A stretch of DNA of 55,041 nt from Burkholderiales bacterium (GTDB lineage: Bacteria > Pseudomonadota > Gammaproteobacteria > Burkholderiales > SG8-41). The position numbers and the translations under genes were made by a program. Shown in pieces: positions 1 to 55,041 of the stretch (position 1 is its first letter; the number at the start of each line of letters is the position of its first letter). Below the pieces are notes generated by a model. The model was given only the letters and a program-made list of their open reading frames with translations, was not told the DNA's origin and made no database searches. Location: assembly GCA_030833315.1 (NCBI GenBank), contig JAURHM010000015.1:1-55041 (forward strand), given 5' to 3'.

Positions 1-285
1 AATGCGTTTGCGGGGCGGGTGGCGGCAAGCCTGCTGCGCGCGGTGGGCTTGCCGGAGTTGATCACGGATGATCTGGGCGCTTACGAGGCGCAGGCGCTGA
101 GGCTGGCGACGACACCGGGAGCACTGGAGGCCTTGAAGGCGAGGCTCAAACAGAACCGGCTGACACACCCGCTGTTCGACATCGACCGCTACCGGCGCCA
201 TCTTGAATCGGCTTACATCACCATGGTTGAGCAGCAACGTCAGGGCAAACAACCGCAGGCCTTCTTCGTGCAGGCGCTTTCCTGA
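1..285 (+). CDS. C-terminal end of SPINDLY-type O-linked N-acetylglucosaminyltransferase (partial)
   Basis: The frame is open from the first base of the window and ends at a TGA, giving 94 residues of a truncated protein. The segment SLLRAVGLPELI followed by LGAYEAQALRLA matches the C-terminal end of the bacterial OGT/SPINDLY catalytic domain (glycosyltransferase family 41), which in full-length proteins follows TPR repeats and moves GlcNAc from UDP-GlcNAc to proteins. The TPR repeats and most of the catalytic domain lie outside the window. It converges on a second glycosyltransferase-like gene with 11 bp between the stops, which suggests a glycosylation locus to the left. Substrate unknown. 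The family call is fairly secure from the conserved tail; specificity cannot be inferred. Confidence 0.8.
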   Translation, partial: NAFAGRVAASLLRAVGLPELITDDLGAYEAQALRLATTPGALEALKARLKQNRLTHPLFDIDRYRRHLESAYITMVEQQRQGKQPQAFFVQALS

Positions 286-296
286 AGCCGCAGGAT

Positions 297-1799
297 TCAG
301 CGGGTCGCGTCCCCGCCCGGTGCGAATCCGCTGCTGTGCGCACAAGCGAGCATTCTTTCCTCGGGCGTGGTTTTTCTTTTGGTCAGCACGACGCGCATGG
401 ATTCAATGGCTCTGGGCGTGCGCAGGATTTCGTCCTGCGGCCGGTTACCGGCAACCAGGGTTTTGCCGAAATCCGACAGATTCATTGAGGTCTCGCTACA
501 CTCAAACCGGTAATCCAGCCAGCCGAGTTGCCAGAACCACTGGGTGTATTGCAGCCAGGAGTTTTCGTTAAAGGCTCTGACATGCGTCGGATCCTGCCAG
601 GCGCCCAGCGACAGTTCGTGCGGTACGACGATCGTGAATATTCCGCCTTCCCGCAGCAATCTCAGGCAGTTATCCATCAACCGTGGCAACTGTTGAATGG
701 TGGTCAGGGTATCGACTGCAACGATTTCGTCGAGCTGATTTTCCGCGAGGGTCACCGGCCCCCAAGGCGGGGATGGAAGGGAAACCGGAAGTTGCAGCGG
801 CAGCGAAAGATCAAGGTGCGCGTCGGGCTTGGCGCTCGGTTCAATGCCGACGTTCAGATAGCCCTGCAGGTATTGCCTGCCCAGAAGGTTGAGTCGTGTT
901 GGATTACGGCTTGCCGCGGCAGCTTCCTTGCCGATGACGGTTTGCAGGGTTTTTTCCAGAATGCCTGCAAAGTCCGCGTTGCTGCCCGAGGCATAAAACC
1001 GGGCCAGCCGGATTTCGCTGTCGCGCCGGAACGTTTCACTAGAGGACAGCAGTTCGGCGACAAAGTCTTCAAAGGGCCTCGACCCCGGCGTGAACAGTAC
1101 ATCCTTGTACAGTGAAGGAGCGGATGTTTCCGGATAGTTCTCGGAAATGACCGGCATGCCGTTTGACAGCGCATAGAAGGCGCGGATCTGCTGGAAAATC
1201 TGCGACTCGTAAAAGTGGAGATTCAGGACCGCGCGGGCTTTCCTGAGCAGAGCGTCCCGTTCTTCGCCGTAAAGCCCGAAGACGGTGAGGATCTTCAAGC
1301 CTTTTTTGCGAAGCTTCTCGATGAGCAGCTTTCTCCGTTCATTCATCGAACCGTAAAAGATCAGATCGTATTCCGCCTGTTGCGCCGGTTGGATTCTCCG
1401 CAGTTTTTCGACATGCCAGAAATCAACCAGAGCGGTGTTCTGGTGGCCGATCATGTTCAGATTGACTGCGGAATAATCCCAGACAAAGTGGCGGTCCAGG
1501 CAGGTCTTGTACTGGGAACTGATCCACACGCTCTTTTCGGGAATCTGTTCGGTATTGAAAATCACCGTGTTTGGCGGATATTCCGGGGCGTCCTTGGCGT
1601 TGATATGCGCGCCGAAAACGATATTCAAGCCGTGCCGGTAGAAGCGGTTTTTGCTCAGCGTCGCCTGATAGCCTGCGAGCCGTGCTTTTTCGACGACATA
1701 TTCAGCGGCCTCGAGCAATGCCATCGCATGGATGTAACCCGGCGGCTGTAACAGGCAGACATTGATGACCGGTTTGCCTGTGTTGTCTTGCGCACTCAT
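297..1799 (-). CDS. Two-domain glycosyltransferase / methyltransferase-like protein
   Basis: About 500 residues. The N-terminal two thirds look like a glycosyltransferase with a C-terminal family-1-like part: FYGSMNERRKLLIEKL, then VFGLYGEERDALLRKA, a HFYESQIFQQIR stretch and a nucleotide-sugar-site-like region around GMPVISENYPE. The last ~170 residues resemble a SAM-dependent methyltransferase fold of the kind that begins LNLGSG..YLNVDI (here LLGRQYLQGYLNVGIEP) and contains LRLLREGGIFTIVVP, but the usual glycine-rich SAM motif is poorly conserved, so activity is doubtful. The ATG start at 1799 is preferred because conserved sequence begins just after it; the open frame extends to 1901. The start overlaps, as ATGA, the stop of a 14-codon mini-ORF lying in frame with the soxB remnant. 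Likely modifies a surface glycan or protein; inference from the adjacent OGT only. Confidence 0.65.
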   Translation of the reverse strand: MSAQDNTGKPVINVCLLQPPGYIHAMALLEAAEYVVEKARLAGYQATLSKNRFYRHGLNIVFGAHINAKDAPEYPPNTVIFNTEQIPEKSVWISSQYKTCLDRHFVWDYSAVNLNMIGHQNTALVDFWHVEKLRRIQPAQQAEYDLIFYGSMNERRKLLIEKLRKKGLKILTVFGLYGEERDALLRKARAVLNLHFYESQIFQQIRAFYALSNGMPVISENYPETSAPSLYKDVLFTPGSRPFEDFVAELLSSSETFRRDSEIRLARFYASGSNADFAGILEKTLQTVIGKEAAAASRNPTRLNLLGRQYLQGYLNVGIEPSAKPDAHLDLSLPLQLPVSLPSPPWGPVTLAENQLDEIVAVDTLTTIQQLPRLMDNCLRLLREGGIFTIVVPHELSLGAWQDPTHVRAFNENSWLQYTQWFWQLGWLDYRFECSETSMNLSDFGKTLVAGNRPQDEILRTPRAIESMRVVLTKRKTTPEERMLACAHSSGFAPGGDATR

Positions 1800-1891
1800 T
1801 GCTTGGCGATCATGATCGGTTGATTTTTGATGATATTCATTCTGCCAGATTCCCGGAAACGCCTTCGTTCCCCGTATGCAGGATGACGGGT

Positions 1892-2080
1892 CACTTGGCA
1901 ATATCTGGGTTGCCTGCGGTTCCGGTCAACTTCGGGCGGTTCAGTACCGGCGCGCGCTTTGCCCAGATCGTAAAGAGAGCCTGCTTGCGCCGCGGTATAG
2001 GCGCAGTTGGCAGCCATTGGCATGCCCGGGGCGGCTGCGACGTCCAGCAGTTGCAGAAACTCCTGGCGGGACAGGTTCAT
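1892..2080 (-). pseudogene. soxB: soxB remnant: both ends kept, middle deleted
   Basis: The ATG at 2080 begins MNLSRQEFLQLLDVAAA and continues to SLYDL, the typical Tat-type N-terminus of SoxB (thiosulfohydrolase of the periplasmic Sox system), but the next expected residues, the metal-binding region, are absent. In the next reading frame, over about 1892-1960, the translation reads APVLNRPKLTGTAGNPDIAK and stops, which resembles the C-terminal tail of SoxB. SoxB is normally about 560-570 residues, so roughly 500 codons appear to be missing between positions near 1955-1970, and the join is out of frame. The first frame runs on without homology to 1796. I read this as a deletion scar. The N-terminal match is good; the C-terminal match is from memory of the family. 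Confidence 0.7.
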
Positions 2081-2146
2081 TGCGGCGGGCCCTGAAAAAA
2101 GAAGGCCTGTATCACCAAGCCTTGCGTCAATGCGTTTGCGCCGCAC

Positions 2147-2557
2147 TTATTTGTTTATCGGCGACTTCGGATCGATCAGATACGCCACCATGTGTGCGAC
2201 CTGCTCCGGCGTGAGATGTCCGGTGGCGCCCAGGCGCGTCATGCAGGTCAGCAGCCGGCTTTCGAGATCTTCCACACGATCGGTATCGGCAAAGTAGCGC
2301 GGCAGGCGTGCAGCGGCGCCTTCCAGCTTGCCGGTGCCCATGCCGAAATCGCATTGCTCCAGCGAAACTTTTTTGGGACCGCGCTTTTCGTAAAACAGCG
2401 CCTGGCCCTGGTCGATCCATAACTCCCCGGGATTGTCATCGACCAGCATTTTCCGTCCGACGGCAAGCGGATCACCGCTTTGCGCGGAAACGGGCGAGAC
2501 GGGGACGAGGTGCAATATGGCCGCTGCGGCCGCACAAATTCCAAGCCGGATTTTCAT
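2147..2557 (-). pseudogene. In-frame soxA'-'soxX deletion fusion
   Basis: The 136-residue open frame starts with a signal peptide ending near VSAQS. Residues ~29-108 match the N-terminal half of Sox[57 protein letters not shown]. SoxA (about 270-290 residues) should then continue into the haem domain, but no CxxCH motif occurs anywhere here. Instead the last ~27 residues, [20 protein letters not shown] then PKSPINK, look like the C-terminus of the partner cytochrome SoxX. The order soxY-soxZ-soxA-soxX-soxB is common in betaproteobacteria, so a deletion from mid-soxA to late soxX, joined near 2228-2240, explains the frame. Without haem sites it cannot act as the SoxXA cytochrome. A natural single-domain SoxA variant is the less likely alternative. 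Confidence 0.7.
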
Positions 2558-2592
2558 GGTCCCTTCCTTGTTCCTGGGGTGAACGGAGGCGC

Positions 2593-2910
2593 TCAGGAGC
2601 CGGCCATCACGGCAACTTCATCGGTGCGTTTGTCGTCTTTGTTGTCGATCCAGGTCACGGCGATTTTGTCACCGACCTTGGCGCCCTTGACTCGCAAGCC
2701 GAGGAAAGGGTCGCGCGAGATTGCCTGACTCCACTGGGCATCGAGCACGGTGCGGCCATTGTGCTGAATAATGACGCTTTGAATGAAGTGCAGCGGCACC
2801 ACGCTGGTGCCCGTTTTCCGGGTTCCGGTTTCCATCGGGTGGCGCATCAGAATGCGAACGTCTGCGATATCTCCCTGCAGCGTCGCGCGGATTTTCATCG
2901 GGTCAGCCAT
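2593..2910 (-). CDS. soxZ: SoxZ, sulfur carrier complex subunit
   Basis: 105 residues, the full family length. It starts [14 protein letters not shown] and contains [15 protein letters not shown], the characteristic SoxZ segment, followed by an all-beta fold. In the periplasm SoxZ pairs with SoxY, which carries the sulfur intermediate on a C-terminal cysteine during thiosulfate oxidation. It follows soxY by 35 bp on the same strand. It looks intact although the downstream soxA, soxX and soxB are reduced to scars. SoxYZ may still serve another sulfur process, or may not yet have decayed. Confidence 0.92.
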
Positions 2911-2945
2911 GTTTTCCTTTACTGGGATTCAAGCCGGAAGGGCGG

Positions 2946-3413
2946 TCAGCCGCAGCCGCCGACGGTTACTTTGACTTCTTTACTGGCCGTGTAGAACTTG
3001 CCGTCGGCTTTGACAATGGCGCGCACATCGGAGGTCTGTCCCATCTTCAGTCGCGTCGAGACGTAACTGTCGGCGCCGGGCAGGATGTCGAAACTGGCGG
3101 CCAGGGGGAAGGGATTTTTCTCGGCGACGATCGCGATGATTTGGGTATTCGGGATGCGGCTGGTCACTGCAACCGGAACAATGGCACCGTTCTCGGCAAT
3201 GTCGGGTGCGGTGATCGTGATGTCCTTGCTGTCGATCAGATTGCTTGCTCCCAGTCCTTTGAGGGTTTCTGCGACGGATTTGGCTTCGAAAGCAGTTTTA
3301 TTCCATGGGGCAGCCCAGGCAATACCGGCTTTGAGCAGTCCGGTTGCAGCCGCAATAAAAACTGCGCCAGCACTGCCTGCAAAATGCAGAAATGAGCGGC
3401 GGGGGTATTTCAT
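2946..3413 (-). CDS. soxY: SoxY, sulfur carrier protein (Tat-exported)
   Basis: 155 residues from the ATG at 3413, chosen because an AGGAGA ribosome binding site precedes it; the open frame extends upstream to 3461. A twin-arginine signal (PRRSFLHFAGSAG) leads to an AWA-type cleavage site. The mature part has the SoxY pattern ITAPDIAENGAIVPV and ends VTVGGCG, the flexible arm whose cysteine covalently carries sulfur intermediates; many homologues end GGCGG, so one glycine may be missing. First gene of the leftward sox remnant. Intact by length and motif, which contrasts with its broken downstream partners. Confidence 0.92.
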   Translation of the reverse strand: MKYPRRSFLHFAGSAGAVFIAAATGLLKAGIAWAAPWNKTAFEAKSVAETLKGLGASNLIDSKDITITAPDIAENGAIVPVAVTSRIPNTQIIAIVAEKNPFPLAASFDILPGADSYVSTRLKMGQTSDVRAIVKADGKFYTASKEVKVTVGGCG

Positions 3414-3551
3414 GGCGATTTCTCCTGTTGAATCTTGGCGGCGCCGTGTCCGGGGCATCACCGGGGGAGTGGCGAAAATAAGGCGCGATGCTAGTCAACA
3501 GCGCTGCTCTTTTCTACCCGAAGGGGCTCCCCCGCAGTCTAAATCCGGTGT

Positions 3552-4049
3552 TTACGCTTTGGCCAGCCAGACGCCTGATTTGCCGCCGCGTTTCTCCTTG
3601 AGTCCCAGCGATTCGATGCGCATGCCGCGATCCACAGCCTTGCACATGTCATAAATGGTCAGCAAGGCGACGCTTGCAGCTGTCAGGGCTTCCATCTCCA
3701 CACCGGTTCTGCCAAGCGTTTCGGCAGTGGCGATGCAGGTGACCGCATGGGCCTTGCGCGAGATGGTGAATTCAATTTCAACCTTGGTCAGTGCCAGCGG
3801 GTGGCATAACGGAATCAGTGTCGCGGTCTGCTTGGAGGCCTGAATGCCGGCGATCCGCGCGATACCCAGCACATCGCCTTTTTTTGCCGCGCCCGAAACG
3901 ATCAGGCGCAGCGTTGCCGGCTGCATGACGATGCGTCCGCTGGCACGTGCGAGACGTTGGGTCTCGGCTTTGCCGGCGACATCCACCATCCATGCCTGCC
4001 CCTGGCTGTCGAAATGGGTTAATTTCCGTGAAACAGATTGTTTTTTCAT
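3552..4049 (-). CDS. moaC: Cyclic pyranopterin monophosphate synthase MoaC
   Basis: 165 residues. MoaC converts the MoaA product into cyclic pyranopterin monophosphate in molybdenum cofactor synthesis in the cytoplasm. The family signatures are all present: [12 protein letters not shown] at the N-terminus, [49 protein letters not shown] and the C-terminal [14 protein letters not shown]. The start at 4049 has a clear GAGGAG site 6 bp upstream; the frame is open to 4181 but the added residues lack homology. It is divergent from the M48 peptidase gene with only 35 bp between the starts, so their promoters must overlap. No other molybdenum cofactor gene is in the window. Confidence 0.96.
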
Positions 4050-4084
4050 TGGGAACTCCTCGAAGGCGGATTTATCATAGCACC

Positions 4085-5506
4085 ATGAACACGCGGTTAT
4101 TCCTGTTGCTGGCCCTGTTGTGCGTGCCGCGAGTGCTGGCGCAAGCCCTGCCCGAGCTCGGCGATGTATCGGGCTCAGCAATCTCGCCGGCCGATGAACG
4201 CAAGCTCGGTGAAAGCATCATGCGCGAGATTCGCCGTGATCCGGCCTATCTGGACGATGCCGAAGTCGCGGAATATGCCAACAGTCTCGGCGCACGGCTG
4301 ACGGCGCGCAGCGATTCGGCAAGGCAGGAATTCGAGTTTTTTGTTGTTCGCGACGGTCAGATCAATGCGTTTGCCCTGCCCGGGGGATTCATCGGCATTC
4401 ATACCGGGCTGCTGCTGGCCGCCCAGAGCGAGTCCGAAGTCGCCGGCGTTGTTGCGCACGAGATCGCACACGTGACCCAGCGCCATATCGCCCGCATGAT
4501 CAGCCAGCAGGGGCAGAGCCAGTTGATGTCGCTGGCTTCCATGGCCATCGCCTTGCTGGCTTCACGTTCCAATTCGCAGGTTGCCGAGGCGGCCATCGCG
4601 TTCGGCCAGGCGGGCGTCGTGCAGAACCAGCTAAATTTCACGCGGGACAATGAGCGTGAGGCGGACCGGGTCGGGGTGCAATTATTGGATAGCGCGGGTT
4701 TTGATCCGCGGGGCATGGCCTCGTTTTTCGAGCGCCTGCAGCGGGCAACGCGGGTTTACGAGGGCGGTGCACCGGCTTATCTGCGTACGCACCCGCTGAC
4801 TTTCGAGCGGATCGGCGACATTCAGGGGCGTGTCGAGCAGATGCCTTATCGCCAGGTGCCGGACAGCCTCGAGTTTCAGCTGATTCGCGCCAAGCTGCGC
4901 GCCGAGAACGATACGCCGCGGGAAGCCATCGTTTTTTTCGAGGCCAGCCTCGGTGAGCGCAAATTTCTGTCCGAGACTGCTTCGCGCTATGGTCTGGTGG
5001 CGAGCCTGATTCGTGCCCGTGATTACGAACGTGCAAAGCGCGAACTTGCCCCCTTGCGCAAAACGGCAAACCCGATCATCGAAAATCTGGCGTGTCGTAT
5101 CCCGGATGCTGCCGGCGATGCCGCCCAGGCGTTGGCCTGTTACGAAGCGGCAAGACGTTTGTATCCTGCGCCCCGCGCGCTGTTCTACGGTCAGATTGAG
5201 CAACTGTTGCGTTTGCGGCGTCCGGCGGAGGCGCTGAAATTGATCGATGCACGCCTGCAATCTCAGCCTGACGAATCACGCTTGTACCGGTTGCAGGCGC
5301 AAGCCTATGCCGCACAGGGCAATACGCTGTCCCAGCATCGTGCGCAGGGCGAGGCCTATGCCCGCGCCGGGCAGATCGGTGCGGCCCTTGAACAGTTCCA
5401 GATCGCGCTGAAAAGCGGCCAGGGTGATTTTTACCAGCTTTCGGCGATCGAGGCACGCATCCGCGAGTTGCGGCGCACCCTGATCGAGCAGGAGCGCAAG
5501 CGCTGA
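4085..5506 (+). CDS. BepA-like M48 family metalloprotease with TPR region
   Basis: 473 residues from the ATG at 4085, the first start giving a signal peptide ([15 protein letters not shown], cleaved near VLAQA). The zinc site [13 protein letters not shown] is followed by a downstream ligand region [14 protein letters not shown], both typical of M48 peptidases. The second half contains TPR-like helices ([37 protein letters not shown]). This is the architecture of BepA/YfgC, a periplasmic protease and chaperone that helps outer-membrane protein and LptD assembly. An upstream in-frame start at 3947 lies inside moaC and is rejected. The gene stands alone, divergent from moaC. Confidence 0.9.
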
Positions 5507-5535
5507 GGTTTCAGCAATAGCGCTTTTTTGAGCCT

Positions 5536-6219
5536 GTGCCGCCGAGCCGTTTCCGCTCGGTAGTGCCAGTGAGCGTGGATGGCATCGTGTTGCGCATACT
5601 CTGCAAAAATACCGCTGAGTGTTATCAGACTTGGGGCAATCTCGCTGGTTATCTTGTCGAGGCGCTGTGTGGGTTGCGAGTCCAGGTGCAGTATGCGATG
5701 CCCGAGGCCGAGAAGTTAGATACTGTGCACCGGCTGGATTTTTTCCGTGCCTTCAGTGATGTCGAACTCTGGGAGGTGCTCCTTCTGGCAAAGTGGCAGC
5801 GCCTGGCGGCTGCCAAGACATTGATCCAGGAAGCCGACATCGGCTCTTCATTTTTCATTCTCGCCAAGGGTGGGGTCGAGGTGCGCAAGCAAAAAAACTA
5901 CTCGGCGTACTTAAACCGGCGGGCATGTTTCGGCGAGATGGCTTATCTCGGTAAACACAAGTTCCAGCGTTCCGCCAGCGTGCTTGCGCGCAGCGATGTG
6001 GTGGTCATCGGGATTCGAGCCTAAACCCTGCCCCGCGCGTCGGAGCTTTGCCGTCATCATTTCAACGGCGCGTTTCTCGAACTGCCGGTGCACCGGCAGT
6101 CGGCCGCCAATCTGCGCCTGTCCAGGCTGTTGGACGACAGCAAAGTCAGCGTGTTCTGGCCTTTCGCATGCCTAAAATCGGCTCCCGCGGCCGGGTGGCT
6201 GGTCATGGTGTTGCCTTGA
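5536..6219 (+). pseudogene. Broken cyclic-nucleotide-binding domain protein (remnant of a kinase-cNMP type gene)
   Basis: The first 162 codons contain a cNMP-binding region: EKLDTVHRLDFFRAFSDVEL, WQRLAAAKTLIQEADIGSSF, ILAKGGVEVRKQ and CFGEMAYLGKHKFQRSASV. A TAA at 6022-6024 interrupts the frame, but the same frame then continues with the conserved tail of this family, RASELCRHHFNGAFLE and SAANLRLSRLLDDSKVSVF, and stops at 6217-6219. Homologues I recall carry an N-terminal Ser/Thr protein kinase domain before this region; none is present, and only 29 bp separate the frame from the upstream gene. Truncation at the front plus an internal stop makes this a pseudogene. The possible GTG at 5536 is only where the open frame begins. 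Confidence 0.75.
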
Positions 6220-6288
6220 GGTGCAAGGGCATAGGCCTTATATTCGCGGTTGAATTTGTTTCCATTCCGATAAAAGCGAGGTTCACAG

Positions 6289-6516
6289 ATGCAGTTCGAC
6301 AAGGAACTTGATGCGCGCGGCCTGAACTGCCCGCTGCCCATACTGCGTACCAAAAAAGCGTTAACCGACATGACGACCGGACAGGTGCTGAAGATCATGG
6401 CGACAGATCCGGGATCGGTGAAGGACTTCCAGGCGTTTGCCCGGCAGACCGGCAACGATCTGCTGGCTTCCGAGACGGCGGAAAAAGAGTTCACGTTTTT
6501 CATGAAAAAGAAGTAA
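6289..6516 (+). CDS. TusA/SirA-family sulfur carrier protein
   Basis: 75 residues, full family length. It has the diagnostic DARGLNCPLPILRTKKAL, where the cysteine of CPLP is the persulfide-carrying residue. TusA-type proteins pass sulfur in the cytoplasm for tRNA thiolation, molybdenum cofactor work or oxidation of reduced sulfur. It stands between a pseudogene and a FecR-domain gene, so its context does not choose among these roles. The sox remnant a few kilobases away and moaC both make a sulfur-transfer role reasonable, but that is inference. Confidence 0.9.
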   Translation: MQFDKELDARGLNCPLPILRTKKALTDMTTGQVLKIMATDPGSVKDFQAFARQTGNDLLASETAEKEFTFFMKKK

Positions 6517-6573
6517 GTTCAGCCCGTGATGAACAACAACACTGCACATGTTCATAAAACGGGAAGCTGATCA

Positions 6574-7248
6574 ATGAGTAAGTCCGGAGAGAAGGCGGGG
6601 CGTCGGCGGTGGTTGCGGGCAGCCGCCTCAGCGGCAATGGCGGCTGCAGGCATGCTCAAACTGCGCGCCGCACTCGCTGCAGGCACACTGCCGCCGGGCA
6701 TCGCGCAGATCAAGGGCGACGTGCGCATCAACGGCAAGCCGGCCGAGCGCGGTCAGCGTGTCAACCCTGGCGATGTCATTATTACCGGCAAAGGCGCCGA
6801 ACTGGTGTTTGTCGCCGAAAAAGACGCGTTTCTGGTTCGGGGCAACAGTCGCGTCGAATATGGTGCACTTCCCGTCAAAGGCGTTGTCAATACATTGCGC
6901 GTGTTGACCGGCGCACTGCTATCGGTATTCGAGTCGGGACGGCGCAATGAAATCCAGACGGTCACTGCGACCATCGGCATTCGCGGCACGGGCATTTATG
7001 TCGAAGCCGAAGTACGCCGCACTTATGCCTGCACCTGTTACGGCGAAGCGGTACTGACGCCTGTGGATGAACCGCAATCAGCGGAGACCGTGCGCACCAA
7101 ACAGCATGATCAGCCGCGCTTCATATACGGCAAGGGCATGCCGCGCATGCTGGAGGCCGCGCCGGTGGTCAATCACACGGATCTGGAGTTGCAGATGCTG
7201 GAGGCACTTGTCGGTCGCAAGCCGCCGTTTGCCCCCCGGCTTTACTAG
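6574..7248 (+). CDS. Exported FecR-domain protein
   Basis: 224 residues. The N-terminus contains twin arginines (GRRRWLRAAAS) and a hydrophobic stretch ending ALAAG, a likely Tat or Sec signal, so the protein is probably periplasmic or surface located. Residues ~45-140 form a FecR-like beta domain (NPGDVIITGKGAELVFV; LVRGNSRVEY; ATIGIRGTGIYVEA). A CTCYG motif near residue 152 is notable. Unlike FecR proper it has no cytoplasmic anti-sigma region and no neighbouring ECF sigma or TonB receptor, so a signalling role is not supported. Function unknown. Confidence 0.8.
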   Translation: MSKSGEKAGRRRWLRAAASAAMAAAGMLKLRAALAAGTLPPGIAQIKGDVRINGKPAERGQRVNPGDVIITGKGAELVFVAEKDAFLVRGNSRVEYGALPVKGVVNTLRVLTGALLSVFESGRRNEIQTVTATIGIRGTGIYVEAEVRRTYACTCYGEAVLTPVDEPQSAETVRTKQHDQPRFIYGKGMPRMLEAAPVVNHTDLELQMLEALVGRKPPFAPRLY

Positions 7249-7272
7249 CTTGCCGCCCCGGAAAATCTGTAG

Positions 7273-8529
7273 CTATTTGTTTTTATTGGATATTTCAAGG
7301 CGCTCGTAGATCGGGCGCAAATGCGCGCGCAATGCCGGCATGCGCCGCCACAGGATCAACGCGGCGACTGTGCAGATGAAACCGCCAATGGCCAATGCAG
7401 CCGGCGCGCCAAGCGCCGTCGCAATTGCGCCGCCAGCCAGGCTGCCCAGCGGATACATGCCGAGAAAAGCCATTGAGAACAGACCCATCACGCGGCCGCG
7501 CATGCGGTTATCGACAATAGTCTGAATCATCGTGCTCACCGACATACCGTTGACGACGATGCTGAAGCCGGTGACGGCGATGGCCAACAGCGACAGCGGC
7601 AGCCAGGGCGAAAACGCAAAAACAATCGCGCTTAATCCCGCGGACACCGAGGCGAAGGTCACCCAACGCGTCAGGCCGCGCACATCTTTGCGGGAGGCCA
7701 GCGCCAGCATGCCGATTACGCCGCCGGCACCTGCAGCGCCCATCAGGAAACCGAGCAGGCTGGCGCCGCCTTCAAACACTTCGGCCGCGAAAATCGGCAT
7801 CAGGGTCTGGTAGGGCGTGACCATGAAGCTGACTGTGGCGACCATCGGCAACAGCCAGCGCACGGGGATGAGTTCCCAGGCATAACGCACGCCTTCACGC
7901 AACTGCTGTAGCGGCGACAGGGTCGGCGGGGTAATCACCTGCGGCGTAATCGTCATCCAGATGACGGTGCCGACAATGATGATCTTGCTGACGGTATTGA
8001 TGACAAAGCAGAAGGCCTCGGTTGAAACGGTCAGCAGCGCGCCGGCGATCGCCGGGCCTATCATGCGACCGATGCTTTGCATCAAGGCGTTCATCGCGAT
8101 GGCACTGGGTAGGTCTTCGCGGGTCACCATCTCGGTGGTGAATGTGAGCCGGATCGGCGTATCGATGGCGTTGACGATGCCGGCGAGCAGCGCCATCAAC
8201 ACGACGTGCCAGACCGCAATCGTTCCGCTGTAGCTGAGCGCGGCCAATACCAGCGGCGGAACCGCTGACAGGGCTTGGGTAATCAGCAGCAAGCGGTGGC
8301 GGTCAAAGCGGTCCGCCCACAGCCCGCCGAACGGGGCCAGCACGAGGATGGCGATCTGTCCGGCGAATCCGGTGACACCCAGCAGCCAGGCGGATTCGGT
8401 CATCCGGTAGACCAGCCAGGCCATCGCAATCTGCTGCACCCAGTTGCCGATGATCGACAGGGTCTGACCGCAGAAAAACAGCTGGTAATTGCGGTGACGC
8501 AGCGCGCGCAGCGTGTGTTTGAAATCCAT
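7273..8529 (-). CDS. MFS transporter (EntS/MFS_3-like exporter)
   Basis: 418 residues with about 12 hydrophobic segments. It begins LRALRHRNYQLFFCGQTLSI, the usual opening of the MFS_3 group, and has the conserved loop GGLWADRFDRHRLL after helix 2 and an RMRGRVMGLFSMAF segment in the second half. Proteins of this group export siderophores or drugs through the inner membrane by proton antiport; the substrate cannot be told from sequence. It lies 30 bp downstream of valS on the same strand and may be cotranscribed with it. Confidence 0.88.
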   Translation of the reverse strand: MDFKHTLRALRHRNYQLFFCGQTLSIIGNWVQQIAMAWLVYRMTESAWLLGVTGFAGQIAILVLAPFGGLWADRFDRHRLLLITQALSAVPPLVLAALSYSGTIAVWHVVLMALLAGIVNAIDTPIRLTFTTEMVTREDLPSAIAMNALMQSIGRMIGPAIAGALLTVSTEAFCFVINTVSKIIIVGTVIWMTITPQVITPPTLSPLQQLREGVRYAWELIPVRWLLPMVATVSFMVTPYQTLMPIFAAEVFEGGASLLGFLMGAAGAGGVIGMLALASRKDVRGLTRWVTFASVSAGLSAIVFAFSPWLPLSLLAIAVTGFSIVVNGMSVSTMIQTIVDNRMRGRVMGLFSMAFLGMYPLGSLAGGAIATALGAPAALAIGGFICTVAALILWRRMPALRAHLRPIYERLEISNKNK

Positions 8530-8559
8530 GATGCCGCTGACGGCGAGCAGTCTGTGTGA

Positions 8560-11319
8560 TCAACCGCCGAATTTGACGAGTTGCGCGCGCATCTGCTCCA
8601 GCGTGGCCGAGAAACGCGCGAGGCGCTCCTGCTCCTGCGCGACAACAAGCGGCGGGGCCTTGGCGACAAAACTCTCATTGGTGAGTTTGGCGCGCGCCTT
8701 GTTGGTTTCCGCATCGAGCCGTGCGATTTCCTTGGCCAGGCGTTCGCGTTCGGCCGCCACGTTGATTTCCACTTTGAGCATCAGCTTGAAATCAGCGACG
8801 ATGGATACCGGTGCGTCTTCGGCCGGCAGTTCGTTGACGACCAGGACTTCGGAAAGGCGTGCCAGCGACATCAGGTGCGGCGCAAAGCTGCGCAACTGGG
8901 CTGCATCACCCTGCGCCAGCAGAGGCAGTTTCTGCGACGGGGCGATATTCATTTCACCGCGCAGCGTGCGGCAGGCTGATACCAGCTGCTTCAGCAGATC
9001 GATGTCGCGTTCGGCGGCGGCATCGATTTTTGACGGTTCGGGCTGCGGGTATTTCTGCAGCATGATGCTGTCGCCGCTTTTGCCGGCGAGCGGTGCGACG
9101 CTTTGCCACAGTTCTTCGGTGATGAAGGGAATCACCGGGTGGGCGAGGCGCAGGATGGTTTCGAGCACGCGCACCAGCGTGCGACGGGTGCCGCGGCATT
9201 GTCCCTCGCTGCCATTGGCCAGCTGCACCTTGGCGAGTTCCAGGTACCAGTCGCAATACTCGTCCCACACCAGTTCATAGATGGTGCGGGCAAGGTTGTC
9301 GAAACGGTAGTCGGCGTAAGCCTGCTGCGCTTCGGTTTCGGCACGCTGCAGACGGCTGATCAGCCAGCGGTCGGCGACCGAGAGTTCGATGGGCGCTGCG
9401 GCGTCGAGTCCGGTGTCCTTGCCGTCGCAGTTCATCAGCACAAAGCGCGTGGCGTTCCACAGCTTGTTACAGAAGTTGCGGTAACCCTCGCAGCGTTTCT
9501 GATCAAATTTGATGTCGCGGCCGAGGCTGGCCAGACTGGCGAAGGTGAAACGCAGGGCGTCGGTGCCGTAGGCCGGGATGCCATCGGGGAATTCGGCGCG
9601 CGTGCGTTTGGCGATGGCTTGAGCCTGTTTCGGATTCATCAAGCCGGACGTGCGTTTGGCCACCAGTGATTCGATGTCGATGCCGTCGATCAGGTCCAGC
9701 GGGTCCAGCGTATTGCCTTTGGACTTGGACATCTTCTGGCCTTCGGCGTCGCGCACCAGGCCATGCACATAGACATGACGGAACGGCACCTTGCCGGTCA
9801 TGTACTTGGTGATCATCACCATGCGTGCGACCCAGAAAAAGATGATGTCGAAGCCGGTGACCAGCACCGATGACGGCAGATAGCGGTCAAGCGCCGGATT
9901 GGATTTTGTCGGCCACTCCGGCGTCCAGTCGAGCGTGGAGAAGCACCACAGCTGCGAGGAAAACCAGGTGTCGAGCACGTCCTGGTCCTGTTTCAGTGCC
10001 TTGCCGCCGGCGAGGGTTTTTGCTTCGGCTTCGTCGTGGGCGACGTAGATATTGCCGGCATCGTCATGCCATGCCGGCACACGGTGGCCCCACCACAGCT
10101 GGCGCGAGATGCACCAGTCCTGGATGTTGTTGAGCCAGTGGTTATAGGTGTTGATCCACTGATCGGGGAACAGTTTGACTTCGCCGGTGGCAACGGCATC
10201 GAGCCCCAGTTTCGCCAGAGGCTCCATCTTGACGAACCACTGGCTGGTCAGCATCGGTTCGATCACGACACCGGTGCGATCCCCGCGCGGCACCACCATG
10301 CGGTGCGGCTTTTCCGATTCCAGCAGTCCCTGGACCTTGAGATCGGCAATGATCGCTTCGCGTGCGACGTAACGATCGAGCCCGCGGTATTTTTCCGGCG
10401 CACTGTCGTTGATCGCTGCATCCAGCGTGAAGATGTTCAGCTGCGGCAGATTGTGGCGCTGGCCGACCTGATAGTCGTTGAAGTCGTGCGCCGGGGTGAT
10501 TTTCACGCAGCCGGTACCGAAGGCCTTGTCGACGTATTCGTCGGCAATGACCGGAATCGTGCGGCCGGTCAGCGGCAGTATTACCTGACGGCCGACCAGA
10601 CTGCGGTAGCGTTCGTCTTCCGGATGCACGGCAAGGGCTGCATCGCCAAGCATGGTTTCAGGGCGGGTGGTGGCAACTGTCAGATGACCGCTGCCGTCGG
10701 CGAGTGGGTAACGGATCTGCCACAGCTTGCCGTCTTCCTCCTCGGACTGTACTTCGAGGTCGGAAATGACGGTGTGCAGTACCGGGTCCCAGTTGGAGAG
10801 GCGCACGCCGCGATAGATCAGGCCGTCGCGGTAGAGTTTGACGAAGGTGTGGGTGACCAGCTTCGCCAGCGGTTCATCCATCGTGAAACGCTCGCGGTCC
10901 CAGTCGCAGGAGGCGCCGAGGCGGCGCATTTGCCGCGTGATGGTCGAGCCCGACTGTTCTTTCCAATCCCAGACCCGTTTGATGAATTCGTCGCGTCCCA
11001 GGGCGTTGCGTGATTCACCTTTTTGTTCCAGCTGGCGCGTCACCACCATTTCGGTGGCGATACCCGCATGATCGGTGCCGGGTTGCCACAGCGTATTGCT
11101 GCCGTTCATCCGGTGATAACGCGTCAGACCGTCCATGATGGTCTGGTTGAAGGCGTGCCCCATATGCAGCACACCGGTGACATTCGGCGGCGGCAACTGG
11201 ATGCAGTAGGCGTCTTTTTTATCGGGGTCCGCGCCGGCTTTGAAGTAGCCGTTTTTTTCCCAGGTCGGATACCAGCGCGACTCGATAGCCGCGGGTTCAA
11301 AGCTTTTCGGAAGTTCCAT
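8560..11319 (-). CDS. valS: Valyl-tRNA synthetase
   Basis: 919 residues counted from the ATG at 11319, where homology begins ([20 protein letters not shown]). Class I signatures are present: the HIGH-type motif [16 protein letters not shown] and the KMSKS motif in [20 protein letters not shown]. The C-terminus carries the ValS coiled-coil arm ([21 protein letters not shown]). It charges tRNA-Val and edits threonine. There is no stop codon between this gene and the coiled-coil protein upstream, so the reading frame is open to 11853. A good promoter-like sequence sits at 11357-11384, inside that upstream part, and would produce a message starting at 11319. No Shine-Dalgarno sequence is evident before 11319. 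Confidence 0.95.
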
Positions 11320-11853
11320 GTGTGATGCCGGACGAGGGGGTGCTGAGGAGGGTGGCATTATACCGGAGGGCTGCTCCGTGACAGCGGCCGCTGCCGGCTG
11401 CAACTGGATCTGTTTGAGCTGGGATTGCAGGGTTTCCGCAACCGAGCTGCGTACCATTTCAGCGATGCCCGACTGCAGCTCGCTGGTGACGCGGCTCAGC
11501 GCCTGTTCGAGTGCCGCACCGATTTCCGGCAGATAACGTTCGCGTACGACGCCGGCGATCTGCTCGTCGAGTCCCCGTTTCAGTTTCAGATAGACCGCGT
11601 GTTCGATATTCTGGGCCTGTACCCGCGAGACGATTTCACCGCCTTCCGGCTGCGGTGACGCCGTTTTCGGAGCGGATTCCTGTTTCGGCAGGACCTCGCC
11701 TTCGAGCACGATGTCGGTCAGTACGGGTATATCGCTGCTGCTGGCGGATGGCGGAGATGCCGGCGCTGCAGGTTTTTTGTGCCGTTGCAGCAGGGCGTCC
11801 GCCCGGTTCAGCACATCGCGCGCGTTGTCATCTGGAGTGTTCGGATCGGACAT
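11320..11853 (-). CDS. Coiled-coil/low-complexity protein running in frame into valS
   Basis: 178 codons from the ATG at 11853 that have no stop before the valS start. The sequence begins [19 protein letters not shown], has a proline/serine-rich linker with [13 protein letters not shown], then an amphipathic helical region ([37 protein letters not shown]). A small separate gene of this kind often lies between holC and valS in betaproteobacteria, normally with its own stop. Here it would make a ValS with a 178-residue extension, or be translated together with an independently initiated ValS. It is 12 bp downstream of holC on the same strand. Function unknown. Confidence 0.65.
11357..11384 (-). 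promoter_or_regulatory. Candidate valS promoter inside the upstream reading frame
   Basis: On the minus strand CTGTCA (11384-11379) is followed after 16 bp by a perfect TATAAT (11362-11357). Transcription would start about 30 bp before the valS ATG at 11319. This supports valS being expressed on its own although the frame is continuous with the upstream gene. Confidence 0.6.
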
Positions 11854-11865
11854 GGCGCGAGTGTT

Positions 11866-12297
11866 TTATCCGGCGCGCTGCGTGGAGAGATCGTGGGTGC
11901 GGATCTCGTAACCCCGGTCGCGATAGAACTTGTATCGTGCCCGCGCCTCGCTGCGGTCGGCATCTTCGGCGCTGACGATTTCGGCGAGTCGCTGGAAACG
12001 GCTGAAGCAGGCCGGCCATTCGCTGTGCAGGTTGATCAGCACTTCGTCATGCAGCGGATTGTCACCGGTGGTATCAATCAGCACCGGCGTCACCGGGGCC
12101 AGCGGATCATCCAGCCTACAGTGGGGCATGAAGCCGGTAGCCGGGGCGCTCCACAGCATCCGGTCAAGACGGGATGCCGTGTCCCGGTCGGGACAGAACA
12201 GGGTGACGCGCAGACCGAGACTGCGTGCTTTGGCTGTCAGCTTGCAGGCAGTCTGGAGCTTGTCCTCAACCTGAGTATAAAAATCGATTTGCGTCAT
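11866..12297 (-). CDS. holC: DNA polymerase III subunit chi
   Basis: 143 residues, the usual length for HolC. It starts MTQIDFYTQVEDKLQTACKL, the standard chi N-terminus, followed by VTLFCPDRDTASRLDRMLW and NPLHDEVLINLHSEWPACFSRF-type sequence. Chi links the clamp loader to single-strand binding protein at the replication fork. Placed between pepA (15 bp upstream) and the coiled-coil/valS frame (12 bp downstream) on the same strand, an order typical of proteobacteria. Confidence 0.93.
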   Translation of the reverse strand: MTQIDFYTQVEDKLQTACKLTAKARSLGLRVTLFCPDRDTASRLDRMLWSAPATGFMPHCRLDDPLAPVTPVLIDTTGDNPLHDEVLINLHSEWPACFSRFQRLAEIVSAEDADRSEARARYKFYRDRGYEIRTHDLSTQRAG

Positions 12298-12312
12298 CGG
12301 CTGACGGTGATT

Positions 12313-13803
12313 TCAGCGTTTGCCGGCCCGATTGACCAGGAACTGGGTCAGCAGGGGTACCGGCCGGCCTGTGGAGCCTTTGTCCTTGCCGGATTTCCAG
12401 GCGGTACCGGCGACATCGAGGTGCGCCCATTTAAATTTTTTGGTGAACCGCGACAGAAAACATGCCGCAGTCACCGCACCCGCAGGACGGCCACCGATAT
12501 TGGCAAAGTCGGCAAAATTGCTGCGCAGCTGATCCTGGTATTCATCGTGCAGCGGCAGGTGCCAGGCGCCGTCGCCCGACTGTTCTCCGGCCGAGAGAAC
12601 TTCGCGGGCCAGCGGATCGTTGTTAGCGAAAAGGCCGCTGACAACGTGTCCCAGTGCAATGACGCAGGCGCCGGTCAGTGTGGCGATGTCGATGACTGCG
12701 GCCGGGTCGTAGCGTTCGGCATAGGTCAGCGCGTCGCAGAGAATCAGCCGGCCCTCGGCATCGGTGTTCAGGATTTCCACGGTCAGCCCGGACATGCTGG
12801 TGACAATATCGCCGGGCTTGGTCGCGCGTCCGCCGGGCATGTTCTCGGTGGCGGGAATGATGCCGATGACATTCAACGGCAATTTCATTTCGGCAACGGC
12901 CTTGAGGGTGCCCAGCACGCTGCCGGCGCCGCTCATGTCATACTTCATTTCATCCATTTCCGGTGCCGGCTTCAGCGAGATGCCGCCGGTGTCAAAAGTC
13001 ACGCCCTTGCCGACCAGAACCACCGGCTTCTGGGTTTTGGGTCCGGCGCGGTATTCGAGAACGATCAGTTTCGGCGGCTGGCTGCTGCCTGCGGCGACCG
13101 AAAGCAGGGTGTTCATGCCGAGTTTTTCCATGTCGGCGCGTTCGAGCACTTGCACTTTAAAGCGGTAATGCTTGGCCAGCTTGCGTGCCTGTTCGGCGAG
13201 GTACGCCGGTGTGCAGACGTTGCCCGGGAGGTTGCCGAGGTCGCGGGCGAGGCTGATGCCGTGGGCAAGAGCAAGACCCTGGGACAGGCCGCGTGCGGCC
13301 CGCTTTTCGTCGCTTTTGGCGACAGCCAGCACCACCCGGCGCAGTGCGGGGGCTTCTTTTGCGGGGGCGCTTTTCATCTGCTCGAACCGGTAGGTGGCTT
13401 CACGCGCGGCGCGTGCGGTCTGCATGACGCGCCATTCGATGTCGCGACGGCCGACTGCGAGTTCGGTGACATGCAGTTCGGCATCCACGGTGCCGGTTTG
13501 TGCCAGTACTTCGATTGCCGTGGTGATGCAGCGACGGAACTGTTTCTCGGCAAATTCCGCTTTGGGGCCGAGACCGAGTAGCAGGACGCGCGTGCTGGCG
13601 ATTCCCGGCACATCGTGCAGCATCAGGCTGCTGCCGATGGCGCCCGCCATGTCGCCGCGGTCAATGACGCGCCGAATGTAGCCTTTGGAAGTCTTGTCGA
13701 GAGTCGTTGCGGCTTCGCTGAGTTTCCGGTCGGCATAGACGCCAACCACGGTGCAGCCGCTGGCGTTGCGACCCGGGACCAGGGGTTTTATGCTAAATTC
13801 CAC
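12313..13803 (-). CDS. pepA: Leucyl aminopeptidase (cytosol aminopeptidase)
   Basis: 496 residues. The M17 signature NTDAEGRLILCDALTYAE is exact, and the metal and catalytic region VGKGVTFDTGGISLKP is present, followed by the conserved YDMSGAGSVLG. It removes N-terminal residues from peptides in the cytoplasm and in some bacteria also binds DNA at dif-like sites. First gene of a pepA-holC-valS leftward unit and divergent from lptF across a 207 bp gap. No clear consensus promoter was picked out in that gap. Confidence 0.97.
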   Translation of the reverse strand: MEFSIKPLVPGRNASGCTVVGVYADRKLSEAATTLDKTSKGYIRRVIDRGDMAGAIGSSLMLHDVPGIASTRVLLLGLGPKAEFAEKQFRRCITTAIEVLAQTGTVDAELHVTELAVGRRDIEWRVMQTARAAREATYRFEQMKSAPAKEAPALRRVVLAVAKSDEKRAARGLSQGLALAHGISLARDLGNLPGNVCTPAYLAEQARKLAKHYRFKVQVLERADMEKLGMNTLLSVAAGSSQPPKLIVLEYRAGPKTQKPVVLVGKGVTFDTGGISLKPAPEMDEMKYDMSGAGSVLGTLKAVAEMKLPLNVIGIIPATENMPGGRATKPGDIVTSMSGLTVEILNTDAEGRLILCDALTYAERYDPAAVIDIATLTGACVIALGHVVSGLFANNDPLAREVLSAGEQSGDGAWHLPLHDEYQDQLRSNFADFANIGGRPAGAVTAACFLSRFTKKFKWAHLDVAGTAWKSGKDKGSTGRPVPLLTQFLVNRAGKR

Positions 13804-14010
13804 GCGTCAACTCCTCTGTGCATTACGCATTTTCAAAGACATGAATGGCGGTCGTCCTTGTTGCCAGGGGTTCCCCAAAAGTTCCTGTTCGGGGCCTGTT
13901 TACGACCGGCAAGGCGGCGCTGAAATGCGGCAGAATTCTTCGCACTTCGTCATCGACCCGCACCTTTCATTGATTATCTGCGGGTTCTTTTCAAAAAGCA
14001 AAACGCAGGC

Positions 14011-15090
14011 ATGATTTTTCGGTCCTCACTGCTCCGGGAACTCGCTACTTCGGCGGCGGCGACTTTTCTCGTGCTGCTCGGCATTTCAATAACCACGCAA
14101 CTGGTGCGTCTGCTCGGACAGGCGGCAAGCGGGCAGATCACCTCCACCGGCGTCGTGGCGCTGCTGGGCTTCACACTGGTCGGTTACCTACCCATCCTGC
14201 TGTCGGTGACGCTGTTCATCGCCGTGCTGATGACCCTGACGCGCAGTTATCGCGATTCGGAAATGGTGGTCTGGTTTTCCTGCGGTCAGGGTTTGACCCA
14301 ATGGATACGTCCGGTGCTCACTTTTGCATTGCCGCTGGTGCTGACCGTCGGGGTATTGTCGCTGTTGGTGTCGCCGTGGGCTGTCGAAAAGGCCGAGGAA
14401 TTCCGCCGACAGATGGACAGCCGTGATGATGTCGCACAGGTCACGCCCGGCGTGTTCCACGAATCACGCCGCGCCGACAGGGTCTATCTGGTCGAAGAGG
14501 TGCCGGGCAAGTCCAATCTGGTGGCCAATGTGTTTGTAAGTTCCACCCAGCACGGAAAGCTCGGCGTGATGGTTGCGCAGAGCGGTTTTCAGGAAACCAC
14601 GGAAAACGGGGACCGTTTTCTGGTATTGCAGCATGGCCGCCGTTACGAAGGCGAACCGGGTTCTCCGGAATACAAGATCTATGAATTTGAACGCTACGCG
14701 ATGCGTATCGAGACGGCGGATGCCACCACCCGGGCGCCGACAACAAAAACCATGTCCACACTGGAGCTGTTGCAGAAGCCGACGCCGAGGAATCTTGGTG
14801 AATTGTCGTGGCGTGTGGGTCTTCCCGCCAGCTCGCTGATCCTCTGCCTGCTGGCTATCCCGCTGTCGTTTGTGAACCCCCGTGCCGGCCGTTCGATGAA
14901 TATCGTGCTGGCGATACTGGTGTACATGATTTACAGCAACGTGCTGTCGATCATGCAGGCTTCCATCGCGCAGGACCGGGTTGATGTCTTAACAGGCATG
15001 TGGGGCGTGCATGCGGGCATGCTTGTCCTGCTGGCGCTGATGTTTTACCGCAGGCTGTCGGTGTTTTCGTTCTGGAGGGTTTTCCGGTGA
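14011..15090 (+). CDS. lptF: LPS export permease LptF
   Basis: 359 residues of the LptF/LptG (YjgP/YjgQ) family. Predicted membrane helices lie near residues 13-35, 55-80 and 100-120, with three more near the C-terminus after a periplasmic beta-rich domain (residues ~125-265). It begins MIFRSSLLRELATSAAATFL, typical of LptF. With LptG and LptB it forms the ABC transporter that extracts lipopolysaccharide from the inner membrane. Its stop overlaps the GTG start of lptG. Divergent from pepA. Confidence 0.95.
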   Translation: MIFRSSLLRELATSAAATFLVLLGISITTQLVRLLGQAASGQITSTGVVALLGFTLVGYLPILLSVTLFIAVLMTLTRSYRDSEMVVWFSCGQGLTQWIRPVLTFALPLVLTVGVLSLLVSPWAVEKAEEFRRQMDSRDDVAQVTPGVFHESRRADRVYLVEEVPGKSNLVANVFVSSTQHGKLGVMVAQSGFQETTENGDRFLVLQHGRRYEGEPGSPEYKIYEFERYAMRIETADATTRAPTTKTMSTLELLQKPTPRNLGELSWRVGLPASSLILCLLAIPLSFVNPRAGRSMNIVLAILVYMIYSNVLSIMQASIAQDRVDVLTGMWGVHAGMLVLLALMFYRRLSVFSFWRVFR

Positions 15091-16160
15091 GGACGCTGCG
15101 CAGTTATCTTGCGCGGGAGATTGCGGTATCGACCGCGCTGGTTTTCCTGGCTCTGCTGCTGCTGTTCGCTTTTTTTGATCTCGTCGAGCAGATGAAGGAT
15201 CTGGGGCGCGGCGGTTATCAGCTGAGACACATTCTGCTGCATGTGCTGCTGTCCGCGCCCAATCACGTCTATGAACTGTTTCCGATTGCTGCGCTGATCG
15301 GTACGCTGTTTACTCTGGCGCAATTGGTTGCCAGTTCCGAATACACCGTGATGCGTTCATCGGGTGTTTCGTTGCAGCGGATGGTGGGGGCGATTGCCGT
15401 GGTGGGGACGGTGTTCGGCATACTGACTTTTGCCGTCGGCGAATTTGTGGCGCCGCCCGCCGAGCAGTTCGCCCAGCGCCTGCGATCCCAGGCGATTTCG
15501 GGAATCGTCGCCCAGGAATTCCGTTCCGGGTTGTGGATCAAGGACGGGACCTCGTTCGTCAATGTGCTGGAAGTCACCCCTGAGGGCGGGCTAAAGGGTG
15601 TGCGCATTTACGAGTTTGACGGGTATTACCGGCTGCGCATGCTGAGGCGTGCCGAAGGTGCCGAATACGAAGGTAGCAATCAGTGGCTGATGTCCAATGT
15701 CGCACAAACCAATTTTGATCAACTGACGACGCGGGTGAGTTTCCGCGACTTTGTGCAATGGCGGTCCGTGCTTGAGCCGGCGTTGCTGAACGTTCTTCTG
15801 GTGAAGCCGGAAAAAATGTCGGCCTTCAGTTTGTATTCCTATTCGCAGCACCTGAAAGAAAACCGGCAAAAGGCCTTGCGTTACGAAATCGCGCTGTGGA
15901 CCAAGCTGCTGTATCCGGTGGCTGTGCTGGTGATGATGGTATTGGCGCTGCCGTTTGCCTATTTCCAGAGCCGCCAGGGCGGCGTCGGCGCGAAAATTTT
16001 CGCTGGCATCATGATCGGACTGGCCTTCCATTTTCTAAACCGACTGCTCGGCCATCTCGGGTTGCTCAATGACTGGCCGCCGTTTGCGAGCGCAGTGACG
16101 CCGACGCTGCTGTTTCTCGGTCTGGCAGTCGGCATGATGTGGTGGCAGGAGCGGCGCTGA
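15087..16160 (+). CDS. lptG: LPS export permease LptG
   Basis: 357 residues from the GTG at 15087, whose GTGA overlaps the lptF stop and which has a GGAGG site 8 bp upstream; the longer frame from 15000 lies inside lptF. The protein starts VRTLRSYLAREIAVSTALVF, the LptG opening, and has the same layout as LptF of helices, a large periplasmic domain and helices. The two permeases form the membrane core of the LptB2FG complex. Translational coupling with lptF is expected from the overlap. It converges with the RDD gene, 12 bp apart. Confidence 0.95.
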   Translation: MRTLRSYLAREIAVSTALVFLALLLLFAFFDLVEQMKDLGRGGYQLRHILLHVLLSAPNHVYELFPIAALIGTLFTLAQLVASSEYTVMRSSGVSLQRMVGAIAVVGTVFGILTFAVGEFVAPPAEQFAQRLRSQAISGIVAQEFRSGLWIKDGTSFVNVLEVTPEGGLKGVRIYEFDGYYRLRMLRRAEGAEYEGSNQWLMSNVAQTNFDQLTTRVSFRDFVQWRSVLEPALLNVLLVKPEKMSAFSLYSYSQHLKENRQKALRYEIALWTKLLYPVAVLVMMVLALPFAYFQSRQGGVGAKIFAGIMIGLAFHFLNRLLGHLGLLNDWPPFASAVTPTLLFLGLAVGMMWWQERR

Positions 16161-16172
16161 AGGTTTGCCCGC

Positions 16173-16601
16173 TCAGGGCGGCGGTGCAACGGTCACCAGA
16201 CGGGTACCGGAGAGGCGGTCATGAAGGAATTGCCGATCCCGGTCGATGAATGACCACAGAATCGTCACGCCCATGACCGGGTAGCCGATGGTGGCCAGTG
16301 TCATGCGCATCAGGGCCTGCAGCGGCGTGATGCGCCCGCCGGCGGTAGTTTCCAGGCTGATCCGCCAGGTTTTCATGGGCAGCGTCTGTCCCCTGCGCAG
16401 CCACTGGACCGCATAGTATCCGGCGCAGGCAATGACCACGATCATCCGCGTCAGTGTTCTCGGCTGGTTGAGACCGGCGGTTTTTGCCAGTGCGGTTGCC
16501 AAGCCGCCGGCGACCAGAATGACGGCGGTCAGCAGCAATGCTTCGTAGACGAGGCATAGCAGGCGCCTGCCAAGGGAGGGTGTTGCCGAAGCGACAGTCA
16601 C
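16173..16601 (-). CDS. RDD family membrane protein
   Basis: 142 residues with three to four hydrophobic segments. It carries the RDD hallmarks: an N-terminal arginine in helix 1 (SLGRRLLCLVYEALLL), the central GQTLPMKTWRI segment and the C-terminal DRQFLHDRLSGTRLV. RDD proteins are inner-membrane proteins of mostly unknown function, some linked to ion transport. It is the last gene of the ECF sigma operon and its start overlaps the DUF3106 stop by ATGA. Confidence 0.9.
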   Translation of the reverse strand: MTVASATPSLGRRLLCLVYEALLLTAVILVAGGLATALAKTAGLNQPRTLTRMIVVIACAGYYAVQWLRRGQTLPMKTWRISLETTAGGRITPLQALMRMTLATIGYPVMGVTILWSFIDRDRQFLHDRLSGTRLVTVAPPP

Positions 16602-17071
16602 TGCCGCTCTGCGGAGGCTGCGGGGCCCGGTGCCGAAGTGATGGGGTCGCCGACCGGCGGGTCAAATTGGGTCTGGGGTTGGGCCAGCGATTTGCGGTAG
16701 GCGTCCCATTGTTTGGCCATTTCGCGGCGTTGCGTGGGATTTAGTTTTTTAAGGCCCTGGTAACGCTCGCGCGCTTCCTGGCGCTGCTCCGGGGTCAGCG
16801 TGGCCCACTCCTTCATGCGCTGCTGCAGGCGTTTCTGCTCCCCAGGTTTCATTTTCGGGTAGCGATCTGCGATGCTGACCCATTTTTTGCGTTGCGCCGA
16901 ATCCATTTCAGTCCATTCCGGCGCTAATGGCGCAAGCACCTGCTGCTGGGCGGGTGCCAGTTCAGACCATGACGGGCGAACGGGTTTAACGGCTTGCTTT
17001 GACGGCTGTGCGGCGAAGACAGGCAGCGCGAGGCATAGCCAGATGATCAGCGCTGCTGCCGTTTTAGCCAT
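16598..17071 (-). CDS. DUF3106 exported protein
   Basis: 157 residues with a signal peptide (AALIIWLCLALPVFAAQ). The mature part is built from repeated charged motifs, SWSELAPAQQQVLAPLAPEW, MDSAQRKKWVSIADRYPKM, WATLTPEQRQEARERYQGLK and LNPTQRREMAKQWDAYRKS, the recognised DUF3106 pattern of repeated W..L.P.QR elements. Probably periplasmic. It lies between DUF3619 and RDD genes in an operon with an ECF sigma factor and overlaps the DUF3619 gene by 25 bp. Role unknown. Confidence 0.88.
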   Translation of the reverse strand: MAKTAAALIIWLCLALPVFAAQPSKQAVKPVRPSWSELAPAQQQVLAPLAPEWTEMDSAQRKKWVSIADRYPKMKPGEQKRLQQRMKEWATLTPEQRQEARERYQGLKKLNPTQRREMAKQWDAYRKSLAQPQTQFDPPVGDPITSAPGPAASAERQ

Positions 17072-17433
17072 GAATCGAAGCCCTTGTCGAGATAGGCATC
17101 GATGGGCAGATCGTCTGTCAGCAGGCGGGCATCAAGATCGGCGATTTCGCTGCCGGCCCCGTTGCTGCTTTGCCAATAAACAATGCCCGCCAGGCCCAGA
17201 ATCAGAACGGCCAGCGAGAGTGCGTAACGAATTCCCGGGGTCGGGTGTTCGAACATTTGCGTGAATGTCCGTCCCGCCACCGCGACGCCCATTGCCGGGG
17301 CTTGCTGGTACTGCGCCAGCGCCTGTTCGCGAGCCGTCGCCAGCTTCGCAACGGTGTCGTTGTCGATGCTGCGAGTGCTGCGGTCGAGTTCGCGGACGAT
17401 TTTCAGCGCGAACTCGTGTTCATGGGCGTTCAT
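17047..17433 (-). CDS. DUF3619 membrane protein, probable anti-sigma partner
   Basis: 128 residues. The N-terminal part is soluble and helical (FALKIVRELDRSTRSIDNDT; KLATAREQALAQY), followed by one membrane helix (RYALSLAVLILGLAGIVYW) and a short acidic C-terminal part ending DKGFDSWLKRQQR. This is the DUF3619 layout. The start overlaps the stop of the ECF sigma gene by ATGA, so the two are translationally coupled. A cytoplasmic helical domain plus a single membrane helix next to an ECF sigma factor is the usual form of an anti-sigma factor; that role is inferred, not shown. Confidence 0.85.
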   Translation of the reverse strand: MNAHEHEFALKIVRELDRSTRSIDNDTVAKLATAREQALAQYQQAPAMGVAVAGRTFTQMFEHPTPGIRYALSLAVLILGLAGIVYWQSSNGAGSEIADLDARLLTDDLPIDAYLDKGFDSWLKRQQR

Positions 17434-17996
17434 AGCGCAATTCCCTGTTTTTTAAGCAATATTGCCAAAGCATGTGTGGCCCGGGAGCAATGCGTTTTCA
17501 CGCTTCCCTCCGAGCATCCCATTACTTTGGCGGCTTCAGCGACATCCAGTTCCTCCCAGTAACGCAACATGAAGGCCTGACGTTGACGCAGCGGCAGGGT
17601 TTCAATAGATTTTTCAATAATATCAAGTACTTGCTTTTGCTCCAGCTGATCTGCCGGTCTAGTGGCGACCTTGGAGTCGTTTTCAACCTCAATGGCCTCC
17701 AGCGGGTCGGAGTCCTCGTCGCTGTCGCTGCCGAACAGGCTGCCCAGCGGGGTTACCCAGGCCGAGCGGACTTTCTGGCGACGGAAGAAGTCGCGAATGG
17801 CGTTCTGCAGAATCCGCTGAAAAAGCATAGGGTATTCTGTCGCCGGACGATCCGCGTATTTTTCCGACAGTTTGAGCATCGCTTCCTGCACGATGTCGAG
17901 CGCAAGGTGTTCATCCCGAATGGAAAACACCGCTTGCTTGAATGCTCTGCGCTCGACTTCGGCCAGGAAATCCGCGAGTTCCTTGTATGTGGCCAG
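17430..17996 (-). CDS. ECF-type RNA polymerase sigma factor, probable CTG start
   Basis: The frame contains region 2 (DEHLALDIVQEAMLKLSEKY, PMLFQRILQNAIRDFFRRQK) and region 4 (LPLRQRQAFMLRYWEELDVA, MGCSEGSVKTHCSRATHAL). The first standard start codon is a GTG at 17930, which would remove the conserved DFLAEVERRAFKQAV stretch that this sigma group has at its N-terminus. In frame upstream the sequence reads (L)ATYKELADFLAEVERR, where relatives have MAT.KELSDFL, so the CTG at 17994-17996 matches the family start; it has AAGG 7 bp upstream. An in-frame TGA precedes by about 20 codons with no ATG, GTG or TTG between. First gene of the DUF3619/DUF3106/RDD operon. Target promoters unknown. Confidence 0.8.
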   Translation of the reverse strand: MATYKELADFLAEVERRAFKQAVFSIRDEHLALDIVQEAMLKLSEKYADRPATEYPMLFQRILQNAIRDFFRRQKVRSAWVTPLGSLFGSDSDEDSDPLEAIEVENDSKVATRPADQLEQKQVLDIIEKSIETLPLRQRQAFMLRYWEELDVAEAAKVMGCSEGSVKTHCSRATHALAILLKKQGIAL

Positions 17997-18165
17997 ATGG
18001 ATGCCTTTTTTATGTTCCAGCGTCTTGGTGACGTGGCAGGGCGATTTTAAATGTCAGAAAGCCCCTTTAATCCGCGGCATCTTAGCAAAACACCGCTGCG
18101 AGGCAAGTTATCGCTGCACCGGTGTTATAAACGCTTCTATCCTGCTGTTTAAACGGATATTTTGC

Positions 18166-18194
18166 TTGACCGTCAGAGCGCAGGCCGGTAATGT
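18166..18194 (+). promoter_or_regulatory. Candidate ilv promoter
   Basis: TTGACC (18166-18171) and TAATGT (18189-18194) with a 17 bp spacer, giving a 5' leader of about 55 nt before ilvB. A hairpin with arms GGGTTT (18198-18203) and AAACCC (18217-18222) lies at the start of the leader. No leucine, valine or isoleucine codon-rich leader peptide was found here, so attenuation is not supported at this site. Confidence 0.55.
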
Positions 18195-18257
18195 TTCGGG
18201 TTTCCTTCTCGCAAGAAAACCCGCTTAAAGCGTTTCAGCCTGCGCGGGCCAAAAATC

Positions 18258-19955
18258 ATGCAATTGTCTGGTGCAGAGATCGTAGTGCGTTGCCTGCAGG
18301 AAGAAGGCATTGAGCATGTGTTCGGATATCCGGGCGGTGCGGTGCTTTTCCTGTACGACGAACTGTTCAAGCAGGACAAGGTCAAGCACGTGCTGGTACG
18401 GCACGAGCAGGCTGCTGTCCATGCCGCGGATGCGTACGCGCGTTCGACGGAGAAGGTCGGCGTCGCCCTGGTGACTTCCGGACCGGGCGTCACCAATGCG
18501 ATTACCGGCATTGCGACGGCCTATATGGATTCGATCCCGATGGTGATTCTCACGGGGCAGGTTCCCACGTATGCCATCGGAGAGGACGCTTTCCAGGAGT
18601 GCGACACAGTCGGCATTACCCGGCCCTGCGTCAAACACAATTTCCTAGTGAAAGACGTCAAGGATCTTGCGACGACGATCAAGAAGGCGTTCTACATCGC
18701 ATCGACGGGTCGACCCGGTCCTGTGGTGGTTGATATCCCGAAGGATCTGACCGCGGCCAAGACCGAATTCGAGTATCCGAAGGCGATCGCCATGCGTTCC
18801 TACAACCCGGTGGTCAAGGGGCACGCCGGGCAGATCAAGAAGGCCGTCCAGCTACTGCTGGAAGCAAAGCGCCCGATGATCTACACCGGCGGCGGCGTGA
18901 TTCTCGGCAATGCGTCCGCCGAACTTGCGCAACTGGTGCGCTTGCTGGGTCATCCATGCACCAATACGCTGATGGGATTGGGCGGTTATCCTTCTTCTGA
19001 TAAACAGTTTCTCGGTATGCTCGGCATGCACGGCACCTACGAGGCCAATATGGCCATGCAGCACTGTGATGTGCTGCTGGCGGTCGGTGCGCGTTTCGAT
19101 GATCGCGTGATCGGCAACCCCAAGCACTTCTTTGAAGAGCCTCGGCAGATCATTCACATCGATATCGACCCCGCTTCGATTTCCAAGCGCGTCAAGGTTG
19201 ACGTCCCGGTTGTCGGTAACGTTCGCGACGTGCTGAAGGAACTGATTCGCCAGATTGAGGCTGCCCGTCGGAATTCTGACAAAGAGGCGCTGAAATCGTG
19301 GTGGTCCCAGATCGAACTCTGGCGTGGCCGTGACTGTCTCAATTACGACAGAACCAGCAAGATCATCAAGCCGCAGTTCGTCATTGAGACGTTGCACAAG
19401 GTTACCAAGGGCGACGCATTTGTGACGTCCGACGTCGGTCAGCACCAGATGTGGGCCGCGCAGTTCTATAAATTCGACAAGCCGCGGCGCTGGATCAATT
19501 CAGGCGGTCTGGGCACGATGGGCGTCGGCCTGCCGTATGCGATGGGCGTGCAGATGGCGCATCCGAAAGCCACTGTTGCTTGCGTGACCGGCGAAGCATC
19601 GATCCAGATGTGCATCCAGGAGCTGTCGACCTGCAAGCAGTACCGGCTGCCCCTGAAAATGATTAATCTGAACAACCGTTACATGGGTATGGTGCGGCAG
19701 TGGCAGGAGTTTTTCCACGGCAACCGTTACTCCGAGTCGTACATGGATGCGTTGCCTGACTTCGTCAAACTTGCCGAAGCCTATGGCCATGTCGGCATGC
19801 GCATTGAGAAGCCCGCGGACGTCGAGCCGGCGCTGAAAGAGGCGTTCGCCCGCAAGAAAGATCTGGTGTTCATGGATTTCATCACCGACCAGACCGAAAA
19901 CGTGTTCCCGATGGTGCCCGGCGGCAAGGGCCTGTCAGAGATGATTCTGGTGTGA
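18258..19955 (+). CDS. ilvB: Acetolactate synthase large subunit
   Basis: 565 residues. The ThDP enzyme layout is complete: the N-terminal PYR domain with HVFGYPGGAVLFLYDEL and the catalytic glutamate region RHEQAAVHAADAYARS, a central FAD-binding domain (LGMLGMHGTYEANMAMQHCD) and a C-terminal PP domain (SGGLGTMGVGLPYAMG). The ThDP motif normally GDGSF reads GEASIQM, with NNRYMGMVRQWQ following, as in proteobacterial IlvI-type enzymes. It condenses pyruvate to acetolactate or 2-aceto-2-hydroxybutyrate, the first common step of Val, Leu and Ile synthesis. Followed 4 bp later by its regulatory subunit. A GDG to GEA change is seen in many betaproteobacterial homologues as I recall; worth a look but not evidence of loss. 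Confidence 0.97.
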   Translation: MQLSGAEIVVRCLQEEGIEHVFGYPGGAVLFLYDELFKQDKVKHVLVRHEQAAVHAADAYARSTEKVGVALVTSGPGVTNAITGIATAYMDSIPMVILTGQVPTYAIGEDAFQECDTVGITRPCVKHNFLVKDVKDLATTIKKAFYIASTGRPGPVVVDIPKDLTAAKTEFEYPKAIAMRSYNPVVKGHAGQIKKAVQLLLEAKRPMIYTGGGVILGNASAELAQLVRLLGHPCTNTLMGLGGYPSSDKQFLGMLGMHGTYEANMAMQHCDVLLAVGARFDDRVIGNPKHFFEEPRQIIHIDIDPASISKRVKVDVPVVGNVRDVLKELIRQIEAARRNSDKEALKSWWSQIELWRGRDCLNYDRTSKIIKPQFVIETLHKVTKGDAFVTSDVGQHQMWAAQFYKFDKPRRWINSGGLGTMGVGLPYAMGVQMAHPKATVACVTGEASIQMCIQELSTCKQYRLPLKMINLNNRYMGMVRQWQEFFHGNRYSESYMDALPDFVKLAEAYGHVGMRIEKPADVEPALKEAFARKKDLVFMDFITDQTENVFPMVPGGKGLSEMILV

Positions 19956-19959
19956 CGCC

Positions 19960-20451
19960 ATGAGACATATCATTTCAGTATTGCTGGAAAACGAAGCCGG
20001 TGCGTTGTCCCGGGTGGCCGGGCTGTTCTCTGCGCGCGGCTACAACATTGAGTCGCTGACGGTGGCGCCGACGGAAGATGCGACGTTGTCGCGCATGACC
20101 ATCGTTACATCCGGTTCCGATGAAATCATCGAGCAGATCAACAAGCAGCTGAACAAGCTGGTCGATGTGGTCAAGGTGGTCGACCTGTCCGAAGGCGAAC
20201 ACATCGAGCGCGAGCTGATGCTGGTGAAATTGCGCGCCGTCGGCAAGGACCGCGAGGAAATGAAGCGGATGGCTGACATTTTCCGCGGTCGCATCATTGA
20301 CGTGACCGACAAAGATTACACCGTTGAACTGACCGGCCCCGGCTCGAAGCTCGACGCTTTCCTTAAGGCGATCGAACCGGCAGCAATTCTCGAAACGGTG
20401 CGAACCGGTGCTTCGGGTATCGGTCGCGGCGACCGCCTACTGAAGGTTTGA
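19960..20451 (+). CDS. ilvH: Acetolactate synthase small (regulatory) subunit
   Basis: 163 residues, the family length. The N-terminal ACT domain begins MRHIISVLLENEAGALSRVAG and includes FSARGYNIESLTVAPTED; the C-terminal half contains the second ACT-like domain (MADIFRGRIIDVTDKDYTVE). It activates the large subunit and binds valine for feedback inhibition. Four bases separate it from ilvB, so the two subunits are made from one message. Confidence 0.97.
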   Translation: MRHIISVLLENEAGALSRVAGLFSARGYNIESLTVAPTEDATLSRMTIVTSGSDEIIEQINKQLNKLVDVVKVVDLSEGEHIERELMLVKLRAVGKDREEMKRMADIFRGRIIDVTDKDYTVELTGPGSKLDAFLKAIEPAAILETVRTGASGIGRGDRLLKV

Positions 20452-21549
<1,098 letters not shown>

Positions 21550-21621
21550 GGCCAGCGTGGGGAAGGTCTGCGGAAGCCGGCGTAATTGCCGGCCCCGCAG
21601 GCCGGCCCCGTCCGCCTGCTG

Positions 21622-22266
21622 ATGAAAAAATATCCCCACCCGATCATCGCCCGCGAGGGCTGGCCTTTTATCGCGCTGGCGCTGGCTGTTGCCGCAGGCG
21701 TCCATGCCTACGCCGGCTTTGGCGCAGCCGCATTTCCCTGGCTGGTCGTGCTGTTCATGCTGCAGTTTTTCCGCGACCCCCAGCGAACGATTCCTGCAGA
21801 TCCCGCCGCGGTGATTTCACCTGCCGACGGCCGCATCGTTTCGGTCGAGAAGGTGCGTGACCCGTACCTCGAACGTGATGCGCTGAAAATCAGTGTGTTC
21901 ATGAACGTCTTTAATGCGCATTCAAACCGCATTCCGGTTGATGGCACAGTCACCAAGACCCTGTATTTCCCGGGCAAGTTCGTTAACGCCGAACTGTCCA
22001 AAGCCTCGACCGACAACGAACGTGCGGTGACCTGTCTGCGGACTGCCGGCGGACATGATGTGACCTGCGTGCAGGTTGCCGGCCTGATTGCCCGCCGCAT
22101 CCTGTGTTATGCCCACGTGGGTCAGTCGTTCAGCCGCGGTGACCGTTATGGCTTTATCCGCTTCGGCTCGCGTGTGGATGTTTACCTGCCGCTGAATGCC
22201 GTTCCCCGCGTTTCGGTCGGCGACAAGGTTTATGCGACGGAAACCGTTCTTGCCGCAATGTCGTGA
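21622..22266 (+). CDS. psd: Phosphatidylserine decarboxylase (short, PSD-A type)
   Basis: 214 residues from the ATG at 21622. The short proteobacterial form is recognised by [45 protein letters not shown] and the self-cleavage site in [12 protein letters not shown], where the serine of GS becomes the pyruvoyl cofactor after autocleavage. A hydrophobic N-terminal segment anchors it to the inner membrane. It makes phosphatidylethanolamine from phosphatidylserine, the product of the adjacent pssA. Placed 72 bp after ilvC; this mixed amino-acid/lipid order is typical of betaproteobacteria. Confidence 0.96.
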
Positions 22267-22319
22267 GCTGCGGCGAAGCTGTCTGACGCGATTCTGGCTG
22301 ATGGTTTAACATCTGCACC

Positions 22320-23144
22320 ATGGCTGAACTCAAAGAAAACAAGCAGTTCATCAAATCCCGCTTTGCGCGGCGCGGCATCTATTGGCTGCCCAATATGTTC
22401 ACGCTGGCTGCGTTGTTTGCCGGGTTTTACGCTGTGGTGCAGGCGGTCAGCGGCCGTTTTGAGCTGGCGGCAATCGCCATTTTTGTGGCGCTGGTTCTGG
22501 ATGGACTTGACGGCCGCATTGCCCGCTTGACCCGGACACAAAGCGATTTCGGCGCTGAACTGGATAGTCTGTCCGACATGGTGTCCTTCGGCGTTGCGCC
22601 GGCTCTGGTGGTTTATGTCTGGGCGCTCAAGGACTTTGCCGCAATGAAAACGGTGCCGATGCTGGGGCCGTGGCTGTCGACCAAACTGGGCTGGATCGCC
22701 GCGTTTGTTTATTGCGCCTGCGCCGCGCTGCGGCTGGCGCGGTTCAATACCAATATTGATGTCGTCGACAAGCGTTTCTTCCAGGGGCTGCCCAGTCCCG
22801 CAGCAGCAGCCTTGGTGGCCGGACTGGTGCTGGCGATGTCCGAATATCAGGTTCGGGGCGCCGACGTGAAATGGCTGGCATGGGGACTGACGCTGGTAGC
22901 CGGGTTGACCATGGTCAGCAATCTCCGTTTCTACAGCGGCAAGGACATCAACCTGCGCAAGAGCGTGCCGTTCTCCGCGGTGGTGGCAATTGCCCTGGGA
23001 TTCGTGCTACTGATTTCGTTCGCAGGTACGCTCCCCGAGATGCTGTTTGCATTGTTCATGGCGTACGGCCTTTCGGGCTATGCATTGTGGGTCTATGACA
23101 AATTCCGGAGACGGCCGCCCTCCGAGCCACCTGCTGCCGGCTAG
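22320..23144 (+). CDS. pssA: CDP-diacylglycerol-serine O-phosphatidyltransferase
   Basis: 274 residues, a polytopic CDP-alcohol phosphatidyltransferase. The catalytic pattern DGxxAR...G...D...D is seen as DGLDGRIARLTRTQSDFGAE followed by LDSLSDMVSFGVAP. About eight hydrophobic segments place it in the inner membrane. It joins serine to CDP-diacylglycerol to make phosphatidylserine, used by the Psd protein encoded just upstream. The gene starts MAELKENKQFIKSRFARRGI, with a soluble N-terminus. 53 bp after psd. Confidence 0.96.
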   Translation: MAELKENKQFIKSRFARRGIYWLPNMFTLAALFAGFYAVVQAVSGRFELAAIAIFVALVLDGLDGRIARLTRTQSDFGAELDSLSDMVSFGVAPALVVYVWALKDFAAMKTVPMLGPWLSTKLGWIAAFVYCACAALRLARFNTNIDVVDKRFFQGLPSPAAAALVAGLVLAMSEYQVRGADVKWLAWGLTLVAGLTMVSNLRFYSGKDINLRKSVPFSAVVAIALGFVLLISFAGTLPEMLFALFMAYGLSGYALWVYDKFRRRPPSEPPAAG

Positions 23145-23150
23145 GCCGGC

Positions 23151-23179
23151 TTGCAGCCCATTTGGAAAGTCGATATATT
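23151..23179 (+). promoter_or_regulatory. Candidate leuA leader promoter
   Basis: TTGCAG (23151-23156) and TATATT (23174-23179) are spaced by 17 bp. Transcription would start near 23185-23187, only two to four bases before the ATG of the leader peptide at 23189, so the leader peptide would be read from an almost leaderless message. Confidence 0.6.
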
Positions 23180-23188
23180 TCATAGACT

Positions 23189-23275
23189 ATGTGTCGTTTA
23201 ACGCAGACCCACTCGCTGTTCCCCGTTGCCGCGCTCGCGCTGGCCGGTCTGCTGCTGCGCGGCCGCGCGCGATAA
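23189..23275 (+). CDS. Probable leucine leader peptide of leuA
   Basis: A 28-codon frame starting MCRLTQTHSL and ending AGLLLRGRAR before TAA. It has seven leucine codons, including three consecutive CTG codons at 23249-23257, placed before leuA, the first enzyme of leucine synthesis. Hairpin arms GGCCG (23242-23246) and CGGCC (23260-23264) surround the leucine run, and a second perfect hairpin follows at 23346-23366. This is the arrangement of a transcription attenuator, in which ribosome stalling at leucine codons decides the fold of the message. There is no T-run after the last hairpin, so the control could act on translation instead. Too short for routine gene callers. Confidence 0.6.
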   Translation: MCRLTQTHSLFPVAALALAGLLLRGRAR

Positions 23276-23345
23276 ACCCACTCCAACTTCCGATTTGCAG
23301 TTCCCCGTCCGGCACGATGTTCAAGGTGCAGGGAGACCCGATTAA

Positions 23346-23366
23346 GGGATGCCTTTGCCGCATCCC
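23346..23366 (+). promoter_or_regulatory. Hairpin in the leuA leader
   Basis: Perfect 7 bp stem, GGGATGC (23346-23352) with GCATCCC (23360-23366), loop of 7. It ends 22 bp before the leuA start and is flanked on both sides by the repeat CCCGATTAA. No T-run follows, so it is not a classical intrinsic terminator; it may be part of leucine-responsive control. Confidence 0.5.
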
Positions 23367-23388
23367 GATTAATGCTGAGGCATGAATC

Positions 23389-24930
23389 ATGGCTAAAGAG
23401 AAATTGATCATATTCGATACGACGATGCGCGACGGCGAGCAGAGTCCTGGCGCATCCATGACCAAGGAAGACAAGTTGCGTATTGCGCGCCAGCTGGAGC
23501 GCATGCGCGTGGATGTCATCGAAGCGGGTTTCCCCGCGGCGAGTGAAGGCGACTTCGACTCGGTGCAGGCGGTGGCGCGGGCCATCAAGGAAAGCACCAT
23601 TTGCGGACTGGCGCGCGCCAACGAGAAGGATGTACGCCGCTGCGGTGAGGCCGTGAAAGTGGCAGCGCAGCCGCGTATCCACACCTTCATCGCCACTTCC
23701 CCCATTCACATGGAAAAGAAACTGCGCATGGAGCCCTCCCAGGTGATCGACCAGGCCGTGCGGGCGATCAAGTGGGCGCGCGATTACACCGACAACGTCG
23801 AGTTTTCCGCCGAAGACGCAGGCCGTTCCGACCTGGATTTTCTCTGCCGTATTCTCGAGCAGGTGATCAAGGCCGGGGCACGTACGATCAATGTGCCCGA
23901 TACCGTCGGCTACACGCTGCCCGACCAGTATGGTCAGCTGATCAGGAACCTTCGCGAGCGCGTTCCGAATTCAGACCAGGTCATCTGGTCGGTACATTGC
24001 CACAATGACCTCGGCCTTGCGGTGGCCAATTCCCTGTCCGCCGTGCAGAACGGCGCCCGCCAGGTGGAGTGCACCATCAACGGCCTTGGCGAGCGGGCAG
24101 GCAATGCCGCGCTCGAAGAAATCGTCATGGCGGTGCGTACCCGTCAGGATGTCTTTGCCTGCGATACCAATATTGATGCCGCCCAGATCGTGCCGGCGTC
24201 GAAACTGGTTTCCGGCATCACCGGTTATCCGGTGCAGCCGAACAAGGCCATCGTCGGCGCCAATGCCTTTGCACATGAGTCGGGCATCCACCAGGATGGC
24301 GTGCTCAAGCACCGCGAGACCTACGAAATCATGAGCGCCGAGTCAGTGGGCTGGACTACCAACCGTTTGACGCTGGGCAAACTTTCCGGTCGCAATGCCT
24401 TCAAGACGCGTCTGCAGGAAATCGGCGTTGAACTGGAATCGGAAGAGGCGCTCAACGCCGCGTTCAAGCGCTTCAAGGAACTTGCTGACAAGAAGCGCGA
24501 GATATTCGATGAGGATCTGCACGCGCTGATCAGCGAAGAGAACCTCGAGCATATCGAGAACGAACGTTACAATCTGGTATCGCTGACTGCGCATTCGGAA
24601 ACCGGTGAGCAGCCTTTCGCCCGCATCGTCATTTCCGACAACGGCAAGGAATTGCCATCCAAGTCGGAAGGCAGCGGACCGGTCGATGCCGCATTCAAGG
24701 CCATCGAGGCCTTGGTGACCAGCAAGGCTGAACTGCTGCTCTACTCGGTGAACGCCATTACCACCGGCACCGATGCGCAGGGTGAGGTTACCGTGCGCCT
24801 GTCGAAAGACGGGCGGGTCGTCAACGGGCAGGGCGCGGATACCGACATTGTTGTCGCCTCGGCCAAGGCCTACATCAATGCCGTCAACAAGCTGTGCGCC
24901 AAGACTGAACGGCTGAATCCCCAGCTTTGA
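23389..24930 (+). CDS. leuA: 2-isopropylmalate synthase
   Basis: 513 residues. The catalytic domain begins with [18 protein letters not shown] and contains the metal-binding [14 protein letters not shown]; the linker has [14 protein letters not shown] and [19 protein letters not shown]. The C-terminal regulatory domain ([20 protein letters not shown]) binds leucine. It condenses acetyl-CoA with 2-oxoisovalerate, committing carbon from the ilv pathway to leucine. The 240 bp before it hold a promoter, a leader peptide and a hairpin, so it seems to be controlled apart from the upstream ilv and lipid genes. Confidence 0.98.
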
Positions 24931-24964
24931 ACAAACGACAACATCGCGAATCCGGGTGGCCGGC

Positions 24965-25154
24965 ATGCTGAAGTGGCTGGTTACCCTCGCGGTGGTGTTG
25001 TTCGTGCTCGGTATTGCCGGCCCATGGCTGGCGAAGATGGGATTGGGGCGCCTGCCTGGTGACGTCAGTGTTGAACGCCGTGGCCGGCGTTTTTATTTTC
25101 CGGTGGCGACCAGCATCGTGTTGTCGCTGGCACTGATGTTGATACTGCGCGTGG

Positions 25155-25165
<11 letters not shown>
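24965..25165 (+). CDS. DUF2905 family small membrane protein
   Basis: 66 residues from the ATG at 24965; a GTG three codons upstream is also possible. Two hydrophobic segments (KWLVTLAVVLFVLGIAGPWL and VATSIVLSLALMLILRVV) flank the conserved LGRLPGDVSVERRGRRFYFP, which defines DUF2905. Inner-membrane protein of unknown function. It lies 34 bp after leuA, probably on the same message, and its end overlaps the end of the opposing DUF2069 gene by 11 bp. Confidence 0.88.
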
Positions 25166-26714
<1,549 letters not shown>

Positions 26715-26739
<25 letters not shown>

Positions 26740-28439
26740 ATCATTGATTTTAATGATGTTTCTGCATCGGTCAACGGCAGGGTGCGGGCTTCTGCATCGC
26801 GCCGGCCCTTGTATTCGATCTGGCCTTCCTTGAGACCGCGATCGCCGATGACCACGCGATGCGGCACGCCGATCAGTTCCATGTCGGCGAACATGACGCC
26901 GGGGCGTTCATCGCGGTTGTCGAGAATGACGTCGATGCCGGCAGCAGTGAGTGCGTCATGCAGATGGTCCGCGGCTTCGCGGACCTGTGCGCTTTTGCCG
27001 TAGCCGATAGGCACGATGGCGACGTCGAAAGGCGCGATGGCTTTCGGGAAAATGATGCCGCGCTCGTCGTAGTTCTGCTCAATGGCTGCAGCAACGACGC
27101 GGGTGGCGCCGATGCCGTAGCAGCCCATTTCCATGATCTGCGATTTGCCGGTCTCGTCGAGAAAAGCGAGGTTAAGCGCCTTCGAGTATTTGGTGCGCAG
27201 CTGGAAAATGTGGCCGACTTCGATGCCGCGGCAGAGTTCCAGAACACCCTTGCCGTCGGGCGAAGCGTCGCCGTTAACCACGTTGCGGATGTCGGCAAAA
27301 ACCGGTTCTGCAAAGTCGCGGCCGATGTTCACGCCGGTCAGGTGGTGATCATTGTCATTGGCACCGACGACAAAATCTGCCATTGCGCCGACAGCGCGGT
27401 CGGCGATGACCGTGCCGCTGAATCCGACGGGGCCGAGCGAACCGGGGTCGGCCTTGAATGCGGCGCGGATGGCTTCAGCCGAGGCGAATGTCACCGGCTG
27501 CTGCACCAGAGCCAGTTTGCCGGCCTTGATCATATTGAGCTCGTGATCGCCGCGTACCAGCAGCAGCACGGGTTTACCGTCGGTGCCATCAACAACCACG
27601 GCTTTCACGGTAAGTGCTGCCGGCAGCTTCAGGAAGGCGCTGAGTTCGGCGATGGTCTTCACGCCGGGCGTGTGCACCTTTTGCATGGTCTGCGCAGCAG
27701 CAGGACGTGGTTTTGCCGGTGCGACCGCTTCGGCCAGTTCGACGTTGGCGGCATAGTCAGATTGCGGGCAGTAAGCGATGGCGTCTTCACCGGAGTCGGC
27801 GAGTACGTGGAATTCATGTGATCCGGTGCCGCCGATCGAACCGGTGTCCGCGGCGACGGCTCGGAACTTCAATCCCAGCCGGGTAAAGATTCGGCTGTAG
27901 GTGTCATGCATATTGCGGTATTCGCGTACCAGATCGTCGTAGTTCACGTGAAAGGAATAGGCGTCTTTCATCAGGAACTCGCGACCGCGCATGACGCCGA
28001 AACGCGGACGGATCTCGTCGCGGAACTTGGTCTGGATCTGGTACAGGTTCAACGGCAGTTGCCGATAGCTCTTGATCTCGCGGCGGACGACGTCGCAGAC
28101 CACTTCTTCATGCGTCGGGCCGAAGCAGAAATCACGCTGGTGGCGGTCCTTGATGCGTAGCAGTTCCGGGCCGTATTGCTCCCAGCGCGTTGATTCCTGC
28201 CACAGCTCCGCCGGCTGTACCGCTGGCATCAGCAGTTCGATGGCGCCGCCGCGGTTCATTTCCTCGCGGATGATGGTTTCAACCTTACGCAGTATGCGCA
28301 GGCCCAGGGGCATCCAAGTATAGACTCCGCTGGTAAGACGTTTGATTAGCCCGGCGCGCAGCATGAGCTTGTGGCTGACGACTTCGGCTTCGGAAGGAGC
28401 TTCCTTCAACGTGGAGATGAGAAATTGCGTAACGCGCAT
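26715..28439 (-). CDS. proS: Prolyl-tRNA synthetase (bacterial type with editing insertion)
   Basis: 574 residues. Class II motifs are visible: motif 2 region [20 protein letters not shown] and motif 3 with [18 protein letters not shown], and the C-terminal anticodon-binding domain ([19 protein letters not shown]). Between motifs 2 and 3 lies the YbaK-like editing insertion ([33 protein letters not shown]), as in ProS of E. coli. It charges tRNA-Pro, and a tRNA-Pro(CGG) gene lies 10 kb away. Divergent from the spermidine-synthase-like gene, with 67 bp between starts. Confidence 0.98.
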
Positions 28440-28506
28440 GCCTGTTCCAGATCGGGAAAAGGCCTTATTCTACAGGACACTAGAGCAACCTTCCCCCGGA
28501 AACACG

Positions 28507-29298
28507 ATGCGATTTGTGCCGAAATGGCGCCTGCGAAAGCCCGCAGAGGACGCCAAGACTGTTTACGTCAGCGAAAAATACGGCGTGCGTTCCCTGCACA
28601 TCGGCAGCGACACCGTGCAGAGTTCAATGCGCATTGCCCGTCCCAACGACCTGGAACTGTCTTACACCCGTTCGATGATGGCCTGCCTGCTGTTTCAGCC
28701 AGAGCCCCGCGATGTGCTGATGGTCGGTCTCGGCGGCGGGTCCGTGGCCAAGTTTGTACGCCACTACATTCCCGAGGCGCGGGTGCGGGTGCTGGAGATT
28801 GATCCCCAGGTCGTAGCGATTGCCCGGCAGTGTTTTCTGGTACCGGCCGACGGAGGGCAATTTGAGGTGATCATCGGCGATGGTGCCGAATACATGGCCC
28901 GCAACGATATTGCTGCCGACCTGATCATGGTGGACGGTTATGACGCCGAATCACATGTCGAAGCGCTGGCGACCCGCGAGTTTTATGCCGACTGTCGCGA
29001 ACGGCTGAAGCCGGGTGGCATGCTGGTGGTCAATCTGTGGGGCGGTGACCGCGAGTTCAATGACGTGCTCAAACGCATCGAAGAGGCTTTTCCGGGAGGC
29101 ACTTTGTGCCTGAAGGCGCGCAAACTGGGGAATGTGATCGCGTTTGGTTTTCGCGACGCCCCCGGCCCGCAGCGCTGGGCGGATTTGCGGTTGCGCGCGG
29201 CCGTATTGGAGCCGCGTTACGGCGGCCTTGAGTTTTCCCAGTTCGTGGCCGGTTTTCATGACATGAACAGGCACGATGACGAACAGCTTTATCCCTGA
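28507..29298 (+). CDS. Spermidine synthase-like (polyamine aminopropyltransferase fold) protein
   Basis: 263 residues from the ATG at 28507. The Rossmann-fold motifs of the SpeE family are present: LMVGLGGGSVAKFVRHYIPE, VRVLEIDPQVVAIARQ, IGDGAEYMARND and LIMVDGYDAE. The catalytic core is shorter than true SpeE and lacks a clear N-terminal beta domain, so it belongs to the broad group annotated as spermidine synthase-like, where the real substrate is often unknown. Monocistronic-looking, divergent from proS. Any methyl- or aminopropyl-transferase activity would be cytoplasmic. Confidence 0.78.
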   Translation: MRFVPKWRLRKPAEDAKTVYVSEKYGVRSLHIGSDTVQSSMRIARPNDLELSYTRSMMACLLFQPEPRDVLMVGLGGGSVAKFVRHYIPEARVRVLEIDPQVVAIARQCFLVPADGGQFEVIIGDGAEYMARNDIAADLIMVDGYDAESHVEALATREFYADCRERLKPGGMLVVNLWGGDREFNDVLKRIEEAFPGGTLCLKARKLGNVIAFGFRDAPGPQRWADLRLRAAVLEPRYGGLEFSQFVAGFHDMNRHDDEQLYP

Positions 29299-29381
29299 AA
29301 ACAGATCATGTTCCGGGCTTTCAATGCCGGGGGATTTGTGAAAAAATCAGTTCCATATGTTAAACGCATTCGGGGATGACC

Positions 29382-29900
29382 ATGATCGACAGAGATGGCT
29401 ATCGCCCCAACGTCGGGATCGTTTTGTGCAATTGGAAAAACGAGGTTTTCTGGGGTAAGCGGGTACGCGAGCATTCTTGGCAGTTCCCGCAGGGCGGGAT
29501 CAAAGGCGGTGAGCGCCCGGAAGCCGCGATGTACCGCGAATTGCACGAAGAGGTTGGGTTGAAGCCCGAGCATGTGGAAGTGCTGGGGCGTACGCGGGAC
29601 TGGCTGCGTTACGAAGTGCCGGAACGCTGGCTGCGCCGGGAGTGGCGCGGGAATTATCGCGGGCAGAAGCAGATCTGGTTTCTGCTGCGGTTGGTCGGAC
29701 GCGATTGCGACGTTTGTCTGCGTGCCTCCGAAAAGCCGGAGTTTGACGCCTGGCGCTGGCACGACTACTGGGCGCCTTCGCAGGATGTCATCGAATTCAA
29801 ACGCGCTGTTTATGAACAGGCGCTGAACGAGTTGTCCCGGTTCCTGGTAAAACGGCAGGATCAGCGCAAGCGTCAGCGTGCGCCGCTTGTTGGCGTGTAA
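29382..29900 (+). CDS. rppH: RNA pyrophosphohydrolase
   Basis: 172 residues from the ATG at 29382 ([13 protein letters not shown]), the usual RppH opening, with GGGGA 5 bp upstream; an ATG two codons earlier is also in frame. The Nudix box [20 protein letters not shown] with VGL following is complete. RppH removes pyrophosphate from the 5' triphosphate of mRNA to start decay by RNase E. As is typical of betaproteobacteria it lies near proS. Confidence 0.96.
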
Positions 29901-29970
29901 TTCTCCATCTCCTGCAAACGGGCAGTAAGGCCGTTAAGGCAACGGTTCCGAACGAAGTTTCTCGAAGAGA

Positions 29971-30531
29971 ATGGTGGCGGAAACGGTTCGCGACTATGCG
30001 GCAATCAAACCTGTTGCGCTGGAGGCCGCAGCAGCTATGCGCAACCCGCTCAGCCCGTGCTTGAGCGCGTGCGCATCGACAGTCCGGCTGTCGATGTGTG
30101 ACCGATCTGACCAAGGTCACTGCCGTCATCATTCTCCCCGGGGATACGGTCGATGAGGCCCACCGCCGGATGATCCAGCGCGGTGTGCGCCTGCTGCTGG
30201 TGGTCGATGCGGATCGCCGGGTTCACGGACTTGTTACGGCCAATGATGTGCTCGGCGAAAAGCCGGTCAAGACAGCGGTGCAGCAGGGTGTGCATCGCAG
30301 CGAGGTTCAGGTCCGCGACATCTTGACGCCGCGGGATGCTCTGGAGGCGCTGGACATCCGCGATGTCGAGGCGGCGACCGTCGGACATATTGTTTCCACG
30401 CTGAAGGCGGCCGGCCGCGTGTTCGCGGCGTCTTTTCGGCGACGCAGATTGCGCGGCAGCTGGGCATTGCCATTACCATCAAAGCGGTTGCCCGCACTTT
30501 TGCCGATATTGAGGCCAGTCTCGGGCATTGA
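29971..30531 (+). pseudogene. CBS-domain protein broken by three frame disruptions
   Basis: Pieces of one two-CBS-domain protein lie in order in different frames. MVAETVRDYAAIKPVALEAA opens at 29971. After about 30056 the continuation VLERVRIDSPAVDV needs another frame (one base missing near CAGCCCGTGC). Near 30095 GTGTGACCGAT is one base short of the expected GTGATGACCGAT. The frame from 30098 gives TDLTKVTAVIILPGDTVDEA, GVRLLLVVDADRRVHGLV and GHIVSTLKAAGR. Near 30420 a deletion of about ten codons shifts frame again; the tail RGVFSATQIARQLGIAI and RTFADIEASLGH ends at TGA 30529-30531. Intact relatives are about 200 residues. CBS pairs usually bind adenine nucleotides. Confidence 0.82.
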
Positions 30532-30565
30532 CCATGTTTTGTCATGGTCAATACGACGCCGATTG

Positions 30566-30595
30566 TTGACTCTGCGCCGAGCTTGGACTTACACT
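30566..30595 (+). promoter_or_regulatory. Candidate rubrerythrin promoter
   Basis: TTGACT (30566-30571) and TACACT (30590-30595) with an 18 bp spacer, giving a leader of about 100 nt before the rubrerythrin ATG at 30703. The palindrome at 30601-30630 would straddle the start of transcription. Confidence 0.45.
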
Positions 30596-30600
30596 TCGTT

Positions 30601-30630
30601 CACAGATTAGATTTAGTCTAAACATCTGTG
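30601..30630 (+). promoter_or_regulatory. Palindromic operator candidate upstream of rubrerythrin
   Basis: Outer arms CACAGAT (30601-30607) and ATCTGTG (30624-30630) are perfectly complementary; inside them TTTAG (30612-30616), a central T and CTAAA (30618-30622) form an 11 bp perfect palindrome, slightly off centre. Placed just after a promoter-like sequence of a peroxide-defence gene, it looks like a repressor or redox-regulator site. The regulator is not identifiable from the sequence. Confidence 0.5.
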
Positions 30631-30702
30631 TGGTAGCTTGTCCCTGAGCACGGAAACACGTGTGAGGTATTTAAGTAACCTATTGTTTTTAAAGGAGTTT
30701 TT

Positions 30703-31122
30703 ATGCAGCTCAAGAATTCGAAAACCCACGGCAATCTGAAAGCCGCTTTTGCCGGCGAATCGCAAGCCAACCGCCGCTATCTTTACTTCGCAGCCAAAGC
30801 CGACGTCGAAGGCCAGAACGATGTAGCTGCCGTGTTCCGTTCCACTGCAGAAGGTGAAACCGGCCACGCCCATGGCCATCTGGAATACATGGAAGCCTGC
30901 GGTGATCCCGCAACGGATCTGCCGATCGGCCGCACCCGCGACAACCTGAAGGCCGCGATTGCCGGCGAGACCCACGAGTACACCGACATGTACCCGGGCA
31001 TGGCAAAAACCGCGCGCGATGAAGGTTTCGGCGAAATCGCCGACTGGTTCGAGACTCTGGCGAAAGCCGAGCGCTCGCACGCCAACCGCTTCCAGAAAGC
31101 CCTGGACGCGCTGGCTGACTGA
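30703..31122 (+). CDS. Rubrerythrin-family diiron protein lacking the rubredoxin domain
   Basis: 139 residues, a ferritin-like four-helix protein. Diiron ligands are visible in [48 protein letters not shown] and [13 protein letters not shown]. Classical rubrerythrins add a C-terminal rubredoxin-like CxxC...CxxC iron site; none is present. The family reduces hydrogen peroxide in the cytoplasm, and this form must get electrons from a separate donor. A good AAGGAG site lies before the ATG. A strong terminator follows, but the CCG iron-sulfur and DUF3501 genes come straight after, an arrangement I recall from several betaproteobacteria. Confidence 0.93.
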
Positions 31123-31143
31123 TCCGCAACCAGGATCCAGCGG

Positions 31144-31174
31144 AGAAAGGGGCGCATGTGCGCCTCTTTCTTTT
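31144..31174 (+). terminator. Intrinsic terminator after rubrerythrin
   Basis: A 12 bp stem, 31144-31155 with 31160-31171 (one G-T pair, loop ATGT), followed by TTTT. It would end or reduce transcription between the rubrerythrin gene and the CCG iron-sulfur gene. Confidence 0.7.
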
Positions 31175-31205
31175 CAGCACAACCTATCAAGCAACATATA
31201 CGACC

Positions 31206-32561
31206 ATGACCGCACGCGAAGGTAGTCTCGAGGCCCCAACCCGGCATCCGCTCGACTGGAAATCCGAGGATTTCTATAACGAGGAAAAACTCGATAAGGA
31301 ACTCGAGCGTGTTTTCGACATCTGCCATGGTTGCCGTCGTTGTGTAAATCTCTGCACGGCGTTTCCCAAACTGTTTGACCTGGTCGATGAGAGTCCGACG
31401 CTGGAAGTCGATGGCATTCCCAAGAAGGATTACTGGGAAGTCATCGACCGTTGTTACCTCTGCGACATGTGTTACATGACCAAATGTCCCTACGTGCCGC
31501 CGCACGAATGGAATCTGGATTTTCCCCACCTGATGCTGCGCGCCAAGGCGGTGAAGTTCCGTAAGGGAGGTACCAGTTTCCGCGACAAGCTGCTTTCGAG
31601 CACCGATGCGCTGGGCAAGCTCGCTTCTATTCCGGTGGTGGTGCAGATGGTTAATGCCGCCAACAAGACCGCGCCGGTGCGCAAGGTCATGGACAGTGTG
31701 CTGGGCATCCACCAGGACCGCGTGCTGCCGGAATACGACAGCGCGAAGTTCCGCTCCACAGCCAAACCGGATGCTTCATTCCCTGTCAGGGACGGGCAAC
31801 AGACCCCGGGTAAGGTCGCGATCTTCTCGACCTGCTATGTGAATTACAACGAGCCGGGCATCGGCCACGATCTGTTGAAGATCCTTGCGCATAACGAGGT
31901 GCCGTCGATCGTGGTCGAGAAGGAAGCCTGCTGCGGGATGCCCAAGCTGGAGTTGGGCGATTTGGAGGCTGTCCAGCGCAACAAGGAACTGAATATTCCG
32001 GTGCTGGCGAAACTCGCGCGCGAAGGTTACGCGATTCTCAGTGCGGTACCGTCCTGCACGTTGATGTTCAAGCAGGAACTGCCGCTGATGTTCCCGGATG
32101 ACGCTGATGTCAAAGCGGTTGCGGCCGCCATGTTCGATCCCTTCGAATATCTGGTATTGCGCCATAAGGATGCTCTGCTGAAAAAGGAATTCAGCAAACC
32201 GCTGGGCAAGGTTTCGTACCACATCCCCTGTCATCTGCGCGTGCAGAACATGGGGCAGAAGACGCGCGAATTGCTGGAGATGGTGCCGGAGACCCAGGTC
32301 AATACGGTTGAACGCTGCGCCGGTCATGATGGCACTTGGGGCGTGAAAAGTGAATTCTTTGATCAATCGATGAAAATCGGCCGCCCGGTGTTCCGCCTGA
32401 TGGGTGATGCCGAGCCCGATTACATCAGTTCCGACTGCGCCATCGCCGGACGTCATATCCAGCAGGGTATTGATGAAAGTAAAGCCGGTGAAAGTGGAGC
32501 AGGCGGCAGCGCGGAAAAACAACATCCTATTACCCTGATACGCATTGCATACGGACTGTGA
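31206..32561 (+). CDS. CCG-domain iron-sulfur oxidoreductase (GlpC/HdrD-like)
   Basis: 451 residues from the ATG at 31206. Two [4Fe-4S] motifs lie near the N-terminus: [15 protein letters not shown] and [20 protein letters not shown]. Two CCG-type domains follow, recognised by [46 protein letters not shown] and [16 protein letters not shown]. This is the layout of the non-flavin subunits of heterodisulfide reductase and anaerobic glycerol-3-phosphate dehydrogenase. No flavin partner is beside it; instead rubrerythrin precedes and DUF3501 follows 8 bp later. A role passing electrons to the rubrerythrin is an attractive inference. The start skips 16 upstream in-frame codons that overlap the terminator. 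Confidence 0.88.
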
Positions 32562-32569
32562 GAACGAAC

Positions 32570-33154
32570 ATGCCGCAGATTTCCCCAGAGACCCTGATGC
32601 CGCTTGAGCTTTACGCCAAGGCGCGCCCGGAATTCCGTGCCAAGGTGATTGCGCACAAGAAAGACCGCACATTGCCGCTTGGCGAGAACCTCACGCTGAT
32701 TTTTGAAGACGAGCTGACTATCCGTTACCAGGTGCAGGAGATGTTGCGCGTCGAGCGGATATTCGAGGAGGAGGGCATTCTCGATGAACTTGGCGCCTAT
32801 AACCCGTTGGTGCCCGACGGCAGCAACTGGAAAGCCACCATGCTCCTTGAATATCCCGATGAGAACGAACGGCGCACCCGGCTGGCACAGCTGATCGGCA
32901 TTGAAGACAAGGTCTGGGTGCAGGTGGCCGGCAGCGACCGTGTTTTTGCGATTGCCGACGAGGATCTCGAACGTGAAAACGAACAGAAAACCTCGTCAGT
33001 GCATTTTCTGCGGTTTGAGCTGACTTCGCCCATGATTTCGGCTTTGCGCAGCGGTGCGCTGCTGGCGATGGGCGTTGATCATCCCAATTACTCCGCGACC
33101 GTGCCGCGGATCTCCGACGCCATGTGCGCTTCGCTGATGGCCGATCTCGCCTGA
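32570..33154 (+). CDS. DUF3501 family protein
   Basis: 194 residues from the ATG at 32570. Typical DUF3501 stretches are ISPETLMPLELYAKARPEFR, GENLTLIFEDELTIRYQVQE and MLRVERIFEEEGILDELGAY. No catalytic or metal-binding motif is evident and no membrane segment. It lies 8 bp after the CCG iron-sulfur gene, clearly in one operon, and the pair with rubrerythrin recurs in related bacteria as I recall. Function unknown; probably acts with the iron-sulfur protein. Confidence 0.88.
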   Translation: MPQISPETLMPLELYAKARPEFRAKVIAHKKDRTLPLGENLTLIFEDELTIRYQVQEMLRVERIFEEEGILDELGAYNPLVPDGSNWKATMLLEYPDENERRTRLAQLIGIEDKVWVQVAGSDRVFAIADEDLERENEQKTSSVHFLRFELTSPMISALRSGALLAMGVDHPNYSATVPRISDAMCASLMADLA

Positions 33155-33206
33155 GGGTGTGCGGTGGCTGCCGCGGGATCGTGGTCAGTGCCGTCTCGCG
33201 AGTAGA

Positions 33207-33743
33207 ATGGACGGCATGCAGAGATTATTCAATCGGTGGTTGCCAGGTGCGGTGCTTGCGTTGTTCTGTACTGCTGTGCTGGCGCAAAAGCAGTGGGATG
33301 GCTGGGACTACACCTTCGACCGGGAAATCACACCATGGTCGGAAATGCAGGCCCAGTTGCCGGCCTATCCCTCGGACGAGAGTCTGATCCCCCTGAATGT
33401 CAACGCGATCACCACGCACCGCTATTTTGTCGACAGCAAGTCGGTTTCAACGGGTGGCGACGGGGTGGTGCGTTACACGATGGTCATCAAGACTTCCGGC
33501 GGTGCGACGAATGTTTCTTTCGAAGGCATTCGCTGCGAGTCGCGGGAGCAGAAATACTATGCCATCGGGCGCAACGACAGGACCTGGGCCCGTGCGCGCA
33601 ATCCGCAGTGGCGGCCGGTAGAGTTCAAGGAAACGCTGGCGCACCACAATACGCTTTATCGTGAATATTTCTGCGATGGAAAGCTCATGATCAGCTCTTC
33701 GGAAAAGATCGTCAGTGCCTTGCGTGCCAGACCGAAGCCGTAA
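33207..33743 (+). CDS. CNP1-like family exported protein
   Basis: 178 residues from the ATG at 33207; another ATG three codons on is equally possible and neither has a strong ribosome site. A signal peptide (LPGAVLALFCTAVLAQ) precedes WDGWDYTFDREITPWSEM and LPAYPSDESLIPLNVNAITT, the CNP1-like family pattern, and a C-terminal part with two cysteines (GIRCESREQKYY, REYFCDGKLM) that could form a disulfide. Probably periplasmic. These proteins are regularly found beside proB in betaproteobacteria. Function unknown. Convergent with proB, 40 bp apart. Confidence 0.87.
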   Translation: MDGMQRLFNRWLPGAVLALFCTAVLAQKQWDGWDYTFDREITPWSEMQAQLPAYPSDESLIPLNVNAITTHRYFVDSKSVSTGGDGVVRYTMVIKTSGGATNVSFEGIRCESREQKYYAIGRNDRTWARARNPQWRPVEFKETLAHHNTLYREYFCDGKLMISSSEKIVSALRARPKP

Positions 33744-33783
33744 ACTCTGACGGGGCGGATCTTCGATCCTTACAGCACGGGCC

Positions 33784-34914
33784 TTACAGCAGCACCAGAT
33801 TGTCCCGGTGCATCAGTTCCGGTTCGTCGACGTAACCCAGCTTCGCTTCAATCTGGCTCGACGGCGTGCGCAGAATGCGCATGGTGTCGGCAAAGCTGTA
33901 GTTGATCAGGCCGCGGGCAATCTCCCTGCCGCTCTCGTCCAGACAGCTGACCACTTCGCCGCGCTCGAAGTCACCGCTGGCATCACAAACGCCGACCGGC
34001 AGCAGACTCTTGCCGTCCACCAGTAATGCTTTGACAGCGCCGGCATCCAGCGTGACCCGGCCGCGCACCTGGAGGTGATCAGCCAGCCATTGCTTGCGTG
34101 CGACCACTGTCGCCTGTCCGGCCAGCAGCTGGGTGCCGACGCGTTCGCCCTTGGCGAGGCGCAGCAGCACGTCTTTTTCGCGTCCTGAGGCGATGATGGT
34201 ATGCGCACCGCTGCGCGCGGCGCGTTTCGCAGCGAGGATCTTGGTCAGCATACCGCCGCGGGCAATCGCACTGCCGGTTGAGCCAGCGATGGTTTCCAGG
34301 AAGGGGTCGCCGGCGGTGCCATCGGCAACCAGTGTTGCAGAGGGATCCCTGCGCGGGTCAGCGCTGTAAAGACCCTGCTGATCGGTGAGGATGATCAGCG
34401 CATCGGCTTCAATCAGGTTGGTGACCAGGGCCGCCAGCGTATCGTTATCACCGAAGCGGATTTCATCGATGGCCACGGTGTCGTTTTCATTGATCACCGG
34501 AATCGCGCCGAGATTGAGCAGGGTGCGCAGCGTTGAACGCGCGTTGAGATAACGCTTGCGATCGGCGAGGTCCTCGTGGGTCAGCAGAATCTGCGAGGCC
34601 AGCAGGCCGTGGCTGCGGAAACAGGATTCATAGACCTGCACCATGCCCATCTGGCCGACAGCGGCTGCGGCCTGCAGCTCGTGCAGTGCATTCGGGCGGC
34701 GCGACCAGCCGAGGCGCTGCATGCCTTCGGCGATGGCGCCGCTCGAAACCAACACCACTTCCCTGCCGTCATGGCGCAGGCGGGCAATCTGCTCCGCCCA
34801 GCCGGTGAGTGCGGCGTGATCGAGGCCCAGTCCGGAGTTGGTGACCAGCGCGCTGCCGACCTTGACTACCAGCCGGCGGGCCTTGTGGATCACCGATTGC
34901 GCCGCGCCGCTCAT
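33784..34914 (-). CDS. proB: Glutamate 5-kinase with PUA domain
   Basis: 376 residues. The kinase domain shows [55 protein letters not shown] and the [20 protein letters not shown] segment. A C-terminal PUA domain follows ([20 protein letters not shown]-like), giving the full ProB length. It phosphorylates glutamate in the first step of proline synthesis and is feedback-inhibited by proline. Its start overlaps the obgE stop by ATGA, so it belongs to the rplU-rpmA-obgE-proB unit. Confidence 0.97.
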
Positions 34915-35972
34915 GCTTCCGCCTTGACCGTTTTCTTTCGCGCGGTCTTTTGCGATTTGTCCTGCTGTTGTTCCAGGTGCTCCATCGCGGCGAAGACCAG
35001 CGGCCGACAGCCGTCACCGCTGATTGCGGAGATGGCGAAATACTTGCGGCTGACGCCCAGTTTTTTCAGCAGTGACTGCACGAGATTTTCACGGTCTATT
35101 TCGGGGACCAAGTCGAGTTTGTTGAATACCAGCCAGCGCGGTTTGCGGTACAGGGCCTCATCATACTTGCGCAGTTCGCGTACCAGTGCCTTGGCGTCGC
35201 GGACAACATCGGTATCCGGGTCCGGCGGCACGACATCAATGACATGGAGCAGCAGTTTGGTGCGCGCCAGATGGCGCAGGAACTGATGGCCCAGGCCGGC
35301 GCCTTCCGCAGCGCCCTCGATCAGTCCCGGGATGTCCGCCACGACAAAACTGCGGTTCTCGTCGGCGCGAACCACGCCGAGGTTCGGCTGCAGTGTTGTG
35401 AACGGGTAGTCCGCGACTTTCGGACGTGCTGCCGAGATGGCACGGATCAGCGTGGATTTACCGGCGTTGGGCATGCCCAGCAGGCCGACGTCCGCCAGCA
35501 CCTTGAGTTCGAGCTGCAGATAACGCGAAACCCCCGGCTCGCCGAAAGTGAACTGCCGCGGCGCGCGGTTGGTGCTGGATTTGAAGTGTAGATTGCCCAG
35601 TCCGCCTTGCCCGCCCTTCGCCAGCGTGACGCGATCGCCGTCGTGTGCGAGGTCGAACAGGATTTCGCCGGTCTCGGCGTCGCTGACCACGGTGCCCACC
35701 GGCATGCGCAGCTCGATATCCGCTGCGGCACGGCCGTAACAGTCCGAGCCCATGCCTTTCTGTCCGTTCTTGGCACGGTGGATGCGCGCGTAGCGGTAGT
35801 CGATCAGGGTATTGATGTTGCGGTCGGCAATCGCAAAGATGCTGCCGCCGCGACCGCCGTCGCCGCCGTCCGGGCCGCCGCGCGGCACGAATTTTTCACG
35901 GCGGAAACTGGCAACGCCGTCGCCGCCCTTGCCGGCGTGCACTTCAATTCGTGCTTCATCAATGAATTTCAT
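34911..35972 (-). CDS. obgE: GTPase Obg (CgtA)
   Basis: 353 residues. The glycine-rich Obg domain occupies residues 1-155 ([35 protein letters not shown]). The G domain has G1 [11 protein letters not shown]2/G3 in [12 protein letters not shown] and [15 protein letters not shown], and G4 NKLDLV. The short basic C-terminus is [15 protein letters not shown]. Obg binds the 50S subunit and guides ribosome assembly and stress response. It follows rpmA after a terminator and is coupled to proB. Confidence 0.98.
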
Positions 35973-35986
35973 GGCTTCCTCAAATG

Positions 35987-36017
35987 AAAAAGGCCCTGTT
36001 GTTTAACAGGGCCTTTT
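35987..36017 (-). terminator. Intrinsic terminator between rpmA and obgE
   Basis: Perfect stem, AGGCCCTGTT (35991-36000) with AACAGGGCCT (36005-36014), loop GTTT, with A-runs on the left and T-runs on the right, so it can act on either strand. It would stop part of the rplU-rpmA message before obgE, which fits higher demand for ribosomal proteins. Confidence 0.85.
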
Positions 36018-36035
36018 CTACAGTGTGTCTTGCAA

Positions 36036-36293
36036 TCAGGCGGGAACGACGCTCACCGTCTGGCGCTGCTGCGGGCCCTTGAGCGCAAACTGCACGCGTC
36101 CGTTTACTTTCGCAAACAGCGTGTGGTCGCGGCCCATGCCGACGTTTTCGCCGGGATGCACCTGGGTGCCGCGCTGGCGGATGATGATGCTCCCGGCGGG
36201 GATCAGTTCACCACCGAAGCGTTTGACACCCAGTCGTTTGGATTCCGAGTCGCGGCCGTTACGTGAGCTGCCGCCAGCTTTTTTATGTGCCAT
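36036..36293 (-). CDS. rpmA: 50S ribosomal protein L27
   Basis: 85 residues, family length. It starts [20 protein letters not shown] and contains [20 protein letters not shown] and the metal-poor basic core typical of L27, whose N-terminus reaches the peptidyl transferase centre. There is no N-terminal extension needing cleavage. It lies 14 bp downstream of rplU on the same strand. Confidence 0.98.
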
Positions 36294-36307
36294 GAGATGT
36301 GCTCTCC

Positions 36308-36619
36308 TTAACCTGCAATGCCCGTGATTTCGAGCTCGGTGAAATTCTGCCGATGGCCCTGCGACTTGCGATAGTGTTTACGCCGGCGCATTTTGTAAAT
36401 GCGCACCTTGTCACCACGGCCCTGGGACAGGACTTTGGCTTTGACTGCGGCGCCAGCCACCAGCGGCGCGCCCAGTTTGACATTGCCGTCTTCGGCAATC
36501 ATCAGGACCTGGTCCAGAGTGACTTCCGACCCGACATCGGCCGTCAGCTGTTCAACCTTGATTTTGGTGCCAGCGCTCACGCGATACTGTTTGCCGCCGG
36601 TCTTGACTACCGCATACAT
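36308..36619 (-). CDS. rplU: 50S ribosomal protein L21
   Basis: 103 residues from the ATG at 36619. It begins [20 protein letters not shown] and has the L21 signature [19 protein letters not shown] near the C-terminus. It binds 23S rRNA in the large subunit. First gene of the leftward rplU-rpmA-obgE-proB operon, divergent from ispB across about 200 bp. The open frame extends to 36664 without homology. Confidence 0.98.
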
Positions 36620-36822
36620 GGGAAACCCCTCAACTCGAACTACGTAAAGCCGGCGATTATACAAGCCTCCGGGGGCTCAGTCAAAATATCTGTAAACCCG
36701 ATGCCAATGGGATACCAGATAAAAATCAACGACTTGGCTGCCATCTTGAGGCGGGCAAGGTGCCGGGCGCCGCGCTGGAACCCCGCGATGTTGTTATCAT
36801 CCCGCTTTTTTCCTCGCCCGTG

Positions 36823-37788
36823 GCCCTAGACCAACTTCAAAAACTGATCGCTGCAGACATGCAGGCGGTCGACCAGGTGATCCGCGACCAGCTGCATTCC
36901 GATGTGGTGCTGATCCGCCAGGTTGCCGAATACATCATCGGTGGTGGCGGCAAGCGGCTGCGTCCGGCGCTGGTGCTGCTGTCGGCTGGCGCGCTCGGCT
37001 ATCGCGGCACTGCCCACCACACGCTGGCTGCCGTGGTCGAATTCATTCATACCGCTACTCTGCTCCACGATGATGTCGTCGACGAATCGGCACTGCGCCG
37101 CGGCCGGCCCACGGCCAATACCCTGTTCGGCAATGCGGCCTCGGTGCTGGTCGGCGACTTTGTTTATTCCCGCGCTTTCCAGATGATGGTCAACGTGGGC
37201 GACATGCGTGTGCTGCAGGTGCTGGCTGACGCCACCAACATCATTGCCGAGGGCGAAGTGCTGCAACTGATGAACTGCCGCAATGCCGATATCGACGAAG
37301 AGAGCTATCTGCAGGTCATCCGCTACAAGACGGCCAAGCTGTTTGAAGCGGCCGGACGGCTCGGTGCGATTCTCGCCGGCGCCACGCCCGAGGTTGAACA
37401 GGCAATAGCGCTTTACGGCATCCATCTCGGCACCGCTTTCCAGCTGATTGACGATGCGCTGGATTACTCCGGGGAGGCCGGGGTTATCGGCAAGAACATC
37501 GGCGATGATCTGGCCGAGGGCAAGCCAACGCTGCCGCTGATTTATGCGATGCGCAAAGGCTCGGCGGAAGAGGCAGCGCTGGTGCGCCATGCCGTGTCTT
37601 CCGGCGGACTGGCTGAACTGGAAGGGGTTCTTTCTGCCATCAGCGGTTCCGGCGCGCTGGATTACACGCGGCGCCAGGCCGAAGCCGAAGCCGAGGCGGC
37701 CCGCGCGGCGCTGTCGGTGATTCCGGCCACGCAGTATCGCGATTCTTTGATACAATTGGCTTCGATCGCGGTAACGCGATCGCATTGA
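36823..37788 (+). CDS. ispB: Octaprenyl (polyprenyl) diphosphate synthase
   Basis: 321 residues from the GTG at 36823, chosen because the family starts here (VALDQLQKLIAADMQAVDQV) and a likely -10 (TTATCAT) lies just upstream; the frame opens at 36760. The two aspartate-rich motifs are LLHDDVVDES and FQLIDDALDY, with GGGGKRLRPALVLLS binding the allylic substrate. It makes the long isoprenoid tail of ubiquinone. Divergent from rplU, a standard betaproteobacterial arrangement. Confidence 0.96.
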   Translation, partial: ALDQLQKLIAADMQAVDQVIRDQLHSDVVLIRQVAEYIIGGGGKRLRPALVLLSAGALGYRGTAHHTLAAVVEFIHTATLLHDDVVDESALRRGRPTANTLFGNAASVLVGDFVYSRAFQMMVNVGDMRVLQVLADATNIIAEGEVLQLMNCRNADIDEESYLQVIRYKTAKLFEAAGRLGAILAGATPEVEQAIALYGIHLGTAFQLIDDALDYSGEAGVIGKNIGDDLAEGKPTLPLIYAMRKGSAEEAALVRHAVSSGGLAELEGVLSAISGSGALDYTRRQAEAEAEAARAALSVIPATQYRDSLIQLASIAVTRSH

Positions 37789-37792
37789 CCTC

Positions 37793-37815
37793 AAGGGCAC
37801 GCGCAACGTGCCCTT
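37793..37815 (+). terminator. Hairpin after ispB
   Basis: A perfect 9 bp stem, AAGGGCACG (37793-37801) with CGTGCCCTT (37807-37815), loop of 5, begins 5 bp after the ispB stop. Only scattered Ts follow, so termination would be weak or factor-assisted. It precedes the tRNA by 15 bp. Confidence 0.5.
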
Positions 37816-37830
37816 CGTGTTTGTGCCATT

Positions 37831-37907
<77 letters not shown>

Positions 37908-38181
37908 GGATTTTTTGATGCCGTCCACGGTTCTTACCGCTACGGCCCGCCACCCCTCCAGTTTCCGGTTCACGCGGCACCATCAAGCAGCACCGGTTGA
38001 TCCGGTGCCCCTTGTTTGGCCACGCCGGCAAACGTGAAATCGTCGGGTTGACCGCGACCATAGACAGCTACAATCCGGTTTCGCGGTTTCTGCAAGCGCG
38101 GGCTGTTGATCCGGAGCAGGTTCTGTTCTCAAACACCGGACACGTCCTGCGCATGCCGGCTGATTCTGCGGTGGAGCCTGA

Positions 38182-38424
38182 ATGTCCAAGATCATCCTGC
38201 TTGTCATTGTGTTTGCCGCCGCACTCTGGCTGGTCCGCGGTCTGCGCCGGCGTTCGGAAGCGAAGTCCGGCGAGCGCGCTGAAAAGACGCCGCCGCAGGG
38301 TGCAGAAGACATGGTGCGTTGTGCGCAGTGCGGCGTTCATCTGCCGCGAGGTGAAAGTATCATGGCCGGACAGGAATTTTTCTGTTCGGCCCGTCATCAA
38401 CATGATTTCCGCCGTTCCCGGTGA
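38182..38424 (+). CDS. PP0621 family small membrane protein
   Basis: 80 residues. One N-terminal membrane helix (IILLVIVFAAALWLVRGL) is followed by a charged linker and a small cysteine-containing tail, MVRCAQCGVHLPRGESIMAG then EFFCSARHQHDF, the PP0621 family pattern with a CxxC...C...H site that may bind zinc. Function unknown. It overlaps the GTG of pilS and a promoter-like TTGACC/TACAAT pair (38048-38074, spacer only 15 bp) lies upstream, so it probably opens the pilSR message. Confidence 0.85.
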   Translation: MSKIILLVIVFAAALWLVRGLRRRSEAKSGERAEKTPPQGAEDMVRCAQCGVHLPRGESIMAGQEFFCSARHQHDFRRSR

Positions 38425-40043
38425 GCGGTTCCATGACCACTGACGCCGTAGCCGCCATCCCCGCTGTTCCGGGCGGACCGGGTGGACGCCCTGTTCCAGA
38501 CGCCTACTGGCGCTCGCTGCAACTGTTCAATACCTATCGCGTTGTTTCGGCGCTGCTGCTGCTCCTTGCGGCAGCCTATTGGGACGACCTGTTCCAGTTC
38601 GGTTCACGGGACATGCCTCTCTACCTGATCGGTTCGTCGGCTTATGCCGGCTTCGGTCTGACCATGTTTGCGCTGATCCGCGCACGTGAACGTTTCAATC
38701 TGCAGCTTGCCGTGCAGGTCGGCGGCGATATCGTGTTTATCGTGTTGCTGATGTATACGAGCGGCGGATTGTCAAGCGGGCTCGGATTGCTGCTGCTGAC
38801 TTCTCTGGCCGCCGCCGGTCTGGTGGCCCGCGGGCGGCTGACACTGTTTTTCGCGGCCATCGCAACCATAGCGATTCTTCTCGAACTTACCTATGAAGTG
38901 CTGCGCTTTTCCGAAAGCGGTACGCAGTATGCGCAGGCCGGTCTGCTGTCGATCGGTTATTTTGCGATTGCCTGGCTGGCGCATACCCTGGCCAAACGTT
39001 CGCTGGTCAGTGAACAGCTGGCTGCGCAGCGTGAAATCGATCTGGCCAATATGGCGCAGGTCAACCAGCTGGTGATCCAGGACATGGAGCACGGCGTGAT
39101 CGTGGTCGATGGCAACGGCATCGTGCGTCAGTCCAATTCTGCGGCCGAACGCATGATTGAAGGATTGCGCGGGGAGGGCGTTATCGCGCTGAAGCATCAT
39201 CTGCCGGCATTGCACGGCCGTTTTGAAAAATGGCTGCGCGATTTCCGGGGGATCGATACGCCAGATGTTTTTGAAATCGGCGCCAACTTACGTGCCCGTC
39301 TGGTGCCGGTCGCGGCGCGGCGCGGCGCCGGCGCAGTGATTTTTCTGGAGGATTTGGCGCGCATCCAGGCCGAGGCACGGCAGATGAAGCTTGCCGCACT
39401 CGGGCGGCTGACCGCGAATATCGCCCATGAAATCCGCAACCCGCTGGGCGCTATCAGCCATGCCGCCGAGTTGCTGCAGGAGGAGTCCGGTGTTTCTCCG
39501 GGTTCGAAGCGGCTGACCACCATCATCCGCGACAACACGCGCCGCCTCGACCGCATGATCAATGATGTGCAGACACTCAATCGTGGCGAGCGTGCTGAAC
39601 GCGAACGCTTCAAGCTCGCGCTGTACCTTCAGGCATTTGTCGCGCAGTTTGTTGCCACCGAACGGCTGGAGGGCAACGAAATCGAACTGGAGCTGATGAT
39701 TGATCCCTACGTGATGTTCGACCGGGATCACCTCAACCAGGTGCTGTGGAATCTGTGCCGTAATGCATTGCGGTATTCAACACGTAGCCCTGGTTGCATA
39801 CGGCTGCAAGTGGCCCGTGCCGCACGGAGCAATGCGGTAAGATTGGATGTCGTCGATGACGGTGCCGGCGTGCCGCCCGAATCCCGGTCGAAACTGTTCG
39901 AGCCGTTTTTCACGACTGATCCCGAAGGCACCGGATTGGGACTGCATCTGGCCCGTGAAATCTGCGAAGCAAACGGCGCGATGCTGGAATATATCGAGGC
40001 TGCCGGCGGGGCGCGGTTTGCCGTGACCTGTGCGGCGGGTTGA
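38421..40043 (+). CDS. pilS: Two-component sensor histidine kinase PilS
   Basis: 540 residues from the GTG at 38421; an ATG at 38433 is an alternative start. About six membrane helices occupy residues ~35-195, a PAS-like domain follows (QDMEHGVIVVDGNGIVRQSN), then the phospho-acceptor helix with NIAHEIRNPLGAISHAAELL and the ATPase domain with LWNLCRNALRYS, VDDGAGVP and GTGLGLHLAREIC. This is the PilS layout, which senses pilin levels in the inner membrane and phosphorylates PilR to drive sigma-54-dependent pilin expression. No pilin genes are in the window. Confidence 0.93.
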   Translation: MSGSMTTDAVAAIPAVPGGPGGRPVPDAYWRSLQLFNTYRVVSALLLLLAAAYWDDLFQFGSRDMPLYLIGSSAYAGFGLTMFALIRARERFNLQLAVQVGGDIVFIVLLMYTSGGLSSGLGLLLLTSLAAAGLVARGRLTLFFAAIATIAILLELTYEVLRFSESGTQYAQAGLLSIGYFAIAWLAHTLAKRSLVSEQLAAQREIDLANMAQVNQLVIQDMEHGVIVVDGNGIVRQSNSAAERMIEGLRGEGVIALKHHLPALHGRFEKWLRDFRGIDTPDVFEIGANLRARLVPVAARRGAGAVIFLEDLARIQAEARQMKLAALGRLTANIAHEIRNPLGAISHAAELLQEESGVSPGSKRLTTIIRDNTRRLDRMINDVQTLNRGERAERERFKLALYLQAFVAQFVATERLEGNEIELELMIDPYVMFDRDHLNQVLWNLCRNALRYSTRSPGCIRLQVARAARSNAVRLDVVDDGAGVPPESRSKLFEPFFTTDPEGTGLGLHLAREICEANGAMLEYIEAAGGARFAVTCAAG

Positions 40044-40057
40044 AGGGGGATAAAGCG

Positions 40058-41428
40058 TTGGCAACCGGTCAGGTACTGGTGGTGGATGACGAAGCCGATA
40101 TCCGGGAACTGCTCGGCATCACGCTGATCCGGATGGGGCTGGAGCCGCATTGCGCAGGCAGTGTGGCGGAAGCCATGGAGCTTCTCGGCCATAAGACCTT
40201 CGAGCTGTGTCTGACAGACATGCGGCTGGGTGACGGCGACGGCCTGTCGATCGTCGAACACATTACCAAAAGTCATCCCAGTCTTCCCGTTGCGGTGATT
40301 ACCGCGCACGGCAGCGCAGAAAATGCCGTTGCGGCACTGAAGGCCGGGGCTTTTGATTATCTCGGCAAACCGGTTTCGCTGGATCAATTACGCGCGCTGG
40401 TGCGTTCGGCGCTCAAGCTGCCGCAGCCCGCCGGTGACCGGCGCAGCGCCGAGGCCGAGGCGGCGCGTTCACTCAGCGGCCCCTGCCTCATCGGTTGTGC
40501 GCCGCCGCTGGAGCAGGCGCGTCAGATGATCGGCAAGCTGGCGCGCAGTCAGGCGCCGGTGCAGATCCGCGGAGAATCCGGTTGCGGCAAGGAACTGGCG
40601 GCCCGGTTGATTCACATTAACGGTTCGCGGCGCGACGGCCCCTTTGTCGCGGTGAACTGCGGCGCGATTCCGGAAAACCTGATGGAGTCCGAGTTCTTCG
40701 GCCATCGCAAGGGCGCGTTCACCGGCGCGGTTGCCGACCACGACGGGTTTTTCCAGGCGGCGAACGGCGGCACGCTGTTTCTCGACGAGGTCGGCGATCT
40801 GCCGCTGTCGATGCAGGTCAAGCTGCTGCGCGCTATCCAGGAGAAACGCGTGCGCAAGGTCGGCTCGACCAGCGAGGAGTATGTCGATGTGCGCATCATC
40901 AGCGCGACACACCGGCATCTCGCCGATGAAGTCAAAAGCGGCGCCTTCCGTCAGGATCTGTATTACCGGCTCAATGTGATCGAGCTGCGTATGCCGTCAC
41001 TGCGCGAACTGCGCGAAGACATTCCGCGGCTGGCCGAGGCGATACTCGTGCGCCATGCCGCGGACGGCCGCTCGCTGCATCTGACGGCGCAGGCAGAAGA
41101 GGTGCTGCAGGCCTACCATTTCCCCGGCAACGTCCGCGAACTCGAGAATATTCTCGAACGCGCCGTGGCGCTGGCCGGCGGCAACGAGATTTCAGTGGAC
41201 GATCTGCAGCTGACCGACGAGCGCGTGCCGGAGCAGGACAGCGATATTGAAGGATTGCCGTTGCCCGAAAGGCTGGAGGCGATCGAGCGCAAGGCGATTA
41301 TGGATGCGCTGGAACGTACGCGTTACAACCAGACCGCCGCGGCGAAGGTATTGGGCATTTCCTTCCGCGCACTGCGTTACCGTATCCAGCGGCTCGGCAT
41401 CAAGCAGGAACTCGATGCAAAACCGTAA
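40058..41428 (+). CDS. pilR: Sigma-54-dependent response regulator PilR
   Basis: 456 residues from a TTG at 40058, chosen because an AGGGGGA site lies 7 bp upstream and the receiver domain begins at once (ATGQVLVVDDEADIREL). The phospho-acceptor aspartate is in LTDMRLGDGDG. The AAA+ domain has Walker A GESGCGKE, the sigma-54 contact loop KGAFTGA and Walker B GGTLFLDEVGDL. A Fis-type helix-turn-helix ends the protein (NQTAAAKVLGISFRALRYRI). It activates pilin transcription with PilS. Starts 14 bp after the pilS stop. Confidence 0.94.
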   Translation: MATGQVLVVDDEADIRELLGITLIRMGLEPHCAGSVAEAMELLGHKTFELCLTDMRLGDGDGLSIVEHITKSHPSLPVAVITAHGSAENAVAALKAGAFDYLGKPVSLDQLRALVRSALKLPQPAGDRRSAEAEAARSLSGPCLIGCAPPLEQARQMIGKLARSQAPVQIRGESGCGKELAARLIHINGSRRDGPFVAVNCGAIPENLMESEFFGHRKGAFTGAVADHDGFFQAANGGTLFLDEVGDLPLSMQVKLLRAIQEKRVRKVGSTSEEYVDVRIISATHRHLADEVKSGAFRQDLYYRLNVIELRMPSLRELREDIPRLAEAILVRHAADGRSLHLTAQAEEVLQAYHFPGNVRELENILERAVALAGGNEISVDDLQLTDERVPEQDSDIEGLPLPERLEAIERKAIMDALERTRYNQTAAAKVLGISFRALRYRIQRLGIKQELDAKP

Positions 41429-41443
41429 GGCGCTGCAACGCGA

Positions 41444-41983
41444 ATGAAGCTGGACGACGCCGGGCTGCTTGCGGAGGCGTGTTATCAGCCTTCTCCCAAT
41501 TGTGACGAACGTCCCGCGGATTCCGGAATCGATCTGCTGGTCATCCACAACATCAGCCTGCCGCCCGGGGAGTTCGGCGGCGACGCCATCGTTGACCTGT
41601 TTCTCAATCGCCTTGATCCGCAGGCGCATCCTTTTTACGAAGGTATCGCGGGTCTGCGCGTTTCGTCGCACTTCTTAATCCGCCGGGACGGCGCACTGCT
41701 GCAGTTTGTGCCATGTTCTAAGCGGGCCTGGCATGCCGGGCTGTCGCAGTGGTGCGGGCGCGATCGTTGCAACGATTTCTCGGTTGGCATCGAACTGGAG
41801 GGGGCGGACGACCTGCCTTTCAGTGATGCACAGTATGAGTGCCTGACCGTGCTGGCGCGTACTTTGTATGACCGATATCCCATCCAGGCCAGTGTAGGAC
41901 ATTCCGACATTGCGCCCGGTCGCAAGACCGATCCCGGTCCGTATTTTTCCTGGACGCGTTATTTCAGTGCGCTGGAAAAATAA
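41444..41983 (+). CDS. ampD: 1,6-anhydro-N-acetylmuramyl-L-alanine amidase AmpD
   Basis: 179 residues, family length. The zinc amidase_2 fold is shown by LLVIHNISLPPGEFGG, AWHAGLSQWCGRDRCNDFSV, GIELEGADDLPF and GHSDIAPGRKTDPGPYFSW. It cuts the peptide from anhydro-muropeptides in the cytoplasm during cell-wall recycling. It lies 15 bp after pilR on the same strand. Confidence 0.96.
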   Translation: MKLDDAGLLAEACYQPSPNCDERPADSGIDLLVIHNISLPPGEFGGDAIVDLFLNRLDPQAHPFYEGIAGLRVSSHFLIRRDGALLQFVPCSKRAWHAGLSQWCGRDRCNDFSVGIELEGADDLPFSDAQYECLTVLARTLYDRYPIQASVGHSDIAPGRKTDPGPYFSWTRYFSALEK

Positions 41984-42214
41984 AATCCTCATAAAAACAT
42001 AGGGTTGCCGTCAGGCGTTGGCCGGAGCTTCCCTGCCTTGGCTGCCGGTCTGTGCACGGCCGCTTCGGCTGGCGCCTGCCCGCCGGGGACGGCGGGGGCA
42101 GCTTTTGAGTTGCCCAATTTTTGTGCAACAAATTCGGTGCTTTACGGCGCTTCCTGCTGTTTCTCAAGAACTTTTAAAAAAAGCGTCAAAACCTATTGCG
42201 GATTCAAAATCCGG
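41984..42214. other. Noncoding stretch between ampD and the nrdA promoter region
   Basis: No gene was recognised here. The left part is GC-rich and coding-like without homology; the right part turns AT-rich (a run of eight A-rich bases near 42175) towards the regulatory boxes before nrdA. No convincing terminator for ampD was found. Confidence 0.5.
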
Positions 42215-42261
42215 CCACTAGAATTCGTCGAAAATAGCGTGTTGACCACTACATGTTGTGG
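42215..42261 (+). promoter_or_regulatory. Pair of NrdR-like boxes upstream of nrdA
   Basis: Box 2, CCACTACATGTTGTGG (42246-42261), is a near-perfect palindrome fitting the known NrdR consensus acaCwAtATaTwGtgt at most positions. Box 1, CCACTAGAATTCGTCG (42215-42230), is a weaker copy whose start lies exactly 31 bp upstream, the three-helical-turn spacing typical of NrdR operators. TTGACC at 42242-42247 overlaps box 2 and may be the -35 element, so binding would block the promoter. NrdR represses ribonucleotide reductase genes when dATP is high. Confidence 0.75.
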
Positions 42262-42340
42262 TTAGTGAGCTTGGGCGTCTTTTTTATTCGGTTTCCCCAA
42301 GTAGTCAAAAAAATCTAAAAAGATCAAGGAGTAATGAGAC

Positions 42341-45202
42341 ATGCAAGTCACCGTCGATTCCGCCCAGGCCCGCGCCACCCCACAAGTCAGTGTCAGCACC
42401 GAAGAGGCGGCACGGGAGGCGGTGTATGCGCAATACAAGATCATCCGCCGCAACGGTGCGGTCGTCGGCTTCGAGCCGTCGAAAATCGCCATTGCCATGA
42501 CCAAGGCGTTTATTGCGGTCAATGGCGGGCAGGGTGCCGCCTCTGCGCGTGTGCGTGAGCAGGTTGCCGCGCTCACCGAGAGCGTGGTCAACGCTCTGGT
42601 TCGCCGTCAGCCCTCCGGCGGCACCTTCCACATCGAAGACATCCAGGACCAGGTTGAACTGGCGATGATGCGCAACGGTGAACACCATGTTGCCCGCGCC
42701 TATGTGCTCTATCGCGAAGAGCGTTCGAAGGAACGCGCCCGCCAGCGTGAAGCGCAACCTGCGGCTGTTGCACAGAAAACCCAAGTCATCAACGTCACCG
42801 ACGGCGGTGTAACCCGTCCGCTCGACATCGAACGTATCACGGCTCTGGTTGAAAGCGCTTGCGCAGGCCTCGGCCGTGACGTCAGCGCCCAGCCGATTCT
42901 TGAGGCGATGCAGCGCGATCTTTACGACGGTGTGCCCATCGACGAAGTGCGTAAATCGCTGATCCTCGCAGCGCGCGGCCAGATCGAGCAGGATCCGGGC
43001 TACAGCTATGTCACCGCCCGCCTGCTGATGCACACGATGCGCCTCGAAACGCTGGGTGAGGAAGTCACGCAGGAAGAAATGGCGACGCGTTATGCTGCCT
43101 ATCTGCCGGAATTCATCCAGAAGGGCATCAAGGCTGAATTGCTCGACGAGCGTCTGGGCCACTACGACATGAAGGCGCTGGGTGCCGCGCTCGACGCGCA
43201 GCGCGACCTCAAGTTCACCTATCTCGGCCTGCAGATTCTCTACGACCGTTATTTCCTGCACATCGAAGGCCAGCGTATCGAACTGCCACAGGTGTTTTTC
43301 ATGCGTGTGGCGATGGGCCTCGCGCTGAACGAACCGGAAAGCCAGCGCGAATCGCGCGCTATCGAGTTCTACAACGTGCTGTCGAGCTTCGACCTGATGA
43401 GCTCGACCCCGACGCTGTTCAACTCCGGCACCCGCCGTTCGCAACTCGCCAGCTGCTACCTGACCACGGTCTCCGATGACCTCGACGGCATCTACGAAGC
43501 CATCAAGGAAAACGCGATGCTGCAGAAGTATGCTGGCGGCATCGGCAATGACTGGACCCCCGTGCGCGCGCTTGGTGCTTACATCAAGGGCACCAACGGC
43601 AAATCGCAGGGCGTGGTGCCATTCCTGAAAGTGGTCAACGATACCGCCGTTGCGGTGAATCAGGGCGGCAAGCGCAAAGGTGCAGTGTGTTCCTACCTCG
43701 AGACCTGGCATCTGGACATCGAGGAATTCCTCGAACTGCGCAAGAACACCGGCGATGACCGCCGCCGCACCCACGACATGAACACCTCGAACTGGATTCC
43801 CGACCTGTTCATGAAGCGCGTGATGGAAGCCGGGGAGTGGACGCTCTTTTCGCCGTCGGATGTGCCGGATCTGCACGAGAAATTCGGCAAGGCTTTCGAG
43901 AAGGCCTACTTAGAATACGAAGCGAAGTGCGCCAGCGGCGAAATGAAGCTGTTCAAGAAGGTTCCCGCACTGCAGCTGTGGCGCAAGATGCTGACCATGC
44001 TGTTCGAAACGGGTCACCCGTGGATCACTTTCAAGGATCCCTGCAACTTGCGTTCGCCGCAGCAGCACGTCGGCGTCGTTCACAGCTCGAACCTGTGCAC
44101 GGAAATCACGCTGAACACCGGCCCCGATGAGATAGCCGTGTGCAACCTGGCTTCGGTCAATATGCCGGCGCATCTTGACCTGTCGACCGGCCTGCTCGAC
44201 ATGGAGAAGCTCAAGCGTACGGTCGGCACCGGCATGCGCATGCTCGACAACGTCATTGACCTGAACTTCTACAACGTCAACAAGGCGCGCAACTCCAACT
44301 TCAAGCACCGTCCGGTCGGCCTCGGCATCATGGGCTTCCAGGACTGCCTGCACATGCTGCGCATCCCCTACGGTTCGCCGGCGGCGGTGGAATTTGCCGA
44401 CCGTTCGATGGAACAGGTGACCTACACCGCCTACTCGGCGTCGTCCGATCTGGCGGAAGAGCGTGGCCCGTACTCGACGTTCAAGGGTTCGCTGTGGGAC
44501 CGCGGAATCCTGCCGCTGGATTCGCTGAAGGTGCTGGCGGAAGAGCGCGGCGGTTATGTCGAGTGCGACATGTCCACCAAGCTCGACTGGAACGCCCTGC
44601 GCAGCCGCATCCAGCGTGTCGGCATCCGCAATTCGAACTGCATTGCCATTGCGCCGACGGCGACCATCGCCAACATCACTGGCCTGTCGCAGTGCATCGA
44701 ACCGACCTACCAGAACCTCTACGTCAAATCGAATCTGTCGGGCGAATTCACCGTAGTCAACGAGTTCCTCGTGCGCGACCTGAAGAAACTCAATCTGTGG
44801 GACGAAGTGATGGTTGCGGATCTGAAGTATTTCGACGGTTCTCTGGCGAAGATCGACCGCGTGCCGCCGGATGTCCGCGCCCTGTATGCGACCGCATTTG
44901 AAGTGGATGCGAGCTGGCTGGTGGAATGTGCGGCTCGCCGCCAGAAGTGGATCGACCAGTCGCAGTCGCTGAACATCTACATGGCCGGCGCTTCGGGCAA
45001 GAAACTGGATGAAACCTACAAGCTGGCGTGGCTGCGCGGTCTGAAGACCACTTACTACCTGCGCACGCTGGGCGCGACATCGACGGAAAAATCGACGGGC
45101 CGTGCTGGTCAGCTGAATGCAGTGTCGTCGGACGGTATTGCGACGGAAGAACAACCCAAGGTGTGCTCGATACTTGATCCCGAGTGCGAAGCCTGCCAGT
45201 AA
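42341..45202 (+). CDS. nrdA: Class I ribonucleoside-diphosphate reductase, alpha subunit
   Basis: 953 residues, longer than E. coli NrdA (about 760) because two ATP-cone domains come first: one near residues 25-125 (KIIRRNGAVVGFEPSKIAIA) and one near 145-235 (VTRPLDIERITALVESACAG). The catalytic barrel has the redox cysteines in QLASCYLTTV and HSSNLCTEITLN, and the C-terminal pair in CSILDPECEACQ that regenerates the active site. It reduces ribonucleotides for DNA synthesis with the NrdB radical subunit, encoded 166 bp downstream. AAGGAG precedes the start. Two ATP cones suggest stronger dATP control at the enzyme in addition to NrdR. Confidence 0.97.
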   Translation: MQVTVDSAQARATPQVSVSTEEAAREAVYAQYKIIRRNGAVVGFEPSKIAIAMTKAFIAVNGGQGAASARVREQVAALTESVVNALVRRQPSGGTFHIEDIQDQVELAMMRNGEHHVARAYVLYREERSKERARQREAQPAAVAQKTQVINVTDGGVTRPLDIERITALVESACAGLGRDVSAQPILEAMQRDLYDGVPIDEVRKSLILAARGQIEQDPGYSYVTARLLMHTMRLETLGEEVTQEEMATRYAAYLPEFIQKGIKAELLDERLGHYDMKALGAALDAQRDLKFTYLGLQILYDRYFLHIEGQRIELPQVFFMRVAMGLALNEPESQRESRAIEFYNVLSSFDLMSSTPTLFNSGTRRSQLASCYLTTVSDDLDGIYEAIKENAMLQKYAGGIGNDWTPVRALGAYIKGTNGKSQGVVPFLKVVNDTAVAVNQGGKRKGAVCSYLETWHLDIEEFLELRKNTGDDRRRTHDMNTSNWIPDLFMKRVMEAGEWTLFSPSDVPDLHEKFGKAFEKAYLEYEAKCASGEMKLFKKVPALQLWRKMLTMLFETGHPWITFKDPCNLRSPQQHVGVVHSSNLCTEITLNTGPDEIAVCNLASVNMPAHLDLSTGLLDMEKLKRTVGTGMRMLDNVIDLNFYNVNKARNSNFKHRPVGLGIMGFQDCLHMLRIPYGSPAAVEFADRSMEQVTYTAYSASSDLAEERGPYSTFKGSLWDRGILPLDSLKVLAEERGGYVECDMSTKLDWNALRSRIQRVGIRNSNCIAIAPTATIANITGLSQCIEPTYQNLYVKSNLSGEFTVVNEFLVRDLKKLNLWDEVMVADLKYFDGSLAKIDRVPPDVRALYATAFEVDASWLVECAARRQKWIDQSQSLNIYMAGASGKKLDETYKLAWLRGLKTTYYLRTLGATSTEKSTGRAGQLNAVSSDGIATEEQPKVCSILDPECEACQ

Positions 45203-45368
45203 CGTTAAACGTGCAGTTGTAACAAGGCGGAATCAGGGAAGACGGTAGGGAAGTGCGGTTGAAGGTTGCTTTATGGGCAGTGCGACGGATTCACCTTTAA
45301 CAACAATCAAGAAACTGTCGCCGGCCCTGGAAGGTGTCCACCGACAACGCTAATAAAGGAGACTGAAG

Positions 45369-46490
45369 ATGTTGCAATTTGAAGATAGCTCGGCTGCTGC
45401 AACCGGCGCCGTCCTCCAACCCGTTGGTGCCGATCGCGCGTCGGCACCGACCCCCGAGGCGGAAACTGAACTGCGCCGGGTTAATGTTGCCGACAAGCGC
45501 GTGATCAACGGCAGCACCGACGTCAACCAGCTGGTGCCTTTCAAATACAAGTGGGCCTGGGACAAATACCTCTCGGCCTGCGCCAACCACTGGATGCCGC
45601 AGGAAATCCAGATGAGCCGCGACATCGCGATGTGGAAAGACCCTAACGGTCTGACAGAAGACGAGCGCCGCATCGTCAAGCGCAACCTCGGCTTCTTCGT
45701 TACCGCCGACTCGCTGGCTGCCAACAACATCGTGCTCGGCACCTATCGCCACATCACGGCACCGGAATGCCGCCAGTACCTGCTGCGCCAGGCTTTTGAA
45801 GAGGCGATTCACACCCACGCCTACCAGTACATCGTCGAAAGCCTGGGTCTCAACGAAGGCGAGATTTTCAACGCCTACCACGAGGTATCGTCGATCCGCG
45901 CCAAGGATGAATTCCTGATCCCGTTCATCGACGTGCTGACCGATCCGGCGTTCAAGACCGGCACGCCGGAAGCCGACCAGAAACTGCTGAAGAGCCTGAT
46001 CGTGTTCGCCTGCCTGATGGAAGGCCTGTTCTTCTATGTCGGTTTTGCGCAGATCCTCGCGCTGGGCCGCCAGAACAAGATGACCGGTGCCGCCGAACAG
46101 TATCAGTACATCCTGCGCGACGAGTCGATGCACTGCAATTTCGGCATTGATCTGATCAACACAATCAAGATGGAGAACCCGCATCTGTGGACTTCGGAGT
46201 TCCGTGAGGAACTGAAGGAACTGTTCCACAAGGGTGTGGAGCTTGAATACCGTTATGCCGAAGACACCATGCCGCGCGGCGTGCTCGGTCTCAATGCGGC
46301 GATGTTCAAGGAGTATCTGCGCTACATCGCCAACCGCCGTGCACAGCAGATCGGTCTCGACGTTCTGTTTGAAGGCGTCAGCAACCCCTTCCCGTGGATG
46401 TCGGAAATGATCGACCTGAAAAAAGAACGCAATTTCTTTGAAACCCGTGTCATCGAGTATCAGACCGGGGGCGCTTTGTCCTGGGAGTAA
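45369..46490 (+). CDS. nrdB: Class I ribonucleoside-diphosphate reductase, beta subunit
   Basis: 373 residues. Diiron ligands lie in [33 protein letters not shown] and [12 protein letters not shown]; the tyrosine of the HAYQYI segment is in the position of the radical tyrosine of class Ia enzymes. It supplies the tyrosyl radical to NrdA. A strong AAAGGAGA site precedes the start. The 166 bp between nrdA and nrdB hold no recognised feature, and a strong terminator follows. Confidence 0.96.
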
Positions 46491-46592
46491 TCCCGGGGAG
46501 TCCGGACACGAGACGGAGATCGACACGAAACATGCAATGGAACGCGTGCATCCCCCTGACGGGCGGGATGGTGTGCTGACCCAGCAAGGCAG

Positions 46593-46646
46593 CCGGCGGT
46601 TATCCCCCTGCGGCGCAAGCCGCGGGGTGCAACCGCCGGTTTTTTT
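46593..46646 (+). terminator. Intrinsic terminator after nrdB
   Basis: A long hairpin with outer arms CCGGCGGTT (46593-46601) and AACCGCCGG (46631-46639) and a GC-rich inner stem closed by GCAA, followed by seven Ts. It would end the nrdAB message. Confidence 0.9.
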
Positions 46647-46683
46647 CGGGTTTTGATCAACACCACGATGGAGGGTATATCCC

Positions 46684-46989
46684 TTGGCACTCAGTCTGAA
46701 GTTCCGGCGTTACCGCAGTCGCAGGCCTCATCTGCACACGGTTACCGAACTGCGCGCGGAGGACAACTGCACGTTATGGCTGCGTTTTGACGATGGTCTC
46801 GAGGGACATGTCTATCTCGGCGACCTGGTGGAGGAGACCGCGCTGGCCGTGCTGTCCGATGCCTCGCTGTTCCGTCGTGTTGCATTCGACCCGGTGTCCA
46901 ATCTGCTGACCTGGAGTGGCGGCGTGCGGATTGATCCCGACATGCTGTACCAGAATCTGGCCTACCAGGCCGGATCCGTGTTGCACTAG
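46684..46989 (+). CDS. DUF2442 family protein
   Basis: 101 residues from the TTG at 46684, which has GGAGGG 8 bp upstream. After a basic N-terminus (FRRYRSRRPHLH) the DUF2442 pattern follows: VTELRAEDNCTLWLRFDDGL, VYLGDLVEETALAVLSD and GVRIDPDMLYQNL. Small cytoplasmic proteins of this family have no known role; some occur with DUF4160 proteins in toxin-antitoxin-like pairs, but no DUF4160 gene is adjacent. Follows the nrdB terminator and precedes the lysine-rich gene. Confidence 0.82.
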   Translation: MALSLKFRRYRSRRPHLHTVTELRAEDNCTLWLRFDDGLEGHVYLGDLVEETALAVLSDASLFRRVAFDPVSNLLTWSGGVRIDPDMLYQNLAYQAGSVLH

Positions 46990-47056
46990 AAAAGCTGTGC
47001 AGGGCGCGATCTGTTGCAGGGCGCGCCACCGTATCTATACCGTGATGGAGGTTCCC

Positions 47057-47416
47057 ATGGCAAAAGCCAAGAAGAAGGCAGCAAAGAAAAAGACGGCGAA
47101 AAAGAAAGCGGCGCAGAAGAAAAAAGTCGCCAAGAAAAAAGTCGTCAGCAAAAAAACGACCCGCAAGGCCGCAGCGAAAAGTGCAAGCCGCAAGGCAGGC
47201 AAGAAAAAAGCGGTAAAGAAACCGGCGAAGAAGCCGGCGAAAAAAAAGCCGGCTCGAAAGCCGGCTAAGAAAAAAGCAGTCAAGAAGAAACCTGCTGCAA
47301 CAAACCGGGCGGTCAAAACGAAACCGGAAGCCCAGACTGCAGTACCGGCGCCTATCACTCCCCGTCCGATTGCGATTCCAGGCGCCTGGCCGTTTCCGAT
47401 GGGCAGTAAACCCTAG
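47057..47416 (+). CDS. Lysine/alanine-rich histone H1-like protein
   Basis: 119 residues from the ATG at 47057, with GGAGG 5 bp upstream. The first ~85 residues are almost entirely K, A, P and R in short repeats such as AKKKAAKKK and KKPAKKPAKKKP, like AlgP/HctB-type histone-like proteins that bind DNA by charge. The last ~25 residues, from about APITPRPIAIPGAWPFPMGS, are proline-rich and different. The repeats make base use locally A-rich against the surrounding DNA, and length varies between strains in such genes. Role in nucleoid structure is an inference. Confidence 0.8.
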   Translation: MAKAKKKAAKKKTAKKKAAQKKKVAKKKVVSKKTTRKAAAKSASRKAGKKKAVKKPAKKPAKKKPARKPAKKKAVKKKPAATNRAVKTKPEAQTAVPAPITPRPIAIPGAWPFPMGSKP

Positions 47417-47740
47417 GAACTTGGCTGACATCTGCGCTTTGCGGCGGAACCGGTCTCGGGAGAAGTCCGGTGTCCGTCGCGGAGAGCGGGTCGCAACCGC
47501 GAACAGCAGGGAAGCTAAGATACCCAATCCGTCCCCCCGGGGCAAGGCGAGGGCAGCGGGTCTGCCCCCAAGGCCGGTTAAAATAGTTATAAAAAACAAC
47601 ATGTTATACCTGTAAAATTTTTTCCGCGAGGCTCTTGGGCGCCCGGTATCGACCCCGGCCGCGGTCTGTGCGGCGGGATGTCCCGCCCCGGTCGGCTGGC
47701 GTTTACGCTCAAATCTGCGCGCTAATTGATGGGGGCGCCG
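47417..47740. other. Noncoding stretch before the DUF302-like pseudogene
   Basis: No gene was recognised. An AT-rich patch at about 47578-47627 stands out from the GC-rich surroundings and contains TATAAA- and TATACC-like sequences that could form a promoter. A short perfect hairpin GGCGGGA/TCCCGCC occurs near 47672-47687. Confidence 0.4.
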
Positions 47741-48210
47741 ATGAAACTGCTGAGCTTGATGTTGTGCGCGGGCTGGCTGATGGTTGCCGGCCTTGCCGAT
47801 GCGGCTTCACCCGGCGTGCAGTTGCGATCGACCTAGGGTGAATTCGCCGATGTGCGTGATCGCGTCGTGAGAGCTTTGGAAAACCGCGGACTGGCGGTGA
47901 ACTACACCGCAAAAGTTGGTGAGATGATCGATCGAAACGGACGCGATCCGGGCCGCGACCGCAGAATTTACAATCAGGCCGAAGTGATCAAGTTCTGCAG
48001 CGCTGCGCTGTCGCGCGACACCATGGAAGCGGATCTGCGCAATATTGTTTTTGTCTGTATTCGATCGCGGTCTATCCCTTGCCGCAGTCGCCGGGAACGG
48101 TTTACCTGTCGTATCGTTTACCGGCGGCTCAGGGATCGGGGCAATCCATCCGTGTACTGCGAGCGGTCGAAAAATTGCTGGCGGATATTACCGCCGAGGC
48201 ATTGAATTAG
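47741..48210 (+). pseudogene. Exported DUF302-like protein broken by a stop and a frameshift
   Basis: The ATG at 47741 opens a signal peptide (MKLLSLMLCAGWLMVAGLAD). A TAG at 47834-47836 interrupts the frame, but the same frame goes on with FADVRDRVVRALENRGLAVN, KVGEMIDRNGRD, VIKFCSAALSRDTMEADLRN and IVFVC. Near 48056 a frameshift is needed to reach IAVYPLPQSPGTVYLSYRLP and the tail VLRAVEKLLADITAEALN, ending at TAG 48208-48210. The rebuilt protein, about 155 residues, resembles the DUF302-type periplasmic family. Two separate lesions make loss of function likely. Converges with the M20 peptidase gene. Confidence 0.75.
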
Positions 48211-48254
48211 TCGAAAGCCGGAGAGCGATGGTGCATGTTCTCCGGGACGGGGCG

Positions 48255-49547
48255 TTATTGCAGTGGCGCCTTGCCGTTGGAGATGTCCATGATCATCCGC
48301 GTTGCCAGATAGAGACGGGGCTCGATCGAAGTGATCAGGACGTACTCGGCGTTGGTCGAGTGCGAGCCGAAGCCGCGAAGGCCGAAGCCTTCGACCACCG
48401 GCGCCTTGGTCGACAGCGCGGCAAACGCGGCGTCAGTGCCGCCGCCGGTCGGGCGGTCGCGCAGATCGAGTTTCTGACCGAGTTCTTCATAGACGCGCAC
48501 GGCGTGAGCGCCCAGTGCGCGTGATGCGTCCGTGGCCTGCAGCGGCGGGCGGCGGCGTTCGAAATCAAGCGTGACTTCCGTTTCCGGCAGCAGCTTGTTT
48601 TTGATGCGCTCGCGCAGCGTCTGTTCAATGCCGTCGAGGTCCGAGACCCGATCCACCCGGACATCGGCCTGCGCCTGCGCACCCGGCGGAATCATGTTGC
48701 GGACGATGCCAGCGCGCGCCATCGTCCAGTTCAGGTGTTGCCCGACTTTGGGATTCGACAGGTCGCGTGCCTGCAGGATCTGATGCGACAATTCATACAG
48801 TGCATTGATACCTTGATGCGGCGCCGCCCCCGCATGCGAGGCACGGCCGCGGACGGTGATGGTGGCGGCACCGATACCGCTGGTGGCGAGGCGGATCTGG
48901 TCGACCTGCGGGCTTCCGCCGCCCTCAAAGGACAGTACGGCATCGTGCTCGCGGCCGAGTTTCTCAATCAGGAAGCGCGAGCCGGGTGAGCTGACTTCCT
49001 CGTCGCCGTTGATCAGCACGGTGAGCGTGCCGTATTCGCGGAAATTCAGGCTGCGCAGCATCGTCAGCGTATGCAGGATCACGGCAATGCCCTGCTTGTC
49101 ATCGGCGATGCCGAGACCGTAGGCGCGGTCGCCTTCAATCTTGAACGGCTGTCCCGAGAGCATGCCCAGCGGATACACGGTATCCATATGCGCAATCAGC
49201 AGGATCTTGCGGGTACCCGTGCCGGTAAAGGTTGCGCGCACCATGCGGCCGATTTTTTCCGGCGTGTCGAACATCTTGTAGATTTCAGGGCCGGCGTCGA
49301 GCAGTTCGGTTTTGGCGCCTAGAGCCTGGAGTTTTTTCGCAAGCAGGTTGGCGATCTTTTCCAGACCTGCGAATTCCGCGCTGCCCGATTCGATATCGAC
49401 AAGCTCCTTCATCGTCTTCAGCAGGGCAGGCTGCTCTTTTTTGGCCAGCGCGATCACGGCTTCATTGGCGGCTGCCAATGTGTTGCCGGCGTAAAGGGTC
49501 AGTGCCAGCGACAGGCTGTACATCATTGTTTTTATGATTTTTTTCAT
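48255..49547 (-). CDS. Exported M20 family metallopeptidase (glutamate carboxypeptidase-like)
   Basis: 430 residues from the ATG at 49547, with a GGGGG site upstream; the frame extends to 49610. A signal peptide (MYSLSLALTLYAGNTLAAA) points to the periplasm. Zinc-binding segments of the M20 family are LLIAHMDTVYP, GIADDKQGIAVILH, INGDEEVSSPGSRFL and GGGTDAAFAALS, with the dimerisation domain between (GRASHAGAAPHQG). The closest named type is carboxypeptidase G2, which releases C-terminal glutamate; substrate is not certain. It lies 25 bp after ltaE on the same strand. Confidence 0.88.
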   Translation of the reverse strand: MKKIIKTMMYSLSLALTLYAGNTLAAANEAVIALAKKEQPALLKTMKELVDIESGSAEFAGLEKIANLLAKKLQALGAKTELLDAGPEIYKMFDTPEKIGRMVRATFTGTGTRKILLIAHMDTVYPLGMLSGQPFKIEGDRAYGLGIADDKQGIAVILHTLTMLRSLNFREYGTLTVLINGDEEVSSPGSRFLIEKLGREHDAVLSFEGGGSPQVDQIRLATSGIGAATITVRGRASHAGAAPHQGINALYELSHQILQARDLSNPKVGQHLNWTMARAGIVRNMIPPGAQAQADVRVDRVSDLDGIEQTLRERIKNKLLPETEVTLDFERRRPPLQATDASRALGAHAVRVYEELGQKLDLRDRPTGGGTDAAFAALSTKAPVVEGFGLRGFGSHSTNAEYVLITSIEPRLYLATRMIMDISNGKAPLQ

Positions 49548-49572
49548 ATGCCCCCGATGGGTCGATGGATGT

Positions 49573-50616
49573 TCAGTGATTTCCTGAGTACGCTGCTGTG
49601 AACGCTTCAACCGCCTGATCCACTTCGCTGTGGCTGATATGGCGATGCGTCACGAAACGCAGGGAGCGAGGGTCGGCTGGGCTGACGGCAACGCCGGCTT
49701 TTGCCAGTGAATCCGACCATTGCACAGCGTTACGGCCGGTGAGCGCGACATCGACTCGCACGATGTTGGTTTCCGTGTCCGCCGGGTTGCAGAATCGGGC
49801 GTCGATGCGGTGCAGGGCATCGGCCAGATATTTTGCCGTGGCGTGATCATCCTTCAGCCGGTCGACCATGGTTTCCAGTGCGACGATGCCGGCGGCGGCA
49901 ATCGAACCGGCCTGGCGCATATTGCCGCCGACCATGCGCCGGAACGGCCGGGCGCGTTCGATGAAATCACGGCTGCCGCAGAGCACCGATCCGACCGGCG
50001 CAGACAGCCCTTTGGAAACACAGAAACCCACCGAGTCGGTATGCCGTGCGATGTCGGCGGCGGAGACACCGAGTGCAACCGCGGCATTGAACAGCCGCGC
50101 GCCGTCGGTGTGCACCGGAATGCCGTGACGCCGCGCCAGTTCATGTACCATTTGCATGTGCGCCAGTGGCAGCACCGCTCCCCCCGCACCGTTGTGCGTG
50201 GTCTCCATGCAGATCAATGCAGTGCCGAAATTGTTGCGGGTCATCGGTCGCACGGCCTCGCGCAGCGCCGTTTCATCCATCGCGCCACGGCTGCCGGGGA
50301 TCGCCTTGTAGAACACGCCGGCGACTGCGGCGAGTCCGCCGAGTTCGGTGTTGAGCATGTGCGCGCCGCGTTCAAGCAGGACTTCGCCGGCGCGAGACGT
50401 ATGCGCGAGCACGGCAACGAGATTGGTCATCGTGCCGCTGGGCATATAGAGACCGGCTTCCTTGCCGGTGCGCGCCGCGGCCAGCGCTTCGAGTTTGATC
50501 ACTGTGGGATCGCCGTCGCGTGAATCATCACCCTGGGTCGCAGCCTGCATCGCCGCGAGCATCTCGGCGGTCGGTCGGGTCACTGTATCAGTACGGAAAT
50601 CAATCAGTGGTTTCAT
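49573..50616 (-). CDS. ltaE: Low-specificity L-threonine aldolase
   Basis: 347 residues from the ATG at 50616 (MKPLIDFRTDTVTRPTAEML); a start nine codons upstream is possible. This opening and the PLP lysine in VGFCVSKGLSAPVGSVLCGS are family signatures, with HTDGARLFNAAVALGV providing the ring-stacking region. It cleaves threonine or allo-threonine to glycine and acetaldehyde. Same strand as the M20 peptidase. Confidence 0.93.
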   Translation of the reverse strand: MKPLIDFRTDTVTRPTAEMLAAMQAATQGDDSRDGDPTVIKLEALAAARTGKEAGLYMPSGTMTNLVAVLAHTSRAGEVLLERGAHMLNTELGGLAAVAGVFYKAIPGSRGAMDETALREAVRPMTRNNFGTALICMETTHNGAGGAVLPLAHMQMVHELARRHGIPVHTDGARLFNAAVALGVSAADIARHTDSVGFCVSKGLSAPVGSVLCGSRDFIERARPFRRMVGGNMRQAGSIAAAGIVALETMVDRLKDDHATAKYLADALHRIDARFCNPADTETNIVRVDVALTGRNAVQWSDSLAKAGVAVSPADPRSLRFVTHRHISHSEVDQAVEAFTAAYSGNH

Positions 50617-50679
50617 GGGGTATGTCTGAAAGGGTTGGATCAAAAAGATTCCGGTACGCAGACCGTCATTGTAAGGAGT

Positions 50680-51285
50680 TCAGTAACACTCCGCCTCGCC
50701 GGCAGGTTGCACCGGACGTGCGACAAATCCGAATGTCGCGGGTACATCGGCGGCGAGCACCGGCCGTACCCCAACCAGCGACACGTCGGTATCCAGCTGC
50801 AGTCCCGGATCGCCGCCGTCCTGCAAGGCATCCAGCGCTGCGGCAAGCGCATTATCATCAGGCATTTTTCCGTTCAGGCGAAACCGCGGGACCAGTAACT
50901 CCAGATCACTGTCGTGCACCAGGCCGATGCCCAGTGCGGTGTCCAGCAGCATCTGTCCGGCGTCATCCATACAGGCGCTGCGAATATCGGCCGTGCTGCC
51001 GCCGCTGTGCGCAGTGACGTTCAGTGCGGATCCAGGGATGGAGGTCACCCGGTAGATATAAGGTGTGTAATGGAGCGTGACAAACACCCGCTGCGGGCCG
51101 TTCTGCAGAAACCAGCGCCCCTGTTCATCGTGGCTGTAATTACGGCCGAAAAATTCGGCGATCCCGGGGTTGGTCACGCGGCCGCCCTTGAGCAGCCAGT
51201 GGCCGCGGCGGTTCAGCGAAAGCCAGCCGAAGACCGACGGCACATCGGGCCACTTCGTCATTCCGCGGAGAACGATGTCATCCAT
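50680..51285 (-). CDS. Conserved hypothetical protein (DUF2946-like)
   Basis: 201 residues. It starts MDDIVLRGMTKWPDVPSVFG then WLSLNRRGHWLLKGG, followed by FFGRNYSHDEQGRWFLQNGP and VFVTLHYTPYIYRV. I recall this pattern from betaproteobacterial proteins labelled DUF2946, but the family name is from memory and uncertain. No signal peptide, membrane helix or catalytic motif is evident; it is probably cytoplasmic. It is divergent from the second ECF sigma gene, with about 157 bp between the starts. Confidence 0.75.
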   Translation of the reverse strand: MDDIVLRGMTKWPDVPSVFGWLSLNRRGHWLLKGGRVTNPGIAEFFGRNYSHDEQGRWFLQNGPQRVFVTLHYTPYIYRVTSIPGSALNVTAHSGGSTADIRSACMDDAGQMLLDTALGIGLVHDSDLELLVPRFRLNGKMPDDNALAAALDALQDGGDPGLQLDTDVSLVGVRPVLAADVPATFGFVARPVQPAGEAECY

Positions 51286-51442
51286 GGCAGGAATTTATCA
51301 CGCGCCCGACTAACCCCGTACGGTCCCGCGCACCGTTTGCAGTATTGACATGAATACCCTGACTGTCATTCAGTCCGCGGCCGTAAAAGGGCTGCCCGCA
51401 GGTTGCCGGTCACCCGGCGCTTCTGCATACTGGCGTCCCGAG

Positions 51443-52012
51443 ATGCCCCAAGACGCCGACGCCAGCGACGAATCGCTCATGCTTGCTTATCGCGATGGCG
51501 ACGCCGGCGCTTTTGACCGACTCTATGAACGCCATCGCGGAGGCGTGTACCGCTATATGCTGCGCCAGTGCCGCAATGCCGCCCTGGCGGAAGAGCTGTT
51601 CCAGGATGTCTGGATGAATCTGATCCGCGCCCGTGCATCCTATGAAGTGCAGGCGAGGTTCTCCACCTATCTCTATCGCATTGCCCACAACCGGCTGATG
51701 GATCATTTCCGCCGTCGTGATTTTGTGGCGATGTCTCTGGATGATGAAACCGCAGCACCGGTGGAGGAACCGGCGGCGCTACCCGGCGCGCAACCTGAAA
51801 TCGATATCGAGGCCCGCGCGCAGGCGGCGCAATTGTTATCACTGCTCGGCAAGTTGCCGGACGAACAGCGCGAAGCCTTTGTGCTGCAGCAGGAGGGCGG
51901 ATTGAGCGTCGAGGAAATTGCCGAGGCCACCAGCGTTTCGCGTGAAACGGCAAAGAGCCGCCTGCGCTATGCGATGGCCAAATTGCGGGAGGGCATGCAG
52001 TCATGGCGCTGA
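51443..52012 (+). CDS. ECF-type RNA polymerase sigma factor
   Basis: 189 residues from the ATG at 51443; the frame opens at 51350. Region 2 is AFDRLYERHRGGVYRYMLRQ with AEELFQDVWMNLIRARASY and FSTYLYRIAHNRLMDHFRRR; region 4 is LPDEQREAFVLQQEGGLSVE with ATSVSRETAKSRLRYAMAKL. The later start is preferred because family members begin about there, and a TTGCCG/CATACT promoter-like pair with 17 bp spacing (51403-51431) would start transcription just before it. It overlaps by 10 bp the gene for a membrane protein that may be its anti-sigma factor. Confidence 0.9.
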   Translation: MPQDADASDESLMLAYRDGDAGAFDRLYERHRGGVYRYMLRQCRNAALAEELFQDVWMNLIRARASYEVQARFSTYLYRIAHNRLMDHFRRRDFVAMSLDDETAAPVEEPAALPGAQPEIDIEARAQAAQLLSLLGKLPDEQREAFVLQQEGGLSVEEIAEATSVSRETAKSRLRYAMAKLREGMQSWR

Positions 52013-52752
52013 ATTCCGGAGACGAGATGGAACACGACGAATCTCTGGCGAAGGTTTACCGCGCGGCGGCGAATGAGGCGCCGCCGGCGCGACTGGATGC
52101 GGCAATCCGCGCGGCCTCCCGTCGCCAGGCCGGCGCCGGACCGCGGCCGCTGTCCGGGCTTCGCACTTGGCGGGTGCCGGTGTCGCTGGCCGCAATGCTG
52201 GTCCTGTCGGCGACGCTGGTACTGATGATGCGTGAGGAGGGCGCAGACCCGCTGGAGACCGCTCTTGAGCCGGCCCCGCTCCGGGAGTTGGCACCCGGGC
52301 GCCCTTTCGAGCCTCAGGCCCGGTCTGCGGACGCTCAGGCGCCGCTACCGCCGCCCCCGGCAGCGCAATCCCGTGTACGACCGCCCGCCGCCGACATCGC
52401 ACCACCCGCGTCGCTGGCCGCACCCCCGACCGCGCAAAAGGTTTTTGCCGGCAATGCGGAACCGACGCCGCTGGCAGCGCCGCCCGAACCCCGCCGGGAA
52501 GTCGCGGCGATGGCCGAAGCAGCCAGACCCATGATGCGTTCTGCGCCCGCGCCGGCTGCGAGTCCTGCGGCCGCAGCTTCGGCCGCTCCCCCGTTGTGGC
52601 AGGACCTGATCGATCAACCTTCCGACAAATGGATCCAGCGCATCCTGGAATGGCAGCGTGCCGGCCGCAGCGCCGACGCCGTGGCGCTGGTCCGCGAGTT
52701 CCGGCGGCGCTTCCCCGAACAGTCCTTGCCGGCCGAAATCCACCAGCCATGA
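52003..52752 (+). CDS. Single-pass membrane protein with Pro/Ala-rich periplasmic part, possible anti-sigma factor
   Basis: 249 residues. A short acidic/basic cytoplasmic N-terminus (DESLAKVYRAAANEAPPARL, DAAIRAASRRQAG) precedes one membrane helix (VPVSLAAMLVLSATLVLMMR). The remaining ~170 residues are rich in proline and alanine, with a folded C-terminal end (WQDLIDQPSDKWIQRILEWQ, ALVREFRRRFPEQSLP). Start overlaps the sigma gene by 10 bp. The position and topology fit an anti-sigma factor, but no ZAS or other known domain is visible. An ATG at 52027 is an alternative start. Confidence 0.72.
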   Translation: MALNSGDEMEHDESLAKVYRAAANEAPPARLDAAIRAASRRQAGAGPRPLSGLRTWRVPVSLAAMLVLSATLVLMMREEGADPLETALEPAPLRELAPGRPFEPQARSADAQAPLPPPPAAQSRVRPPAADIAPPASLAAPPTAQKVFAGNAEPTPLAAPPEPRREVAAMAEAARPMMRSAPAPAASPAAAASAAPPLWQDLIDQPSDKWIQRILEWQRAGRSADAVALVREFRRRFPEQSLPAEIHQP

Positions 52753-52931
52753 GCCTTGATTCGAAGCCGGAAAAACCCGAGGCCCCGGAACCCTGGCAGT
52801 GCTGCCAAAGTGGCTGCGACCCCTGCATTTATGACCGATACTGGGAAGCACTCACTAACTTTGAAGCGGCTCTGCGGGCTTGGGAGGCACGCCAGATTAC
52901 GCCGCAGGTCGACCCGCAGGATGAATTATAA
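52749..52931 (+). CDS. Oxidoreductase-like domain small protein
   Basis: 60 residues from the ATG at 52749, whose ATGA overlaps the stop of the preceding gene. The protein is the short Oxidored-like motif WQCCQSGCDPCIYDRYWEAL, three cysteine-bearing positions that may bind metal, with a charged tail. The start inside the earlier reading frame is decided by the overlap and by homology. Probably translated together with the membrane protein. Function unknown. Confidence 0.82.
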   Translation: MSLDSKPEKPEAPEPWQCCQSGCDPCIYDRYWEALTNFEAALRAWEARQITPQVDPQDEL

Positions 52932-53190
52932 GTAATTGTTTTAAATTAATTATTTATTAAAATCCCTGCGAAATGAACTTCACGCTGCAATGTGCCTCAA
53001 ATCACTGCTTTTGAACGATAAAGGGCTGGTTTTAAGGCGGTAAAATTTAATTTATGTATTAAATACAGTTACTTATAAAATTTATTGCGCTGCGGCAACA
53101 GGTGCCGGTAAACTTCGCATCCATTTCCTAGTCAGTCGGTCAAACAAAGGTGGAAATCCCCTCTTTTTGGGTTGCGACTTCCGGTTTGAA
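52932..53190. other. AT-rich intergenic stretch
   Basis: No gene was recognised. Base composition falls sharply from the surrounding GC-rich DNA, especially at 52930-52970 and 53040-53090, with runs such as TTAATTATTTATTAAAA. A TTTATG/TATAAA pair with 17 bp spacing occurs around 53053-53081. No inverted terminal repeats or transposase remains were found, so an element insertion is not supported. Confidence 0.5.
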
Positions 53191-53237
53191 CACCTAGAAT
53201 TGGCCAGTTTTTTTGAGTAGCCCACTACCTGTAGTGG
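53191..53237 (+). promoter_or_regulatory. NrdR-like box pair upstream of a lytic transglycosylase
   Basis: Box 2, CCACTACCTGTAGTGG (53222-53237), is an almost perfect palindrome nearly identical to the box before nrdA. Box 1, CACCTAGAATTGGCCA (53191-53206), shares CTAGAATT with the nrdA box 1, and the two starts are again 31 bp apart. The distance from CTAGAATT to CCACTAC is 28 bp in both promoters. Spacing and sequence together suggest the same regulator binds both. Confidence 0.65.
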
Positions 53238-53270
53238 TTATGGGCTGAACGCTGTCTTAAGGAGACACCC

Positions 53271-53344
53271 GTTACCGTAGCGAGGTAACACCAGATGCAG
53301 CGCCGCGCTCGATGCGTTGGTGCAAACCCGAAAGGAGGTTTTGC
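53271..53344 (+). promoter_or_regulatory. Structured 5' leader with RBS hairpin and overlapping upstream ORF
   Basis: Three hairpins in a row are seen: GTTACC/GGTAAC (53271-53276, 53284-53289), CACCA/TGGTG (53289-53293, 53318-53322) with an inner AGCG/CGCT, and GCAAACC/GGTTTTGC (53322-53328, 53337-53344). The last one contains most of the AGGAGG ribosome site and abuts the GTG start. A 28-codon frame (ATG 53295 to TAG 53381) begins in the second hairpin and overlaps the gene start out of frame. It does not match a riboswitch class I could recognise. Confidence 0.45.
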
Positions 53345-54109
53345 GTGTTTGCAAAATCGATTTCAGAACTATCCCCGATAGGCCGTGTGGCAGCACCGCT
53401 GCCCCGGCTCCGCAAGATCGTCACCCTGGCCGTTTTCTTTGCCAGCCTCTCCGCCCTTACCCTGTTATTGCATGAACGTTACGGCGTCCATTTTATGGAA
53501 TCCGCCTTTGACGTTGTGCAAACAGAAGCCAGCGCCATCTCCGCCCGTGTATTGCCGCAGCCGTATGAGGCCGTGGTCAAGCCGGAGGATGCCCGCCATG
53601 CCGCCCTCGCCGAGTATTTGGCCAAGCGCTTCAAGGTGGCCCAAGACCTGACGCTGGACTTTGTCCGCATCGCTCATACCGAAGGCGCCAAGGTCGGTCT
53701 GGACCCGCTGCTGGTGATGGCGGTGATCGCGGTTGAGTCCCGTTTCAATCCGATCGCCGAGAGCGGTGTCGGTGCCAAGGGCCTGATGCAGATCATCCCG
53801 AGGTTCCACACTGACAAGCTGGCCAAGTTCGGCGGTGAAAAGGCGGTGTTTGACCCCGAGTCGAACATTCGTGTCGGCACGCGCATCCTCAAGGAATACC
53901 TGACGCGCACCGGCAATGTTGGCATCGCGCTGCAGACGTATGCCGGCGCGCTGGGTGACGACAACGACACCTACACCACCAAAGTGCTTAGCGAGAAGCA
54001 ACGCCTGCAGCAAGTCGTGGCCTCGCTGGCCGAACCGTCACCGGCTGCCCCGCGGCTGGTGCAGCGCGTCCGCGTCGCTCACCGCGGCGATTCGCCCCTC
54101 GGCGAATAA
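53345..54109 (+). CDS. Membrane-anchored SLT-domain lytic transglycosylase
   Basis: 254 residues from the GTG at 53345, which has AGGAGG 7 bp upstream; an in-frame ATG at 53312 lacks a ribosome site. A membrane helix (IVTLAVFFASLSALTLLL) is followed by an SLT domain with the catalytic glutamate in DPLLVMAVIAVESRFNP and GAKGLMQIIPRFHTDKLAKF, then AVFDPESNIRVGTRILKEYL. The C-terminal part is basic. It cleaves peptidoglycan glycan strands from the periplasmic face. Its promoter region carries NrdR-like boxes and a folded leader, unusual for such a gene. Confidence 0.9.
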   Translation: MFAKSISELSPIGRVAAPLPRLRKIVTLAVFFASLSALTLLLHERYGVHFMESAFDVVQTEASAISARVLPQPYEAVVKPEDARHAALAEYLAKRFKVAQDLTLDFVRIAHTEGAKVGLDPLLVMAVIAVESRFNPIAESGVGAKGLMQIIPRFHTDKLAKFGGEKAVFDPESNIRVGTRILKEYLTRTGNVGIALQTYAGALGDDNDTYTTKVLSEKQRLQQVVASLAEPSPAAPRLVQRVRVAHRGDSPLGE

Positions 54110-54121
54110 TCCGCGGACGGC

Positions 54122-54493
54122 ATGGCCGGCATCCGCATCGTCTGGCCCGCGGGCTCAGTCATTGCCGACCTGAACCCGGGTCCGACGGTCGCCAAACTGC
54201 TTGCCGCTTTGCCGGTTCAATCCAGCGTCAATACCTGGGGCGAAGAAGTCTATTTCACGCTGCCGATCAAGGCCGCGCTCGAACCCGGCGCGCAGCAGGT
54301 GGTTGAACCCGGCACCGTCTGTTTCTGGGTCGACGGCAGCGCGCTGGCACTGCCTTGGGGACGCACTCCCGCATCACACGGTGATGAATGCCGGCTGGTC
54401 AGCCCCTGCAGCGTGCTCGGCCGCATCCGCGGCGACGCCTCGGTGCTGAGCACTGCCAAAGACGGCGACACGATCCGCATCGAAGCGGCCTGA
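54122..54493 (+). CDS. Cyclophilin-like fold protein
   Basis: 123 residues. The sequence has the pattern of the small cyclophilin-like family (TM1367/DUF-type): PTVAKLLAALPVQSSVNTWG, EEVYFTLPIKAALEPGAQQV, VEPGTVCFWVDGSALALPWG and the C-terminal LGRIRGDASVLSTAKDGDTI. All-beta and cytoplasmic; no catalytic residues of true peptidyl-prolyl isomerases are clear. It lies 12 bp after the lytic transglycosylase on the same strand and may share its message. Confidence 0.78.
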   Translation: MAGIRIVWPAGSVIADLNPGPTVAKLLAALPVQSSVNTWGEEVYFTLPIKAALEPGAQQVVEPGTVCFWVDGSALALPWGRTPASHGDECRLVSPCSVLGRIRGDASVLSTAKDGDTIRIEAA

Positions 54494-54532
54494 CGGCCCC
54501 TATAATGGCTGAACACCCAACGGGAGCAAGCC

Positions 54533-54811
54533 ATGGCTGAGCAGGAAATCCCCAAAGACTTTTTCGAGTTCATGCAGAAGATGTGGAACCCCATGGGTTT
54601 CCCGATTCCCGGCATGATCGCGCCGACGATGAATGTCGAAGACCTCGACAAAAAAATCGCCGAACTCAAAGCCGTTGAAACCTGGCTGACGATGAACACC
54701 GGTTTTGTGCAGATGACCATCAAGACGCTGGAAATGCAGCGCGCGGGCCTCGAAAGCCTGCAGGCCGCCGGAAAAGCGGCAGCTGAGAGCGTAAAAAAAA
54801 CGCCGGGTTAA
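54533..54811 (+). CDS. PhaM-like polyhydroxyalkanoate granule protein (short form)
   Basis: 92 residues. The PhaM N-terminal region is clear: FFEFMQKMWNPMGFPIPGM, then MNVEDLDKKIAELKAVETWL and MTIKTLEMQRAGLESLQAAG. PhaM of Cupriavidus links PHA granules to DNA and activates the synthase, but is over 250 residues with a long alanine/lysine-rich tail; here the protein ends in KAAAESVKKTPG, so the DNA-binding tail is missing. The stop codon lies in the loop of the terminator. A role in granule localisation is inferred from the family. Confidence 0.82.
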   Translation: MAEQEIPKDFFEFMQKMWNPMGFPIPGMIAPTMNVEDLDKKIAELKAVETWLTMNTGFVQMTIKTLEMQRAGLESLQAAGKAAAESVKKTPG

Positions 54812-54824
54812 GCCGGCGTTTTTT
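54793..54824 (+). terminator. Intrinsic terminator overlapping the end of the PhaM-like gene
   Basis: CGCCGG (54801-54806) pairs with CCGGCG (54813-54818), loop of 6, flanked by eight As on the left and six Ts on the right, so it can end transcription from both directions between this gene and the opposing TauD-family gene. Confidence 0.88.
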
Positions 54825-54842
54825 ATATAAGGGCTTTGTTGT

Positions 54843-55041
54843 TCAAGCCCGCAGATCCAGCGACTTCGGATCAAAGAACGGCTTGCCCCCTTTGATCTGC
54901 GTCCGGTGCATCAGCCTTCTCGACTCCGGATCAAACGCATCACGCCGATGCATCGCGCAGCGGTTGTCCCACATTACCAGATCGCCGACTTTCCACACCT
55001 GATACCACTCGAAGTCGGGCTTGGTGGCGTGTGCCCATAAC
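54843..55041 (-). CDS. C-terminal end of TauD/TfdA-family dioxygenase (partial)
   Basis: The last 65 codons of a gene that runs out of the window. The translation has WKVGDLVMWDNRCAMHRRDA, FDPESRRLMHRTQIKG and ends LDLRA. The DNRCAMHRRD segment holds the second iron-binding histidine, and the arginine of RRLMHRTQI is in the 2-oxoglutarate-binding position, as in Fe(II)/2-oxoglutarate-dependent taurine-type dioxygenases. The start and the HxD motif lie outside. Substrate unknown. Converges with the PhaM-like gene at a bidirectional terminator. Confidence 0.9.
   Translation of the reverse strand, partial: LWAHATKPDFEWYQVWKVGDLVMWDNRCAMHRRDAFDPESRRLMHRTQIKGGKPFFDPKSLDLRA

Follow-up and report, generated by a model that had tools for sequence, protein, structure and literature searches.

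A candidate NrdR operator with nrdA-like geometry before a lytic transglycosylase gene in a Burkholderiales family

The promoter of a lytic transglycosylase gene in a Burkholderiales bacterium carries two NrdR-type boxes arranged as they are before nrdA, the gene for the ribonucleotide reductase (RNR) alpha subunit. The promoter is quite probably an NrdR operator of nrdA architecture, at which NrdR-ATP/dATP would repress the transglycosylase together with nrdA. This reading, put forward in the initial annotation, is partly supported, by conservation before orthologues, by the presence of nrdR and by a strict search pattern that otherwise finds only nrdA; the supposed independence of the two boxes and the generality of the arrangement are not supported. 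If true, DNA-precursor supply would be linked to wall remodelling through a conserved pair of NrdR boxes before the gene of a peptidoglycan enzyme.

Two promoters of one geometry

The window, meaning the whole stretch of DNA analysed (55,041 nucleotides), is a single contig of a 3.1 Mb draft genome in 105 contigs. Its closest named records, at 60-93% protein identity, are mostly metagenome bins of Betaproteobacteria/Burkholderiales. The coordinates and distances first given for the boxes are exact: CTAGAATT starts at 53194 and CCACTAC at 53222, 28 bp apart, and the same 28 bp separates the corresponding starts at 42218 and 42246 before nrdA. Taken as 16-bp units (Table 1), the boxes have an offset of 31 in both promoters, which corresponds to a common 15-bp linker and lies within the range of NrdR-regulated promoters (15-16 bp, or about one extra turn). 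The transglycosylase pair consists of two 16-bp palindromic boxes and scores 37.0 against an nrdA-derived matrix; box 1 alone is degenerate. It overlaps the polymerase site, holding TAGAAT with the -35 hexamer 17 bp 5' of it, ahead of a putative start. The geometry of the two promoters is identical, as claimed, but the two boxes are not independent evidence, because CTAGAATT contains the -10 TAGAAT and doubles as the -10 in both promoters. Box 1 has CACC in the window, as against CCAC or CTAC in most other genera, and in many relatives outside the window's genus it reads CCACTAGAATTNGCC or CTACTAGAATT. For nrdA box 1, a relative (G013) provides further evidence, with CCACTAGAATTCGTGG at a distance of 31 bp from a box 2.

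Table 1. Features of the transglycosylase and nrdA loci in the window
Feature	Position	Strand	Basis or remark
nrdA -35 hexamer, TTGCGG	42196-42201	+	17 bp 5' of TAGAAT
nrdA NrdR box 1, CCACTAGAATTCGTCG	42215-42230	+	contains -10 TAGAAT (42219-42224)
nrdA NrdR box 2, CCACTACATGTTGTGG	42246-42261	+	
nrdA, ribonucleotide reductase alpha subunit	42341-45202	+	NF005544, 1729.1 bits; PF02867
nrdB, ribonucleotide reductase beta subunit	45369-46490	+	NF005550, 690.6 bits
Transglycosylase -35 hexamer, TTGCGA	53172-53177	+	17 bp 5' of TAGAAT
Transglycosylase NrdR box 1 (candidate), CACCTAGAATTGGCCA	53191-53206	+	degenerate, overlaps -10; nrdA matrix score, relatives
Transglycosylase -10 hexamer, TAGAAT	53195-53200	+	exact in 60/67 orthologous promoters
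T-run between boxes, after putative start	53208-53214	+	orthologue promoters compared with nrdA
Transglycosylase NrdR box 2 (candidate), CCACTACCTGTAGTGG	53222-53237	+	matrix score, orthologue conservation
Leader hairpin, GTTACC/GGTAAC	53271-53289	+	many orthologues
Shine-Dalgarno sequence, AAAGGAGG	53331-53338	+	GGAG invariant in 62 aligned leaders, nearly all anchored on this motif itself
Inverted repeat at the start codon, GGTTTTGC, GTG-containing loop, GCAAAATC	53337-53358	+	exact pattern search
Lytic transglycosylase, SLT domain	53345-54109	+	PF01464, 73.5 bits, E 1.3e-20; starts of relatives

The transglycosylase belongs to the SLT family by its catalytic domain. Its protein of 254 residues, with an N-terminal hydrophobic stretch judged by eye, matches PDB chains that include Slt70, MltC and EmtA; a search against NCBIfam found no family that reaches its cut-off. 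Translation likely starts at GTG 53345 behind the Shine-Dalgarno sequence rather than at ATG 53312. The window's own genome encodes NrdR (TIGR00244, 196.7 bits against a cut-off of 124.65), and nrdR is present in 69 of the 74 family genomes, 68 of them above that cut-off. Directly 5' of the nrdA promoter lies an Amidase_2-family gene (41444-41983), a member of a wall-enzyme family.

Specificity and conservation of the box pair

Eighteen nrdA promoters from other families than the window's supplied the box matrices. These promoters had been retrieved by a search pattern derived from the window's two promoters, their identity as nrdA promoters being established afterwards, so the matrix leans towards the window promoters and is not wholly independent of them. 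It places strong pairs in the window only at nrdA (43.9) and at the transglycosylase, and the remaining matches listed, at 29.0 or less, only repeat these two sites, read from the opposite strand or shifted by a single base. Twenty mononucleotide shuffles of the window, one strand each, reach at most 3.8 against the 37.0 of the transglycosylase pair, which bears out the claim that this pair is unlikely by chance. The second transglycosylase gene of the window (26191-26712, minus strand) has no pair.

Within the same genome, exact CCACWANNNNTWGTGG occurs only in the nrdA and transglycosylase promoters. Single boxes are not enriched, reversed-pattern controls being higher in nearly every genome: with one mismatch allowed, the window's genome has 5 sites versus 110 for the reversed pattern, and single boxes number 0-10 per family genome versus 4-54. 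The flanks of three one-mismatch box sites in the window's genome contain no strong pair (best 5.9). The signal resides in the box pair plus promoter context, rather than in a single box. A strict pattern (TAGAATT, 18-22 bp, box 2) searched in 250 genomes of the order gives 29 matches in 25 genomes, 25 at nrdA, 4 at the transglycosylase and none at any other gene, with none for the reversed control; as only 25 of the 250 genomes are matched, the search supports specificity, not sensitivity. Likewise, the 132 pairs scoring at least 15 in 575 kb of fetched loci lie near transglycosylase starts (77) or nrdA starts (55), with none elsewhere in those loci, which are redundant, counted on both strands and mostly fetched for nrdA or the transglycosylase.

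To judge from orthologous promoters, the box pair at the transglycosylase is a trait of the window's family. Orthologues at E ≤1e-38 are found in 67 of the 74 family genomes (one promoter per genome), and box 2 was sought at any offset of 16-69 from a box 1 set at the -10. It scores above 0 in 55 of the 67 promoters, where the best shuffled sequence reaches 0.9; three of these scores are borderline (0.9, 1.4 and 2.3), and the counts are not independent because the sequences are related. Conservation before orthologues thus leaves the proposed shared control unrefuted. The offsets among the 55 are 31 (42 promoters), 33 (1), 39 (1), 40 (9) and 41 (2), and box 2 occurs in eight of nine genera, at 40-56% protein identity to the window's transglycosylase. 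The 12 failures among the 67 are L073, L074, L136 and the truncated L131 (g8); L075 (g1); L078 and L127 (g4); L121, L145 and L146 (g2); L135 (g3); and L154 (g9). L135 and L154 fail for want of TAGAAT, yet show box-like sequences.

Information content follows the same elements. Over 39 sequence clusters from genera other than g6, g8 and g9, ten of these clusters coming from a single genus, the mean per base reaches 1.33 bits at the -35, 1.39 at box 1, 0.60 in the linker and 1.00 at box 2, as against flanks of 0.10 bits upstream and 0.14 downstream; TTGC of the -35 reaches 1.8-1.9 bits. Conservation of box 1 is confounded, because the clusters were aligned on TAGAAT. Outside TAGAAT, box 1 has about 1.06 bits over ten columns (computed from rounded values), and CCAC 5' of the -10 is conserved at 0.6-1.8 bits.

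Generality beyond the family was not borne out: 52 more distant transglycosylase loci yield one weak pair (L113, 13.9). These 52 include L023, whose upstream sequence is that of the box-less f1 locus L073, and a distant locus, L028, which at -3.0 is not counted as a pair though flagged by the shuffle rule. A separate scan of L118-L120 found no pair, and the remote matches L047-L049 lie outside the 52-locus count.

Linker shift, T-run and leader

Eleven g9 loci and the single g6 locus make up the group with offsets of 39-41. About one extra turn between the boxes of the transglycosylase pair (linker 23-25 bp) is seen at L079, L122, L139, L144, L148, L149, L151, L153, L155, L156, L157 and L158. 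The nrdA pair, sought at any offset of 16-60, lies at 31 in 18 of 18 genomes (12 g9, 4 g8, 1 g6 and 1 g1), so the helical turn appears to have been gained at the transglycosylase alone, probably in one inherited event. The g9 genomes are a natural experiment on helical phase inside one regulon, with the transglycosylase pair shifted and nrdA not. Excerpts of one study report that NrdR accepts about one extra turn between boxes, in Streptococcus pneumoniae and in vitro, and that an E. coli reporter is derepressed with linkers of 18-24 bp and repressed with 26 ± 1 bp (PMC12051234). The S. pneumoniae nrdDG and nrdHEF linkers of 24-26 bp in the same excerpts have about one extra turn, like those of g6 and g9; unlike S. 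pneumoniae, g6 and g9 have the longer linker, of 23-25 bp, at the transglycosylase only, and nrdA keeps 15 bp. The commonest linker in g9, 24 bp, is marginal by the E. coli reporter as excerpted (PMC12051234), and because it is derepressed there, NrdR control in g9 may be weakened or lost. A TA centre and a perfect inverted repeat are found in several g9 boxes. In g8 the transglycosylase pair is lost although nrdR and the nrdA pair are kept in four of four genomes, which suggests that the control is dispensable.

A T-run distinguishes the transglycosylase promoters from those of nrdA. At least four T starting 7-9 nt after the -10 are present in 46 of 60 transglycosylase promoters, versus 0 of 25 nrdA promoters within 20 nt after the -10. 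If the start is assumed to lie 6-7 nt beyond the -10, the 5' end of the transcript would fall near (A)GUUUUUUU, as in UTP-dependent reiterative initiation. Such initiation is described, in the excerpted text of PMC6245113, at E. coli pyrBI, codBA, upp and carAB, where a T-run also comes right after the start, here a putative one; unlike those genes, the transglycosylase lies outside pyrimidine metabolism, and slippage is a candidate drawn from its sequence. UTP-sensitive slippage at the T-run is possible; it would be simpler to read the run as bending the DNA between the boxes or as easing promoter escape. It is unlikely that the promoter integrates nucleotide pools, with NrdR reading dATP/ATP, a UTP-sensitive T-run and a start-codon hairpin that gates translation. 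Were this the case, production of the wall-cutting enzyme would be confined to conditions in which deoxynucleotide demand and ribonucleotide supply permit it.

The exact pattern of the start-codon repeat occurs at 63 places in 59 of the 74 family genomes, and its reversed control at none. Four places, apparently unrelated, have no start codon in the loop (G007:C8, G021:C52, G306:C146 and G028:C51); as G021 has no other place, the repeat is found at the transglycosylase in 58 of 74 genomes, twice in G285. The loops measure 4-8 nt; from genus to genus the arms hardly differ, but the length of the loop and the place of the start codon do. The GTTACC/GGTAAC hairpin is kept in three readable g8 leaders that lack boxes. 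Across 62 leaders (of the 67, one truncated leader and four lacking the start motif were left out), 95.7% of stem cells are paired versus 27-49% in slid versions, with shuffles averaging 95.2% and 9 of 500 reaching the observed value; only four cells are changed on both sides, which 30 of 500 shuffles reach. On these figures, covariation is not counted as proof of the stems. RNAalifold retains only the start-codon stem, without covariation. That the leader might contain a riboswitch or another element known to Rfam was considered and rejected: at gathering score, Rfam finds nothing in the leader and only a tRNA elsewhere in the window. At E up to 5 it gives one lncRNA match (52735-52837, minus strand, E 3.2), below gathering and outside the leader.

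Proposed control, its parallels and its alternatives

In the mechanism that we infer, box 1 covers the -10 and box 2 would lie at roughly +15 to +30 of the putative start, with the 15-bp linker between them. At high dATP, NrdR carrying both ATP and dATP would occupy the two boxes and shut out RNA polymerase. A fall in dATP would release nrdA and the transglycosylase from repression at the same time, and the wall-cutting enzyme would rise with RNR demand. The purpose would presumably be to match wall cutting to DNA-precursor demand. An E. coli study, seen in excerpt, describes changes in the cell wall when NrdR is overexpressed (PMC4898720), the bearing of which is indirect at best.

The nearest parallels are the E. 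coli nrdAB, nrdHIEF and nrdDG operators, which likewise have two 16-bp boxes, a 15-bp linker, overlap with the polymerase site and nrdR in the genome. The transglycosylase differs from them in that the gene is not an RNR gene, box 1 is degenerate, and a T-run and conserved leader coexist with the boxes. The CT centre of its box 2 is AG on the other strand and equals the centre of E. coli nrdAB box 2, described in excerpts of PMC12176259 as a non-canonical AG centre that is bound well within the box 1+2 pair. The accessible literature passages present NrdR as repressing RNR genes, and topA is the only other direct target that appears in them. Pseudomonas aeruginosa topA is, like the transglycosylase, a non-RNR gene with an NrdR box (excerpts of PMC4409342); it has one box, is activated and acts on DNA, whereas the transglycosylase has two boxes over the -10 and acts on the cell wall. 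Within open-licence PMC text, as far as its passages extend, no paper was found that names a transglycosylase as an NrdR target, although an earlier prediction is possible, and papers containing both “NrdR” and “lytic transglycosylase” have the terms apart in those passages.

The two promoters could share only their core (TTGCGA/G, 17 bp, TAGAAT), the downstream palindrome being a structured RNA leader rather than an NrdR site. CTAGAATT does contain the -10 in both promoters, downstream hairpins are kept where boxes are lost, the window leader folds with a z of -2.55 and a stem around box 2 (3 of 200 shuffles are as good), and the perfect inverted repeats of several g9 boxes occur at an unusual linker. 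However, conservation of box 2 does not follow an RNA stem, because its positions 5 and 12 are non-complementary in 37 of 55 promoters (A/A 28, many of them close relatives, T/T 6, A/G 2 and C/A 1), complementary in 17 and G/T in one; the same mismatch rejects box 2 as an RNA hairpin. These positions are also non-complementary at some nrdA boxes. Moreover, the CCAC 5' of the -10 is conserved, the box agrees with those before nrdA in other families, the offsets cluster at 31 and 39-41, and the leader matches no Rfam family. An RNA leader in place of an NrdR site is improbable.

Two further explanations accept the boxes and deny co-repression. NrdR might bind and activate, or only modulate, the promoter, much as P. 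aeruginosa topA expression goes down in an nrdR mutant and with a mutated box (excerpts of PMC4409342). This outcome is decidedly improbable, given that topA has one box whereas the transglycosylase has two, with box 1 over the -10, and that NrdR boxes at RNR promoters overlap the polymerase site (PMC12176259, in excerpt). Alternatively, a promoter copied from nrdA, 11 kb away, could have left the boxes as a functionless relic, as the shared core hexamers, spacing and box offset might indicate. This is very hard to credit when box 2 persists across the genera at the protein divergence given above, amid poorly conserved flanks, and when the linker, with its T-run, is not nrdA-like. With the T-run and the start-codon inverted repeat, the transglycosylase promoter is not a copy of that of nrdA.

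Other fetched loci also carry NrdR-type boxes. At L181 and L183 a box precedes an ORF whose start resembles the nrdA ATP-cone by weak tblastn similarity, perhaps another RNR class. A strong NrdR pair (46.6) occurs at L187:1501-1547 in G010, where the fetched stretch lacks nrdA similarity and the side on which nrdA would be expected holds an ORF that by eye resembles a transposase gene. L007, a metagenome bin titled Bordetella parapertussis, has the transglycosylase and promoter of the window's family, and its label looks doubtful.
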